From NCBI GenBank assembly GCA_902812465.1, contig CADDZE010000017.1:1-64000 (forward strand): DNA of 64,000 bases, read 5' to 3'. The stretch comes from Acidobacteriota bacterium (GTDB lineage Bacteria; Acidobacteriota; Terriglobia; UBA7540). Position numbers and translations under genes: made by a program. Below, piece by piece: positions 1-64,000 of this stretch (position 1 is its first letter; every line of letters begins with the position of its first letter). The notes under the pieces are model-generated. The model saw only the letters and a list, made by a program, of their open reading frames with translations, was not told where the DNA came from and did not search any database.

Positions 1-381
1 AACCTGCGCATCAAGCAGGCGGAGGTTCGGTTCGGCCTCGAGCACCTGGCGCATGTGGATGCGATACTGCTTCTTGTCCGCCTGGGCGCGCGGCGACCAC
101 ACGGCCGGTCCGCGGCTGGTGTTGAGCAGGCGAAACTGAATGCCCACCGAATCAATCACTTCTCCCATGACGCCGCCCAGCGCGTCCACTTCGCGCACCA
201 GATGGCCCTTGGCGATGCCGCCTATTGCCGGATTGCAGGACATCTGGGCGATGAGGTCGAGGTTCATGGTGTAGAGCGCGGTGCGCAGTCCCATGCGCGC
301 CGGGGCCATCGCCGCCTCGCAACCAGCGTGGCCGGCACCAACGACGACTACATCAAAGCGTTCAGTGAAACGGTTGGCCAT
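1..381 (-). CDS. mnmG: tRNA uridine-5-carboxymethylaminomethyl modification enzyme MnmG (GidA), N-terminal part
   Basis: Only the first 127 codons lie in the window; the gene runs off the left edge. The protein opens [20 protein letters not shown], with the FAD dinucleotide-binding glycine motif GAGHAG at residues 15-20 followed by CEAA. Further on it has [16 protein letters not shown] and [14 protein letters not shown], both characteristic of MnmG. With MnmE, MnmG installs the carboxymethylaminomethyl group on wobble U34 of certain tRNAs, using FAD, glycine and methylene-tetrahydrofolate (family knowledge). The ATG at 379-381 is chosen because the family starts just before the beta-strand leading into the FAD motif. 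A TATAAT on the minus strand at 606-611 could serve transcription from far upstream. Confidence 0.96.
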
Positions 382-675
382 GGGATTCGATACCGGTGGC
401 TCGATCAGAACTTACCGTGGCACTCGAAGAGTCGGAGAAGAGCCAACGCCCATCCCGAGGATGGGTCGAAGGTCAACGCCTGGGGGTCGAGAACCGCCCC
501 GATCCACGCTCGCCAGTCAGTCGCTCGCCGCGTTGACCGCCTTCACGAAGCCTGCCGAAGCTCTTCCAGCGTCAGCCCGGGGATACCCTCCACGCCCCGC
601 TCACCATTATATTGCAGGACGATGATGGATTCGGACGGGCCCCGAGGCGGGTCGCAGCCTGATTTTCCCTCGTCT
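382..675. other. Intergenic region upstream of mnmG
   Basis: About 290 bases between mnmG and the methyltransferase gene that ends upstream of it. I see a perfect TATAAT on the minus strand (606-611) without a recognisable -35, and a possible small minus-strand ORF (543-689, listed separately). No tRNA, terminator or repeat stands out. Confidence 0.4.
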
Positions 676-689
676 TCAGCTTTTCGCAA
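543..689 (-). CDS. Possible small ORF (48 aa) overlapping the end of the methyltransferase gene
   Basis: From a TTG at 687-689 an open frame runs to a TGA at 543-545, overlapping the methyltransferase stop by 14 nt in another frame. Its second half (SIIVLQYNGERGVEGIPGLT, then LEELRQAS) looks protein-like: a beta-type stretch followed by an amphipathic helix. There is no clear ribosome-binding site and the start is weak, so it could be a chance frame or the tail of something decayed. Its place as the last gene of a tldD-tldE-methyltransferase unit is the main reason to record it. Function unknown. Confidence 0.22.
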   Translation of the reverse strand: MRKAEDEGKSGCDPPRGPSESIIVLQYNGERGVEGIPGLTLEELRQAS

Positions 690-1524
690 AAAGGCAAACG
701 CCCGACCAGGGGCGCGAGCCCTGACGACCCTTGGATTCTGGCAGCATCGCGAAAAGCCGCAGCCGAAAGGGAAGGCACTTCAAACGCGCCGCTGTCTTCA
801 GGATCGAGTGCACCTCAACCGGCTTCCACCCCAGCGGCGTGAAGAATTCCGGACCTTCGGCGGGAGCAAACTTCAGAGGCGATTGGTCCTGGGCCAGTTC
901 GAAGCCCATTCTCTGCTGCAGCAGGCGCAGCAAGTTTGGCGAGGCGATGTCCAGAATCCAGCGCCGAAAGCTGGCTGGAGCTGCAAGATCATGGGCAAGG
1001 GAGGAGACTTGATCCGCAGTAAGGTAGATGAGGAGGCCCTCGCTGATCAGCAAGGCTTTGGTTGCCCGCTGGCCGAGCTGGGCGAAGAGCTGGCGCCGGG
1101 CGCTGACGTTCGACAGGTCCATGCGCACCCGCTCGAGGGTGCACACTGGCTTCTCGTTCCGGAGCATGTCTTCCTTGTAGTCAAGTATCTCGGGCAGGTC
1201 TACTTCAACCCATTGCAGCATGGCCGGCAGTGGCAGGCGATACGGCCTCGCGTCGAGGCCGGCGGCAAGATTTACTACCAGGTCGATACCTTGCCCGAGC
1301 TCCCGCAAGAGGAGTCGATCGATCGCGTAGGTCCGCGCGACAAAGCTCCAGGCGTTCTCTTCGGAGAACGGCAGCGAGGCGGCAATCTGTTCGCCGCGCT
1401 CCCCGGCCAAGCGCCGGGCGAAAGGATCGCGGAAGACCGCGTCCGGGCGTTCGCTCTCCCGCGCCCGGTATACCGCCACCCAGCGGGCCGTATCCGAGAT
1501 GCTGCGAATCAAAGGCTTGCTCAC
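676..1524 (-). CDS. Class I SAM-dependent methyltransferase, leucine carboxyl methyltransferase-like (TIGR00027 type)
   Basis: This 282-aa protein matches the bacterial LCMT/PPM1-like methyltransferases. It has an N-terminal arginine-rich helix region (ARWVAVYRARESERPDA, FRDPFARRLAG), then the SAM-binding motif VVNLAAGLDARPYRL at residues 83-97, then an acidic VEVDLPEILDYKE segment (residues 106-118). Length is usual for the family. The methyl acceptor is unknown; relatives modify carboxylates or small metabolites, but I cannot predict the substrate. It lies 39 nt downstream of tldE in the same direction, so it probably belongs to the tldD-tldE transcript. Confidence 0.85.
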   Translation of the reverse strand: MSKPLIRSISDTARWVAVYRARESERPDAVFRDPFARRLAGERGEQIAASLPFSEENAWSFVARTYAIDRLLLRELGQGIDLVVNLAAGLDARPYRLPLPAMLQWVEVDLPEILDYKEDMLRNEKPVCTLERVRMDLSNVSARRQLFAQLGQRATKALLISEGLLIYLTADQVSSLAHDLAAPASFRRWILDIASPNLLRLLQQRMGFELAQDQSPLKFAPAEGPEFFTPLGWKPVEVHSILKTAARLKCLPFRLRLFAMLPESKGRQGSRPWSGVCLFAKS

Positions 1525-1563
1525 CAGCTCGCCGCGCCGCCCACACCAAGCAAGACCCGTCTG

Positions 1564-2898
1564 TCAGAATTTGGTGGCCGAGGAGAACGTAAACTCGCGC
1601 ACCTTCATGGCTGGCACCACCATGTCGAACGTCTCCTCGCCGGAGGTCCGCTGCGCCGGGCTCATAGCTTCCACCTCGTTCAGCATGGCGATGAGACTCT
1701 GGTTAAAGCGCAGGTTTTTCACTCCGTGGCGCACCTGCCCGTCTTCAATCCAAAACGTGCCATCACGGGTCATGCCGGTGAGGATCTTCTGATACGGGTC
1801 GACCTCACGGATGTACCACAGGCGGGTGACGAGCAAACCGCGCGCCGTCGAGCGCACCATCTCCGCTACCGAGGTCTTTCCCCCATCCATCACCACGTTG
1901 AGCGGCATCTCGCCAAACTCGTTGGGCAGCGGGAAACCGTGGCCGGTTGGCTCCGCCTTCAGACGGTGCGCCGTCTGCCGCGCGTAGACAAGGTTTTTCA
2001 CCACCCCATGCTCCACCAGGATCACCCTCTGGCGCGGGATGCCTTCGCCGTCAAAGGGCGCTCCACTCTGCAACGGGTGATAGACGTCGTCGCGAAGGCT
2101 GATGTTGTCCCCGAAGACCTTCCGCCCAACCCGCCCGGTGAAGCAACTCCGCTGCTCGGCCACTGCCAGACCTCCGAAGTCCATCATCATGAATCCGAGC
2201 AGGTCGAGCACTGCCGAGGGCTCGAGAATCACAGTGTACTTTCCGGGCTCCAGTTCGCGCGGCTCCCGGCTCTGGAGGGCCTTCTCCGCCGCCCGGGCGG
2301 CCAGCGCCTCAGGGTTAAGCTCCTGCCATTTCGGCGAGGTCTCCTTCGCCCAGCCCGAGCTGGACGATCCCATCATCGTCACCGAGATCTCCGACATCGT
2401 CTCCTCGTGATGCGCGTGCAAGCCACGCGAGTTGAAGAGCGATGTGCTATAGGCCCCTTGGGAAACCACGCCGGCGGCCGTGAGGTGGTCCTTGGTAGCA
2501 CGCGCGATAATGCGGCGCGCCACCTCGGCACGCTCCTGGGGGGTAACGTCAGCCGTTCTCGGATCGAAGCGATCGACGCCCCGATAGGCCTGCGCAGGCG
2601 GCATCGGCAGCAACTCGGGATCGGGGGGCTCGAGGCGCGCCAAAGCCAGCGCAGACTCGCACACTTGGCGGATGGAGGCCTCATCCAGCTTGTTGGTACT
2701 GGCGCGGGCGGTGCGTTGATCCACGACTGCGCGTACCGAGAGGCTAACCTCTTCCTCCGCCATGTTCTGATGAATGGTGTTGTTAGCGAAACGCGTCAGG
2801 GCGTGCGAGACGGCGCTGATCATCGCCTCCGTCTCCTGAGCTGTCGAATACTTGAGTACTTTTTCGAAGAGGGCGCTGGCCTGAGCTGAAGTGAGCAT
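1564..2898 (-). CDS. tldE: TldE/PmbA-family metalloprotease subunit
   Basis: 444 aa, the length of TldE/PmbA proteins. The N-terminal half has the family's alpha/beta fold (SLSVRAVVDQRTARASTNKL), and the C-terminal half carries the TldD/E signature stretches (GKYTVILEPSAVLDLLGFMM, GRVGRKVFGDNISLRDDVYH, GLLVTRLWYIREVDPYQKIL). As expected for TldE, there is no HExxxH metal site; that sits in the partner TldD, encoded immediately upstream with a 37-nt gap. TldD and TldE form a heterodimeric peptidase that clips unfolded or modified peptides (known for microcin B17 maturation and CcdA turnover in E. coli). The ATG at 2896-2898 is supported by the family N-terminus. Confidence 0.92.
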   Translation of the reverse strand: MLTSAQASALFEKVLKYSTAQETEAMISAVSHALTRFANNTIHQNMAEEEVSLSVRAVVDQRTARASTNKLDEASIRQVCESALALARLEPPDPELLPMPPAQAYRGVDRFDPRTADVTPQERAEVARRIIARATKDHLTAAGVVSQGAYSTSLFNSRGLHAHHEETMSEISVTMMGSSSSGWAKETSPKWQELNPEALAARAAEKALQSREPRELEPGKYTVILEPSAVLDLLGFMMMDFGGLAVAEQRSCFTGRVGRKVFGDNISLRDDVYHPLQSGAPFDGEGIPRQRVILVEHGVVKNLVYARQTAHRLKAEPTGHGFPLPNEFGEMPLNVVMDGGKTSVAEMVRSTARGLLVTRLWYIREVDPYQKILTGMTRDGTFWIEDGQVRHGVKNLRFNQSLIAMLNEVEAMSPAQRTSGEETFDMVVPAMKVREFTFSSATKF

Positions 2899-2935
2899 GG
2901 AGATGGTTTATCGTAACGTGTGCCTCAGTCTCAAA

Positions 2936-4396
2936 CTAACCAGACCCGTACGCCACGCCGACCTGGACTCTCCGGAACCGAGCCGGCGCCGCTCCGTGGC
3001 CGGTGCCCATCGTCTGCATCGGCTGGCCTTTGCCGCAGTTGGGTGTGCCCCACAGAATCCAGTAATCGGCGTTGCAGATGGCGTCACAGGAATTCCAAAA
3101 CTCGGTCGTAATTCCGCCGTAGCTCGCATTCTTCAGCATGCGGGTCTTCTTGCCGCCCCTGATCTCCCAGCCGATCTCGGTTCCGAACTGGAAGTTGTAC
3201 CTCCGGTCGTCAATCGACCAGCTTCGGTTCGTTTCCATGTAGATGCCGTCATCCGTGTCGGCAATCAAGTCCTCAAGCTTCCAGGTGCCGGGCAGCAGGC
3301 TGACGTTGGTCATGCGGATGAGCGGAATGCGGTTCCAGCCCTCGGCGCGCATCGCGCCGTTTGAGCGAGGCAAGGAGAGCGCAGCCGCCGACTCGCGGGA
3401 GGTGAGGTAGCCCACAAACAAGCCGTTCTGGATGATTGGGGTGACCTGGGCAGGCACTCCTTCGTCGTCGTAGCCAAAAGTGCCCAGGCCTGGGCCGTGG
3501 GCAGGCGTGGCATCCGCCACTACGTTCACGATCTCCGAAGCGTACTGCAGCTTGCCCAGCTTGTCCGGCGTCAGGAAACTGGTGCCGGCATAGTTGGCCT
3601 CGTCGCCCAGGACGCGGTCCAGTTCAATGGGGTGGCCGATGGACTCGTGGATTTGCAGGCCTAGCTGCGAGCTGTCCAGGATGATGTCTTTCACGCCCTG
3701 CGGACACTGGTCAGCCTGATGCAGGGCGACGGCCTCCTCGCCGACGCGCGGCGCGTGTGCCAGGAGATCGAGTTCTTCCACCAGTTCGTATCCCTTAGTT
3801 TGGTACTGCCCGCCAAATGAATTGGGATACGATCGCCGCTGAATTCCATTGCCGGAGAAGGATGTGGCCGCAAAGCCCGCGCCTGTTTGCGTCTTCACCT
3901 GGTGAATCTCCGAACCGAGGCTAGAGAGGAAGAGCTGGTCAATCTGGCGGAAGTCCATGGCGGCCTCGGCCAGCGTCACACCCTTCACCTTCAATAGTTC
4001 TGCGTCGACCTTTAGCAGCAGGTCGAGGCACGAAGAGACCGGAATGGAGAAGGGGTCAATTCGGCAAGGCGCGTACCACGTATCTACGATCTTCGACTCC
4101 GGTGCCAGGAGGACGTCTTTCGTCTTGCACAGAGCGCTGGCATGCGCGATCTCGACGGCCCGGGCCGCCACCCGGTCGACCGAATTGCGGGAGAGGTCAT
4201 CGGTGGCAGCAAATCCCCAGGCACCCCGGGCAATCACCCGTACCCCAATACCCAGCGATTCCGAGTCGCGCACCTGGCCCGTCTGCATGTTCTTGGTGGA
4301 AAGATAGCGCTGCCGGATATCCACCACCCGCACGTCCGCGTAAGTTGCACCGCGGGCCGTGGCCGTATCCAGAGCCTGTTGGGCGACGTCCTTCAT
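2936..4396 (-). CDS. tldD: Metalloprotease TldD
   Basis: 486 aa from the preferred start. The catalytic zinc motif HESIGH (H250, E251, H255) is followed by PIELDRVLGDEANYAGTSFL, a TldD hallmark. The C-terminus holds the conserved nucleophile-rich core region (GTFGYDDEGVPA, NGLFVGYLTSRESAA, SNGAMRAEGW). An upstream ATG at 4463-4465 would add 23 residues (TNNPIQSPDSPIHL...) unlike any TldD; the ATG at 4394-4396 (MKDVAQQALDTA) matches where the family begins. Neither start has a strong Shine-Dalgarno. It is the first gene of the tldD-tldE-methyltransferase run. Short repeated sequence lies in the leader. Confidence 0.94.
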   Translation of the reverse strand: MKDVAQQALDTATARGATYADVRVVDIRQRYLSTKNMQTGQVRDSESLGIGVRVIARGAWGFAATDDLSRNSVDRVAARAVEIAHASALCKTKDVLLAPESKIVDTWYAPCRIDPFSIPVSSCLDLLLKVDAELLKVKGVTLAEAAMDFRQIDQLFLSSLGSEIHQVKTQTGAGFAATSFSGNGIQRRSYPNSFGGQYQTKGYELVEELDLLAHAPRVGEEAVALHQADQCPQGVKDIILDSSQLGLQIHESIGHPIELDRVLGDEANYAGTSFLTPDKLGKLQYASEIVNVVADATPAHGPGLGTFGYDDEGVPAQVTPIIQNGLFVGYLTSRESAAALSLPRSNGAMRAEGWNRIPLIRMTNVSLLPGTWKLEDLIADTDDGIYMETNRSWSIDDRRYNFQFGTEIGWEIRGGKKTRMLKNASYGGITTEFWNSCDAICNADYWILWGTPNCGKGQPMQTMGTGHGAAPARFRRVQVGVAYGSG

Positions 4397-4418
4397 CGGA
4401 TGATCAGACACTCGGGTG

Positions 4419-4448
4419 ATCAGGTGGATTGGGCTATCAGGTGATTGG
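4419..4448. repeat. Short direct repeat in the tldD leader
   Basis: Two near-identical units, ATCAGGTGGATTGG (4419-4432) and ATCAGGTGATTGG (4436-4448), lie head to tail just upstream of the preferred tldD start. A related GGGTGATCAGG overlaps the first. Possible regulator site or slippage-derived sequence. Confidence 0.45.
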
Positions 4449-4589
4449 ATAGGGTTGTTTGTCAATCAACACAGTGAGTAAGATCGCCGACGTCTTCTCC
4501 TGCTTCTGAACCCTAAATCGGACTTGCTGCTCGCTGCCAGCGCGCCGGAAAGCCCACCTGGACCCGTCGCTCCCAATCAACGGTTCATC

Positions 4590-5870
<1,281 letters not shown>

Positions 5871-7025
5871 CTACAGGCCTGCCTCCTCTCGCAGTACGGC
5901 TGCTTTGTCTGTCCTTTCCCACGTAAACTCTGGTTCCTGGCGGCCAAAGTGCCCATAGGCCGCTGTCTTCTTGTAAATGGGCCGGAGCAGATGGAGAGAT
6001 TTGATGATTCCCCGAGGTGTGAGGTCGAAATGTGCCCGCACCATCTCTTTTAACCTGCAGTTATCCACACGTCCGGTACCGAAGGTTTCGACCATCACCG
6101 AAACTGGCTCGGCCACACCGATGGCGTAGGCCAACTGCACTTCGGCGCGCGAGGCCAGGCCGGCAGCTACGATGTTCTTGGCAATATAGCGGGCCATGTA
6201 GGTAGCGCTCCGGTCCACTTTAGTGGGATCCTTCCCGGAGAAGCAGCCGCCGCCGTGGTGCGCCACACCGCCGTAAGTGTCCACGATGATTTTGCGCCCT
6301 GTCAGGCCCGAATCGCCTACCGGACCGCCGGTCACAAAGCGTCCGGTGGGGTTGATGTGATACTTAGTCCTGTCATCCAACATGTGGGCGGGGATCACTG
6401 GCCGGATCACACACTCGCGAATCCCTTCCCTTAGGGTTTCGTTGCTGACGTCGTCAGTGTGCTGGGTGGAGACCACCACGGCGTCGACGCGGACCGGTCT
6501 TGAGCCGTCGTACTCCACCGTCACCTGCGCCTTGCCATCGGGACGAACGAAACCCAGTATGCCACGCCGGCGCACCTCCGCGAGGCGCAAACACAGCTTG
6601 TGCGCCATCATGATGGGGAAGGGCATCAACTCCGGCGTCTCATCGCAGGCATACCCAAACATCAGTCCTTGATCGCCCGCACCGCCGACGTCCACACCCA
6701 TGCTGATGTCTTGAGCCTGGCGCGTCAAGTTGATGACAATCGAACAAGCGTCAGCCGTGAAGCCGTCACTGGGCTCCGTGTAACCGATTTCGCGGATGGT
6801 CTCGCGCACAAGTCTTTCGATGTCCGGTTTCGCCGACGTCGTGATCTCGCCCGCCACATAAACGGATTGGTCCTTGACCAGCGCCTCGCACGCCACCCGT
6901 CCCTGCGGATCCTCAGCCAACACCGCGTCCAGGACCGCGTCGGAAATCTGGTCGCAAATCTTATCTGGGTGACCTTCCGTAACCGACTCCGAGGTAAACA
7001 GATAGGACTGCTTCGGCTCGGACAC
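5871..7025 (-). CDS. metK: S-adenosylmethionine synthetase (methionine adenosyltransferase)
   Basis: 384 aa, usual length. Makes SAM from methionine and ATP. Signatures: [20 protein letters not shown] (residues 11-30, metal/ATP-binding His19), [16 protein letters not shown] (115-130), and [17 protein letters not shown], where the usual GGGAFSGKD has Cys for Ala. The start is GTG (7023-7025), preceded eight bases upstream by AGAGGAGAA, a good ribosome-binding site. A weak TTGCAT-17-TAAGCT promoter can be drawn about 50 bases upstream. I saw no SAM riboswitch in the 110-base leader. ahcY follows without a gap. Confidence 0.98.
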
Positions 7026-7135
7026 GCTGTTCTCCTCTTGTTGCGGCGATGCCCTGAATGGAAATCAGAATTTTGTAGCTTAACACGTGGTCCCGTGAAA
7101 TGCAATCGACCAGCGAGGATGGCGAGGATGCTCGG

Positions 7136-8440
7136 CTAGGCCAGATCTTCAACTTCGAGGTCTCTTTGTAGGTTGTAGCGAACTGCTGCAATGCCCTGGC
7201 TCGGCGCGAGCAGGTCGGAGCGATGCTGCACGAGCAGCAGATTTGTGCGATGAACGCGCGCAAGCTCAATAAGCTCATCCACGATGTTATCAACCGGCAA
7301 AAGCTTTTGCGAACAGAACGGACACTCCTCCAGCTGCACGCTTAAGTAGTGATGAGTGCGGCAGGCAAATCCAGCTCGATGGAGGTTCATGTCGATGTAG
7401 AACTCTTTCACCAGGAAAGTGTTGGCGGCGGCCAGCACAGCTTCCAGGCCTTCCGCCAGCAGCCCTTGGGCGCGGTAATCTGGCAGCCTTTCCAGAGCGC
7501 GGGTTTCCAGTTGCCGGCGGGCCTCATGCATAGCCTGTTCGATCAGTTTGCGCATCTCGGCCCGCGTAGCATGGGTCAATTCGGGAAACCGGGCGATCAC
7601 ACTACGTCGCGTGAGGTCATCGAGAAATGGCTCGAGCAGGTCAAGAACGCGCTGGTCCCCGAATAAGATGACCTGCTGGCAGCGATATTCGTGCCGATAG
7701 CGGCGCAGGAGAGCCGCCGTATCCTTCAGATGCCAATAGAGGTGGGTCAGGCGGTGGCGTTGGATTTTGGAGGGCAAACTGCGGGTTTCACTGGGCACAA
7801 AGGAGCGAAGGCCCGGCAATGGCTCCTCAAATCCCAGGTGATAGGTTAAGAACTCGGTGCGTTCCTTGGTCACGCAAGCGACCAACGCCTTTTCGTACTC
7901 TTCCAAGATCGCTTCGAGGGGTAAGGTGTAAGCGTCAAACCCGATGTCCAGAGCGTTATGGGTCCGGGTGCCGAGCTTGATCAGGCGGTTCAGACTCTCA
8001 CCTGATTTAAACAGCACTAGGGAGCGGCATCCGTCGGGAGAGAAGGAAGTGCTCAGAAACACCTCGATCTCCGCAAGATCTTTATCCAAAGCCTGACGGT
8101 GTTTTCGGTCGAGCGTCTGAAGCCATGGGGCGTTCCGCTCGAGCGCTTTCTTCTTGAGAGACTTGAAAACGGTGGCATAAGCCTTGGGGTCGCCGCGAAC
8201 CTCGTCGGGACTCAGGCTCAGATAGAGGCTCACTACCGGAGCGTCATAGCGCGCCTCGGCCAACCGGCGCACATCCTCGAGCGAAGCGAAGGCCTGAACC
8301 TCCATCGCGGCAACCAGCTGCTTTGGCTCCTGCGGCTTGAGGGGCGCTGCCGCCCGGCGCCCCAGAGCCTTCAACGCCGCGATTCGCCTCTCTCGCTCCT
8401 CGCACTCTTCCCAATATTCCAAGTCAGCTGCGCGGGGCAT
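7136..8440 (-). CDS. Bacterial eRF1/Vms1-like protein (baeRF family)
   Basis: 434 aa, no signal peptide or TM segment. After a short helical N-terminus comes PVVSLYLSLSPDE (around residue 70), the strand that opens domain 1 in archaeal/bacterial eRF1-like proteins. The middle (about 170-280) is the domain-2-like segment. The C-terminus has the domain 3 hallmark: DELIELARVHRTNLLLV and then SQGIAAVRYNL, comparable to the GIGAILRY end of eRF1. Cysteines in GFACRTHH and ECPFCSQKL may form a zinc knuckle. I see no GGQ peptide-release motif, so classical termination is unlikely. Relatives are implicated in ribosome rescue or nuclease-like roles (established for Vms1/ANKZF1). It sits 26 nt after the metallophosphoesterase-like gene in the same direction. 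Confidence 0.72.
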   Translation of the reverse strand: MPRAADLEYWEECEERERRIAALKALGRRAAAPLKPQEPKQLVAAMEVQAFASLEDVRRLAEARYDAPVVSLYLSLSPDEVRGDPKAYATVFKSLKKKALERNAPWLQTLDRKHRQALDKDLAEIEVFLSTSFSPDGCRSLVLFKSGESLNRLIKLGTRTHNALDIGFDAYTLPLEAILEEYEKALVACVTKERTEFLTYHLGFEEPLPGLRSFVPSETRSLPSKIQRHRLTHLYWHLKDTAALLRRYRHEYRCQQVILFGDQRVLDLLEPFLDDLTRRSVIARFPELTHATRAEMRKLIEQAMHEARRQLETRALERLPDYRAQGLLAEGLEAVLAAANTFLVKEFYIDMNLHRAGFACRTHHYLSVQLEECPFCSQKLLPVDNIVDELIELARVHRTNLLLVQHRSDLLAPSQGIAAVRYNLQRDLEVEDLA

Positions 8441-8466
8441 CGAAATGAGCCTCTCTAGAGGAGTGT

Positions 8467-9153
8467 CTACAGTTGGCGCAACTCGGCGCGCTGTTCATCG
8501 AGATCCACCACCGCATAATGGCCGTCGCTCAGATGTCCAGGGAGAACAATCAGGGATCTGCCTAACCAACCGGTCTGGAACTCTTTGCCAGCCGCGACAA
8601 CCAGCCGAGGTTTGTAAGTCCCGACCAGTTCCGCCAGACTTTCGCTTCCGCTTCGATGAAGTCCTTTATGTGCCGGCGGGGTGGCAAAAAGAAAGAGCTT
8701 CGAGTAATCGCGCAGCTCCTGCAGAAACTTCAGCCGGTATACGACTTCCCATCCCGGATAGCGGAGTGCCTGGCCCTCTTCGCGTTCCGTCTCCGCCCCG
8801 TCTACGATCCCGCCCATGCCACACACCAAGACATGCCCGGGGGCAAGACAGAATGCTCCGTGCACACCGTGAAGATAGGGAAATACTACTTCAATGCTGG
8901 CTGCTTCAAAAAGGTAATGCTGAATGGGAAAGTCGTCCGGCCCAGGAACATAGAACGTAGGAAGGTTGGTCTTGGCAAGAATTTTGAACAGGTCGCGATA
9001 GCCCGCGGATCCTGCACTCTTGGCTGTGAGGTTGCCTGCCAGCAGTAGCGCATCAAAGCCGCCTTGACGAGCCAGTTCAACCAAAGCTTCAACCGCTTTG
9101 AGGTTACCAGCAGGGTTCGAGGCAGCAAGGATGGTGCGAGTAAAATTCCGCAT
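8467..9153 (-). CDS. Calcineurin-like phosphoesterase-fold protein with degenerate metal site
   Basis: 228 aa with the order of blocks of small YfcE-type metallophosphoesterases, but the metal ligands are missing. The usual SDxHGN block reads ASNPAGN (about residues 11-17); GDxx reads AGNLTAK; GNHD reads PGPDDFP; the fourth block is ATPPAHKG; the last GHxH-like block reads AAGKEFQTG, followed by LPGHLSDGHYAVVDL. The fold is probably kept and the catalysis lost or changed, so binding or scaffolding is a fair guess (inference). ATG 9151-9153 has CTGGAG nine bases upstream. It precedes the eRF1-like gene by 26 nt and probably shares its transcript. Confidence 0.66.
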   Translation of the reverse strand: MRNFTRTILAASNPAGNLKAVEALVELARQGGFDALLLAGNLTAKSAGSAGYRDLFKILAKTNLPTFYVPGPDDFPIQHYLFEAASIEVVFPYLHGVHGAFCLAPGHVLVCGMGGIVDGAETEREEGQALRYPGWEVVYRLKFLQELRDYSKLFLFATPPAHKGLHRSGSESLAELVGTYKPRLVVAAGKEFQTGWLGRSLIVLPGHLSDGHYAVVDLDEQRAELRQL

Positions 9154-9407
9154 TGTTGGTTCTCCAGGTTTCTTTATTTTCTACTGTCTGAATCGTCTGA
9201 GGCCTGACGCCTAGGATAGAGGGCTTCGCCTGACGCATCGTGTAAGACGCCTTTTCCCTCCGCCTTGGTTGCCCCCCACACGCCAGCCTCCTACCTTGGC
9301 TCGCCAACCCGTGTGACAACGGCTAGGGAAACACGCGCTTTGGGCGCGCCATGACCGCTTGCAACCCCTCCTGCCTCATGAGATTCTAACTGCCTAGCCA
9401 GCGAAGG

Positions 9408-10172
9408 ATGGATACCGTGTTGGGCCGAGTGAGCGTCTGGAGACTCACCCCAGTTGTGGCGATCGGAACGGCCTTGCTTGGCGGCGCAACTGCGCTACGA
9501 TGCCAGGCGGGAGCACCGTCGCCCTCAGGTGCGGCCGAGGCGGCGAATCCGCACGTCATTCCGGCGGGCACCACCATCCCGCTCCAGCTTAAGAACACCA
9601 TCAGCTCGCGTACTGCCTATGTCGGGGAGAACATCTATTGTGAGACGATCTATCCTATCGCTGTCAACAACCGCATCCTGATTCCAGTGGGAAGTTACGT
9701 GAAGGGATCGATCACTCAAGCCGCGCGGCCAGGAAAGGTGAAAGGCAGAGCACAGCTGGGGCTGAAGTTCGACTCGATTACCCTGCCCGACGGCCTCACG
9801 CGGCCGCTGCGTGCGACGCTCTCGAGCTACGCGGGCAATGGCAATGAAGGCTTCCGGCGGGACGAAGGGCGGATCGAGGGCGCATCCTCAAAGGGCAAGG
9901 ACGCCGGCAACATCGCGGCGACCGCCGCTGAAGGTGCCACCATTGGGTCGCTGGCGGGCCTTAGCAGCCGCCACACAGGAACGGGCGCCGCCATCGGGGG
10001 AGGCGCGGGTGCGCTGGGAGGATTGATCTACGTGCTCGCTACGCGAGGCAAGGAAATTAACCTGCCGCCAGGGACCAACCTCGAACTGGAGGTCCTGGCA
10101 CCGCTGGATTTGACGCCCGGCGACGAGGCGCCGCCCTCTTCTGCTTCGGGAGCGCCCAGCACACCTCACTGA
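9408..10172 (+). CDS. Secreted protein with TrbI/VirB10-like beta domain and glycine-zipper segment
   Basis: 254 aa. The N-terminus (MDTVLGRVSVWRLTPVVAIG, then TALLGGATALRCQAGA) is a signal peptide or signal anchor. The centre, HVIPAGTTIPLQLKNTISSR to IPVGSYVKGSITQAARPGKV, resembles the TrbI/VirB10-like beta-barrel domain found in isolated secreted proteins. It is followed by a glycine-rich GAAIGGGAGALGGLIYVLAT and a strand NLPPGTNLELEVLAPL. A single such gene without other conjugation genes is not a secretion system; a periplasmic or outer-membrane role is likely but unknown. It converges with the downstream regulator gene, ending 21 nt from it. Confidence 0.68.
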   Translation: MDTVLGRVSVWRLTPVVAIGTALLGGATALRCQAGAPSPSGAAEAANPHVIPAGTTIPLQLKNTISSRTAYVGENIYCETIYPIAVNNRILIPVGSYVKGSITQAARPGKVKGRAQLGLKFDSITLPDGLTRPLRATLSSYAGNGNEGFRRDEGRIEGASSKGKDAGNIAATAAEGATIGSLAGLSSRHTGTGAAIGGGAGALGGLIYVLATRGKEINLPPGTNLELEVLAPLDLTPGDEAPPSSASGAPSTPH

Positions 10173-10193
10173 CGAACCCGTCATACGTCCCGA

Positions 10194-11570
10194 TCATTCA
10201 CCCGGCTCTTCTCCGACTTCCTCCGCCAGGCCGATCTTAGATAACCGGTAACGGAGCGCATTTCGCGAGAGACCCAGCAGGCGCGCGGCCTGGCTCTTAT
10301 TGCCACGTGCGCGGCGGAGCGCCTCGCGAATCAACTCGTCTTCGTACTGTTCGAGCGTCATGCCCTCGGGAAGGAAGGGAACGCTCCCCGCCGCAGCTGG
10401 CGGCGGGGAAAGGTCCAGGTGGATGTCTGCAGCATCGATGGTGTCGCCCCTGGCGAGCGCGACGGCGCGCTCGATGATGTTTTCCAGCTCGCGCACGTTA
10501 CCCGGCCAGTGAAACTCCATCAACTTGCGCATGGCGGCCGGGGTGATGCCGCGGATGGGCTTGCCCGATTCCGCCACAAAGCGTGCCAGAAAGTGCTCGG
10601 CCAGGTAGGGAATGTCCTCCTTGTGCTCGCGCAAGGGAGGGATACTGATGGGCACGACATTGAGACGGTAATACAGGTCCTCCCGGAAGGCGCCTTCCTC
10701 CAGAGCGGCGCGCAGGTCGCGGTTGGTCGCCGCTACCAAACGCACATCCACCTTCAGGGTCTTCGTGCCGCCCAGGCGCTCAAATTCGCGCTCCTGCAGC
10801 ACCCGCAGCAGCTTCACCTGGACGGCTGGGGGCACGTCACCAATCTCGTCCAGGAAAATGGTGCCCTTGTCGGCCAGCTCAAACTTGCCGGGCTTGGAGG
10901 TGACGGCACCGGTGAAAGCACCCTTCTCATAGCCGAACAGCTCGCTCTCCAGCAAGTTCTCGGGGATGGCGGTGGTGTTGATCTTCACGAAGGGACCGCT
11001 GGCGCGGCGCGAGTGCTCATGGATGGCGCGGGCGATCAGGTCTTTGCCAACGCCGCTTTCGCCGCCCAGCAACACCGTCGAGTTGGTAGGCGCCACGCGC
11101 TCGACGGTGGCCAGCACCTCCTGCATCTTGGCACTGTGGGCAATGATGTTCTTGAACTGGTAGCGCTGTCCCAGTGCCTCCCGCAGCGAGCGGTTTTCCT
11201 GGCGCAAGTGGCGCACGTCCAGTTCCTTGCGCACCACCAGCTTGATCTCCTCCAGGGAAAACGGCTTCAGAACATAATCGCTAGCCCCGGCCTTCATGGC
11301 TTCCACGGCAGTCTCGACCGAGCCGTACGCGGTCATGACGATCACCGGCACCAAACTGTTGGCGCGCTTCACCGCCTGCAAAAACTCCAGGCCGTTCATG
11401 CCGGGCAGCTTGAGGTCCGTCAGCACCAGGTCGACTTCGGTTTGGCGCAGCTGGTTCAGCCCCGCCTCCGCATCCGCCGCCACGTGGATGGTGTAACCCT
11501 CTTCCGCGAGGTTCAGCTCGAGCAGGCGGCGCATCTTGGCTTCGTCTTCGACGATCAGAAGGGTCGGCAT
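10194..11570 (-). CDS. NtrC-family sigma-54-dependent response regulator
   Basis: 458 aa with three domains. The receiver domain (residues 3-118) has acidic pocket EDE at 8-10, phospho-acceptor D52 in LVLTDLKLP, and K102 in LKPF. The AAA+ domain has Walker A GGESGVGKD (169-177), the sigma-54 contact loop GAFTGA (217-222) intact, Walker B GTIFLDEIG, and FYRLNVV-like sensor motifs. The C-terminus is a Fis-type helix-turn-helix (GNKSQAARLLGLSRNALRYR). It activates RNA polymerase-sigma-54 at enhancer-dependent promoters when phosphorylated. The kinase gene upstream ends 7 nt before it, so the two are a cognate pair. No sigma-54 target promoter was recognised nearby. Confidence 0.95.
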   Translation of the reverse strand: MPTLLIVEDEAKMRRLLELNLAEEGYTIHVAADAEAGLNQLRQTEVDLVLTDLKLPGMNGLEFLQAVKRANSLVPVIVMTAYGSVETAVEAMKAGASDYVLKPFSLEEIKLVVRKELDVRHLRQENRSLREALGQRYQFKNIIAHSAKMQEVLATVERVAPTNSTVLLGGESGVGKDLIARAIHEHSRRASGPFVKINTTAIPENLLESELFGYEKGAFTGAVTSKPGKFELADKGTIFLDEIGDVPPAVQVKLLRVLQEREFERLGGTKTLKVDVRLVAATNRDLRAALEEGAFREDLYYRLNVVPISIPPLREHKEDIPYLAEHFLARFVAESGKPIRGITPAAMRKLMEFHWPGNVRELENIIERAVALARGDTIDAADIHLDLSPPPAAAGSVPFLPEGMTLEQYEDELIREALRRARGNKSQAARLLGLSRNALRYRLSKIGLAEEVGEEPGE

Positions 11571-11577
11571 AGGCCAT

Positions 11578-12969
11578 TCACAAATCCGGCTTGGTGGCCC
11601 GAGGCTGAGTTTCGGCCTTCCGGCTCGCGCCGCCGTTCAGGATCAATCGCGCAGCCGAAGTAGGGGCACGGGCGCCGTCCGCGGCCGGCAGAAAGACGCG
11701 AAAGCAAGCACCGGGGCCAGGCTGGTCAACCACGCGAATCCAGCCGCCGTGGTCGTCGACGATCTTCGAGACGATGGACAAACCCAGTCCCACCCCCTCG
11801 CGTTTGGTCGAGAAAAAAGGGTTGAAAATCTGCTCCCGCAGCTCGGGCGGCACGCCCGGGCCGCTATCCTGAATGTCGACGAAAACGCCTGAGCGGTCCG
11901 GCTGAACCGTGCTCACCGCGTCGGCCTCGCCGGCGGCAGCAGCCCTCGGGTGATGGGCGGCCGCCACGGTTACTTTCAGCTTGCCACCCTGGGGAAGCAT
12001 GGCCTCATAGGCGTTGATCACCAAATTGGTGAAGACCTGCTCGCAGAGATCGGCATCGGCCCATACCGGCGGGCAATCGCTCGCGTAGACGCGTTCCACG
12101 GTGATCCGGGCATCCGGCCAGCGGTCCTGGGCCGCTTTGAGCGCACGCTCGAGAATGGGGGCAATTGCTTCGGCGCGAGCTTCGATGCGGGAAGGCCGCA
12201 CGAAGTCGAGAAAGCGGCTGACCAGGCCGTTGAGCCGGTTCACCTCACTAGAGATATAGCCGGCCAGCTCGGCCGCCAGCGAGTCTGCCCCCTCCAGCTT
12301 GCGCGCCAGCGTCTCCGCCGATCCCTTGATGACCGCCAGCGGATTGCGTATCTCGTGCGCCAGCCCCGCAGCCATCTGGCCGAGGGCCGCCAGCCGCTCG
12401 GAGCGCCGCGCCTCGGCTTGCGCCTGCTCCAATTGCCGGTTGGTCTGAGCCAGAGTCTCCGCCAGGACCTGGTAACGCAACGCCTGGCGGCGGTTCTCTG
12501 CCACGAAGCGGTTCACCACGATGGCCACCAGAAAGAAGAACGAGCCACGAATCGCCAGCTCGTTGGCCCCAGCCAGCGTCAGCTCGTATTCAGGGAGCTC
12601 AGGCAGGAGCAACGAGGCATAGGCGCCCAGCGCGAGCGCCGTCCACGCCAGGGTTCCCAGGGCACCGAAATGCATGGCCGCGTCGATGACCGGCAAAAAG
12701 TAAATGAGGTAGTAGCTGCTGTCGATACCGCCCGTGTGTGCTACCAGAAGCGTGGCCAGAAGAATCTTCATCGCGACCGCATAGAAGCGGCGCCGCGAAG
12801 CCGCAACCCGCACCAGAAGCGGGTGCTCAAAGACTTGAAACAGGCCTATTCCGAGCAGGATCAGCTGCTTGTGGATTTCGTGAACCGGGCGCAGCACGGC
12901 TAGCACGCCCAGCACGGCGAGCCATAGTAACTCTAGCGGAATCAGCTGACGGCGCTCGCGCTCCAACAT
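11578..12969 (-). CDS. Membrane sensor histidine kinase, partner of the downstream NtrC-type regulator
   Basis: 463 aa. The first 155 residues hold about five hydrophobic segments (LELLWLAVLGVLAVL, LILLGIGLFQVF, MKILLATLLVAH, FGALGTLAWTALALGAYASL, GSFFFLVAIVVNRF) with little outside the membrane, so the signal is probably sensed in or at the membrane. A coiled linker (160-190) leads to the HisKA domain, GLAHEIRNPLAVIKGS with phospho-acceptor H205. The ATPase domain has NLVINAYEA (N box), DSGPGV (G1) and GVGLGLSIVSKI (G2). The regulator starts 7 nt downstream. The stimulus is unknown. Confidence 0.93.
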   Translation of the reverse strand: MLERERRQLIPLELLWLAVLGVLAVLRPVHEIHKQLILLGIGLFQVFEHPLLVRVAASRRRFYAVAMKILLATLLVAHTGGIDSSYYLIYFLPVIDAAMHFGALGTLAWTALALGAYASLLLPELPEYELTLAGANELAIRGSFFFLVAIVVNRFVAENRRQALRYQVLAETLAQTNRQLEQAQAEARRSERLAALGQMAAGLAHEIRNPLAVIKGSAETLARKLEGADSLAAELAGYISSEVNRLNGLVSRFLDFVRPSRIEARAEAIAPILERALKAAQDRWPDARITVERVYASDCPPVWADADLCEQVFTNLVINAYEAMLPQGGKLKVTVAAAHHPRAAAAGEADAVSTVQPDRSGVFVDIQDSGPGVPPELREQIFNPFFSTKREGVGLGLSIVSKIVDDHGGWIRVVDQPGPGACFRVFLPAADGARAPTSAARLILNGGASRKAETQPRATKPDL

Positions 12970-13154
12970 CTACAGGTTACAGGTGAGCGCGGGGGGGTGG
13001 CAAGCCGGCAATGGGCGGCGGAAATACCTCGGATCGGTCTGATGCCTGCCCCCTTTCCATCAAGAGAAGAGTCGGCGACCAGAGCACGCGAGGCCATCGC
13101 ATCTCCCCCCGACCGTGGTCGCCCTTCCGGGGTCGCGGCGATGTTGAGCCGGAG

Positions 13155-15524
13155 TTACTCCGCGGGGAACTCAAACCGCACGCCCGCCAGAAAATTGAAG
13201 TGCAAGGCAGGAAATCCTAAGGACTCCTCATACTTCTGGTTCAGCAGGTTGTTCAGCCGTCCGTAAAGCTCAACTCCATGAGCGAATCGATAGGCCAAGC
13301 CGGCGTTGATGTCCACGTATCCTTTGGAGGTGAACAGGCAGGGCAAGCCAGGGCCGAGCGGAGGCGGCAAGCAGGCGCCGGCACCCTCATTCGGCTCGAG
13401 GTCCAGAATGGCACCGCGGATATACGCATTGCTGTTGAGGATGAGCTGATGGTGCCGCCAGGTGATGTTGTAGAAGCCAGTGTTCTTCGGGCGGCGGATG
13501 AGCGGCTGGCCGACGCGGAAGGGTGAGACCGTCAGGTCGGTCCCGTTGAGAGCCAGGATGGCGGTGTCGAGCCGTGTGTATTCCCCTACCACCTGCAGGC
13601 TGCGGGTGGGTTCGAAGTGCAAGGCCAGCTCAAGTCCATCGGCTTTCGAATTACCCAGGTTGGCAGAGGTAAAGGTACTGAGGTTAGCGAGCGAACCTCC
13701 GAGCACCGCGATCTGATCCTTGAACCGGTTGTAGAAGTAAGTGACTTCGAGGGCTGCCCGGTCAGCCCAGAAGCGCTGCTCGGCGCCCGCGTCAAAGCTG
13801 AGGCTCCTCTCCGGCTTGAGGTGGGGATTGTTGTGAAAAGCCAGCTCGAAGCCGTCCGGGGCGCGAATACCCGTGCCGAAACTGCTATGCAGCCGGGTAT
13901 CACCCCAAACACCGCCGGTGGCTGGGTGGATGAGGTAGGCGGTGGAGAGGCGCGGGTTCACTTTCACGACCGAGCTAGGCGGCAGCAGCGGCCGCGAGCC
14001 AAAAGCGTCAGGCGGTAACTTTCCGGTGCGGATGTCATCCACTCGCAGGCCTGTAGTCACAAACCAGCGGCGCGAGGGAGTCCAGCGGTTCTCCGCGAAG
14101 TAGCCCAGGCTAGTGCGGGGAAGCAGGAATGGGTGGTTGCTGGCGTCGGCGATGAACGTATTGCGTATCTGCTCGCGATTGTATTCGAATCCGGTCACCA
14201 GGAAATCCTGGTTCGAGATGTCGACCTCGCTGCGAGTGTTGAGTACATTTCGCAGGTTGTTCGAGAAAGAATCGCCTCCCAGCGCCGGGGGAGTGATGAA
14301 GTAATAGTCGTTGGTGGTCACATAGCCGGAGACCACTTGCCGGAACCGCAGTGTGAACTGTTCGCTGTAAGTGCCCCCGTAGGCCCACAGGTTCTGCTTG
14401 TCGCGCGAGCTGAGCCCGGCCTGGCGGGGCGTGGGCCCCCCCGGGAAAATCGGTGCATCGTAGAGGTGGTCGGGGTCGGATCCGAAAGGTCCGGGCGCGC
14501 CAGCATCGTTGGCGTCACCGAAGAGGTGGAACGCCAGCTGCCGCCGTGGACTCCGGGAGTAATCCAGGCTCAACGTAGCGGACTGGTTGCGGAAGTTGTC
14601 GTTCTGAACCACCCCACCCGAATCGAGGCGCATCAGCTCGTAGCTCCAGCCCAAGCCACGGTAGAGGCCACTGCCCCCGGTGGCGAAGCGGCGCGTCGTG
14701 AAGCTGCCACCTTCGGCTAAGCCCGAAAAATGCGTGGGTCCCTCACCCTGGCGGCTGACGATGCTGACCACGCCAGTAACCGCGTTCGATCCGTAGAGGG
14801 CACTCTCCGGGTTACGGATCACCTCGACCCGGTCGACGCCGTCCACCGCAAGCGGCGCGAAGTCGAAGCCGCCGCCGAACTGGTTCAGCTGCATCCCGTC
14901 CCACATCACTAGGTTGTAATCGGAATTGCCGCCACGAATGAACACCCCGGTCACGCCGCCGCGCCGCCCGGTCTGGTTGACCTCAACACCTGGCACTCCT
15001 CGCAGGACCTCGAGGACGCTTTGCGCGCCGCGATCCTCGATCTCCTGGTGGCCCACCACGCTTGCGGAGGCTCCCAGTTGCGCGGCGAGGGCCTCTTCTA
15101 GCGAGGCCGAGACCACCACCTCCTGCGGCAAGGCATCGAGCGCCAGCCGCAAGTCGGCAAGCCGAATTTCCCCGTCCTGCAGAACGATTCCGGTTTCAGG
15201 GGTGGACAGGCCCGGGGCGCTGGCGTACAAGGTATACCTCCCGGCGGCGATGCCATCGAATTCATAGCGGCCCGCAGCATCGGTCTGCCGCTCCGCAACC
15301 TTCCGGAGCGAAGAAAGCAAACACACCCGGGCTTGAGGAACTGGCTTGCCAGCTGGATCGACCACCGTGCCGCGAATAGCCGCCGCATGCGCTGCCGCCG
15401 CAGGGGCGAGGACCCCAAGCAGCCAAAGCGCCCCAAAAAGTAAACCAGCGCCCAGCCCACGCCAAACTGGCTTCGCCGCTGGCCAGATTCCCTCCGGCTT
15501 CCCCGTCAGGTTTGTTGTCTTCAT
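13155..15524 (-). CDS. btuB: TonB-dependent outer-membrane receptor, probable cobalamin transporter BtuB
   Basis: 789 aa. A signal peptide (ending near AAAAHAAA, about residue 48) is followed by a carboxypeptidase-regulatory-like beta-sandwich (IRGTVVDPAGKPVPQARVCL to GRYTLYASAPG, about 50-125). Next come a TonB-box-like EVVVSAS, the plug (SASVVGHQEIEDRG, GVFIRGGNSDYNLVMWDGM, RNPESALYGSNAVTGVVSIV; about 150-260) and a beta-barrel ending VRFEFPAE. The plug is of BtuB type. The assignment to vitamin B12 rests mainly on the cobalamin riboswitch in its leader, 150 nt upstream. The start has GAGGGAGGAG before the ATG. The extra N-terminal domain is absent from E. coli BtuB but common in relatives from Bacteroidota and Acidobacteriota. 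No btuCDF or cob genes are in the window. Confidence 0.88.
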   Translation of the reverse strand: MKTTNLTGKPEGIWPAAKPVWRGLGAGLLFGALWLLGVLAPAAAAHAAAIRGTVVDPAGKPVPQARVCLLSSLRKVAERQTDAAGRYEFDGIAAGRYTLYASAPGLSTPETGIVLQDGEIRLADLRLALDALPQEVVVSASLEEALAAQLGASASVVGHQEIEDRGAQSVLEVLRGVPGVEVNQTGRRGGVTGVFIRGGNSDYNLVMWDGMQLNQFGGGFDFAPLAVDGVDRVEVIRNPESALYGSNAVTGVVSIVSRQGEGPTHFSGLAEGGSFTTRRFATGGSGLYRGLGWSYELMRLDSGGVVQNDNFRNQSATLSLDYSRSPRRQLAFHLFGDANDAGAPGPFGSDPDHLYDAPIFPGGPTPRQAGLSSRDKQNLWAYGGTYSEQFTLRFRQVVSGYVTTNDYYFITPPALGGDSFSNNLRNVLNTRSEVDISNQDFLVTGFEYNREQIRNTFIADASNHPFLLPRTSLGYFAENRWTPSRRWFVTTGLRVDDIRTGKLPPDAFGSRPLLPPSSVVKVNPRLSTAYLIHPATGGVWGDTRLHSSFGTGIRAPDGFELAFHNNPHLKPERSLSFDAGAEQRFWADRAALEVTYFYNRFKDQIAVLGGSLANLSTFTSANLGNSKADGLELALHFEPTRSLQVVGEYTRLDTAILALNGTDLTVSPFRVGQPLIRRPKNTGFYNITWRHHQLILNSNAYIRGAILDLEPNEGAGACLPPPLGPGLPCLFTSKGYVDINAGLAYRFAHGVELYGRLNNLLNQKYEESLGFPALHFNFLAGVRFEFPAE

Positions 15525-15676
15525 CGAAGGCTCCTCCCTCTCGCTCGTCCGGCGAGACGACCTCCGCGGAAAAAGTCCGGAGAGATAAGGATGGTCAGGC
15601 GGGATTCGGTAGGCGGCCCGGCCGGCTCTCCTCAGAACTCTTTCCGTCGAAGAGTGAATCTGAGTCAGAGTTCCCG

Positions 15677-15858
15677 GGCAGGCTTCCTGGCTTTCGGGTC
15701 ATCACCGGATCCTAGCCTTCCCATTCCGTTTGCGGAACAGTGGCTGGCCCTCAGGCCCTGTCAGAATCCGGCTCGCCGATCACAGTGGCGGGACCGCGGC
15801 CGATTTGCACGGCCTTTCCTTTTACTCCGCCTCTCGCGGACACCACGGGAACTTCGCA
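15677..15858 (-). ncRNA. Cobalamin (B12) riboswitch aptamer
   Basis: Read on the minus strand, the leader of the TonB receptor gene shows the class in order: GTGGTGTCC, AAGGCCGTGCAAATCGGCC, the core CCCGCCACTGTGATCG, GAGCCGGATTCTGACA, the B12 box AGCCACTG (15738-15745), GGGAAGGCT, then AAAGCCAGGAAGCCTGCC. These match the conserved cobalamin aptamer elements and spacing. Binding of adenosylcobalamin or a related form should turn the gene off. Downstream, GAACTCT (15667-15673) can pair with AGAGTTC (15635-15641) and may form part of the expression platform before the SD. Confidence 0.94.
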
Positions 15859-15881
15859 CGATCGAAACTAACGGCGCTCAC

Positions 15882-15909
15882 CTTATCACTTCGGCTGCTG
15901 CGGCGTCAA
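15882..15909 (-). promoter_or_regulatory. Probable promoter of the riboswitch-btuB transcript
   Basis: On the minus strand, TTGACG (15904-15909) and GATAAG (15882-15887) are separated by 16 bases. Transcription would begin around 15875, shortly before the aptamer. The -35 matches 5 of 6 and the -10 matches 4 of 6 consensus bases. Confidence 0.6.
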
Positions 15910-17694
<1,785 letters not shown>

Positions 17695-17794
17695 TTGCCC
17701 CTAACGTGCAGTGTCCATCACCCAACTCAACAGGTCTGAAACACTTCGTGATGTCCGAAGGGCAGACCTAAAACGGGGGGAGGAGGCGTTCAAC

Positions 17795-18349
17795 ATGGGA
17801 TCGTGCTCCCAACAACTTAGTGTTATCTGCCTGACGACTCTTAACATCCTCGCCACACTACCCGCCGGGGCCGCGACGACAGCTGCCCCCAGTCAAGGGA
17901 CCCAACCGGCAGTGAAGAAGGAAGCTACGCTTGACTTTTCTAAGCATATGGATCCGGCGTTGAGCTACCTTAAGGAAGCTGAGCAACAGCTCAACCAGGC
18001 CGAGCCCCAATTTTACGGTCACCGTCTGAAGGCCCTCGAGCACGTGAAGCTGGCCATTAACGATGTGCAGACTGCCATCAATAATTACCTGGCCGCTCAT
18101 CCGTCAGAGCCCCGTAACGTCGTACCGATCGAACCCGTGCCGAACGAGGCGGGCGATCCTTTTCCGCACATGCATGCGGCGCTGAAGCTGCTCGAGCATG
18201 CAAGGGAGCATTTGAAGGAAGCCGCAAGGATTTACCACGGGAAGCGACTCGAGGCTTTGCAACAAACCAGCTCCGCTATCGCGGAGATTCGTGCTGGCCT
18301 AGCGGAACGCCAGGCAAGGTTGCGCGAGAAAAACGAGAAAAAGAAGTAG
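17795..18349 (+). CDS. Secreted helical protein with two internal repeats
   Basis: 184 aa from the chosen start, an ATG preceded by GGGGGGAGGAGG. The longer frame opening at 17711 is unlikely. A signal peptide (MGSCSQQLSVICLTTLNILA, TLPAGAA) is followed by two similar helical units: HMDPALSYLKEAEQQLNQAE to AINDVQTAINNYLA, and HMHAALKLLEHAREHLKEAA to AIAEIRAGLAERQ. Each has a central Y.G.RL.AL motif (FYGHRLKAL, YHGKRLEAL), so the gene arose by internal duplication. The ends are charged and lysine-rich. No known family was recognised. A methyltransferase gene starts 16 nt downstream and may be co-transcribed. Confidence 0.7.
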   Translation: MGSCSQQLSVICLTTLNILATLPAGAATTAAPSQGTQPAVKKEATLDFSKHMDPALSYLKEAEQQLNQAEPQFYGHRLKALEHVKLAINDVQTAINNYLAAHPSEPRNVVPIEPVPNEAGDPFPHMHAALKLLEHAREHLKEAARIYHGKRLEALQQTSSAIAEIRAGLAERQARLREKNEKKK

Positions 18350-18365
18350 CCCGGAGCTTTGACTC

Positions 18366-19058
18366 GTGAATCCCGCGACTCATGCTGACCAGCTTCGCCA
18401 GGAGTTCAATCGCTGGGCCGAAGCCGGACGCGGCGAGGGAATGGAACGCGAGCACCTGCCCATCACTCTCCCCGTCCTCGAACTAATGTGTCTCGCCCCG
18501 GATGACCACGTACTAGACGCCGGGTGCGGCAACGGCTGGCTGTGCCGCTTAATCGCGTCGCGCCTACCGCGCGGACGAGTGGCCGGGATGGACATTTCGG
18601 ACGAGATGGTGCGCCGTGCTGCGCAAGCGAACGCGAGTATGACAAACGTCCGCTTCTTTACGGGAACCATCGAAGCCATTCCCCAGCCCGATCGCGTCTT
18701 CACGAAGGTCATCTCCGTCGAGTCCGCCTACTACTGGGCCGATCCAGGGCGCGGCCTGCGCGAAGTCAACCGCGTCCTCGCTCCGGGCGGCTCGGCCTGG
18801 ATCCTCATCAATTACTACCGCGATAATCCCCACTGCCACCAATGGGGCCCGCTGCTCGCGGTTCCCACCCACCTGCTCTCCTCCCAAGAGTGGACCAGTT
18901 TGCTCCGCCAGGCGGGCTTCCGCGATGTCACCCCTCAGCGCATTCCTGACCCCTCCCCAGTGCCCGACGTGTATACCGGACGCTGGTTTCGCGATGCCGC
19001 GCAGTTGCGCGAGTTCAAGCGAGAAGGTGCGCTGCTCCTCACGGGCACGAAGCCGTAG
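18366..19058 (+). CDS. Class I SAM-dependent methyltransferase
   Basis: 230 aa with a Rossmann methyltransferase fold of the Methyltransf_11 type: motif I HVLDAGCGNGWLCRLIAS, then GRVAGMDISDEMVRRA, FFTGTIEAIP and a Y-rich VISVESAYYWADPGRGLREV. The C-terminal part has WTSLLRQAGFRDVTPQRIPD, common in small-molecule C- or O-methyltransferases. GTG start with CGGAG ten bases before it. The substrate cannot be told from sequence. It follows the secreted repeat protein closely. Confidence 0.85.
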   Translation: MNPATHADQLRQEFNRWAEAGRGEGMEREHLPITLPVLELMCLAPDDHVLDAGCGNGWLCRLIASRLPRGRVAGMDISDEMVRRAAQANASMTNVRFFTGTIEAIPQPDRVFTKVISVESAYYWADPGRGLREVNRVLAPGGSAWILINYYRDNPHCHQWGPLLAVPTHLLSSQEWTSLLRQAGFRDVTPQRIPDPSPVPDVYTGRWFRDAAQLREFKREGALLLTGTKP

Positions 19059-19101
19059 CGCTGCAAAACTTCTGCGTTCCCTCCCCGCAGGTGCCGTAGT
19101 A

Positions 19102-20952
19102 ATGAGTGGTGTGATCGCCGTCGCGAGCAAGTTTGAGAATCCAGCGCCAGGGTGGAGCGGTGGGTTCGAACGGTGGGACCAGCAACTGCGCCACCATCGG
19201 GCGATCGCCTCGAGTCTCCTAGTCCTGGTCACCTTCGCCAGTTATGGCGGTGCGCTTGCTAACGGCTTTGTCTACGATGACGAGTACCAAATCCTGCAGA
19301 ACCCCTTTGTTGTAAACCCCCACCTCTGGCACCGCATCTTCACCGGGGCGGTGTGGTCGTTCCGCGGCACATCCATCGGCGCCAACTTCTATCGTCCCCT
19401 ACAAATGTTGAGTTACTGGCTTCTGTATCGCCTCGCAGGCCCTCAGCCCGCGCTTTTCCATGTAATTCAAGTGCTCATATACGCACTGACGGTGTGGCTC
19501 GTCTACCGGGCTGGTTCCCGCCTCTTAGGCTCAGAGTGGGCAGCGTATGCCGGAGCGCTGCTCTGGGCAGTTCACCCCTTGCACGTCGAGGCCGTGGCAT
19601 GGATTGGAGGCTGGCCCGAAACCGGCTTCGGCCTGTTCTACATCCTTGGGTTCCTCCTCTTTCTTCGTGCCGAGGAGTGCCAGCAGCGGCCGATGGCGAA
19701 ACACGTGCTCGCCGCTCTGGCCTACCTGCCAGCACTCTTCTTCAAGGAAATGGCCGTTAGTTTTCCGCTCCTCTTGCTCTGCTATTTCTGGCTGCGCCCA
19801 CGGCGCCCGGCTTCTCTTGCTCCTCCCTGGATGCTACGTCTGGCGCCTTACTTCTCTGCCTTCGGACTCTACCTGATCATCCGGCGGATCGCGCTAGGAA
19901 TCTTGGCGGTGTCCCCTAAGTTCTGGAAACCCCCGGCGGTTGCTGTCGAGGCCGCCTTAGGGCTGCTGGGCCAGCACACGCGTATGTTCTTCTGGCCCGC
20001 CCACCTCAATCCATTCCGCCTGTTTGAAGTAGGACCTAGCCTGCATTCTGTCTGGCCATCGCTTGCTTTAACGGGCACCGCAGGAGCCCTGGGATTGCGG
20101 AAGCGCAAACCCATGCTCAGTTTTCTCCTGCTGTGGTGGCCCATCACGCTGCTTCCCTGTCTCGACATCCGACAGCTCAGCAATCCTCTCCTTGCGGACC
20201 GCTTCTCCTACGTGCCCTCAGCGGGCCTCTGTCTGGGCGTCGCATGGATCGCCTTCGTGCAGCTTCCCGCGTGGGCTGCCAGCCGTCAGCAGCCGCCACT
20301 GCGCTTGGCGATCCCAGTGCTTGCCTTGCTCGGCCTTGCAGCGCTAGGCGGGGTTGCCACCCGGTCCGCAGTAACCCGCTGGCACGACGAGGAGACCCTG
20401 ATTCAGTATTCCGTGCAGCAGTCGCCCAAGGCCGCTTCGCTGCACATCGTACGCGGCTGGATTCTCGCCTATCGCTTCGGCGACCTCGATGGAGCAGATG
20501 CAGAATTCCGTAGCGCGCTCGAGCTCAACCGGCACGACGTCCGGCCGCAGGTAACGATTCCCTATCAGGCCGACATTGGCCTAGGCTTAAACGAGTACCG
20601 CCGCGGGCACATGAAGGCCGCCATCTCCTATCTCGAAGAGGCCATTGCCTTGCTGCCCCGTCACGCCGAAGCTTACCAGGTGCTCGGCTCCTTCTACTTT
20701 CCCCGCCGGGACTACGCATTGGCCGCCTCCTATTTCGCTAAAGCGATCCAGTTTAATGCCTTCAACCCCGAGGCCCATTTTTATTTGGGCACGTGCCTCG
20801 CCAAGCTGGGCCACGCCAGGGAGGCAGCATCCGAGTTTCGCGTCGCCTCTGAGATCGATCCCACCTTTGCCGCCGCGCAGACGACCCTGACCAAGGCTCT
20901 GGCCAGCAAGGAGCGCTCCACAAGCGACACTTCGGCCCATCTCTTTCAGTGA
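19102..20952 (+). CDS. Polytopic membrane protein with TPR tail, TMTC-like (GT-C fold candidate)
   Basis: 616 aa from ATG 19102 (44 nt after the methyltransferase stop). A longer frame from 18925 overlaps that gene and is unlikely. After ASYGGALANGFVYDDEYQIL, an acidic loop typical of GT-C glycosyltransferases and TMTC proteins (NGFVYDDE with the DD pair), about nine to ten hydrophobic segments follow, including WAAYAGALLWAVHPLHVEAV. The C-terminal 180 residues are tetratricopeptide repeats (DGADAEFRSALELN, AISYLEEAIALLPRHAEAY, YALAASYFAKAIQFNAFNPE, REAASEFRVASEIDPTFAA). Eukaryotic TMTCs are O-mannosyltransferases; the bacterial substrate is unknown. Confidence 0.75.
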   Translation: MSGVIAVASKFENPAPGWSGGFERWDQQLRHHRAIASSLLVLVTFASYGGALANGFVYDDEYQILQNPFVVNPHLWHRIFTGAVWSFRGTSIGANFYRPLQMLSYWLLYRLAGPQPALFHVIQVLIYALTVWLVYRAGSRLLGSEWAAYAGALLWAVHPLHVEAVAWIGGWPETGFGLFYILGFLLFLRAEECQQRPMAKHVLAALAYLPALFFKEMAVSFPLLLLCYFWLRPRRPASLAPPWMLRLAPYFSAFGLYLIIRRIALGILAVSPKFWKPPAVAVEAALGLLGQHTRMFFWPAHLNPFRLFEVGPSLHSVWPSLALTGTAGALGLRKRKPMLSFLLLWWPITLLPCLDIRQLSNPLLADRFSYVPSAGLCLGVAWIAFVQLPAWAASRQQPPLRLAIPVLALLGLAALGGVATRSAVTRWHDEETLIQYSVQQSPKAASLHIVRGWILAYRFGDLDGADAEFRSALELNRHDVRPQVTIPYQADIGLGLNEYRRGHMKAAISYLEEAIALLPRHAEAYQVLGSFYFPRRDYALAASYFAKAIQFNAFNPEAHFYLGTCLAKLGHAREAASEFRVASEIDPTFAAAQTTLTKALASKERSTSDTSAHLFQ

Positions 20953-20973
20953 GCCTCGAACCGCGAGCCACTC

Positions 20974-20982
20974 TGCTATACT
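20974..20982 (+). promoter_or_regulatory. Extended -10 element before the DUF72 gene
   Basis: TGCTATACT (20974-20982) fits an extended -10 promoter. The start codon follows only 10 bases after it, so the transcript would have at most a few untranslated bases. Confidence 0.5.
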
Positions 20983-20992
20983 GCTGCCGTTC

Positions 20993-21745
20993 ATGCCCCA
21001 ATTGCGCCTCACCCGCAGCCCCGAGCCCTGCCTTTACGCCGGTACTTCCGGCTTTGCCTATCCTGCGTGGAAGCCAGCGTTCTATCCCCCCGGCCTCCCA
21101 TCCAGGCGTTTCCTCGAGCACTACGCGACCCGCCTCAACAGCGTGGAGATCAATTACACGTTCCGGCGGCTGCCGGCCACCAGCACGCTCGAAAGCTGGA
21201 TCAAGGCCACTCCCCAGGGATTCCTCTTTTGCCCCAAGGCCCATCAGCGCATCACACACCTCGACCGCTTGAAGAACTGCGCCGAGTTCACCGGCATCTT
21301 TCTTGCCTCGATCGATCCACTACGGGCTACGGGCCGCCTGGGACCCATCCTGTTTCAACTGCCACCCTACTTCCGCTGCGATACGGTCGTGCTCGCTGCA
21401 TTTCTGAAGGAACTGCCGCAGGGCCTGCGGTACACCTTCGAGTTCCGGCATGAATCGTGGTTCAGCCAGGATGTCTACCGCCTGCTGGAGCAACACAACG
21501 TTGCTCTTTGCTGGGCGGAGTCGGAAAAGCTCCAGGTGCCTGAAGTAGCGACGGCCGACTTCGCCTACCTCCGCCTGCGCAAGCCCGAGTACTCAGCCGA
21601 GGAGCGCACCGAAATTGCGACGAAGATTCGGAAACTGGCACGCGACGGCAAGCAGTCATTCGTGTTCTTCAAACACGAGGAGACACCTGAGGGGGCGTTC
21701 TACGCTGAGGAACTCTTGCGGGCCTGTGCTGCTGACATCGTTTAG
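20993..21745 (+). CDS. DUF72 family protein (YecE-like)
   Basis: 250 aa with a TIM-barrel-like DUF72 fold. It opens LYAGTSGFAYPAWKPAFYPP, then NSVEINYTFRRLPATSTLES, FLFCPKAHQRITH, GPILFQLPPYF, YTFEFRHESWFSQDVYRLLE, and ends with FVFFKHEETPEGAFYAEEL (the family's conserved C-terminal FNNH/FKHE strand). The biochemical function of DUF72 is not established. ATG 20993 lies 40 nt after the TMTC-like gene, but has its own near-leaderless promoter, so it may be expressed separately. Confidence 0.9.
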   Translation: MPQLRLTRSPEPCLYAGTSGFAYPAWKPAFYPPGLPSRRFLEHYATRLNSVEINYTFRRLPATSTLESWIKATPQGFLFCPKAHQRITHLDRLKNCAEFTGIFLASIDPLRATGRLGPILFQLPPYFRCDTVVLAAFLKELPQGLRYTFEFRHESWFSQDVYRLLEQHNVALCWAESEKLQVPEVATADFAYLRLRKPEYSAEERTEIATKIRKLARDGKQSFVFFKHEETPEGAFYAEELLRACAADIV

Positions 21746-21774
21746 CAGCCCTGGTGGATAAGACGCCGCGGGGA

Positions 21775-22737
21775 CTACGTTGAGCGAGAGGGAGCGGAGG
21801 GCTCCTGCAAGTACTTGATCAGCACCACCTCGTTCTGCGCCTCGTTATACAGCAGTTCGTCCACCATGGCCCGCGCCATCAGCAAGCCGAAACCTCCCGG
21901 ACGCAGGCCCTTGGCTTCGCGCTCGCGCAGGTGGTCGGAAGGATGATCGGGAGGGTTGCTCAGGGCCGCGTGCGTCAGACCTTCGAAGCGAAAGCCGGGG
22001 CCCGGATCGGCGATGCGGTAGAGCAAAATTCGCGGCGTGCGCAGGCAGGCGATCCGCACTCTCTGCTGCGGATCGAGCCGGCCGCCCCATTCGATGGCAT
22101 TAAGCAAAAGCTCACGGAAAGCCTTACCCACGGACTCGCGCACGTCTTCTGGCAGATCCGCCTTCAGATGGGCAAGGAATTCGTCAATCCGCTCGGCGAC
22201 CTCGATGGCACAGGGAACGAGCAGTTCCACCCACTGGTGCGTGGCCGAGACCACTTCGACGGGCGGAAGGGAAGGCGGCGCCTCCAAGGCCTCGCGCACG
22301 CGAGTTACCAAGGTCTCGGGATCAAAGGGCTTGGTGATGCAACGGTAGGCGTGAAAGCGCACCGCGCGAAGCAGCGTCTGCGGAGTGTCATCAGCCGTCA
22401 TGACCAAGACCCGCGGCGCCGCGTGAACCTCACGCAGACGTGCCAGCATCTCCAGCCCGTTCATTTCGGGCATCCAGATATCAATCAAGGCCAGATCAAA
22501 GCGATCGCGCGCTAGCGAATCGAGCCCCTCCGAGCCGTTCGCCGCAGCCTCTACTGCGAAGCCCGCAGCTCGCAGGACCTCGCACACCACCTCGCGCACC
22601 TCGTCGACGTCGTCGACCACCAAAATGCGCGCTTCCCCGGACCCGGAACGGCCTGAGGCAGGTGTGCGCAGAAGCCCACGAGCTCGCCGGCGCGGCTTCG
22701 CAGCCCCTGGAGATGGGTGACGTCGAGTCTCTTTCAC
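21775..22737 (-). CDS. Receiver domain fused to a GHKL/RsbW-like ATPase
   Basis: 320 aa. A basic N-terminal tail (about 35 residues) precedes a receiver domain (ILVVDDVDEVREVVCEV, acceptor Asp in LALIDIWMPEMNG, Lys in CITKPF; about 38-155). The second half (about 170-310) is a HATPase_c domain of anti-sigma/RsbW type: GKAFRELLLNAIEWGG (N box), RIADPGPGFRF (G1) and GLRPGGFGLLMARAMVDEL (G2). There is no HisKA dimerisation domain or phospho-His, so it is not a standard kinase. It may bind or phosphorylate a partner such as an anti-sigma antagonist when its receiver is phosphorylated (inference). Its GTG start overlaps the stop of the nucleoside hydrolase gene by 4 nt (GTGA). Confidence 0.82.
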   Translation of the reverse strand: MKETRRHPSPGAAKPRRRARGLLRTPASGRSGSGEARILVVDDVDEVREVVCEVLRAAGFAVEAAANGSEGLDSLARDRFDLALIDIWMPEMNGLEMLARLREVHAAPRVLVMTADDTPQTLLRAVRFHAYRCITKPFDPETLVTRVREALEAPPSLPPVEVVSATHQWVELLVPCAIEVAERIDEFLAHLKADLPEDVRESVGKAFRELLLNAIEWGGRLDPQQRVRIACLRTPRILLYRIADPGPGFRFEGLTHAALSNPPDHPSDHLREREAKGLRPGGFGLLMARAMVDELLYNEAQNEVVLIKYLQEPSAPSRST

Positions 22738-23774
22738 TTGGATCGCAACCGTTCCATGAAGAGGCGCACGAAGCGCTCCGCGTCCACGCTGACGGCCACT
22801 CGGGCGTTGGGCGCGACTTTATCCAGTGCCTCGATGCGCAGGCGATCCCGATAAGGAACGTTACGCTCGACAAGATTCCGGCGGTTAGCCACCGTTTCGC
22901 CGCGTGTCCATTGGCCGTGCAGCTCGATATCCACGCGCATGGCCTGGGTCGTAACCAGCGTGGGATCAATCGCCACGCCGACTGCGAGCGGATCGTACAT
23001 CGAGACCCCTTTGAAGCCATACCTTTCGCCCAGGGTCTCGAGAAACTTCAGCACGCTCACCACAAAGTCGTTCTCCGGACCATGGGTCCTGGCGAGCTCT
23101 GCCGTATGATGCGGCATCACCTGAGCACGGTCTCCGACATCCAGCCCCACCATGGTGATGGGCCAGCCGGCGTTAAAGACGATCGACGCGGCTTCGGGAT
23201 CGCCGTAGATGTTGGCTTCCGCCGCCGCATTCACGTTGCCTCCGGAGATCGATCCGCCCATGATCACCACCTCTTTGACCAGGCTGGCAATCGACGGATC
23301 CTTCGACAGTGCCAGGGCGATATTCGTCTCCGGGCCAATGGGAATCAGCGTAATCTGGTGCGGAAACTGGTGCACTAATTCAATGATCAGGTCGGGCCCG
23401 AATCGCGGATCAGCCGGGCACCTTGCCGTCGGCAGGTTGATGTTCGCCAGGCCGTTGCTTCCGTGCCAGAACTCCGCCGTCACCAGCTTCTGCGCCAGCG
23501 GATGCTTCGCGCCCCCAGCCACGGGCACGTCGCAACGTCCCGCCAGAGAAACAAGCTTCAATGCATTTTCCAGACCTTGCTCCGCCGTTACGTTCCCGGG
23601 AACCACGGTCAGGGCTTTGACCTCGAGTTCCGGCGCATTCAGTGCCAGCAGGATGGCCATGGCGTCATCCGTGCCCGGGTCAGTGTCGATGATTACCTTG
23701 CGCGGCTCGGCCGCGGCAGATGTAGAGGCTGTCATGAGGAGAAGTCCTAGGATGAAGCGACCGCGTTGCGTCAT
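22734..23774 (-). CDS. Exported inosine/uridine-preferring nucleoside hydrolase
   Basis: 346 aa. A cleavable signal peptide (FILGLLLMTASTSAAA, about residues 8-22) precedes the calcium-binding signature IIDTDPGTDDAMA (D30, D32, D36, D37). Other family marks: GLENALKLVSLAGRCDVPV, FWHGSNGLANINLP, ITLIPIGPETNIALALS, VVIMGGSISGGNVNAAAEAN, SMYDPLAVGVAID. It hydrolyses ribonucleosides to ribose and base. Export to the periplasm suggests scavenging of external nucleosides. Translationally coupled to the REC-ATPase gene downstream. A TATACT box lies eight bases before the ATG. Confidence 0.92.
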   Translation of the reverse strand: MTQRGRFILGLLLMTASTSAAAEPRKVIIDTDPGTDDAMAILLALNAPELEVKALTVVPGNVTAEQGLENALKLVSLAGRCDVPVAGGAKHPLAQKLVTAEFWHGSNGLANINLPTARCPADPRFGPDLIIELVHQFPHQITLIPIGPETNIALALSKDPSIASLVKEVVIMGGSISGGNVNAAAEANIYGDPEAASIVFNAGWPITMVGLDVGDRAQVMPHHTAELARTHGPENDFVVSVLKFLETLGERYGFKGVSMYDPLAVGVAIDPTLVTTQAMRVDIELHGQWTRGETVANRRNLVERNVPYRDRLRIEALDKVAPNARVAVSVDAERFVRLFMERLRSK

Positions 23775-23782
23775 AGGGCTAC

Positions 23783-23788
23783 AGTATA
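23783..23788 (-). promoter_or_regulatory. -10 box directly before the nucleoside hydrolase gene
   Basis: TATACT on the minus strand, eight bases before the ATG. No -35 match is evident. If used, the mRNA would be leaderless or nearly so. Confidence 0.42.
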
Positions 23789-23909
23789 AACGCCGGCCTT
23801 AGCCTTAGGGGCGCTGCTTTTTCTGCCCGGCCAATGGCTTGTGCTCCTGGCCAACGCGATAAGCAGGACCAGCGCTGCCGGGTGGCCACTGCTCTTTGTC
23901 GTCCTTTTC

Positions 23910-26429
23910 TTAGTCAGCGCGTTGCCTCAAACCGCGGGCGCCAGACCATCCAGGCAGAGGCGTAACCACGCGCCGATACGCGGCCTCCGATTCCCGGCCT
24001 TTCATGCTTTCCAGTGCCCGACGAATATGAAACATCACGGCTGGCGGGCTGAACGGCCGGACCACGTGATCGAAGGCGCCTAACGCCAGCGCCGTAGCGG
24101 CTTCGTCGCCTATCGAAGGCACGGTAATCATGATCACTCGGCTGCGCTCAAGCACGCGATCGGCGGCGAGGCGTCCGAGGAGCTGCAATCCGTCCATGCC
24201 TGGCAGGTCCACCTCCAACAGGATCACGCTGGGCTTCAGCGCGGGCTGACTTCCGCACAGCAGTTGCACGGCAGTGTTTCCATCGCGCAGCCAGCGCGCC
24301 TGATATCCCCGGGTTTCGAGAGCATGAAGCAAGAGGCAGGCTTCGGCCTCATCTCTCATTGCCAAGGCCACGTCCACGCTCGCCGGCGAGCGGTCCCCAT
24401 TGCTCCAGCCGTAGGGCAGGACGCGATCGCGTCCCGAGGCTTTTGCCTGGCCTAACGCCACCTCCGCCGCGCGGTAGAGCGCCGCTACCGTGGCTCCGTC
24501 CTCGGGAAACTGCGCTACGCCGGCACTGAAAGTGGCGCAGAAAGAGGGGCCGGAAGGTGTGTGGAATGACTCCATTCGCAAGGCCTCCAGCACTTCGGCA
24601 AGCCGCTGCACTCCTTCCGAGCGCGTCAGACCCAGCATGCCTATTACGAATTCCTGGCCCCCCCAGCGCGCCACCACGTCCTCGCTGTGAAAGGCCTTTT
24701 GCAGAAGTTGCCCCAGGCGCCGCAGGACGGCATCACCTGCTGCGTGACCGTGTTGCGCGTTCATCGTCCTCAACCCGTCGGGGCGCACCAGGGCCAGTGT
24801 GAGCGGCTGGGAGTAGCGTTGAGCCAGCCGCTCAAACTGAGCCAGCGTTCGTTCACCCTTGCGCCGGTTCGCCAGTCCGGTCAGGGGATCCTCCTCCGCC
24901 AGGCTCCGGTGGAGGCGGCTCCGCTCGAGGCGATTGAAGATGCGGGTGAGCAGCTCGGGCCCCACAATAGGCTTGCTGACGAAGTCGTCAGCCCCGGCGG
25001 CGAAGACCCGACGCACTGTTTCCGCGTCGTTATGCGCGGTCAGAAATAGGACTGGCTCAGCGCTCCACCTCGGATCGTTGCGGACGACGCGGCACAGTTC
25101 GATGCCGCTGAGATGAGGCATGTCCACGTCGAGGATCAACAAGTCCGGGGCAAATTCTTCCAAGGTTTCCCAGAAGCGCAGCGGATTGTCGAGCGTGCAG
25201 ACGCGGATTCGCCGCCCCTCGAGCAGGGTGCGCAGGGCGGCGAGCACCTGGGGATCATCATCGACGGCCATCACGCGAGTCTCCGCATCGCGCCTTCGCT
25301 CGAGGAGTTGGACAGCCGCCTCGACAATTTGAGAAGGCGAAAGGGTTTTAGGAAGAAAGCCCTGGGCGCCACGCCGGGCCACCTCTACTCGGTCGGTGAG
25401 GGAGTTGCGGTCGGTAAGCGCAAGAGTGGGCGTGGAAGCAGCTCCGCCCGCCAACCGATCGAGGAGCCCCAGCACCTTCTCCGGAGTATCAAAGTCCAGG
25501 TCGAGCAGGACGGCATCCGGAGGGTTTTCAAGCTCGCCTGCCAGCCTGCTCGCCTCGGTCACGGTTTCCACGCGCATGCCACGGCTAACAGCCTCGACGG
25601 CCAGCTTGTCCGCTAGCTCGCTATCGTGTTCGATAATCATCAGCCGAGGGTGAGAGTCTTCCGCAGGCTCGCCCATGCTGGTTTGGGCGGCGCGCTCGAG
25701 TTCGATGCGGAGCGCCACGGTCAGTTCCGAAAACCGCAGGGCCTGGCGATCGTCTCGAGCTGAGGCACGCTCCAGAATGTGTTCCATCTCGCGGGCGAAG
25801 CGCGACCCGGCAGCAAACCCGAAGGTACCCAGTGACCCGGCAAGTCGATGCGCCTCGTAGACGGCCCGCTGCCGGAGGTCTGGCGACAGCCACCCCTCCA
25901 GCAGGTCGGCGCCCGCTTGCTCAAGGACTTCGAGGCGGGCCAGCGCGGATGCGGCAAACCGGTCCCAGACCGAGGACAGCTCGGCAGCCAGGTTCCCTTC
26001 CGTCGAGCTCGTGGCTGAACGGGGTTCTTCCCAGTAAGGGATGCCGAGCAGGAAGGCTGCCTGCCGTGCCAACTCGCGGCACTCGACAGGATGGAACAGC
26101 ATCTGGCTGACGCCGTACTGCTCAACCAGCGCGCGAGGCGCGTCACGAGGCCCCTCGCCCAGACAGTAGATGATGGGTATCCGCAGCGGGTCGGCAGCGG
26201 AGCGAACTTGGCGCAGCACGTCGAGTGCTGGGGGGTGATCGAGGTCGTCATCGAGGATCAACAGCGCGGTTGCTTCGCTGCCCTGCCGCAGAGTCTGAAG
26301 CACTTCCGCGCCCGTTGCTGCCAACCGAACTCGGGCGCCCGGCAGGTGATGCTCGAGCTCCGCGGCCAGCTGCCTGCTGGCACTGCCGAGGAGAACGTTG
26401 CGTGTTACGCGCTCACCTTCTGCAGTCAT
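23910..26429 (-). CDS. Multidomain signalling protein: pseudo-REC, HPt, REC, REC, GGDEF, REC
   Basis: 839 aa, all cytoplasmic. Domains in order: a receiver-like fold without a full acidic pocket (about 11-130); an HPt domain with phospho-acceptor H194 in AHRLAGSLGTFG (about 150-248); a REC (about 262-378, D310 in AVLLDLDFD); a canonical REC (385-505, DDD at 390-392, D434 in LILDVDMP, K487 in VSKPI); a GGDEF domain (about 512-675) whose active-site loop reads GGQEF (590-594) instead of GG[D/E]EF; and a C-terminal REC lacking its first acidic residues (VILLEVDLPGMDG). The usual inhibitory RxxD site is not evident. The GGQEF loop makes diguanylate cyclase activity doubtful. It lies 36 nt downstream of the CheY-like gene. 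Confidence 0.87.
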   Translation of the reverse strand: MTAEGERVTRNVLLGSASRQLAAELEHHLPGARVRLAATGAEVLQTLRQGSEATALLILDDDLDHPPALDVLRQVRSAADPLRIPIIYCLGEGPRDAPRALVEQYGVSQMLFHPVECRELARQAAFLLGIPYWEEPRSATSSTEGNLAAELSSVWDRFAASALARLEVLEQAGADLLEGWLSPDLRQRAVYEAHRLAGSLGTFGFAAGSRFAREMEHILERASARDDRQALRFSELTVALRIELERAAQTSMGEPAEDSHPRLMIIEHDSELADKLAVEAVSRGMRVETVTEASRLAGELENPPDAVLLDLDFDTPEKVLGLLDRLAGGAASTPTLALTDRNSLTDRVEVARRGAQGFLPKTLSPSQIVEAAVQLLERRRDAETRVMAVDDDPQVLAALRTLLEGRRIRVCTLDNPLRFWETLEEFAPDLLILDVDMPHLSGIELCRVVRNDPRWSAEPVLFLTAHNDAETVRRVFAAGADDFVSKPIVGPELLTRIFNRLERSRLHRSLAEEDPLTGLANRRKGERTLAQFERLAQRYSQPLTLALVRPDGLRTMNAQHGHAAGDAVLRRLGQLLQKAFHSEDVVARWGGQEFVIGMLGLTRSEGVQRLAEVLEALRMESFHTPSGPSFCATFSAGVAQFPEDGATVAALYRAAEVALGQAKASGRDRVLPYGWSNGDRSPASVDVALAMRDEAEACLLLHALETRGYQARWLRDGNTAVQLLCGSQPALKPSVILLEVDLPGMDGLQLLGRLAADRVLERSRVIMITVPSIGDEAATALALGAFDHVVRPFSPPAVMFHIRRALESMKGRESEAAYRRVVTPLPGWSGARGLRQRAD

Positions 26430-26465
26430 CTCGATCGCTACTGGCCGGGCTACGGTTTCAGTCCT

Positions 26466-26852
26466 CTAACCTTCGCCTCCTGCGGGCCATCCCAACGCTT
26501 CCGCGATCTGGCCAGGAAGCTTTAGCGGATCAAAGGGCTTTGAGATCACCGCGGCAACGCCCAGGCTGGCGAAGCGCCGGCGGTCGGAGGCTTGCACTTT
26601 GGCCGTCAGGAAGATCACGGGAATGTGCTGAGTAGCTGGATCGTGCCTCAGCCGCTCGAGCACTGCCGGCCCGTCCATGTCCGGCATCATCACGTCGAGC
26701 AGGATGGCGTCGGGATGGGCGTCGCGGGCGCGAGTAATTCCCTCCTTGGCAGAAGGTGCCGTTAGCACGTCCCATTCCGTAAGGCTAGCAAGACTGAGCT
26801 TGGCTACCTCGCGAATGTCGTCCTCGTCGTCGATAATCAGGATGCGGCGCAT
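26466..26852 (-). CDS. Single-domain response regulator (CheY-like)
   Basis: 128 aa, one receiver domain only: ILIIDDEDDIREVAKLSLAS (acidic pocket D8, D9), acceptor Asp in AILLDVMMPDMDG, Thr in IFLTAK, Lys in ISKPFDP. No output domain. It would shuttle phosphate between the kinases upstream and the HPt/REC protein downstream, or act by protein contact. Gap to the upstream kinase gene is 59 nt, to the downstream gene 36 nt. Confidence 0.93.
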   Translation of the reverse strand: MRRILIIDDEDDIREVAKLSLASLTEWDVLTAPSAKEGITRARDAHPDAILLDVMMPDMDGPAVLERLRHDPATQHIPVIFLTAKVQASDRRRFASLGVAAVISKPFDPLKLPGQIAEALGWPAGGEG

Positions 26853-26911
26853 AACGGGTATGCTGACGAAGCAGTGACGGGGCCAACCTCTCCCACACTT
26901 CGGGTTGAAGC

Positions 26912-29350
26912 TTAGCCCGGAACTGCGGTGCGGTGCTTCCGCGGTTTTTCCGAGGAAGCACCGGCTTGGGCGACCGGAAGGGCAAGGAAGAAGGTGCTGC
27001 CCTTACCCAGCTCGCTTTCCACCCAGATGCGGCCGCCATGCTGGTCCGCGATGCTGCGGCAGATGGCCAAGCCTAGTCCGGTGCCGCCCTTTTCGCGCGA
27101 GTCGGAGGCATCCACCTGCTCGAAGCGGCCGAAGATTTTGTCCAGCTTGTCAGAAGGAATGCCGCGCCCGCGGTCCTCGACCTTGAAAACAACCGCCGAG
27201 TGATCGCGGCTGACGCTGAGCCGAACTGTGCTGCCGGCGGGAGAGAACTTGATCGCGTTACTGAGCAGGTTGGTCAGGGTCTGGATGATGCGGTCCGGAT
27301 CCGCACGCAGGCGAACGTGCCGGGGCTGGACTTTCAGCGTGACGCCTGCTTTCTCGGCCATAGTCTGCATAACATCGGCCGCCTGGGACATCAAATTGGC
27401 CGCGTCGCAATCCTGCATGGACATAAGGATCTTGCCGGCCTCGATGCGCTCTAGGTCCAGGATGTCATTAATCAGGCGGACCAGGCGATCCGTGTTAGTG
27501 ACCGCGATGTCGATCATGCGCTGGCACTTGGGTGGGAGCGCTCCGAGCTTCCCGCTGGCTACCAGTCCCAGCGCCCCGCGAATGGAGGTGAGAGGCGTCC
27601 GGAGCTCGTGGCCGGCCACTGAAATAAACTCGTCTTTCATCCGCTCGATGGCGCGCCGCTCCGTGATATCACGGAAGACGATGACCGCGCCCACGATTTG
27701 GCCCTTTTCGCGCAGCGGTGTGCTGACGTACTCGACAGGAAAGAAGGTGCCATCCCGTCTCCAAAAGATTTCGTCACTCCCCTGCCGGACGCACGCCTCG
27801 CGCATCGCCTGCAAGATGGAGCACCCCCCCACCGCACAAGGTGAACCGTCGGACCAAGAGTGGCGAACCGCTTCGTGAAGCGACCTTCCCACCACTTCCT
27901 GCGGCGACCAGCCTAGCATGCGCGCCGCAGCCGGGTTCACAAACGTCGTAATCCCCTCCAGATTGATGCCGCAGATTCCCTCTCCGGCCGCGTTGAGGAT
28001 CAGCTCGTTCTGGCGGCGCAGTCGCTCGAGCGCTTCCTCTGCCCGTTTGCGCTCGGTGATATCGCGGATCACCGCCGTCATGAGCGTTTCCTCGCCGGAT
28101 CGCATGGGACTGAGGGTGATCTCAACCGGAAATTCGGTTCCGTCCCGGCGGCAGGCAAAAATCTCCATACTGGCGCCGGGGGTCGGACCCGGTAGAAACT
28201 CGCTGCCCCCGCAGCGGAAGACAGCTTGCAGCTCATAGAACTGTTCGGGAACGAGCGCTTCGAAAGGCCGCCCTAACAATTCCTCGCGCCGGTAGCCAAA
28301 GATCTCCTCGGTGCGCCGGTTGACCAGCACGATGCTACCCGAGCCGTTGCAGAGCACCATGGCGTCCGGAGCGGATTCCAGTACGTTGCGGAAGCGCTCC
28401 TCGGCGGCCTCGGTCTGACGCAGCAAGCGCGCCTGCTCGGCTTCGGCGCGCTGACGCTCGGCGATCTCGTTCTTCAGCTCGCGGTTAGCCAGCTCCAGCT
28501 GCCGGGTGCGCTTCGCCACCCGCTGTTCAAGCTGTTCGTTGAGGCGCCGCACTTCCGCCTCGGCCGTTTTCCGGTCGGTAATGTCAAGAATGGTTCCCTC
28601 GATCACCGGGGGTTCGCCGTCGCAGCCCTCGATCAGGCTGGCGCTGCCCAATACCCAAACGGGAGAGCCGTCGGCGCGCTTCAGCTGAACCTCCAGGTTG
28701 GTCAGCGTCTTTTGCTCCTTGAGGGACCTGATCAGCTGGTGAATGGGGCCTGGGTCGGGCGTCACATCCCAGAGGGTGTCCTGCAGGGCTTCGGCGCGCG
28801 AGGCGCGGCCGAAGATGCGGGCGCAAGCCTCGTTCAGGTCGAGCATGCGGCCGTCCAGCGTCATGCGGTAAACGCCTGCCAAGTTGCGTTCGAAGAGCAA
28901 GCGGTAGCGCTCCTCGGAAGCGCGCAGGGCGGCCTCCGCACGCGCCTGCTCGCGGCGCAAGCGGTGCTCCTCGAGCGCTCCGCGCACCGCGACGGTCAAA
29001 CGCTGGAGCTGATCCTTGAGCACATAGTCGTCGGCGCCTCGCTTGATGCACTCCACCGCCGCTGCCTCGCCGATCGTGCCGGTAACCACGATAAAGGGTA
29101 CCTTCTCGCCTAGCTCCTTGACGAACGCCAAGGCGTCCAGCGCCGTCCAGCCCACCAAGTTGAAATCCGACAGAATCACATCGTAGGTCCTCGAACGCGC
29201 AAGCTCCTCAAACCGGTCGCGTTCCGCCACGACATCGCACTCATAGCGGAAGCCGGACGAGGTGAGTTCGCGCCGGATCAGCTGCACGTCATCGTTATCA
29301 TTCTCGATGAGCAGGATGCGAAGCCGGGAAGGCGCTTTGCTGTCTTGCAT
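26912..29350 (-). CDS. Histidine kinase with N-terminal receiver and three PAS domains
   Basis: 812 aa, soluble. REC (about 11-130; ILLIENDNDDVQLIRREL, acceptor Asp in VILSDFNLVGW); PAS (about 145-265; RYRLLFERNLAGVYRMTLDG); a coiled coil (about 265-315); PAS (about 320-440; RFRNVLESAPDAMVLCNGSG); PAS (about 445-565; NAAGEGICGINLEGITTFVN). HisKA follows with H in SVAGHELRTPLTSIRGAL, then HATPase with NLLSNAIKFSP, EDRGRGIPSD and GGTGLGLAICRSIADQHGG. The end matches phytochrome-like kinases. Receiver-first kinases often take phosphate from another kinase and relay it. Its start is 6 nt after the upstream CHASE3 kinase stop. Confidence 0.94.
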   Translation of the reverse strand: MQDSKAPSRLRILLIENDNDDVQLIRRELTSSGFRYECDVVAERDRFEELARSRTYDVILSDFNLVGWTALDALAFVKELGEKVPFIVVTGTIGEAAAVECIKRGADDYVLKDQLQRLTVAVRGALEEHRLRREQARAEAALRASEERYRLLFERNLAGVYRMTLDGRMLDLNEACARIFGRASRAEALQDTLWDVTPDPGPIHQLIRSLKEQKTLTNLEVQLKRADGSPVWVLGSASLIEGCDGEPPVIEGTILDITDRKTAEAEVRRLNEQLEQRVAKRTRQLELANRELKNEIAERQRAEAEQARLLRQTEAAEERFRNVLESAPDAMVLCNGSGSIVLVNRRTEEIFGYRREELLGRPFEALVPEQFYELQAVFRCGGSEFLPGPTPGASMEIFACRRDGTEFPVEITLSPMRSGEETLMTAVIRDITERKRAEEALERLRRQNELILNAAGEGICGINLEGITTFVNPAAARMLGWSPQEVVGRSLHEAVRHSWSDGSPCAVGGCSILQAMREACVRQGSDEIFWRRDGTFFPVEYVSTPLREKGQIVGAVIVFRDITERRAIERMKDEFISVAGHELRTPLTSIRGALGLVASGKLGALPPKCQRMIDIAVTNTDRLVRLINDILDLERIEAGKILMSMQDCDAANLMSQAADVMQTMAEKAGVTLKVQPRHVRLRADPDRIIQTLTNLLSNAIKFSPAGSTVRLSVSRDHSAVVFKVEDRGRGIPSDKLDKIFGRFEQVDASDSREKGGTGLGLAICRSIADQHGGRIWVESELGKGSTFFLALPVAQAGASSEKPRKHRTAVPG

Positions 29351-29356
29351 GATCTC

Positions 29357-32347
29357 TTACCCCAGAAGGGTGAAATAGAACGTAGCCCCCTGGCCGGGCT
29401 GCCCCTCGGCCCACACACGGCCGCCGTGCTTGTGAAGGATGCGCTGCACCGTGGCGAGTCCGATGCCTGTGCCCTCGAAATCCTCAGCGCGGTGCAGCCT
29501 CTGGAAGACCCCAAAGAGCTTGCCCGCATGCTTCATGTCGAAACCCACGCCGTTATCGCGCACGAAGATGACAGGCCCCCTATTTTGGGTGACCTGGCCA
29601 ATTTCGATCACCGCAGGCTCACGCGGGCGCGTGTACTTCAAGGCGTTGGAGAGCAGGTTGGTAAAGACCTGCTGCATGAGCCCGGCGTCACACTCGACCT
29701 GCGGCAGAGGTCCAATCTTCCACTCAACGCGCCGGCCCTCGGCTTCCGGCTTCACTTCTTCGAGCGCCAGTCGTACCACGTCGTTCAGGTCGGTCGGCTG
29801 GACGGCAAGCTCGCGGCGGCCTAGACGCGACAGCTCGAGCAAGTCATCCACGAGTCGCGCCATGCGCTGTGCGCCGTGCCGGATGCGTTCGAGGTGGGCG
29901 AGCGCCTCTGGCTCGAGCTGCGCCGCATAGTCCTCCATCAGAATCCGACTGAAGCCGCTAATGTGGCGGATAGGCGCCCGAAGGTCGTGCGATACCGAGT
30001 AGGTGAATGCCTCAAGCTCCTGGTTGATAATCTGGAGCTCCTTGGTGCGCTCCTCCACTCGCCGTTCGAGTTCTTCGTTGAAACGCCGTATCTCGTCCTC
30101 AGCGCGCTTGCGGTCAGTGATATCCGTCGAAATGCCGCCCACCGCGTAGATCCTTCCCGCCCGGTCGCGGAGGGGAAACTTGACCGAAATATAGGTGTGC
30201 ACGCCGTCTGCTTGAAGGGCCGTCTCTTCGAAGTGCAGGGGCTGGCCGGCCTCAATCACCTGCCGGTCGTTGGCCTTGTAGCGGTCCGCAATCTCCCGCC
30301 GGAAGAGATCGTAGTCGGTTTTCCCAACGGCGCGGCCGGCCTCGAACCCAAATACTTCGGCCAAGCGGCGATTGGTACGCAAGTACCGGCCCTCGAGGTC
30401 CTTCAGGTAGATGAGGGCCGTAGAGTTGTCGAGGAACTCCTGCAGCTGAGCTTCGCTCTCCCGCAGTTCTCGCTCAGCCAGCTTGCGTTCGGTAATGTCG
30501 GCACAGGCGCCCACCATCCGCACCGGTTCGCCGTCTTCGTCGTGCAACACCGTGCCGCGCGCTGCGATCCAGCGGATGCCACCGTCTGGCCGGAGAATAC
30601 GGAACTCCGCCTGGTAGTCCTGGCCGGTTTTCACCGCCTCCCACATGGCCTGCTCAGCTTGTTGACGGTCGTCCGGATGGCGCGTGCGCATCCAGTCCTC
30701 GAAGCGGCCGCTAAAGACGCCTGGCGAAAACCCATAGAGGCGCTCCGTTTCCGGGTCCCACAACACCTCGCCCGAGGGGATGTGCCAGTCCCAAACACCG
30801 ATCTTGCCGGCTCTTTGCGCCAGTTGGAGGCGCTCACGGTAGCGGCACAGTTCTTCTTCCCGCTGGCGGCGCTCGGTAATATCGCGCGTGACCGAAACCG
30901 AGCCAATCACCCCACCTCCAGCATCCTTGATAGGCGAGATGACCACGGAAACCTGAATGCCGCGCCCGTCCTTCCTGACGCGGGTGGTCTCGAGGTGGAC
31001 GCTCTCTCCCCGCCGCAGTCTTTCGCGGGTCTGCTCTCTCTGCTCGGCCAGCTCGGGCGGGACGAGGATCCCAGCGGGCTGGCCGACCGCCTCTTCCGCG
31101 GTGTAGCCGTAGATCCGCTCGGCGCCGGGATTCCAGCTCAGGATGGTGCCCTGGGCGTCGACTCCAATAATGGCGTCGTCTGTGGATTGCACCATCGACG
31201 CAAACAGGGCGTTCTGTTCGGCCTGGGCCTGCTTCTGGCGGGTAACGTCCCGGCCGACGGCGTAGATGCACCCCGAACCCGGCTGCGCGACCGCGGACCA
31301 AGCCGTCCACCTGTAGCGGCCGCCTTGGGAAAGCAGACGCACCTCGAAACACTCCGCGCGGCCTCCTCGCCGCAGCGCAGCGAGCTGCTGCCGGCAGGCC
31401 TCGCGATCGTCGGGATGCACAAAGTCGGTGAGAGGCCGGGAGCGCAGCTCCTGATGGGTGAAGCCCATCACCTGCTGGAACGAAGAGCTAACGCGCTGCA
31501 GCCGGCCTTCCATATCGCTCACCACGAAGAAATCCTGAGCCAGGGTGAAGAAGCTTGAGAGCTCAACGTTTGCCCGCCAGCGCGCCTGCGCGTCGCGGTA
31601 GGCCATCCATCCGGCCAGCCCCACCAAGCTGATTCCCACGGCGATGCCAAGACCCACCAGGGGGATCATGGCGCGCGCGCTCGTCTCTGCCCCATCCTGC
31701 CTCTGCCGGACGAGTTCCTGTTCCTCGCCCTCCATACCCACAATCAGGCCTCGCACCCGCCGAGTGGCGTCGGAGGCGTGCTCGGCTTCCATCCAGCGCG
31801 CGGCCGCCTCCGGACCCCGGCTGCCGCCTGGCTCCAAGGGCTGATCGAGCATCTTCGCCTCCTGCTCTAGAAGAGGCTCTAACACGTTGATGTGGTCGAG
31901 CCGGGTGGGGCTGGTGGCGCTGAGCGCCCGCAAGTGAGCCGTCGCCTGCCTGATTCGCAGAGCCGCCTGGCGATAGAGGCTGACGTAAGTTTGGTCGCCC
32001 GTGAGAATGTAGCCGCGCACGTCGGCTTCGGCGTCCGCCAGGGCCGCGCGCAACCCTTCGAGTTCCGCCAGAATCTCCTCGCTGCGCCGCGCTTCGGGGC
32101 TCGCGTTGGTGAGGCGGAGAAGGGCAAAAAACTGGACGAGGCCGGCGAGCGCCATGAGCAGGATCGAAACCACCATAACGATGACCGAAGGTCTCAGCCA
32201 AGCTCGTTCCCGCGCAGGAGCGGCAGTCCGTCCCGGGCTTCCGGACGATGCTCCCACCCGATCGGGCGCCACCCTTTCGTCACCGAACGCTCCCATCCTG
32301 GTCTGACTGACCCTTTGCCTAGCGCTCAGTCCCCCGTTTCTCTTCAT
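29357..32347 (-). CDS. CHASE3/multi-PAS sensor histidine kinase
   Basis: 996 aa. TM1 (about 52-74, [20 protein letters not shown]) and TM2 (about 228-250, [20 protein letters not shown]) flank a helical CHASE3 sensor ([20 protein letters not shown] is diagnostic). Four PAS/PAC units follow (about 265-760; [80 protein letters not shown]). HisKA has [16 protein letters not shown], and HATPase has [17 protein letters not shown] and [13 protein letters not shown], as in phytochrome-type kinases. The first ATG (32347) overlaps the upstream regulator's end by 29 nt; ATG at 32294-32296 ([11 protein letters not shown]) would avoid this. The ligand of the CHASE3 domain is unknown. Confidence 0.94.
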
Positions 32348-32777
32348 AGCCGGGCAACTTCACCATCGACAGCCAGAAGGTTTCGATTGCCTGTACGACG
32401 TTTAGAAAGCGGTCGAAGTCGACTGGCTTGTTGAGGTAGCAATTGGCATGCAACCGGTAAGCGCACGCCAGATCCTCCTCCGCCTCAGAGGTCGTCAGAA
32501 CCACGACCGGAATTTGCCGCAGGTCAGCATCCGCTTTGATCTCCGCCAGCACCTCGCGCCCGTCTTTGCGCGGCAGGTTGAGATCCAACAAAATGAGATC
32601 GGGCCGTGGCGCATGGGCGTAAGGGCCGCGGCGGTAAAGAAAGTCGGTCGCCTCGACCCCGTCGCGCGTCACGCTGAGGTGGTTCACCACCTTCGAATCG
32701 CGCAACGCCTCCCTTGTCAGGCGCACGTCGCCTTCGTTGTCCTCCACCAGGAGAATTTCCGCTGGCCTAACGCGCAT
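32319..32777 (-). CDS. Rcp1-like single-domain response regulator
   Basis: 152 aa. ATG 32775-32777 is chosen because GGGAGG sits six bases upstream; the longer frame from 32825 lacks one. One receiver domain: [18 protein letters not shown], the Rcp1-type insertion [20 protein letters not shown], acceptor D65 in [19 protein letters not shown], and NKPVDFDRF. Such proteins serve phytochrome-like and ethylene-receptor-like kinases in cyanobacteria. It starts 69 nt after the ethylene-receptor-like kinase gene, so that kinase is the obvious donor (inference). Confidence 0.93.
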
Positions 32778-32846
32778 GCCGGCCTCCCTTGTCACCGCGG
32801 CGATCGAAGCCTCTCCCCCGGGCAACCGCCGGCTGGCTTCGCCTCA

Positions 32847-34013
32847 TCAAGCCCCGCTGCCAACCCTGGCTTCCGCCAGACGCACCGGCGACCCAGACTT
32901 GTCCCTGTCCTCCGCGGGCGCGGGCAGGGTGAAGTAGAACGTTGAACCTCTTCCGGGTTCGGACTCTAGCCAAATGGCTCCCCGGTGCTGCTCGATGATC
33001 TTTCGACAGATGGCCAGCCCCATTCCGGTGCCAGGATACTTTTCGCCCGTGTGCAGCCGCTGGAACATTAGAAAGACCCGCTCCGCATACTCGGGGTCAA
33101 TGCCGACGCCGTTGTCGCGCACCGAAAGGAGCCACATCGATCCTTGATGCCTCGCCGAAACGTGAACGCGCGGCGGCGCCTGGTTGCGATACTTGAGGGC
33201 GTTAGCCATCAAGTTCTGGAAGACCTGCGCCAGCTGGGCCCTGTCAGCCAGGACGACAGGCAGCGGATCGTGTGTGATTTCCGCCCCCGTCTCTCTAACC
33301 AAGGTGTGCAGGTCGGCCAGGGCGAGAGCCAGTGCCTCCTCGCAGCTGGCCGGTCCTTTGCCCTTTGGGTTGGCATCGAGCCGCGAATAAGCGAGCAGAT
33401 CAGCGATGAGGGCCTGCATGCGCTTGGCTCCCGCCACCGCGTAATCAATGAACTCATCCGCATCGCAGTCGAGCTGGCCTCGGTAGCGGCGCGCCAGAAG
33501 CTGCGTATAGCTGGCGACGGCGCGTAAGGGCTCCTGCAAGTCGTGCGAAGCGGCGTAGGCGAAGCGCTGCAGTTCAGCGTTGGAGCGCTGGAGCTCTTCG
33601 GTGCGGCGCGCTAGCCGCTCATTGGCGACGCGCAGCTGCTCCGGGCTCGGAATCGCCAGGGCCCGTGGTACCAGCGGCACCAGCTGAATGGCTGTCGCCA
33701 CCGAGGCCAGAGCGGTCACGAGTTTCACCACCCCCGCCAGGCGATACGTCCCGTGCCACACCGTCCAGACTTCCACCAGGTGGGTCAGCCCGCAGCCGAG
33801 AATGAACACCGCGAACATGACCAAGGTCCAGGTCAAGGGCAGGTCCTTGCGGCGCCTCACAAAGTAGGCCAAGGTGCAGGAGATGGATAGGTAAGCCAGA
33901 AAGATCAACGCATCGGAGGAAACGTCGAGCCAGACAATCTGCGGATTGCAGAAATAACACATTCCGTGCAACACGAAGTCCGCGTCGAACAGTTTCATCA
34001 GAAAGTCGCGCAT
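32847..34013 (-). CDS. Ethylene-receptor-like (ETR1 N-terminal domain) histidine kinase
   Basis: 388 aa. The N-terminal region has three TM helices (about 33-51, 61-80, 93-115). They align without gaps (offset nine) to the ethylene-binding domain of plant ETR1. SDALIFLAYLSI matches ETR1 SDFFIAIAYFSI, so D34, Y41 and I44 match D25, Y32 and I35. FILGCGLTHLVEVW matches FIVLCGATHLINLW, so C74 and H78 match the copper ligands C65 and H69, and I71 matches I62. ETR1 P36 is Ser45 here. A coiled linker (about 125-150) replaces the GAF domain of ETR1. HisKA follows with H157 in AASHDLQEPLRAVASYTQLL, then HATPase (NLMANALKY, DNGVGIDPEY, GTGMGLAICRKIIEQH). It could sense ethylene through Cu(I), or copper itself (inference). 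Consensus-like promoter and three upstream repeats. Confidence 0.9.
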   Translation of the reverse strand: MRDFLMKLFDADFVLHGMCYFCNPQIVWLDVSSDALIFLAYLSISCTLAYFVRRRKDLPLTWTLVMFAVFILGCGLTHLVEVWTVWHGTYRLAGVVKLVTALASVATAIQLVPLVPRALAIPSPEQLRVANERLARRTEELQRSNAELQRFAYAASHDLQEPLRAVASYTQLLARRYRGQLDCDADEFIDYAVAGAKRMQALIADLLAYSRLDANPKGKGPASCEEALALALADLHTLVRETGAEITHDPLPVVLADRAQLAQVFQNLMANALKYRNQAPPRVHVSARHQGSMWLLSVRDNGVGIDPEYAERVFLMFQRLHTGEKYPGTGMGLAICRKIIEQHRGAIWLESEPGRGSTFYFTLPAPAEDRDKSGSPVRLAEARVGSGA

Positions 34014-34085
34014 GACAGCCTCGGGCGGGCGAAGGGATTCAAGGGCAGGCCGAACCTGTGCGCCGCGGAGCTCAACCCCAGTGTT

Positions 34086-34114
34086 ATTCTACGAGTAAAT
34101 AAAGCATAAGTCAA
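34086..34114 (-). promoter_or_regulatory. Sigma-70-type promoter of the ethylene-receptor-like operon
   Basis: On the minus strand, TTGACT (34109-34114), a 17-base spacer, and TAGAAT (34086-34091): 5/6 at both boxes with ideal spacing. The start would be near 34079, giving a leader of about 65 bases. This is the best-looking promoter in the window. Confidence 0.75.
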
Positions 34115-34154
34115 GTAACTCTCAAGTGATAGACCTGGGAAGGGCCTCCAACCG

Positions 34155-34210
34155 CATACGACTCTGACAATCCATACGCCATCAGACTTTCCATACAATG
34201 GCAGACTTCC
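34155..34210. repeat. Three imperfect 18-19 bp tandem repeats upstream of the kinase promoter
   Basis: Units: CATACGACTCTGACAATC (34155-34172), CATACGCCATCAGACTTTC (34173-34191), CATACAATGGCAGACTTCC (34192-34210). Each keeps CATAC at the start and a (C)TGAC/CAGAC core near the end, with a period near two helical turns. They lie 40-95 bases upstream of the kinase -35 box, where activator sites usually lie. On the other side is dinB. Confidence 0.6.
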
Positions 34211-34310
34211 CCGTCTCGGCCGTGCCCATCCTTGCTCGGCCCCTGGTGAACCGCGCTCGCGCTTTCCCTTGCCACACCCGGGGCCACCGAAGTTGCCCGC
34301 CCCCAGCCGC

Positions 34311-34316
34311 TATAAT
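34311..34316 (+). promoter_or_regulatory. Consensus -10 box of a probable leaderless dinB transcript
   Basis: A perfect TATAAT ends six bases before the dinB ATG, so transcription would begin at or next to the start codon. No good -35 at 16-18 bases is visible, and no LexA-type box was recognised. Confidence 0.55.
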
Positions 34317-34322
34317 GGGCCT

Positions 34323-35519
34323 ATGCCCGCGGCCACCGACCGGCGCCTGCGCCAGATCCTCCACGTTGACATGGACGCCTTCTACGTCTCGGTGGAGGAG
34401 CTCGAGAACCCCTCATTGCGCGGAAAACCAGTCATCGTAGGGGCGGACCCGAACGGGCGCGGTGTGGTGACCTCCGCCAGCTACGAGGCGCGGCAATTCG
34501 GCGTTCACTCGGCGCAACCCATCAGCGTGGCCCGCAAGCGCTGCCCCCACGCCATCTTTCTGCGCGGGGACTATTCCAAGTATCGCGAATACTCTCGCCG
34601 CCTTCGCCGAATCTTCGACGAGTTCACGCCCGTGGTGGAGGCCGTCTCCGTGGACGAAGCCTACCTGGACCTCACCGGCTGCGAGCGCCTGCACGGCTCC
34701 GCCCTTCAAGCTGCGGACTGCCTGCTCCGCACCGTGGAAGAGCGCACCGGGCTGAACTGCTCCGCGGGCCTCTCCACGTCACGCGTGGTTGCGAAGATCG
34801 CCTCCGACTTGGCCAAACCCCATGGCCTGCTCTACGTCTTCCCAGGCTGCGAGCCTGCCTTTTTGGCCCCGCTACCCGTCCGCCGCATCCCCGGCGTCGG
34901 TAAGATGGCCGAGGCGCGGTTGCGATCCCTGGGACTCAGCCGAATCCAAGACGTTCAACGATGGGGTCCCGGAGCAATGGAGAACCGCCTGGGCAAGTTC
35001 GGAGAATGGCTCCACACCAAGTCCTTGGGGCAGGATATCGAAGCCTATGCTTACACCGACCAGCCCAAGTCCCTAAGCCACGAGACGACGTTTGACCGGG
35101 ATACGAACGACATCGGGAAACTAGCCGCGACACTTTCCGAACTGGCCCAGCAGGTCGGATACCGGCTGCGGGAGCACGGCCTATTCGCGCGCACAATCAG
35201 CCTGAAGATCCGGTTCGCCCCGTTTCGTACCGTAACGCGCAGCCTCACCCTCGGAGAGCCTACTCACCATGACTCTTTGATCTTCTCCGCCGTTCTCTCA
35301 CTCTTCCGCGGGGTCTTTCAGCCCCGACTCTGGGTGCGGCTGATCGGCGTGCGGGCCTCGAATCTGACAAGCTCAGGCTTCCAGCGAAACCTGCTTGACG
35401 CTCCCCAGCGAGTGAAGCTGGAACGCGCGCTTACGGCCGCCGACGGGATCCGTCGTCGCTTTGGATTTGACGCGGTACGCCTGGCCCGAGCCCTGGGGGA
35501 TGGAAGCAGGCATCCGTAG
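34323..35519 (+). CDS. dinB: DNA polymerase IV (Y-family translesion polymerase)
   Basis: 398 aa from the ATG at 34323 (an upstream frame start adds unlikely residues). Catalytic metal motifs are intact: VDMDAFYVSVEELENPSLRG at the N-terminus (D16) and SVDEAYLDLTGC for the second acidic pair. Also VGADPNGRGVVTSASYEAR, the YSRRLRRIF fingers, the helix-hairpin-helix RIPGVGKMAEARLRSLGL, and a little-finger domain (LSHETTFDRDTNDIGKL onward). The family's usual C-terminal beta-clamp peptide (QLxLF-like) is not obvious. It copies damaged templates with low fidelity. The gene is divergent from the ethylene-receptor-like operon; the mRNA may lack a leader. Confidence 0.96.
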   Translation: MPAATDRRLRQILHVDMDAFYVSVEELENPSLRGKPVIVGADPNGRGVVTSASYEARQFGVHSAQPISVARKRCPHAIFLRGDYSKYREYSRRLRRIFDEFTPVVEAVSVDEAYLDLTGCERLHGSALQAADCLLRTVEERTGLNCSAGLSTSRVVAKIASDLAKPHGLLYVFPGCEPAFLAPLPVRRIPGVGKMAEARLRSLGLSRIQDVQRWGPGAMENRLGKFGEWLHTKSLGQDIEAYAYTDQPKSLSHETTFDRDTNDIGKLAATLSELAQQVGYRLREHGLFARTISLKIRFAPFRTVTRSLTLGEPTHHDSLIFSAVLSLFRGVFQPRLWVRLIGVRASNLTSSGFQRNLLDAPQRVKLERALTAADGIRRRFGFDAVRLARALGDGSRHP

Positions 35520-35715
35520 GGCTCCCCCTGGCTAGCCAGCCGAAATTACGGGACCGGGCCGAGGGCACCGCCCTGGCGCGGTTCCGCACCTCTTCCGCAA
35601 CCCGATCCCAAGGATTGCATTGTGAACAAGCCAGAAGTGCGTCTGCGACGTGCAGATTGTCGACAAGGTGGGCATCGTACTTGCGCCCGCAGCGGGTGCG
35701 TTGCGCAGAAGTGAT

Positions 35716-35754
35716 TTTGACCAAACGAAGCGGATATGTAATTGAAAATAAAGG
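35716..35754. repeat. Interspersed repeat motif, copy 2
   Basis: Second copy of the motif described at 16098-16135, reading CCAAACGAAGCGGATATGTA in its centre. Intergenic, same orientation. Confidence 0.5.
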
Positions 35755-35871
35755 ATCGGTCTTTTTGGATGATGCGAAGAGTGCCTGAAAAGAGAGCTGG
35801 CTGGCTTCCGCGCAACTAGCGCCTGGACCTAACCCAGCCAACGGAAACGAGTTCAAGGGTTTACAAAACTC

Positions 35872-35886
35872 GGTAGAGCATCTACC
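35872..35886. promoter_or_regulatory. Inverted repeat, possible operator
   Basis: GGTAGA-gca-TCTACC is a perfect 6-3-6 inverted repeat, and a related AAGTAGAGC follows at about 35892-35900. It lies about 170 bases upstream of the PDZ kinase start. Could be a dimeric regulator's site. The start resembles a tRNA D-arm, but no tRNA can be built. Confidence 0.4.
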
Positions 35887-36057
35887 AAATTAAGTAGAGC
35901 TTCGGTCGTCGTCGCCTACGGTGGTCGACATGATATTGCAAATACAAGGGTTCATTGACTTCACGAAGCCATAGGGCTGGAAGTATACTTGCTATACAAC
36001 AGAACTGTAGCGGCCAGCTCTTCAACAAGGGTCTGGGGGAAACCAGCTCCAGCTCGT

Positions 36058-38857
36058 ATGCGACCGGTGCTTCGCTTTAGCTCGGTTCTGCTCTTCTTTC
36101 TCACTACGGCCCTGGTGGTGTGCGCCTGGTTCAGCTTCCGCCAGCAGAGCCTCTACCAGCCGCCAGAGGACGGCGTCACCTGGGTCGACACGCCACAGGG
36201 GGTCACGGCATGGATCGTGACTCCCAACGGCCCCGGGGCGCGGGCAGACATCCGCGAAGGCGACACGCTGAAGTCCATCAACGGTGTACCGATCACGCGC
36301 GCGCGGGAGGTCATCGAGCAGATTTGGGCAAGCGGTGTATGGTCGCAGGCCACCTACGATCTCTACCGACAAGGTGAAGAGATTGAGACTTCGCTGGTTC
36401 TCACCCCTCAAACCCAGTACCGGCCGATTCACGCCTATCTCGAGCTGCTGGGCGTCTTTTACCTCCTCATTGGTGCCTACGTCCTCGTGCGGCGCTGGGG
36501 AGCACCCAAGGCCGTGCACTTTTACGCCTTCTGCCTGGCTTCGTTCGCTCTCTACACCTTGCATTACACCGGCAAGCTGAACCTCTTTGACTCGGCGGTT
36601 TACTGGCTGAACGTCCTTGCCACCCTTCTGCAGCCAACGCTCTTCCTTCACTTCTGTCTGACCTTTTCCGACCCTCCAGCTATCCTGCGCCGGCGGTACG
36701 CCGCACCGCTGCTCTACGCTCCCGTTCTGCTGTTGGGAGGATTCCATGTGATCGCCCTGAGCGGGATGCTGCAGCCGGAGATCGGCGCTCGCTGGCTTGC
36801 TGATCGCGCGGAGTACTTTTACCTGGCGGGATGCTTTGTGGGGGGTGCGGTCGTGCTGGCGCGGGCGTACCGTCGCACGCGTGTGCCGCTCCTCAAGCAG
36901 CAGCTGAAGTGGCTCACGCGCGGCACCTTCCTGGCCATAGGACCCTTTGCGCTGCTGTACGCCGTGCCTTACGGCTTGGGATTCGTGCCGCGCCCGTGGA
37001 TGAACGTTTCCGTGCTTTCCTTAGTGTTTTTGCCGCTGACCTTTGGCTACGCCATCCTGCATTACCGCCTAATGGACGTGGATATCATTTTCCGGCGGGG
37101 CATCGCTTACACTTTGGCTACGGCGACCATCGTGGCCGCTTACTTTGTTCTGATTGCCCTGCTGGGCGACTGGGTGCGCACCACTTTCCCGCTCTCCGGC
37201 CGTTCGGGCTGGCTGCTGGTGATCATCGTCACGGCTATCCTCTTCCAGCCTTGGGTGAACTGGATCCAGGCACGCCTGGACCAGTTCTTTAACCCGGAAA
37301 AGTACGACTACCGCCGCACCTTGCTGGAGTTTGCCCGCGAACTCACTTCCGAGCTGCACGTGGACCGCCTGGTTGACCAGGTCACCGAGCGGCTGGCGGA
37401 AACGCTTCGCGTGGAGCGAGCCGCGGTCTTTCTGGCCTCCGAGGATGGCACCTTTCAGCTGGCGAAGGCGCGGGGCCTCGGCATGCTAGGCACCCTCGAC
37501 CTGAGCTTCCTCGACCCGGCACGGCCTGAGCTCGGCAAAGGTTACTTGTTCTTTGACAGCGTGCGGCGAACCTACGGTGTCTCGCCGGCCGCCGCCGCCA
37601 CCATCGAACGGCTCGACCTTCACTATTACCTTCCCTTCCAGGTCAAGGGCCGGACGCTGGGTTATCTGGCGCTCGGCAAGACGCGGGAAGGCGATTTTCT
37701 TTCGAGCGAAGATGTCGACCTGCTCCGCACGGTCACCGGCTACGTCAGCATCGCACTGGAGAGCGCCCGCCTCTACGAGTCTCTCGAGCAGAAGGCGCTG
37801 CAGAACGAAGCGCTCAAGGAATTCAGCGAAAGCATCATCGAATCGATCAATGCCGGGGTGCTGGCGGCCAACCTCGAGGGCCGAATTGAGTCCTGGAACT
37901 CCGCCATGGAGCGGCTGTACGGAGTGGAGCGGTGCGCCGTGGTGGGCAAGCGCCTGGAGGAGATTTTTCCTCACGAGCTGCTCGCCGAGCTGGAGAAGGC
38001 GCGGGACGCTCGGCAGGCGTTTTCCCTGTACAAGTTCCGCTTGCGCACCCCCGATGACCGCCAGTTGATCGTTAACCTCTCGTTCGCCCCGCTGGTGGGC
38101 CGGGATGGCCGCGTGATGGGTCGGCTGCTAATCCTGAATGACCTCACGGAGCGGGTCAACCTCGAGGACCAGCTGGCCCAGGCGGAAAAACTCTCCTCAA
38201 TCGGGCTGCTGGCGGCCGGCGTCGCGCACGAGGTCAATACGCCGTTAGCCGTCATCGCCTCGCAAGCGCAGATGCTGCTGAAGCAGCTGCCACCCGACGG
38301 CGCGCCGGCGCGCACGCTGGAGAAGATCATTAAGCAGGCCTTTCGCGCCTCCGACATCGTCAACAGCCTGCTGAAATTCTCTCGCGTGACCGGCAGCGAA
38401 TACACCGAGCTCGATCTCAACAAGCTGATTCAGGAGACGCTTTCGCTGGCCGAGCCCATGCTGAAGTCTTCCAAGATTTCTCTGAACCTGCAGCTCAGCC
38501 CCGGCCTGCCCCCGGTTTACGGGAACTACGGCAAGCTACAGCAAGTCTTCATGAACCTCATCATGAATGCTCGGGATGCTATGCACCAAGGCGGCGAGCT
38601 TACCTTGGCCACCGAGTGCGAGGATTCCGTCATCCGCGCCGAGGTGTGCGACAACGGCGTGGGTATTCCCGCCGACCATCTGAACAAAATCTTTGACCCC
38701 TTCTTCACCACCAAGGCCAGCAGCCGCGGCACCGGTTTGGGTCTGGCGGTCAGCTACGGCATCATCCGCGAGCATGCGGGAGAGATTCGCGTGGAGAGCC
38801 GGGTAGGTCAAGGAACAACCTTCCGGCTCGAATTCCCTGCAGCGAGGAAGCCCGTCC

Positions 38858-38868
<11 letters not shown>
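36058..38868 (+). CDS. Sensor histidine kinase with PDZ domain, multi-TM region, GAF and PAS (ComP-like layout)
   Basis: 936 aa from ATG 36058; a TTG at 35989 would add 23 residues. Order: TM1 ([20 protein letters not shown]); an extracytoplasmic PDZ-like domain ([40 protein letters not shown]); about seven TM segments ([17 protein letters not shown] onward to about residue 400); a GAF domain ([20 protein letters not shown] to [12 protein letters not shown]); a PAS domain ([20 protein letters not shown]). HisKA has [16 protein letters not shown], and HATPase has [20 protein letters not shown] and [17 protein letters not shown] between TM1 and the multi-TM block is also the layout of ComP, a Gram-positive peptide-sensing kinase. 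Its stop lies 11 nt inside the regulator gene, so the two are a coupled pair. Confidence 0.9.
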
Positions 38869-40243
<1,375 letters not shown>

Positions 40244-40347
40244 GCTTCGCGACTCCTCATCAGCGCTGATGCCGCAGGAGGCTGCCTTCTGGTTGCCGTG
40301 GGTGCGCTGAGGCCGCCGGGATTAGTAGTCATGCACTCCGCTGCCCA

Positions 40348-40376
40348 TTGCGAAGCGAGGCTGACCCGAGTATAGT
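40348..40376 (+). promoter_or_regulatory. Promoter of the SBP56 operon
   Basis: TTGCGA (40348-40353), 17 bases, TATAGT (40371-40376). Start expected near 40384, giving a short leader with AGGTGAG before the ATG at 40407. Confidence 0.6.
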
Positions 40377-40406
40377 GTTGCCTGACCTTAACCAAGCAGG
40401 TGAGCC

Positions 40407-41801
40407 ATGCCACAATGGAAACCGGACCCCACGTTCTACCCTTCGCCCCGCATGGCGATGCAAGCTCCGCCCGAAACCTTGGCCTATCTGGCCGTTTTTA
40501 ATCCCCAGAAGGACGGCCGGCCGGATGCGATTGCGGTGGTGGATCTGGCTCCAAGCTCGCCCACGTACGGGCAGCTAGTCGGCAAGGTCGACATGCCTCA
40601 TCCCGGAGATGAGCTGCATCACTTCGGCTGGAACGCGTGCAGCTCGGCGCTTTGTCCCTACGCTCCGCACCCTCACGTCGAGCGCCGCTACCTGGTGGTG
40701 CCCGGGCTGCGGTCTTCGCGAATCCACATTATTGACACGAAACCTGATCCGCGCCATCCCCAGGTGGTCAAGGTGATCGAACCGGAGGAAGTCCTTGGCC
40801 GTGCCCGCTACTCGCGCTTTCACACTACGCACTGCGGCCCGGAAGGGATTTATGTCAGCGGCCTGGGCTCGCCGGAAGGCGACGCTCCGGGCGGCGTCTT
40901 TCTGCTCGACCACGATTCTTTTGACGTGCTGGGCCAGTGGGAGGTGCACCGCGGACCGCAGGGTCTGGCTTACGACTTTTGGTGGCACCTGGGTTACGAC
41001 ACCATGGTCACCAGCGAGTGGGGCACACCCAACATGATCGAAAACGGCCTGAATCCTGACCTGCTGCTAAGCAGCAAGTACGGCCGCCACCTCCACTTCT
41101 GGGATTTGCGCCGGCGGCGGCACCTTCAGGCAATTGACCTTGGGGCGGAGCATCAAATGGTGCTTGAACTTCGGGCCGCACACGATCCTACCAAGCCCTA
41201 TGGTTTCGTCAACGTCGTCGTCTCGCTCAAGGACCTCTCGAGCTCGATCTGGCTGTGGCGGCGCGACAACGGCGGCTGGTCAACTCGAAAGATCATCGAG
41301 ATTCCGGCTGAGCCCGCCAAGCCCGAGCAGTTGCCGCCTTTGCTGCAGGGATTCAAGGCCGTGCCACCGCTTGTCACGGACATCAACCTGTCGCTCGATG
41401 ACCGCCTGCTCTACGTCTCCTGCTGGGGCACCGGCGAGCTGCGGGCGTATGACGTTTCCGATCCCTATCACCCTAAGCTCACGGGTTCGGTTCACCTGGG
41501 TGGTATCGTGCGCCGCACACCTCATCCCAAGAAGCCCAGCCAGCCGCTGAATGGCGGTCCGCAGATGGTAGAGGTAAGCCGCGACGGGCGGCGAGTCTAC
41601 TTCACCAATTCGCTTTATTACTCCTGGGACGAACAATTCTACCCGGACGGGGTGCGGAGCTGGATGGCGAAGGTTGATGCGGATTCGGCTGGCCATCTTA
41701 CACTTGATCCCAACTTCTTGGTCGAATTTGACGGTTACCGGTCGCATCAGGTTCGCCTCGAAGGTGGCGACTGCTCGTCCGACTCATTCTGCTACCCATG
41801 A
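40407..41801 (+). CDS. mtoX: SBP56 family protein, probable methanethiol oxidase
   Basis: 464 aa, usual SBP56 length, cytoplasmic-looking N-terminus. Marks: MPHPGDELHHFGWNACSSAL (the conserved Cys-Ser-Ser stretch), LVVPGLRSSRIHIIDTKPDP, THCGPEGIYVSGLG, GPQGLAYDFWWHLGYDTMVT, SEWGTPNMIENG, DINLSLDDRLLYVSCWGTGE, and many His residues for metal binding. Human SELENBP1 and bacterial MtoX oxidise methanethiol to formaldehyde, H2S and H2O2, and MtoX is a copper enzyme (family knowledge). Here there is no signal peptide, unlike periplasmic MtoX. The downstream membrane-protein gene overlaps the stop by 4 nt (ATGA). Confidence 0.92.
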   Translation: MPQWKPDPTFYPSPRMAMQAPPETLAYLAVFNPQKDGRPDAIAVVDLAPSSPTYGQLVGKVDMPHPGDELHHFGWNACSSALCPYAPHPHVERRYLVVPGLRSSRIHIIDTKPDPRHPQVVKVIEPEEVLGRARYSRFHTTHCGPEGIYVSGLGSPEGDAPGGVFLLDHDSFDVLGQWEVHRGPQGLAYDFWWHLGYDTMVTSEWGTPNMIENGLNPDLLLSSKYGRHLHFWDLRRRRHLQAIDLGAEHQMVLELRAAHDPTKPYGFVNVVVSLKDLSSSIWLWRRDNGGWSTRKIIEIPAEPAKPEQLPPLLQGFKAVPPLVTDINLSLDDRLLYVSCWGTGELRAYDVSDPYHPKLTGSVHLGGIVRRTPHPKKPSQPLNGGPQMVEVSRDGRRVYFTNSLYYSWDEQFYPDGVRSWMAKVDADSAGHLTLDPNFLVEFDGYRSHQVRLEGGDCSSDSFCYP

Positions 41802-42454
41802 GCAGCTGGTGGCCGTGGATGATCCTCTTTGGCCTGGGAGCCTACCACGGTATTAATCCGGCGATGGGCTGGCTGTTTGCGGTTGCCTTAGGCTTGCAGG
41901 AAGGCGGCCGAAGGGGCGTGCTGCGTGCTATACCGCCCATCGCCCTGGGGCACACGCTGTCAATCCTTGGCGTTGCGTGTCTCGTTTGGCTGGCGCGAAC
42001 GAGGTTGCCAGAGCAGCCATTGCGCTACGGCGCCGCGGCCGTTCTGTTTGCTTTTGCTCTGTACCGCCTGGTCCGCTCCCGTCATCCCACGTGGGTGGGC
42101 ATGCGGGTCGGCTTCGGCGACCTTACGCTTTGGTCCTTTCTGATGGCCTCGGCGCACGGCGCCGGATTGATGCTAGCGCCCATGTTGTTCCTCTGGCCGT
42201 CAGGCATCCACCCGGATCCTCCCGTTCACGCGGCCCACACCGTAGCGCACCTCGCACCCATAGCGAACCATCCCTTGCCGTGGTTCGCGGCAGTAGCCGT
42301 GCATGCCAGCGGATACCTGGCCTTCGTGCTACTCACGGCGCTGGTGGTCCACGAGAAGGTGGGGGTGGCCTTCCTGCGCCGCGCTTGGTTTAACCTCGAT
42401 CGGATTTGGTTTGCTGCCTTGATGGTCTGCGGCCTGACGATTCTGGTGGTCTAA
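41798..42454 (+). CDS. Polytopic membrane protein coupled to SBP56, HGxNP type
   Basis: 218 aa with about five to six TM segments. Near the N-terminus is GLGAYHGINPAMGWLFAVAL, a His-Gly-x-Asn-Pro motif like that in UreH/RcnA-type metal transporters and related sulfite-exporter-like proteins. Further His residues occur in GHTLSILGVAC, ASAHGAGLMLAP and a His-rich loop (HPDPPVHAAHTVAHLAPIAN). Transport of a metal (perhaps copper) needed by SBP56, or of a sulfur product, would fit; both are guesses. Start overlaps the SBP56 stop (ATGA), implying stoichiometric expression. Confidence 0.75.
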   Translation: MSSWWPWMILFGLGAYHGINPAMGWLFAVALGLQEGGRRGVLRAIPPIALGHTLSILGVACLVWLARTRLPEQPLRYGAAAVLFAFALYRLVRSRHPTWVGMRVGFGDLTLWSFLMASAHGAGLMLAPMLFLWPSGIHPDPPVHAAHTVAHLAPIANHPLPWFAAVAVHASGYLAFVLLTALVVHEKVGVAFLRRAWFNLDRIWFAALMVCGLTILVV

Positions 42455-42489
42455 AGCGAGCGTGAGGATGCCTACACAGCGATTTTGAC

Positions 42490-42882
42490 TCAAACCGTTG
42501 GGCCCATATCAGCACTGGCACGTGGATATTCAAGCGCCGGCCAGGAACTTCGGTCGCTTGTCGGCGTCACCCTGAACCAAGAGAGGGCGTGATGTGTGCA
42601 TTGCGAGCGCCATCCTGCTCTCCGCACGGGTCGGCGGATTCTTTGGCAGTTACTCCCGCTTTGACTGTTCTGCAATCCTCTCCAGCTCTCCGCGGCGAGG
42701 GCATCTGCCCCGCCCGTTGAATAGACGTAGGCTAGGCGCTGTCTAACCATTCGGGCAGCGGGGCCCTTAAACCCTGCGCCAGAGGCGGCCAATTTCATTG
42801 CGGCTTGAGGACCGCCTTCGTGGTAAGCCGCAAGCACTCTGCTGTAGATCGCTCGTCGCACAGTACGGATTTGGCTAAGCAC
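42490..42882 (-). CDS. Doubtful hypothetical ORF
   Basis: 130 codons from GTG 42880-42882. The first 70 residues are helix-like and plausible (LSQIRTVRRAIYSRVLAAYH, GPQAAMKLAASGAGF, PAARMVRQRLAYVYSTGGAD). The rest is rich in Arg, Trp and Ser and looks like read-through of non-coding sequence. It lies in the same frame as, and 55 nt after, the frameshift-corrected end of the secreted protein upstream. Could be a small real gene, a decayed one, or chance. The flanking stretch 42455-42489 shows nothing. Confidence 0.3.
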   Translation of the reverse strand: MLSQIRTVRRAIYSRVLAAYHEGGPQAAMKLAASGAGFKGPAARMVRQRLAYVYSTGGADALAAESWRGLQNSQSGSNCQRIRRPVRRAGWRSQCTHHALSWFRVTPTSDRSSWPALEYPRASADMGPTV

Positions 42883-42936
42883 CTCGGAGAAGGCTTCCGC
42901 TTCCAGCCCCCTTCTGCTACCGTCATCGAACTCAGC

Positions 42937-43631
42937 CTAAGAAACCGCGACAGTCATCCGGGAGATTGGTCCACTCAGGGCGAGCCACGCATCAAGCTTC
43001 ACATCCGCCTGACCCCCGGTGGTATGAAGGCGCTTGGGCCAACCCACGTAAGGTCGCTTGAACTTTCCATTTCCATCGGTTCGTCAGTGGCAGCCGAATG
43101 CACCTGGAAGCTCACCTTGTAGGCCTCGAGGGGACGAGCGCCGTTGTTGGCGAGTGTAAATCCGCTGATCTCCACCCGGTGAGGCGATGCGACCCCCTTC
43201 AGGTTAGAGACCGAGAGGCCCGTACCTGTATCGAGCACCTCAAGTCGCTGCCCTTGCGACCCCTGACCGGTGCTATAGGTGACTAGCTTAATAGAAGCCT
43301 CCAGAGGCAGAACGCACGGCGGAGGCGTGCCAATCAGGAGTGTTGCTTTCTCGGGATGAGCCGTAACCAGTCCGATGGAGGAAAGTCCGACAAACGCCGC
43401 GGGAGACTGTGTAGGCTGGCACCTATCGCAGTGGATGATCGTACAATTCCCGTAAATGTCGCAGCAGGACGCACAAGCACCACAGTCGCCGTCGATGCAG
43501 GTGCCAGCACCTTGCGTAGTGCATTGACCGGTTCCGCCACAGGCACTGCGGTAGGCATAGGCGGTACAGTCCTGACTGCGGGCGCTCGCGGCGAAGAGGA
43601 GGCATGTTAAGGCCAAGAATTTGGCCGTCAT
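42937..43631 (-). pseudogene. Cysteine-rich secreted protein with a probable single-base frameshift near its end
   Basis: As read, the frame stops at 42999 after 210 aa. Signal peptide (MTAKFLALTCLLFAASARSQ), then about 14 cysteines in 60 residues (SACGGTGQCTTQGAGTCIDG, CGACASCCDIYG), then a beta-rich domain (HRVEISGFTLANNGARPLEA, YKVSFQVHS). After FIPPG the frame becomes VRRM and stops. Adding one G to the GGGGG run near 43015-43020 gives GGQADVKLDAWLALSGPISR and MTVAVS with a stop at 42937-42939, a natural beta-type C-terminus. The ATG has AGGGGTGAG just upstream. Family not recognised; the protein is exported and probably disulfide-bonded. Confidence 0.6.
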
Positions 43632-44088
43632 ATCTCACCCCTAGCTAAATTAGCCGGAATTTTCATTTTGGCTTGGCTTTGCAAGCGCTTATACATGCCT
43701 CCAACCCCTCCCGTCAAGGGACCCCCGCCAGCCAGAGCCAGTCGTAACGCGCCTGCGGGATCAGCCAAAGATGCTACAAAGTTGCGCCCAAGGTTTGAAT
43801 CGGAATTCGGACAAGTCTCCGCGTTCAGCTCGATTTTTCATCGCTCCATAGCCTCCGGATTACTGATAGAATCGGGCCTAGTTCATGAGGGCCGCGCAAC
43901 TTCTCAGCCGTTGAATGTTGCCAAAACACAGCAGCCGAAACCTCGGAGAGTGGCGTTCTTCAAGCGGCGCCGCAAGCTGTGCGACCACTGCTGCTGGTCA
44001 CCGGTTTTCGCTGCCTGCGCGAAGACCTGTGAGGCCAGCACGCCCAGGTCTAACCTCGATCTTGGCGAGAAAAGGAAGCGGTTGCTCC
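43632..44088. other. Intergenic region between the cysteine-rich protein and the acetyltransferase
   Basis: About 460 bases. Next to the cysteine-rich gene is the inverted repeat GCTAA-a-TTAGC (about 43643-43653). An extended -10 (43864-43872) points toward the acetyltransferase, and just after it is a nine-codon frame ATG...TGA (43885-43914, MRAAQLLSR). The remaining frames look non-coding. Confidence 0.35.
43864..43872 (+). promoter_or_regulatory. Extended -10 promoter candidate for the acetyltransferase-CPBP unit
   Basis: TGATAGAAT fits TGn plus a 5/6 -10 box. No -35 is evident. Transcription from here would give a leader of about 210 bases containing the short frame MRAAQLLSR. Confidence 0.35.
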
Positions 44089-44634
44089 ATGGGAAAGAGG
44101 CACTCGGAAGCCAAGTGTCGTAAGAACCTCGGTGGGAGCCAGCCGCCGGCAGCGACCCAGGTGGTGCTTCGCCCCTTTCGGGCCGAAGACCTGGAGAGAC
44201 TGCACCAGATTGACCAGCATTGTTTCCCACCTAGGATTGCTTATTCCCGCGACGAACTGGCGGCCTTTATCACCCATCCAGGGGCGTGCACCTGGGTGGC
44301 CCAGGCAGGCGCGGAGATCGTGGGATTTCTGGTGGCAGACCGGTCGCCTGACCGCGCGGGACATGTGGTGACCATCGATGTGGTCGAAGCCTGGCGAAGG
44401 CGGGGCGTGGGCACGCTCCTCATGAAGGTCGCCGAGCAGTGGGCTCGCAAGCAGGGCTTGCGTCTGATGTACCTCGAGACCCCCGAGGACAATCGCCCCG
44501 CCCAAGCCTTTTATCGTCGCCTTGGCTACCAGTACTATCGGACGGTGGAACGCTACTACGGCAACGGTGCATCCGCTTGGGTGATGGTGAAGTGGCTCCG
44601 TCCGGATGGACGGTTGGAAATGAGCGACGGATGA
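44089..44634 (+). CDS. GNAT-family N-acetyltransferase, RimI-like
   Basis: 181 aa from ATG 44089, with GGAAG about ten bases upstream. After a 25-residue tail comes VVLRPFRAEDLERLHQIDQH, then FLVADRSPDRAGHVVTIDVV, the acetyl-CoA pyrophosphate loop RRRGVGTLLMKVAEQWARKQ, and LRLMYLETPEDNRPAQAFYR with RLGYQYYRTVERYYGNG. This is the RimI pattern (protein N-terminal or small-molecule acetylation). The substrate is unknown. The CPBP protease gene starts 10 nt downstream with its SD in the gap, so they form one operon. Confidence 0.88.
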   Translation: MGKRHSEAKCRKNLGGSQPPAATQVVLRPFRAEDLERLHQIDQHCFPPRIAYSRDELAAFITHPGACTWVAQAGAEIVGFLVADRSPDRAGHVVTIDVVEAWRRRGVGTLLMKVAEQWARKQGLRLMYLETPEDNRPAQAFYRRLGYQYYRTVERYYGNGASAWVMVKWLRPDGRLEMSDG

Positions 44635-44644
44635 TGAGGAGACC

Positions 44645-47600
44645 ATGCCGATCAAGCTGACTTCTCCGCAGTATCGGGTGATGGCCCTGACCGCCCTGGT
44701 GGCCGTCGCTTCGCTGGCCTTCACCCTGAAGTACTTTGCGCGCGCCTTTCCAGAAGCCAGCCTGGAATTGCGTGTCAACCGCGATGAATCCGCCCGCCGC
44801 GCGCAGCAATTTCTTGCCGCGCGCGGCTTCCATCTAGAAGGGTATCGCCACGCTGCCGTGTTCACCTACGACGATGAGGCGAAGCTCTATCTCGAGCGAA
44901 CGCAGGGTCTCGAGCGCATGAACCAGCTTACACGCGGCCCCGTGCGTTTATGGCGCTGGTCGCACCGCTGGTTCCGGCCCCAGCAGAAGGAAGAGTTTCG
45001 CGCCGACGTGACGCCCGCGGGCGAGATCGCGGGCTTCACGCACGAGACGGCTGAGGATGCCCCCGGGGCCAACCTAGACCCGCCCGCGGCGCGAACCATC
45101 GCTGAGTCCTTCCTGCGCGATGCGCTGAAGCGCAACCTGGACGACCTGGAGCTTCTCGACATGGAGAGCACCAAACGCCCGGCGCGCACCGACCACTTCT
45201 TCACTTGGAAGCTGAAAAGTGTCAACCTCGGTGAAGGCAGCCTCCGCCTGGAAGTAGAGGTCGACGGCAACCAGGTAGCCGCCTATCGCGAGTTTATTAA
45301 GGTGCCAGAGCAGTGGACCCGCAGCTACCAGCAACTCCGCTCGCGCAACAACGCCGCCCAGATCGTGGATGAGGTCTTCTGGCTGGTACTCAGCGTCGTG
45401 ATGCTAGCGAACCTGCTGATGCGGCTTCGCGACCGCGACGTCCCTTTGCGCTTGTGCGCTGGCCTAGGCGTCACGGCCGCGGTGCTCTACTTGCTTAGCC
45501 AGGCAAACACCTTCTCACTAGCCGAATACAGCTATCCGACCACCTCGTCGTACGCGAGCTTTGTGGTCTCCTATTTTCGCGATGGGCTGCTGAGCGCGCT
45601 GGGAGTGGGGGTCGGCATCTTCCTCGTCGTTGCTGCTTCAGAACCAGCCTACCGCGAAGGCCTACCCCATCTCATCTCGTTACGCAGCTACTTCACATGG
45701 CAGGGCCTTCGCACTCGGTCGTTCTTCATGGCCAACGTGGTCGGCCTTGGCCTTACCTTCTTCTTTTTCGCCTACCAGGTGGGCTTCTATCTTACGGCCA
45801 ACCGCCTTGGTGCCTGGGCGCCATCGGACGTCAACTTCTCAGATGAACTGAACACCCGCATCCCCTGGGTATCCGTGCTGTTCGGTGGCTTTCTGCCGGC
45901 GGTGCTGGAGGAGATGCAGTTTCGTGCCTTCGCCGTGCCTTTTCTGAAGAAGGTCACACGGTCCTGGGCGCTGGCCGTTGTCCTGTCGGCTTTCAACTGG
46001 GGTTTCCTGCATTCCGCCTATCCGAATGAGCCGTTCTTCATTCGCGGCGTGGAAGTAGGCCTGGGTGGCATCATCATCGGCGCGGTGATGCTGCGCTTCG
46101 GCATCCTGGCCACGCTTATCTGGCACTACTCCGTCGACGCGCTCTACACGGCCTTTCTTCTTCTCCGCTCTCACAACTCGTACCTGGTGCTGTCCGGGGG
46201 GCTGACGGCAGGCATCATGCTCATCCCGCTATTGCTCGCCGCGGTCGCTTACTGGAGAAGTGGAACCTTCCTGGAGGAGGCTGGCCTGACCAACGCCAGC
46301 GTAGGGGTGGTGCGTGCCCCGCGAGCGGAGGCCGTGAAGGGAACGGCCAGCCTCCCGGCCTACGAGCTTCTGCCGCGTGGAAGGGTGGCGATGGCCTTCA
46401 TCTTGATCGCCGTCTTTATCTCCACCGCGCTCCTTCCTGTCTACCGCTTTGGGCAGGGCCTTCGCGTCCGAATGACACGCAGCGACGCCTTGCGCCTCGC
46501 CCGCGCGTGCCTGGTAGCCCAGCACGTGCCGGCGGCAAGCTACCACAGCGTCGCGTGGCTGCAGGAAAACGTCGACGACCGCGCTCTGCAGTACCTGGTG
46601 GAGCATCGGTCGCTGGCCCAAGCCGACCAAATCTACCGCCAGGCCACGCGCCCCTTGGTGTGGGTGGTGCGCTACTTCCGCCCTCTACAGAAGGAGGAAT
46701 ACCTCGTCTTCCTCGACGCCGCTCAAGGCGAAGTGGTCGACGAGCGCCACGTCATGGATGAGGCAGCTCCCGGTGCGTCCCTGACGCCTGACCAAGCTCG
46801 CCACCTTGCCGAACAGGCGCTCATCCGGCGCGGCTACTCCCCCGACCACTTCGAATTGCAGGAATCCGAATCGGAAAAACGGAAAGCCCGCCAGGACTAC
46901 ACGCTTGTCTGGCAAGCCAAGCCGGGTGACCCGCGCAACGTGGCCGGCGCTTACTACTGGCTCGAAGTCAATATTGCCGGTGATCAGGTGGTAGGGTTCA
47001 CCCGCAGGTTCAAGCTGCCGGAAGAGTGGATTCGGCACTACGAGTCCACCCGTCTGGCTAACGCCATCCTGCTGGGGATCCGACTGTTGCTGGGGGGAGG
47101 CATCTTCGGCGGGCTGATCGTTCTCCTCGTCCGGCAGGTGCGCCGCGGAAGCATTCGCTGGCGGGCCTCGCTGGTCGTGGGCGCGCTCACGGCTGTCCTT
47201 TTTGCACTTACCGAACTAAATGCTCTGCCGATTGCCGACCAGCGCTATGACACTTCGATTCCCCTCGCCACTTTCCGGCTCTTTGAAAGCATCAGCTTCT
47301 TGGTAGTCTCCGCACTGGCCGGTCTGCTGAGCGTGCTGCTGGTAGCACTGGCCACTAGTCTCTATCCCGATGCGTGGCAAGTGCTGCGGGGTGCAGCCCG
47401 CCACCTCTGGCGCCGCGATGCCGCGATGGCGACGGCTGTAGGGCTTGCCGCGGGATTTGGCACCCGCCGCCTCGGGGCTCTGCTGCATGCGCGGTACCCC
47501 GCTTATGGCGTCCCATCTGCCCTGAACGCCAGCTTGTATAATCCCGCCTGGCCAGCTCTGACCGTTTGGCTTGAAGCGCTACTGGCAGCCATCTCTTCCG

Positions 47601-47974
47601 CGGCCGGGTTAGCCCTCGTGATTTGGGCTGTGCGTCGCGGCTGGGAGCAGCGTTCGCCCTGGTTCTGGACTGGGGTAACCCTCTTGCTGGTGAGTCTGGG
47701 ACCCTATCGGGCTCACTCGCTCCGGGAATACGGATTCGGCCTGGCACTTGCCCTTGTCTCACTCGCAATTGCTGCGCTGGTCTTAGCAGTCTTCTTCCGC
47801 AGCAACGCCCTGGCTTACGTGATGGCCGCGTTCGTTCTACCCCTCGCGGGGCCAATCGCTCGGTTGGTGGAAACGCCTTCGGGATTCTTCCGTTGGAACG
47901 GTGTGGCAGCGCTATCCTTGGCAATAGTTACTTTGGGATGGTTACTTTCAGGAAGCCAGGAGAAAACGGCCTAA
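44645..47974 (+). CDS. Very large CPBP-type intramembrane protease with duplicated extracytoplasmic module
   Basis: 1109 aa; ordinary CPBP proteases are 200-300 aa. N-terminal TM (about 12-30), extracytoplasmic module A (about 42-235), a TM block with the ABI/CPBP signature EEMQFRAF (E422, E423, R427), FNWGFLH (H456) and IWHYSVDA (H494), then another TM (about 580-595), module B (about 605-820), and eight or so C-terminal TMs. Modules A and B share the order RYFRP/RWFRP-QQKEE/LQKEE, E-x2-PGA, DD/DHxELxExES and LEVEV/LEVNI-GxQV, ending VPEQWTRSYQ and LPEEWIRHYE. CPBP proteases cleave membrane substrates with glutamate/His chemistry. ATG has GAGGAG upstream. Converges with tsaD. Confidence 0.88.
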   Translation: MPIKLTSPQYRVMALTALVAVASLAFTLKYFARAFPEASLELRVNRDESARRAQQFLAARGFHLEGYRHAAVFTYDDEAKLYLERTQGLERMNQLTRGPVRLWRWSHRWFRPQQKEEFRADVTPAGEIAGFTHETAEDAPGANLDPPAARTIAESFLRDALKRNLDDLELLDMESTKRPARTDHFFTWKLKSVNLGEGSLRLEVEVDGNQVAAYREFIKVPEQWTRSYQQLRSRNNAAQIVDEVFWLVLSVVMLANLLMRLRDRDVPLRLCAGLGVTAAVLYLLSQANTFSLAEYSYPTTSSYASFVVSYFRDGLLSALGVGVGIFLVVAASEPAYREGLPHLISLRSYFTWQGLRTRSFFMANVVGLGLTFFFFAYQVGFYLTANRLGAWAPSDVNFSDELNTRIPWVSVLFGGFLPAVLEEMQFRAFAVPFLKKVTRSWALAVVLSAFNWGFLHSAYPNEPFFIRGVEVGLGGIIIGAVMLRFGILATLIWHYSVDALYTAFLLLRSHNSYLVLSGGLTAGIMLIPLLLAAVAYWRSGTFLEEAGLTNASVGVVRAPRAEAVKGTASLPAYELLPRGRVAMAFILIAVFISTALLPVYRFGQGLRVRMTRSDALRLARACLVAQHVPAASYHSVAWLQENVDDRALQYLVEHRSLAQADQIYRQATRPLVWVVRYFRPLQKEEYLVFLDAAQGEVVDERHVMDEAAPGASLTPDQARHLAEQALIRRGYSPDHFELQESESEKRKARQDYTLVWQAKPGDPRNVAGAYYWLEVNIAGDQVVGFTRRFKLPEEWIRHYESTRLANAILLGIRLLLGGGIFGGLIVLLVRQVRRGSIRWRASLVVGALTAVLFALTELNALPIADQRYDTSIPLATFRLFESISFLVVSALAGLLSVLLVALATSLYPDAWQVLRGAARHLWRRDAAMATAVGLAAGFGTRRLGALLHARYPAYGVPSALNASLYNPAWPALTVWLEALLAAISSAAGLALVIWAVRRGWEQRSPWFWTGVTLLLVSLGPYRAHSLREYGFGLALALVSLAIAALVLAVFFRSNALAYVMAAFVLPLAGPIARLVETPSGFFRWNGVAALSLAIVTLGWLLSGSQEKTA

Positions 47975-47988
47975 CCATCGCCTGGCCT

Positions 47989-49128
47989 TCACGTGGAAAA
48001 ACCCAGGGGCAGTGACGCATGTGCGTTGAGTGACGCGTCGTTGCATTCACCCGCAAGCAGCTTGAAGTAACCGGCCGCGGCAATCATGGCCGCGTTGTCG
48101 GTGGAGAGAGCGAGGGAAGGAAAGAAGACGCTGAGCCCTTCGCGCTGGCCAGCCTCCGCGAAGCGGCGCCGCAGGAGTGAGTTGCACGCCACGCCGCCGG
48201 AGACGAATACGCAGTCGGTTCCCGTCGCGTGAGCTGCCAACAGGGTGCGCTCCACCAAGTCCGTTACGACCGACTGCTGAAACGAGGCCACGAGATCGAG
48301 CGTCTCCTGGGAACAACGCTGGCGCAGCTCCTCGAGACTTGGGCGCTGCCCTTGCTGCGCTGTTAGCCAAGCCCGGCGTTCTTCGGCTTCCCGCTCCAGG
48401 CGGTTGCCGCGAACGCGGTATAGCACCGCGGTCTTGAGTCCGCTGAAGCTGAAATCGAGAGGATTGCCCCGCACCTTGATGCGTCCGAATTCGACCGCAT
48501 CGGCGTTGCCCCAGGGCGCCAGACAGTCGATCACCGGGCCTCCGGGATAGCCAAGGGCCAAGAGCTTGGCCACCTTGTCGAATGCCTCGCCGGCCGCATC
48601 ATCGCGCGTCTGCCCCAGCCGGGTGTAGGAAAAGATGGGTGCACCGCCGTCTTCGCGCGTCGTGACACGAAACAGAATCGTGTGGCCGCCGGACACCACT
48701 AGAGTGACGCAGGGGAAGCGCGCTGGGGGGTCGTCTCGCCCCGCCCGGCGCGCGATCTTGTTCTCGAGCCAGACGGCGTGGATGTGACCCTCGAGGTGAT
48801 TCACTCCCACGAGCGGCTTGCCGAGCGCCAGGGCCCAGGCCTTAGCGTAGACCACGCCCACCAACAGCGAACCAATGAGGCCCGGCCCCTGCGTCACCGC
48901 CACCGCGTCCACGTCCTGAGCCGCCGCTCCAGCCACCCGGCAGGCTTGGTCGACAACCGGCACGATTTTCCTGAGGTGCTCGCGCGACGCTAACTCTGGC
49001 ACCACACCGCCGTATTTCTCGTGGGTCTTGACCTGTGAGGCAACTACGCTGGACAGGATTCGCTCCCCGTCAGCCACGAGCGCCGCCGCGGTTTCGTCAC
49101 AACTGGATTCGATCCCCAATACCAACAT
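47989..49128 (-). CDS. tsaD: tRNA N6-threonylcarbamoyladenosine transferase TsaD
   Basis: 379 aa. Transfers the threonylcarbamoyl group to A37 of ANN-decoding tRNAs, with TsaB/TsaE. LGIESSCDETAAALV at the start, YGGVVPELASREHL, VTQGPGLIGSLLVG, the metal-binding HLEGHIHA (H111, H115), VSGGHTILFRV, DDAAGEAFDKVAKLL, FSFSGLKTAVL, VSGGVACNSLLRRRF and ALSTDNAAMIA are all present. The best SD-like AGGAGG is about 30 bases upstream, so the start region may be structured. Divergent from galU, convergent with the protease gene (14-nt gap). Confidence 0.97.
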   Translation of the reverse strand: MLVLGIESSCDETAAALVADGERILSSVVASQVKTHEKYGGVVPELASREHLRKIVPVVDQACRVAGAAAQDVDAVAVTQGPGLIGSLLVGVVYAKAWALALGKPLVGVNHLEGHIHAVWLENKIARRAGRDDPPARFPCVTLVVSGGHTILFRVTTREDGGAPIFSYTRLGQTRDDAAGEAFDKVAKLLALGYPGGPVIDCLAPWGNADAVEFGRIKVRGNPLDFSFSGLKTAVLYRVRGNRLEREAEERRAWLTAQQGQRPSLEELRQRCSQETLDLVASFQQSVVTDLVERTLLAAHATGTDCVFVSGGVACNSLLRRRFAEAGQREGLSVFFPSLALSTDNAAMIAAAGYFKLLAGECNDASLNAHASLPLGFST

Positions 49129-49197
49129 CGCCGAGCTTTTCCGCGTCCAGTTCTGGAGCTATTCCTCCTACAAGTCTAACACGACTACGCCAGGCCT

Positions 49198-49225
49198 TTG
49201 ACGCGGCATCTGGCCTGCAGATAAA
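49198..49225 (+). promoter_or_regulatory. Promoter candidate of galU
   Basis: TTGACG (49198-49203), 16 bases, GATAAA (49220-49225). Start near 49232, leader about 38 bases with CGAGG before the GTG. Confidence 0.5.
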
Positions 49226-49269
49226 CTGGCACTCGCAAGCGACGCCCATCATCACTCGAGGTTGACACT

Positions 49270-50154
49270 GTGTTTACAAGCATTCGCAAAGCGGTCCTGC
49301 CGGTAGCAGGCCTTGGCACGCGCTTCTTGCCGGCCACCAAGGCGCAGCCCAAGGAGATGTTGCCCATCGTCGACAAGCCCCTGGTGCAGTATGCAGTCGA
49401 GGAGGTGGCCGCCTCCGGAATTCCGCTGGTCATCTTCGTAACTGGGCGAGGCAAGGACGCCATCGAGGATCACTTCGACGTTTCCTTCGAACTCGAGCGC
49501 CAGCTCGCCGGGCGCGGCAAAGAAGAACTGCGGCGCCAGATTCGTTCGATCTCTGGACTCTTGCAGATGACCTACGTGCGCCAGAAGCACCCTTTGGGCC
49601 TGGGCCACGCCATCCTGACCGCGCGGGACCTTGTGGGGGAGGAACCCTTTGCGGTGCTGCTCTCGGATGACGTCATCGATAGCCGCGTGCCCTGCATCAA
49701 GCAGATGATGGATGTCTTTGAGCACTACGGGCGTAGCGTAGTGGCCATTCAGCGGGTGGACCGTTCGGCGGTCTCCAGCTATGGCGTGATCAAGGGCCAC
49801 CCGGTGGAGGACAGGGCTTGGCATGGGCGGCTGTTCCGCATCGAGGATATGGTCGAGAAGCCGGAGCCGCGCAAGGCGCCTTCCAACCTGGCCATCATCG
49901 GACGGTACATCCTTACTCCCGCCATCTTCGACAAGCTCGCGCAAACGCGGCGCGGGGCAGGTGGCGAAATCCAGTTGACCGACGGACTGCACCGCCTGCT
50001 CGAAAACGAGCCCATCTACGGGCTGATCTTCGAAGGCAAACGTTACGACGCGGGCGACAAACTCGGGTTCTTGCAGGCGACGGTAGAGCTGGCGCTGAAA
50101 CGGCCGGACTTGGGCAAACCTTTTCGCCAGTACCTCAAGTCCCTCAAGCTCTAG
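49270..50154 (+). CDS. galU: UTP-glucose-1-phosphate uridylyltransferase
   Basis: 294 aa. Makes UDP-glucose for envelope polysaccharides. The nucleotide-binding N-terminus reads KAVLPVAGLGTRFLPATKAQ then PKEMLPIVDKPLVQYAVEE; later EDHFDVSFELE, VRQKHPLGLGHAILTARDLV, FAVLLSDDVID (metal Asp), GVIKGHPVE, VEKPEPRKAPSNLAIIGRYI and GEIQLTDGLHRLL. GTG start (49270-49272). It stands alone between divergent tsaD and the convergent RDD gene. Confidence 0.97.
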   Translation: MFTSIRKAVLPVAGLGTRFLPATKAQPKEMLPIVDKPLVQYAVEEVAASGIPLVIFVTGRGKDAIEDHFDVSFELERQLAGRGKEELRRQIRSISGLLQMTYVRQKHPLGLGHAILTARDLVGEEPFAVLLSDDVIDSRVPCIKQMMDVFEHYGRSVVAIQRVDRSAVSSYGVIKGHPVEDRAWHGRLFRIEDMVEKPEPRKAPSNLAIIGRYILTPAIFDKLAQTRRGAGGEIQLTDGLHRLLENEPIYGLIFEGKRYDAGDKLGFLQATVELALKRPDLGKPFRQYLKSLKL

Positions 50155-50163
50155 TCTTGGGGT

Positions 50164-50337
50164 CTACAGCTTCTTGCCTTGGCCCGGCGAGAGCGCCCGG
50201 TTCTCGCGCGAAGCGCCCTTCTTGGGCAGGCGAGGCTCCGCCCGAAGTGCAGGGCGGTGGGCGGAGCTTACCTGCGATTTAATTTGGCCGAGGCGTCGAC
50301 TGGTGCGCTTGCCGAGCTTTTGATTGAGAAATCGCAT
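50164..50337 (-). CDS. Possible small basic protein (57 aa)
   Basis: ATG 50335-50337 to TAG 50164-50166, with GAAGG thirteen bases upstream. The product (starts MRFLNQKLGKRTSRRLGQIK, ends SRENRALSPGQGKKL) has about a quarter Lys/Arg and almost no acidic residues, as in nucleic-acid-binding small proteins. Part of the frame runs through the inverted repeat near 50229-50261. Not recognised; may be chance. Confidence 0.33.
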   Translation of the reverse strand: MRFLNQKLGKRTSRRLGQIKSQVSSAHRPALRAEPRLPKKGASRENRALSPGQGKKL

Positions 50338-50429
50338 GCGAGGATCATAACCTTCTGCGTGATCGATTGGAAAGAATTAGCTGAACGTGCGGTCCCGTTT
50401 TGGCTGCCCCAGCAATCCGTGTCCAGAAC

Positions 50430-50452
50430 GGCCCCGGCCTTTCATCGGGGCC
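50430..50452. terminator. Hairpin after the RDD gene, possible terminator
   Basis: GGCCCCG-gcctttcat-CGGGGCC, a 7-bp GC stem with a nine-base loop, lies 19-41 bases past the RDD gene stop. No strong T-run follows on either strand. Confidence 0.35.
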
Positions 50453-50470
50453 TGCCGGACGACGGCCTGT

Positions 50471-51364
50471 TCAACCCTTTGATCGTCCAGGCTCCACTAG
50501 GTGGGTGCCGGACATCCGGTCGTGCCACGTCAGCCCGTCGCTGTCGACTGCGGCCCAAACGAAGCCCAGCATCAGGGCGGCGGCGGAAACCAGATAGCCA
50601 AACGACCGCCAGCAGCGCTGCGGAAGCGTGGGTGGCGAGCCATCGAGGCTCCGGACGTCGAGGCCGGTAAGCGCCTCACCCAGCGTGCGGAAGGCCAGTG
50701 TGTTGAAGAGCCCAAAGTAAGTGAGCGCAAGCAGAGCCAGGGTGGCAGTTACCACCGCCAGGTTGGCCGGACGCGGATGGATGCGGCCGCCAGCCGAATA
50801 AAAGATTGAGGCGAACAGCGCAACTGCAGCCAGGATGACCGTCAGGTCGATCACGCCCGCCGCCGCTCGAGGCCCTAACCGCGCGGCCTCGGCGGCGAAA
50901 GGCGAGGCTCCGCTGTCGGCCCCACTGCCGTTGCCGGTGAAGTCGAGCGGTACCTCCGGTGATGCGACGGAGGTGGCGACCACCCCGCGTCCGGGGTATG
51001 CGTCCTTCAGCTCTAAGGAGTCGATCAACGGGCTGGGTTCCTGTCTGTAGAGAACAGCGTCGAGCTCCGGGTAAGCCGACGGCTCCTGGCGGCTCCCCGC
51101 TAACTCCGGCTCGAAGTTCATTTCGAGGGCGGTCTCTTCACCGTCTCTCTCAGGCGGACGGCTGCGACGGCGGCGGAAGCGAGCCATTTGAACGGAAGCG
51201 CCATCCTGCGGCTCGGCGAACGAAGAGGGATCCGCCGCCCTTGCCTCCTCCGGGTTAGCCTTGGGGCGAATCCCACCTAACCTTTCCGACGAGAAGGAAT
51301 GCCCGCACTTTTTACAGCGAGCGAGGCCGGGGAAACTGACAAACCCACACTTAGGGCAGGTCAC
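50471..51364 (-). CDS. RDD-domain membrane protein with N-terminal zinc ribbon
   Basis: 297 aa. Starts at GTG (51362-51364) with TCPKCGFVSFPGLARCKKCG, a CxxC...CxxC zinc ribbon. A charged, Pro/Glu-rich linker (about 30-155) follows, then an RDD domain: LGPRAAAGVIDLTVILAAVA, with RDD-like R-AA-ID residues at the first TM, a second TM (VTATLALLALTYFGLFNTLA), RTLGEALTGLDV and GLTWHDRMSGTHLV. Three to four TMs. RDD proteins are thought to be transporters or accessory membrane proteins; the role is not established. Divergent from lptD. Confidence 0.85.
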   Translation of the reverse strand: MTCPKCGFVSFPGLARCKKCGHSFSSERLGGIRPKANPEEARAADPSSFAEPQDGASVQMARFRRRRSRPPERDGEETALEMNFEPELAGSRQEPSAYPELDAVLYRQEPSPLIDSLELKDAYPGRGVVATSVASPEVPLDFTGNGSGADSGASPFAAEAARLGPRAAAGVIDLTVILAAVALFASIFYSAGGRIHPRPANLAVVTATLALLALTYFGLFNTLAFRTLGEALTGLDVRSLDGSPPTLPQRCWRSFGYLVSAAALMLGFVWAAVDSDGLTWHDRMSGTHLVEPGRSKG

Positions 51365-51557
51365 GCTGGGCAGCCCCTCTCATGAGCGTTGCATCAGGTT
51401 TAATCTTATCAGACTGGCCAAGAGGAACCTACTATGCAGCCTATGCACCCAATGGCATCAACCGAACAGAAAGGACAACCCACTGGAAGCTAAGCTAACG
51501 ACTAGACCTGCCGACATCCGCACCCGAGACACCGGCAGAGAGCCGCGCCGCCCGCTC

Positions 51558-53948
51558 ATGCCGACGTTGGTCCTCGCGCTGCTCAGTGGCGCGCTTGCGG
51601 CCTCGCCAGGGTCGCGGGTGGCTGCCAGTGATGGCTGTGCACCGCCAGGCCTTTCCACTCTTCGCGAATGGCAGGCTCCCCCTCTTCCGCCGGAGTTCCA
51701 GCAGAATGCGCAGACTGTCACGCTGCTTGCCGACTCGCAACGGAAGATGGGAGACAGCTACCAACTGCATGGCCATGTGGTGGTCAGTTACCGTGACCTG
51801 CAGCTTACGGCGGATGATGTCACCTATAACGACATGACCGGTGAGGCGGTAGCCCGCGGCCACGTCACCCTCGTTGACCAGCGTGCCCACCTGCACGCCG
51901 ACGAGGCACACTACAACGTCGAAACGGCGCGCGGATGGCTCACTCATGCGCGCGGTTACGTGCATGCTGCGGTGCGGGCCCGGCCGCGCATGCTGATCAC
52001 CGAGAATCCCTTTTACCTGCGGGCGGAACGTGTCGACAAGGTAGATGAGAACGTCTACACGCTCGAACGCGGCCGCGTCACCGCCTGTGAAGACGAGAAG
52101 CGCGGCTGGTCCGTGGCCGCCCGGTATGCGCGGCTGGAACCCGGCAACAGGGTGATCACCCGCGGTGACGTCTTTCACCTACTGGGCGTACCCATCTTTT
52201 ATGCCCCGGTACTGGTAGACTCCCTCGCGCGGAATCCGCGTCAGACTGGCTTCCTGCTGCCGGAGATCGGCAATTCTGGCCAAAAGGGTTGGATTCTGGG
52301 CGATGCTTTCTTCTGGGCCATCAATCCCAGCGCTGACCTGCTGCTGGGGCTGGAAAACTATAGCCTGCGCGGCCTAGCGCGCATCGGCCGGCTCCGCGCT
52401 CGCCCTAGCAAAGATAGCGACCTCACTGTGAATTACTTCGGCATCAACGACCGCGGCATCGGTGCGGGGCGCCTCCTGCGCGCGCCCGGCGATAGCGTCC
52501 GCGCCACCGGGCACGATGACAATTTGGGTGGTGGATTCCGTGGCGTGCTCGACGTCGACTACATCAACTCGCTCGCCTTTCGACTGACCTTCACCGATAA
52601 CTTCACTCAAGCGGTAACCTCAGAGGCCCGCCAGGAGGGCTTTGTGAGCAAGGACTTCGCCTCCTACACTCTGGGCGTCTACGCCTCGCGCTACCAGGAC
52701 TTCCTCTGCGCGGCTCTTCCGGGCCAAACCTGCCCCGCCGTGCCCGGCGGCGCCGCGGGAAAGTCCATCGTGATCCGCCAGGCACCCAGCTTTTCTTTCG
52801 CCGGAATGGACCAGCAGGTGGGCAGCTCCCCCTTTTACTTCGCGGTGGACGCTTCAGCGGACGGCGTGGCGCGCATCGAGCCCGGCTTTTCCACACCCGA
52901 TATCTCCGAACGCCTCGATGCTCACCCCCAAGTGACGCTGCGGACCCGCCCGCTGCTGGGCTTCTACTTCACGCCCACCCTGGGCATGGAACTGACGCGC
53001 TACGGCACCAGCTTGAAGCCCAATGGGGATCCGCTCACGCGCTGGCTCGGGGAGTTTTCCTTCGACCTCCGTCCTCCCTCCTTCGAGCGCGTTTTCGCCC
53101 AGCCGTATCGCCATCATCGCTTTAAGCATGTCCTCGAGCCCGACATCCGCTACGATTTGGTGCGCGCCCACAACCCGGAAGAGGTTCTGGACATTGTGCG
53201 CTTCGATCAGGTCGACATCCGGGCGGAGACTAACGAAATCGAGTACTCGCTCACCAATACGTTGTTCATGCGAAAAGACCCTCCGGACACCCCGGGCGAG
53301 ATGCCTCAGGCGCGCGAACTGCTCTCGTTGCGGCTGACCCAGAAGTATTACTTCGATCCCACGTTTGGCGGAGCGTTGCTGCCTGGCCAGAAGATCGTCT
53401 GGGACCCTACCGTGTCACTGACGGGTTTTGCCTTCGCCGAAGGCCGGCGGCTGTCGCCGGTGGTCTCCGTATTGAAGTTTTCCCCGTTCTCCAACTACGA
53501 TACCGAAGTGCGGGCGGATTTCAGCCCCAATGGAGGCGGCGTGCTGAATGCGGGCATCACTTCGCGCGTCAAGAGCGGGCCGTGGGGAGTCGGCGTTACG
53601 GATTTCTTCATCAACCGCACCGCGGCGGGGTTGATTACACCTCCCTCCGCCGGGGCCTCACCTGCCACTCCGCCGTCGTTCAACCTGTTGCGAACCGTGG
53701 TGAGTTACGGCGAAATCAACCGCAAAGGGCTGAGCGCGGCGCTGGGCCTGGACTACAACTTGGCCCAAGGCCTGGCGAACAGCGTAGTCAGCCAGGCGAG
53801 TTACAACTTTGGCTGCTTTGCTCTCGACTTCGAGTATCGCCGCTTTGCCCTAGGTGTGCTGCGTCGCGAGAACCAGTTTCGTATCGCGCTCTCCCTGGCG
53901 AATGTCGGCTCGGTCGGAAACCTGAGGCCACGGGAGCGGCTCTACTGA
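51558..53948 (+). CDS. lptD: LPS-assembly outer-membrane protein LptD
   Basis: 796 aa from ATG 51558, which gives a plausible signal peptide (MPTLVLALLSGALAASPGSR). The frame is open upstream to 51261, but that part looks non-coding. An OstA/LptA-like periplasmic domain (about residues 55-200: VTLLADSQRKMGDSYQLHGH, LQLTADDVTYNDMTGEAVAR, YLRAERVDKVDENVYTLERG) is followed by the barrel (VPIFYAPVLVDSLARNPRQT, GFLLPEIGNSGQKGWILGDA, and the C-terminal FALDFEYRRFALG). LptD with LptE inserts lipopolysaccharide into the outer leaflet, so the organism has a true outer membrane. hemB starts 72 nt downstream. Divergent from the RDD gene. Confidence 0.93.
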   Translation: MPTLVLALLSGALAASPGSRVAASDGCAPPGLSTLREWQAPPLPPEFQQNAQTVTLLADSQRKMGDSYQLHGHVVVSYRDLQLTADDVTYNDMTGEAVARGHVTLVDQRAHLHADEAHYNVETARGWLTHARGYVHAAVRARPRMLITENPFYLRAERVDKVDENVYTLERGRVTACEDEKRGWSVAARYARLEPGNRVITRGDVFHLLGVPIFYAPVLVDSLARNPRQTGFLLPEIGNSGQKGWILGDAFFWAINPSADLLLGLENYSLRGLARIGRLRARPSKDSDLTVNYFGINDRGIGAGRLLRAPGDSVRATGHDDNLGGGFRGVLDVDYINSLAFRLTFTDNFTQAVTSEARQEGFVSKDFASYTLGVYASRYQDFLCAALPGQTCPAVPGGAAGKSIVIRQAPSFSFAGMDQQVGSSPFYFAVDASADGVARIEPGFSTPDISERLDAHPQVTLRTRPLLGFYFTPTLGMELTRYGTSLKPNGDPLTRWLGEFSFDLRPPSFERVFAQPYRHHRFKHVLEPDIRYDLVRAHNPEEVLDIVRFDQVDIRAETNEIEYSLTNTLFMRKDPPDTPGEMPQARELLSLRLTQKYYFDPTFGGALLPGQKIVWDPTVSLTGFAFAEGRRLSPVVSVLKFSPFSNYDTEVRADFSPNGGGVLNAGITSRVKSGPWGVGVTDFFINRTAAGLITPPSAGASPATPPSFNLLRTVVSYGEINRKGLSAALGLDYNLAQGLANSVVSQASYNFGCFALDFEYRRFALGVLRRENQFRIALSLANVGSVGNLRPRERLY

Positions 53949-54020
53949 TCTGCAACGGCGTTGTCCTCACCAGTGAAACGGCGGCGAGGAAAACACCGCT
54001 GCTACCTACGCGTGGACGCT

Positions 54021-54995
54021 ATGCCTTTTCCCATCCATCGGCCGCGCCGCTTGCGCCGCACCGAAGCGCTACGCAGCCTGGTGCGTGAAACGGCGCTCAG
54101 TGCGCGCTCGCTGATTTATCCCCTGTTCGTGTGCCCAGGCCAGGGCGTGAAGGACGCAATCGGGCCGATGCCGGGCCATTACCGCTGGTCCACCGACCTC
54201 CTGGTGGAGGAGTGCAAATCGGCGCGCGACCTGGGCATTCCGGCGGTCATTCTCTTCGGCATCCCAGAGTCCAAGGACGAAGTCGGTTCCGGTGCCTATG
54301 ATCCGGACGGCATCGTGCAGCGCGCCGTGCGGGCCATCAAGCGCGAAATGCCCGACCTGGCGGTCATCTGCGACGTTTGCCTGGACGAATACACTAGCCA
54401 CGGCCATTGCGGCGTGGTGAAGAATGGGGACGTTGACAACGATGCCACCCTCGAGCTGCTGGCCAAGACCGCCTTGACCCTTGCCCAGGCGGGCGCTGAC
54501 GTGGTTGCCCCCTCCGACATGATGGACGGCCGCGTCGCCCGCATCCGCCGCGAACTCGATGCCCACGGCTTCGCGCAAATCCCCATCCTGGCCTATGCCG
54601 CCAAATACGCCTCCGCTTTCTACGGCCCATTTCGCGCCGCCGCCGATTCCGCACCCCGCTTCGGTGACCGCCGGTCATACCAGATGGACCCGGCGAACCA
54701 GCGCGAAGCGTTGCGCGAAATCGCGCTCGACATCGAAGAGGGCGCAGACATCATCATGGTGAAGCCGGCGCTACCCTATCTGGATATCATCACCCTGGCT
54801 CGCCAGCGCTTTGACGTGCCGCTCGCCGCTTACCAGGTAAGTGGGGAATTCGCGCTGATCGAAGCAGCGGCGCAAAACGGCTGGGTCGACCGGCAGCGCA
54901 TCATCGTCGAATCGCTCATGGCCATCCGGCGTGCCGGAGCTGATATGATTCTGACTTACTTCGCTAAGGATGTGGCGCGCTGGCTCGGCTGCTGA
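54021..54995 (+). CDS. hemB: Delta-aminolevulinic acid dehydratase (porphobilinogen synthase)
   Basis: 324 aa from ATG 54021 ([20 protein letters not shown]); a TTG 60 bases earlier is less likely. Condenses two ALA to porphobilinogen in haem and corrinoid synthesis. Cysteine zinc site [15 protein letters not shown] (C117, C120, C130) marks the zinc-dependent type. Schiff-base lysines lie in [15 protein letters not shown] and [14 protein letters not shown]. Also [12 protein letters not shown] and [15 protein letters not shown]. Follows lptD by 72 nt, probably co-transcribed. Confidence 0.97.
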
Positions 54996-55094
54996 CCGGA
55001 ACCAACAATCCAAAGGCCCTCGCTCAGGTGCATCAGAACCCGAGGAACGCTACGCAGGCTCCTCTGGTGCAGGGCATTTTGGGGATGAGAGCGC

Positions 55095-55664
55095 ATGAAG
55101 ACAGTTACGATTTTCGGCAGCGCCTTGCCGCCCGGACACAGCCTTGTGTACGGCGAGGCCCGGCGGCTCGGCAGGCTGCTGGCCCAAGCTGGCTTCACCG
55201 TGTGCAACGGTGGTTACAGTGGCGTCATGGAAGCCTCGGCGCGCGGCGCGCGCGAAGCCGGCGGTCACACCATCGGCGTCACATGCCAGATCTGGCCGCA
55301 GCCGCCCAACCCCTGGATTGCCGAGGAAGTGCGGACCCGCTCCTTTCCCGAACGTCTGATGACCTTGATCGAGCGAGGCGACGCCTACATTGTTCTTCCC
55401 GGTGGCACCGGAACCCTGGCTGAACTAGCCGTCGCCTGGGAGATCATGAACAAAGCGCGGCCCGCCGGCACGCCCAAGCCCTTGCTCGTTTGGCAGCCGT
55501 ACTGGAGACCCGTCCTTCAGTGTCTCGAGCAGGAAGGGACTCTGCTCGGCCCGGATTCCGCCGGGCCTAGCACGGCCATGGATCTCATCACCCCGGTGGC
55601 CGGCGCCGACGAGGCAGCGCGCCACCTGGAAGCCATCTTTGCTAAGGAGAAGATACTGTCATGA
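55095..55664 (+). CDS. LOG-family protein (lysine-decarboxylase-like fold)
   Basis: 189 aa. Rossmann-like: TIFGSALPPGHSLVYGEARR, FTVCNGGYSGVMEASARGAR, and the family motif PGGTGTLAE (102-110), with a conserved Arg in SFPERLMTLI. LOG proteins release cytokinin-type bases from their ribotides or act as nucleotide phosphoribohydrolases; short bacterial relatives such as this are mostly uncharacterised. ATG has GGGGATGAGAG upstream. The MBL gene overlaps the stop by 4 nt (ATGA). Confidence 0.88.
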   Translation: MKTVTIFGSALPPGHSLVYGEARRLGRLLAQAGFTVCNGGYSGVMEASARGAREAGGHTIGVTCQIWPQPPNPWIAEEVRTRSFPERLMTLIERGDAYIVLPGGTGTLAELAVAWEIMNKARPAGTPKPLLVWQPYWRPVLQCLEQEGTLLGPDSAGPSTAMDLITPVAGADEAARHLEAIFAKEKILS

Positions 55665-56302
55665 AGCTGCTGAACCTTGACATCACCCGCATCGCTCACG
55701 ATACCTTCCGCATTGCGGGATCCAAGGTGATTTACACCGATCCCTACAAGGTGTCCAAGAGTGACGAGGCGGACATCGTCGTGCTCAGCCATGAACACTT
55801 TGACCATCTTAGCGTAGACGACCTGAAAAAGGTCTGCTTTCCCGGTACCACCATTGTGGCCAGCCCGCTGTGCAAGGAAGGTCTGGCCGGCGTCAAGGTG
55901 AAGGACATCCACTATATCGATCCTGGAGGCAAGCACAAAGTGGGCAGCGTGGAAATTGAGGCGCTGCCCGCATACAACATCAATAAGTTTCGCGAGCCCG
56001 GCCATCCCTTCCACCCCAAGGGCGAAAAGCGCCTGGGCTTCCTCATCCGCATGGACGGCACCACGGTCTATTACGCCGGCGACGCCGATTTCATTCCCGA
56101 GATGAAGTCGATTCGTTGCGATATCGCTCTGCTTCCCGTCTCCGGTACCTACGTGATGACCGCCGAGGAGGCCGCTGAAGCGGCAGCCGCCATTAATCCC
56201 AAGATCGCTGTGCCCATGCACTACGGGGCCATCGTAGGAAGCGAAGCCGATGCCCAGAAGTTCAAGGCGTTGGTGAAGAACTGTCAGGTGGAAATCGTCT
56301 GA
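55661..56302 (+). CDS. MBL-fold metal-dependent hydrolase (UlaG-like)
   Basis: 213 aa. Metallo-beta-lactamase fold with HEHFDH (H44, H46, D48, H49), then AYNINKFREPGHPFHPKGEK and GFLIRMDGTTVYYAGDADFI (metal Asp), and MHYGAIVGSEADAQKFKALV (last metal His). This matches the short UlaG-like UPF0173-type hydrolases. Substrate unknown. Translationally coupled to the LOG gene. Confidence 0.9.
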   Translation: MKLLNLDITRIAHDTFRIAGSKVIYTDPYKVSKSDEADIVVLSHEHFDHLSVDDLKKVCFPGTTIVASPLCKEGLAGVKVKDIHYIDPGGKHKVGSVEIEALPAYNINKFREPGHPFHPKGEKRLGFLIRMDGTTVYYAGDADFIPEMKSIRCDIALLPVSGTYVMTAEEAAEAAAAINPKIAVPMHYGAIVGSEADAQKFKALVKNCQVEIV

Positions 56303-56402
56303 ACCGTGACAGGGCGCGGGTGGCGGCACCTGCCCGGTTTATATTCGCACGCGGGGTGGGGGCCAACTCCGCCCCTTCCGCTCGCCGCCAAGGCTGCCAA
56401 CA

Positions 56403-57374
56403 ATGAAGTATCGCTGCTTTGGACGTACTGGCTGGAGCGTAAGCGAGCTCGGCTACGGCATGTGGGGCATGGCCGGATGGACGGGTTCGAGCGACGAAGA
56501 ATCCGCCCAATCCTTGCAGCGCGCCGCCGACCTTGGCGTGAATTTCTTTGATACAGCCTGGGCTTACGGCAATGGGCGCAGCGAACGCTTGCTGGGAGAC
56601 CTCGTGCGGCGCAATCCCGACAAACGCATCTACACCGCCACCAAGGTCCCACCCAAAAACCTGCAATGGCCTAGCCGCCGCGAGTATACCATCGATGACT
56701 GCTTTCCTCCTGATCACATCGAAAAGTACGTGCACAGTAGCTTGCAAAATGCGGGCCTCGAGCGCTTTGATTTAGTGCAGTTCCACACCTGGGAAGACTC
56801 CTGGCTGGAAGACAGCCGCTGGATGAGGAAGGTGGATGAGCTCCGCCGTCAGGGCCTCTTCCGCGCCTTTGGCATCAGCCTCAACCGCTGGGAGCCTTGG
56901 AACGGAGTCCGCGCCGTGCGCTCCGGGTTGGTGGACGCTGTGCAGGTGATCTACAACATCTTTGACCAGAACCCGGAGGATGAGCTCTTTCCCGCCTGCC
57001 GGGAGATGAATGTGGCCGTCATCGCGCGCGTGCCTTTCGATGAAGGGACGCTCACTGGGACGCTCACCCTAGAGAGCCGCTGGCCGGAAGGCGACTGGCG
57101 GAACACCTATTTTGTACGGGAGAACTTGAGGGCCAGCGTCCAGCGTGCGGAAGCCCTCAAAGCGCTGGTACCTTCAGGAATGACGATGCCGGAAACGGCC
57201 TTGCGCTTCATCCTCCAGAACCCTGATGTGTCCACTGTGATCCCTGGCATGCGTCGGCTACGACACGTGGAGGCCAACGTGAAGGCAGCCGAGGCAGGTC
57301 CGCTGCCCACTGGCCTCTATGCCGAACTGCGCCAGCACCGCTGGGAGCGCACACCCACTTGGTGGTCGCAGTAG
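56403..57374 (+). CDS. Aldo/keto reductase
   Basis: 323 aa, (beta/alpha)8 barrel. The catalytic tetrad can be placed: D50 and Y55 in NFFDTAWAYGNGRSERLLGD, K81 in TATKVPP, H128 in LVQFHTWED. C-terminal NADPH-binding part FILQNPDVSTVIPGMRRLRH. Similar to the YhdN/auxin-induced-type AKRs. A TATATT (56340-56345) may be its -10. Stands between the MBL gene (100 nt) and the glycosidase (142 nt). Confidence 0.93.
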   Translation: MKYRCFGRTGWSVSELGYGMWGMAGWTGSSDEESAQSLQRAADLGVNFFDTAWAYGNGRSERLLGDLVRRNPDKRIYTATKVPPKNLQWPSRREYTIDDCFPPDHIEKYVHSSLQNAGLERFDLVQFHTWEDSWLEDSRWMRKVDELRRQGLFRAFGISLNRWEPWNGVRAVRSGLVDAVQVIYNIFDQNPEDELFPACREMNVAVIARVPFDEGTLTGTLTLESRWPEGDWRNTYFVRENLRASVQRAEALKALVPSGMTMPETALRFILQNPDVSTVIPGMRRLRHVEANVKAAEAGPLPTGLYAELRQHRWERTPTWWSQ

Positions 57375-57516
57375 CACCGCTGTAATACCAGCTCCATGAG
57401 TGGGCGGAAATAGGGGGCGAGGGGCCAAGGTTGATAGCAGCACTCCCAAGACGTAGTTCACCAAAGTTGTTCATAGATTTTCGGATATCCTTCTTCTTTT
57501 CAATAAGTTATCGCCT

Positions 57517-60174
<2,658 letters not shown>

Positions 60175-60239
60175 GTCCAGAGGGTGGGGTTAAGAAGCAG
60201 CCCTGCGTAGCGGCACGCTGCCAGTTTTCTATCGCTCCG

Positions 60240-60253
60240 GCCGGACGTCCGGC
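60240..60253. repeat. Perfect palindrome after the glycosidase gene
   Basis: GCCGGACGTCCGGC, a 14-bp perfect palindrome, lies 66 bases past the glycosidase stop within 229 bases without a gene. Could be a site or part of a terminator. No T-run. Confidence 0.35.
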
Positions 60254-60403
60254 GGTGGTCATCAGGCATCGCCAAGGTGGGAAGTCGTTCTCTCGCCGGG
60301 GCAGCAAACGGCGCCCCAAGCTCCGCGGCTGCCCCATGGTTTGCACGCCGGGGTGGTCTAAGTATGGTACGAGCCGGAAGCGTGATGCTTCAGGAGGCCG
60401 GCA

Positions 60404-61125
60404 ATGGGGATCTTCCTCGACGGGCTTCATTCCTACGAAGTGGTACTGCTGCTGCTGGGAGGTCTGCTCTTCATTGTTCTCACCATCTCGCTCGCTGCCT
60501 TTATGATGCGCGGAAGGCCATTCGGCACCTTCCTGCCTTTCTTTGGCCTCTCGATCGTGATGATGGGCTTTCCCGCCATTAAGTCCGTGCAGTACAAAGA
60601 CGGCGTCCTCAGTATCGATAAGACGACGGCGGAACTACAGAAGGATCCGACTAACGCCACGCTGCGCGACACCCTCGAGAAGCGTCTGGCGCAGCTGGCG
60701 GATCGTCCGCCCTCCAGCGCCCAGGCCCTGACGGCGATCGCCAGGCGCAGTTTGCTCTAGGGAACCACACGGCTGCAGAAGCCAGCCTGCAAAAGGCCTT
60801 GCAGGCTGACCCGACGCTGCCGGCGGCGCAGGAGCTGAAGAAACGCCTCGACCTCGACCACACGGTGACAGCTCTGACGTCGCAGGTGGAGCAGCAGCCC
60901 AGCGATGACGCCGCCCGGCAGAAGCTGCAGAGCACCGCCGCCGAGTTCGTCAGCCTGAACCTGGCCAGCCCCCTCGCCCTCGCCCACCTCGCCGCTGCCC
61001 AAGCCTCCTTGGGCAACCTGACACAGGGATTGAAGACGGCGAACGAAGCACTGGCCATTCAGCCGAACCTCGCGGCGGCGAAGGCTGTGAGGAGCCGCAT
61101 CGAAGCGGCTCCAATTTCACACTGA
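60404..61125 (+). pseudogene. Membrane-anchored TPR protein broken by a single-base frameshift
   Basis: The first frame (60404-60760) gives two TM segments (YEVVLLLLGGLLFIVLTISL, FGTFLPFFGLSIVMMGFPAI) and a helical tail ending QALTAIARRSLL-stop. Another frame continues without a break: QAQFALGNHTAAEASLQKAL, QADPTLPAAQELKKRLDL, and a later repeat LAAAQASLGNLTQGLKTANE, ALAIQPNLAAAKAV, ending at 61125. Adding one C at the CC of 60741-60742 joins them as ALTAIAQAQFALGNHTAAEA, a canonical TPR. The whole would be about 240 aa. Real decay and consensus error are both possible. Function unknown. Confidence 0.68.
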
Positions 61126-61222
61126 CGTGCGTCCAAGGCTCACAGACCGCGATCACGGCGTTGTGCCGGTGTGCCCGCGGCGTGCGCAGAGCGTCAGCTG
61201 CCAGGCGACCGAGCGTTCTAAA

Positions 61223-62223
61223 ATGATGCATCCCCGTATCTGCAATCCGCTTCGCAGCAGTGCTTGTGTGATCCTTCTTGCCTGCCTCTAGTCACGCACC
61301 CGCTGGCCGCGGCCCGAGTACCTATCATCCTCTCCACCGACGTCGGCAACGAGATCGACGACCAGTGGGCCATTGTCTACCTGATGACCAGCCCCGAATT
61401 CGACGTGCTGGGACTTATCTCTGCCCATGCCCCAACCTTGCCCCCTCCCGCCGCTCATACAACTTATTTGATTCTCCGCGATGTCATCGAGAACCGCCTG
61501 AAGATGGCAGAACATCCACCCATTCTCGAGGGTTCCAGCCTGCCTCTCAGGGACTCGCGAACGCCACGGCCCAACCCAGGCGCCGATTTCATCGTTCAAA
61601 CTTCAAAGCGCTTTTGTCCCGACAACCGGCTGACCGTCTTCACCATCGGCGCGGCCACCGATGTTGCCTCCGCGATCCTGGAAGATGCGACGGTGGCGGA
61701 CCGAATCCGGATTGTGGCTATGGGCTTCCGAAGCTGGCCGGAAGGCGGCGAAGAATTCAATGTGGCTAATGACGTCGCCGCTTGGCAGGCAATCCTGAAT
61801 TCGCGCGTGCCGGTGGTGGTTGGCTGCGGCGACGTCTGCCGCGCACACCTTTCGCTGACCCCAGATCAGGCCAAAGCTCTGGTTAGCGAGCGCGGATCCG
61901 TCGGCCGCTGGCTGTGGGAGGAATACCAGGCGTGGTACTACCGCTTCGTCAAGCCGCTGCGAGGCAACGATCTCTCCAGGCCCTGGGTCATCTGGGACAC
62001 CATCGTGCTCGCGTACGCCCAAGGCATGACCACCCAGCGGACCTACACCCGGCCCGCTCTCAAGGGTGACCTCACCTTCGAGGCTGGCAAGGCCAACGGA
62101 ACGATCACCTGGATCACCTCTGTAGATTCGGCACGAATGTGGAGCGATTTTGCTCAGAAACTGGACACATACCAGCGAACCCATGCCGTGGGCGGAGAAG
62201 CGCCGCCGCCCTTTGTCCCGTAG
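61223..62223 (+). pseudogene. Exported nucleoside hydrolase-like protein with frameshift after its signal peptide
   Basis: The main frame (from TTG 61264) encodes a nucleoside hydrolase-like domain with the metal motif STDVGNEIDDQWAI, GLISAHAPTLPPPAA, LTVFTIGAATDVASAILED, RIVAMGFRSWPEGGEEFNV, ANDVAAWQAILNSRVPVVVG and WDTIVLAYAQGM. It has no convincing start. In another frame ATG ATG (61223/61226) gives MMHPRICNPLRSSACVILLA then CL-stop, a signal peptide. One extra base near 61287-61290 would join it to THPLAAARVPIILSTDVGNE, with LAAA as a natural cleavage site. Without the repair, a signal-less protein could start at TTG 61264. Confidence 0.7.
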
Positions 62224-62311
62224 CCGCTTGCCGGCGCCAGCTCTCCTCGGCGCGTGGGAAGGGATGGCACGTCGACGCCGCGCCGCTGCTATTGGCAGAT
62301 AGCTTCGCGTC

Positions 62312-64000
62312 CTAGGAAGACTCCTGTAAGGCTGGCTCCCCGCTCACCCCCGGGTGCGAAGGTAGGCCAGCGTGCGTCACCGCGTCGAGGGCGGCCAGCA
62401 ATTCGGCTGTACGGATAGGCTTGGAGACGTAGTCGTCCGCGCCGGCCGCGATACAGCGCTCGCGGTCGCCTTTCATGGCGTGCGCCGTTAGTGCGATGAC
62501 CGGAAGGCGTCTGCCGGTACTTTGCTCGCGTTGGCGGATGGCGCGAAGGGCTTGGAGGCCGTCCATCTCCGGCATCTGGATATCCATGAGGGCGACGTCG
62601 AAGCCCGGTGAGGGCTCATTCTCCAGCCTGGCCAGTGCCTCGCGGCCGTTGTTGGCCACCACCACGCGGTGGCCGTACTTTTGCAAGAGGCGAACCGCCA
62701 AGGCCTGATTGATAGGGTTGTCCTCGGCAAGCAGGATGTACAAACCCCGCGGCGGTCCGCGTCGCGCCAGGGGGGGCTCCGGACGGCTAGGGACTTGGCC
62801 AGCCGCCGTGCTAGGCCGGCCGCAGCGAAGCGTGAAGGTGAAGGTGCTGCCCTGGCCCACCGCGCTTTCCACGCTCAGCGTGCCGCCCATCAGTTCGATG
62901 AGGCGGCGGGTGATCGTCAGGCCGAGCCCGGTCCCACCATATTGGCGTGTGGTCGACCCGTCCCCTTGCGTGAACGCCTCAAAGATAGCTTCTCGTTTCT
63001 CGGCCGGGATGCCAATACCGGTGTCCGTTACCGAGAAGCGCAGCGTTGCTTCCTCGTCCCCCAGCGACTCGGCCTCCACCCTTAAGGTCACACGGCCATG
63101 TTCCGTAAACTTGATGGCGTTGCCGATCAGGTTGATGAGTACTTGGCCCAGGCGCAGGGGGTCACCGGTCACCACCGCCGGAACACTTTCCGCAACGCTG
63201 CAGCTCAGCCAAAGGCCCTTTTGCCGGGCACGAAAGGCCAGCATTTTCAGCACTTCATCCAGCTTGTCGCGCAGGTTGAATTCGAGGCGTTCCAGCTCGA
63301 GGCGGCCGGCCTCGATTTTGGAGAAGTCGAGGATATCATTGATCAAGGAGAGCAGAGATTCGCCAGAAGCGCGCACCATCTCGAGGTACTGGCGCTGCTC
63401 GGGCCGGAGTTCGGTTTCCAGAGCGAGCTCGGTCATACCGATGATGCCATTCATGGGCGTGCGGATTTCGTGGCTCACGTTGGCCAGGAACTCGGTCTTG
63501 GCGCGGTTAGCGGCTTCGGCCGCTTCCTTGGCGCGGTGCAACTCCTCCTCCGCACGCTTGCGCTCCGTGATGTCGATGGCCGTGCCCTCGATGACCACCG
63601 GATGATCGTTGTCGCAGGGCAGCAAGGTCGCATTCTCGAGCACCCAAACCGCCGTGCCGTCTCGCCGGCGTAAGCGGACTTCGCAGTTAGTCAGGGCACC
63701 TTCGCGGCGAAGATGTTCTAGACCCAGCTCACGCTCCGAGCGGCTGAAGTACAAATCCCAGGCCGTCAACTGCCGTACCTCCTCAGGCGAGTCATAGCCG
63801 AAGATGCGCGCGAAGGATTCGTTGCAGTCGAGGATCACTCCCTCCGGAGTCGTGCGATAAACTCCCGCCAGGTTGCGTTCGAAGAGGGTTCGATACCGCT
63901 GCTCCGAAGCCCGCAGTGCTTGTTCGCTGCGCTTGCGATCCGTGATATCGCGCCCGATGCCCAGAACGCCCACCAGCTTGCCGCCCTGGGCAACGAGCCT
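62312..64000 (-). CDS. Hybrid histidine kinase (PAS-PAS-HisKA-HATPase-REC), 5' end outside the window
   Basis: The frame is open to the right edge, so the N-terminus is missing. The last internal GTG (63973) is not a true start; preceding codons read as the end of a PAS domain (GGKLVGVLGIGRDITDRKRS). A full PAS follows (RYRTLFERNLAGVYRTTPEG, ending EGTAIDITERKRAEEELHRA). HisKA: FLANVSHEIRTPMNGIIGMT; HATPase: NLIGNAIKFTEHGRV, DTGIGIPAEKREAIFEAFTQ and GGTGLGLTITRRLIELMGG. C-terminal REC: ILLAEDNPINQALAVRLLQK, acceptor Asp in VALMDIQMPEMDG, SKPI. This is the BarA/EvgS-type order without a C-terminal HPt, so a separate HPt would be needed to pass phosphate on. Confidence 0.95.
   Translation of the reverse strand, partial: RLVAQGGKLVGVLGIGRDITDRKRSEQALRASEQRYRTLFERNLAGVYRTTPEGVILDCNESFARIFGYDSPEEVRQLTAWDLYFSRSERELGLEHLRREGALTNCEVRLRRRDGTAVWVLENATLLPCDNDHPVVIEGTAIDITERKRAEEELHRAKEAAEAANRAKTEFLANVSHEIRTPMNGIIGMTELALETELRPEQRQYLEMVRASGESLLSLINDILDFSKIEAGRLELERLEFNLRDKLDEVLKMLAFRARQKGLWLSCSVAESVPAVVTGDPLRLGQVLINLIGNAIKFTEHGRVTLRVEAESLGDEEATLRFSVTDTGIGIPAEKREAIFEAFTQGDGSTTRQYGGTGLGLTITRRLIELMGGTLSVESAVGQGSTFTFTLRCGRPSTAAGQVPSRPEPPLARRGPPRGLYILLAEDNPINQALAVRLLQKYGHRVVVANNGREALARLENEPSPGFDVALMDIQMPEMDGLQALRAIRQREQSTGRRLPVIALTAHAMKGDRERCIAAGADDYVSKPIRTAELLAALDAVTHAGLPSHPGVSGEPALQESS

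Follow-up and report, generated by a model that had tools for sequence, protein, structure and literature searches.

Why would an intramembrane protease be joined, within one polypeptide chain, to a second membrane-embedded half devoid of an active site? This question is raised by an open reading frame on the forward strand of an acidobacterial contig, at positions 44,645–47,974 of the window (the whole stretch of 64,000 nucleotides that was analysed). The frame starts with an ATG codon preceded by a ribosome-binding-like GAGGAG and encodes a protein of 1109 residues, here called the tandem. Its sequence and structural models show a CPBP glutamate protease core combined with PepSY modules and with a second unit that lacks the catalytic set.

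The gene and its surroundings

Directly upstream of the tandem and on the same strand lies a GNAT (RimI-like) gene region, recognized by a domain match (44,212–44,631), whose reading frame stops 10 bases before the start codon of the tandem. The convergent frame on the other side is presumably TsaD-like. Across 43 loci compared, the upstream GNAT gene is conserved in eight and a UbiE-type methyltransferase is located upstream in three. No neighbour is common to the whole family in these 43 loci and the genomic context therefore names no substrate.

Catalytic residues and selection in the two halves

The Rce1-like Pfam family PF02517, the sole one above cut-off in the whole protein, scores 38.3 bits (cut-off 22.4; E-value 1.7e-9) on residues 407–499 (45,863–46,141). 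The glutamate protease core that an earlier note had read from the bare sequence is borne out by this match: E422 and E423 (45,908–45,913), H456 (46,010–46,012) and H494 (46,124–46,126) stand at the positions that it gave. Together with R427 and D498, these residues are invariant in the first half, the A half, of all 48 full tandems assembled, 27 of which derive from a search of 297 genomes of the phylum and 21 from a scan of contigs with short peptides. The A half displays the EExxxR motif and the two conserved histidines by which CPBP/Rce1-like proteases are recognized. Broken or cut pieces (L060, L067, L068, L074, L076) and loci at contig ends (L047, L049, L051, L057, L059, L064) were kept outside both the tandem and the single-unit counts. 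A frame of 2023 residues in genome G262 looks like an open non-coding stretch running into an ordinary tandem.

The second half, the B half, presents a different picture: an EExxxR-like motif is found in the post-module part of none of the 48 second halves, in agreement with the earlier description of a C-terminal transmembrane bundle without a second active site. The B-half columns aligned to the catalytic glutamates contain mixed residues. A histidine is still present in the H456 column in 16 of the 48 B halves, where it may have a residual role.

The dN/dS ratio was computed by the NG86 method for ten pairs of sequences, three of which were saturated; the seven pairs with dS below 1 were used. 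The ratio ranges from 0.10 to 0.22 in the A half and from 0.19 to 0.45 in the B half, which indicates that the B half is under purifying selection but is constrained less than the A half. The lowest values, 0.05–0.18 over the same seven pairs, belong to the A core. This low ratio and the strict invariance of the catalytic residues lead us to regard the A half as an active CPBP protease.

Fold and membrane topology

A full-length AlphaFold2 model, built on 23 relatives of which one is cut by its contig, has a mean pLDDT of 86.6 and a pTM of 0.80; a model of the B half alone, built on 22 sequences, reaches 91.0 and 0.86. Unit A begins with an anchor helix (residues 7–34; 44,663–44,746), the N terminus being predicted inside, and continues with module 1 (residues 42–235; 44,768–45,349) and a membrane part (residues 236–550; 45,350–46,294) that accommodates the CPBP core with its catalytic residues. 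The nine helices that follow module 1 comprise residues 222–263, 268–288, 303–339, 358–387, 407–438, 441–455, 466–485, 487–507 and 512–539; DSSP splits helices 407–438 and 512–539 in two each, and very short helices are omitted here. A linker (residues ∼540–577; 46,262–46,375), predicted to be cytoplasmic and containing the lowest-confidence stretch of the model, leads to unit B, which consists of an anchor helix (residues 578–595; 46,376–46,429), module 2 (residues 608–803; 46,466–47,053) and a membrane part lacking EExxxR (residues 804–1101; 47,054–47,947), again with nine helices (804–833, 839–859, 874–906, 916–950, 970–1002, 1005–1017, 1026–1051, 1055–1076 and 1080–1101). With the N terminus placed inside, lysine and arginine account for 15.8% of the residues in short inside loops and 4.3% in short outside loops across the 48 tandems. 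The alternation of loop charges is alike in both halves and, by the positive-inside rule, both modules come out as extracytoplasmic, as the earlier note had supposed.

Among solved structures, the B-half model comes closest to YpeB, whose tandem-PepSY domain (5boi) it matches with Z 11.6 (rmsd 4.0, 149 residues aligned, 12% identity); next comes the lipoprotein CD1622 (4exr; Z 8.1, 65 residues aligned), a PepSY protein. The full model matches 5boi with a Z of 12.1 and, second in its list, MmRce1 (4cad, chain 4cad_C; Z 6.9, rmsd 5.1, 182 residues, model residues 247–505). This last score is modest for a helical bundle, yet enough to call the fold Rce1-like. The models thus assign to the module a tandem PepSY, YpeB-like fold, and the earlier verdict that the architecture was not recognizable no longer applies to this part. 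The DUF4901 family (PF16244) matches residues 105–189 of module 1 with an E-value of 5.4e-4 and 20.5 bits, below the curated cut-off of 27. The range of the 5boi match on the full model, residues 41–749, spans both modules. There is in the model a hint, and no more, that modules 1 and 2 pack together. With Foldseek itself neither the full nor the B-half model had a match reaching E 0.001, and a search of solved structures by sequence likewise gave none.

Duplication of the unit

In a BLASTP comparison residues 42–235 and 605–820 are 35% identical over 202 columns (E 8e-31), a value that rules out chance similarity of the modules, and the family profiles of modules 1 and 2 from the 48 tandems align with an hhalign probability of 100 (E 4e-54). 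The earlier proposal that the modules are copies of each other is therefore sustained, similarity between the two stretches being readily detectable. The likeness extends further: an alignment of the first 470 with the last 549 residues covers 417 columns at 29% identity (E 2e-33, BLASTP), and the profiles of residues 237–345 and 804–912 match with a probability of 99 (E 4e-19; hhalign, 48 tandems). For the module and the ∼110 residues that follow, the homology of the halves can be regarded as proven.

The evidence for the last bundle is of a different grade. The profiles of residues 345–560 and 912–1109 match with a probability of 92 (E 7e-7, hhalign), collinearly over 169 columns, and a control with reversed columns gives 1.2–1.5; upon independent realignment the values are 84 and, reversed, 1.5. 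The signal is gone when only the seven most distant sequences, or only the close relatives, are compared. An hmmsearch profile of residues 237–565 finds 40 of the 48 B membrane parts at E < 0.01 against three of 54 background membrane ORFs at the same threshold, two of these in loci that had been fetched as other CPBPs. Homology of the last bundle (residues ∼913–1105) to the CPBP core is supported, not proven, by these comparisons, and the most fitting view of the unit B bundle is that of a protease bundle copy that has degenerated.

The tandem consists of two copies of a ∼550-residue unit, each made of an anchor helix, a module and nine further helices; every helix has its counterpart in the other copy, and the topology agrees. 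The earlier picture of two duplicated modules around a protease core holds in this respect, but it is the whole unit that is doubled and not the module alone with an "extra" bundle appended. An assembly artefact is ruled out by the presence of a relative in 32 of the 37 genomes of the window's family and by the 48 long tandem sequences.

Distribution and history

Of 297 genomes sampled across the phylum, 38 contain a relative of the 1109-residue protein, as do 42 of 61 related genomes. The latter include the 32 from the window's own family; the five family genomes without a relative are 57–88% complete. The contig scan with short query peptides yielded 28 loci, all titled Acidobacteria or classes thereof, and a search of plasmids gave no match.

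Single units of ∼550 residues also exist: of nine rows labelled single, eight (L030–L033, L069–L072) have the full catalytic set. The basic protein thus needs no more than one module. L075 was considered as a dead single unit and rejected, since unread bases break up its gene and the tail of an A half precedes it in the same frame, so that it represents the end of a tandem; it was included in the unit alignment and in the whole-unit tree, and excluded from the single-unit count.

On the whole-unit tree (63 rows) a branch with 100/100 support splits the B halves and L075 from the A halves and the single units. A second tree, based on the module and the first membrane part (58 rows, SH-aLRT only), places the A halves in one clade (99), groups the B halves with one long-branched phosphatase unit (98) and brings the single units of family f4 together with A and B (87). 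The groupings on these two trees favour a single origin of the tandem, which probably arose once. The single units may be shortened tandems, a history allowed by their grouping with the A halves on the whole-unit tree, or they may be ancestral to the tandem.

Relatives with a phosphatase or kinase domain

A profile made from 11 units was searched in 396 genomes and matched 103 of them at E 0.001; many of these matches are confined to the CPBP core and are likely to be ordinary CPBP proteins. Twenty places with long frames were picked by eye from the profile matches, not all of which were fetched, and L073 was added. Seventeen of the 20 fetched places contain 19 ORFs that match the unit profile, and L147, L148 and L153 contain none. 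A SpoIIE phosphatase domain scores over cut-off in 15 of the 19 ORFs and in L073, hence in 16 of 20. Three of the 20 begin with a protein kinase domain and match the unit only weakly, in its membrane part, and L142, at a contig end, has neither SpoIIE nor kinase. The protease catalytic set is kept in none of the 20. The tandem of the window itself has no SpoIIE domain among its three listed Pfam families. Since the C terminus of the unit is predicted inside, a SpoIIE/PP2C phosphatase attached to it would be cytoplasmic, as needed. The main text of a survey of bacterial PP2C phosphatases (PMC12088040) contains none of the terms CAAX, PepSY, DUF4901, Acidobacter and Rce1.

The motif [AG]DVSGKG of SpoIIE/PP2C phosphatases binds metal. 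In three loci (L138, L139, L146) one ORF carries a degenerate version, AEGGGxG, and in all three a SpoIIE-type motif is present in the ORF that follows directly downstream in the same orientation, intact as read in L139 and L146 and checked in L138 for an EVGGD-type stretch only. In two of the three loci this partner with the canonical motif also matches the unit profile. Pairing of a live and a dead member thus recurs within the family. As 14 of 15 phosphatase units group on the 58-row tree with the single units of family f27, apart from the B halves, protease activity was probably lost separately in the B halves and in the phosphatase branch. The unit being protease-dead in these more distant SpoIIE/PP2C relatives, a dead unit can be useful.

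A probable fused partner and its alternatives

On balance, the tandem is probably an intramembrane glutamate protease of the CPBP family joined within one chain to an inactive partner of its own, a fused pseudo-heterodimer whose PepSY modules would sense or gate. This explanation builds on the pairs of live and dead members in the phosphatase branch and on the PepSY domains of YpeB, which have been cross-linked as dimers or multimers (PMC6660665). Ancestral single units would have formed homodimers joined via their PepSY modules. Fusion would have fixed a heterodimer and freed one subunit to become a non-catalytic regulator, with the two extracytoplasmic modules together providing one sensing or gating platform. 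A ligand or a state of the envelope acting on the modules might then move the dead bundle relative to the live bundle, thereby opening or closing the access of a membrane-inserted substrate to E422, E423, H456 and H494. A sensing role for the modules is plausible. No experiment on any family member was found, and none of the papers listed in literature searches describes a PepSY–CPBP tandem architecture in its title or the opening of its abstract.

A simpler alternative, which we consider rather unlikely, treats the second half as a passive spacer, or as a scaffold that lends stability, and has the modules only position substrates, with no sensing or gating. APH-1, an inactive CPBP relative, plays such a part in γ-secretase, and the fastest evolution is seen in the membrane part of B, as a scaffold would lead one to expect: mean pairwise identity is 0.23 in the last B bundle compared with 0.50 in the A core, the modules 1 and 2 having 0.43 and 0.32. 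Module 2 is, however, better conserved than the bundle behind it, so that within the B half selection is strongest on the extracytoplasmic part; moreover, related units are attached to phosphatases, a setting in which one expects a sensor.

The unit might instead be a general membrane receptor that signals via partner proteins and has proteolysis as no more than a secondary output, its CPBP core acting on the receptor itself or being nearly idle. The 16 SpoIIE/PP2C fusions among 20 ORFs and the three kinase-linked variants speak for this possibility, as does a common gene cluster around the single-unit loci L077 and L078, which in L077 contains SpoIIE, a histidine kinase, a LytTR regulator and an ABC-2 permease. 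The Abi-domain proteins SpdC and Abx1 are also reported to act on or bind histidine kinases. The invariant catalytic set of the 48 A halves argues against it, and the dN/dS of the A core is as low as expected of a working enzyme; the receptor reading is in our estimation improbable. It is more doubtful still that an unrelated membrane domain was substituted for the last bundle after duplication: a CPBP-only profile (residues 340–560) finds one of the 48 B halves against three of 54 background membrane ORFs and no CPBP structure is among the listed matches of the B-half model, a list filled mostly by the PepSY module, but helix number, helix order and loop charges are the same in both halves and the profile match over 169 columns stands far above its reversed control.

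The fused pseudo-heterodimer may be part of a broader pattern. As a tentative and somewhat doubtful extension, Acidobacteriota could possess an undescribed receptor superfamily in which tandem PepSY modules and a CPBP bundle are mounted on varied outputs (own proteolysis, SpoIIE/PP2C, possibly a kinase) and operate by pairing a live member with a dead one: among the proteases the two would be fused, with the dead half gating the live one, and in the phosphatase branch a degenerate member would stand beside a working phosphatase. Dead relatives of enzymes are known as regulators for rhomboids and APH-1, and PepSY domains have been associated with proteases and lytic enzymes, although their role is poorly defined. 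A CPBP protease fused to its own dead paralogue would offer a natural single-chain system for the control of a live intramembrane protease by a pseudo-protease. The occurrence of PepSY modules on an intramembrane protease and, in relatives, on phosphatases makes a sensor role directly testable.

Comparison with known systems

The tandem shares with the CPBP/type II CAAX prenyl endopeptidases, of which MmRce1 (4cad) is an Rce1-like example, the fold, the EExxxR motif and the two histidines in the right order. It differs in its length of 1109 residues in place of one bundle, and in its added leading helices, PepSY modules and dead second unit. The module has the fold of the C-terminal PepSY domains of YpeB (5boi), and likewise that of CD1622 over 65 residues; in contrast to YpeB and other PepSY proteins, the modules of the tandem are integrated with the membrane, inside a protease, and the identity to 5boi is as low as 12%. 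The weak, sub-threshold sequence match of module 1 adds a likeness to the repeated DUF4901 domain of YcdB and YcdC. In ABC_perm_CPBP (NF041647), which matches residues 344–498, a CPBP domain also ends a larger membrane protein, but the score is 32.1 bits against a cut-off of 435 and the other part is an ABC permease. Myxosortase is a bacterial CPBP protease with a known role, the sorting of surface proteins (PMC11980579). A sorting role is conceivable for the tandem as well, though none of the present results points to one.

APH-1 is a partner subunit within γ-secretase and, by analogy, offers the closest precedent for a CPBP-like bundle acting as partner. It is classed with the type II CAAX proteases, retains a QExxR remnant and has a CPBP-like bundle related to a protease without being the protease of its complex (PMC6588880). 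APH-1 is a separate chain that partners an aspartyl protease, whereas the dead unit of the tandem is fused to its own live paralogue.

Relatives of the unit in other Acidobacteriota

SpoIIE phosphatase is joined to a protease-dead PepSY and CPBP-like unit in 16 of the 20 ORFs examined, and these fusions (loci L135-L150 and L073) are spread over several Acidobacteriota families. Three of the loci (L138, L139 and L146) each harbour two membrane SpoIIE/PP2C ORFs side by side: the upstream ORF carries a degenerate phosphatase motif, AEGGGxG, and the downstream one a motif of canonical type. These neighbours are possibly pseudo-phosphatase/phosphatase pairs.

The relatives at L077 and L078 are predicted single-unit proteases with an intact catalytic set. 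Their genes adjoin ABC ATPase-like and ABC-2 permease genes, and LytTR regulator, histidine kinase and SpoIIE phosphatase genes also lie beside them. L151, L152 and L154 are protein kinases whose C-terminal membrane part matches the unit profile weakly (E about 1e-6); two of them show an N-terminal zinc-ribbon match, which is above cut-off in one.

Within the window, a 210-aa ORF (42999-43631, minus strand) opens with what resembles a signal sequence, and part of its N-terminal region is rich in cysteine.
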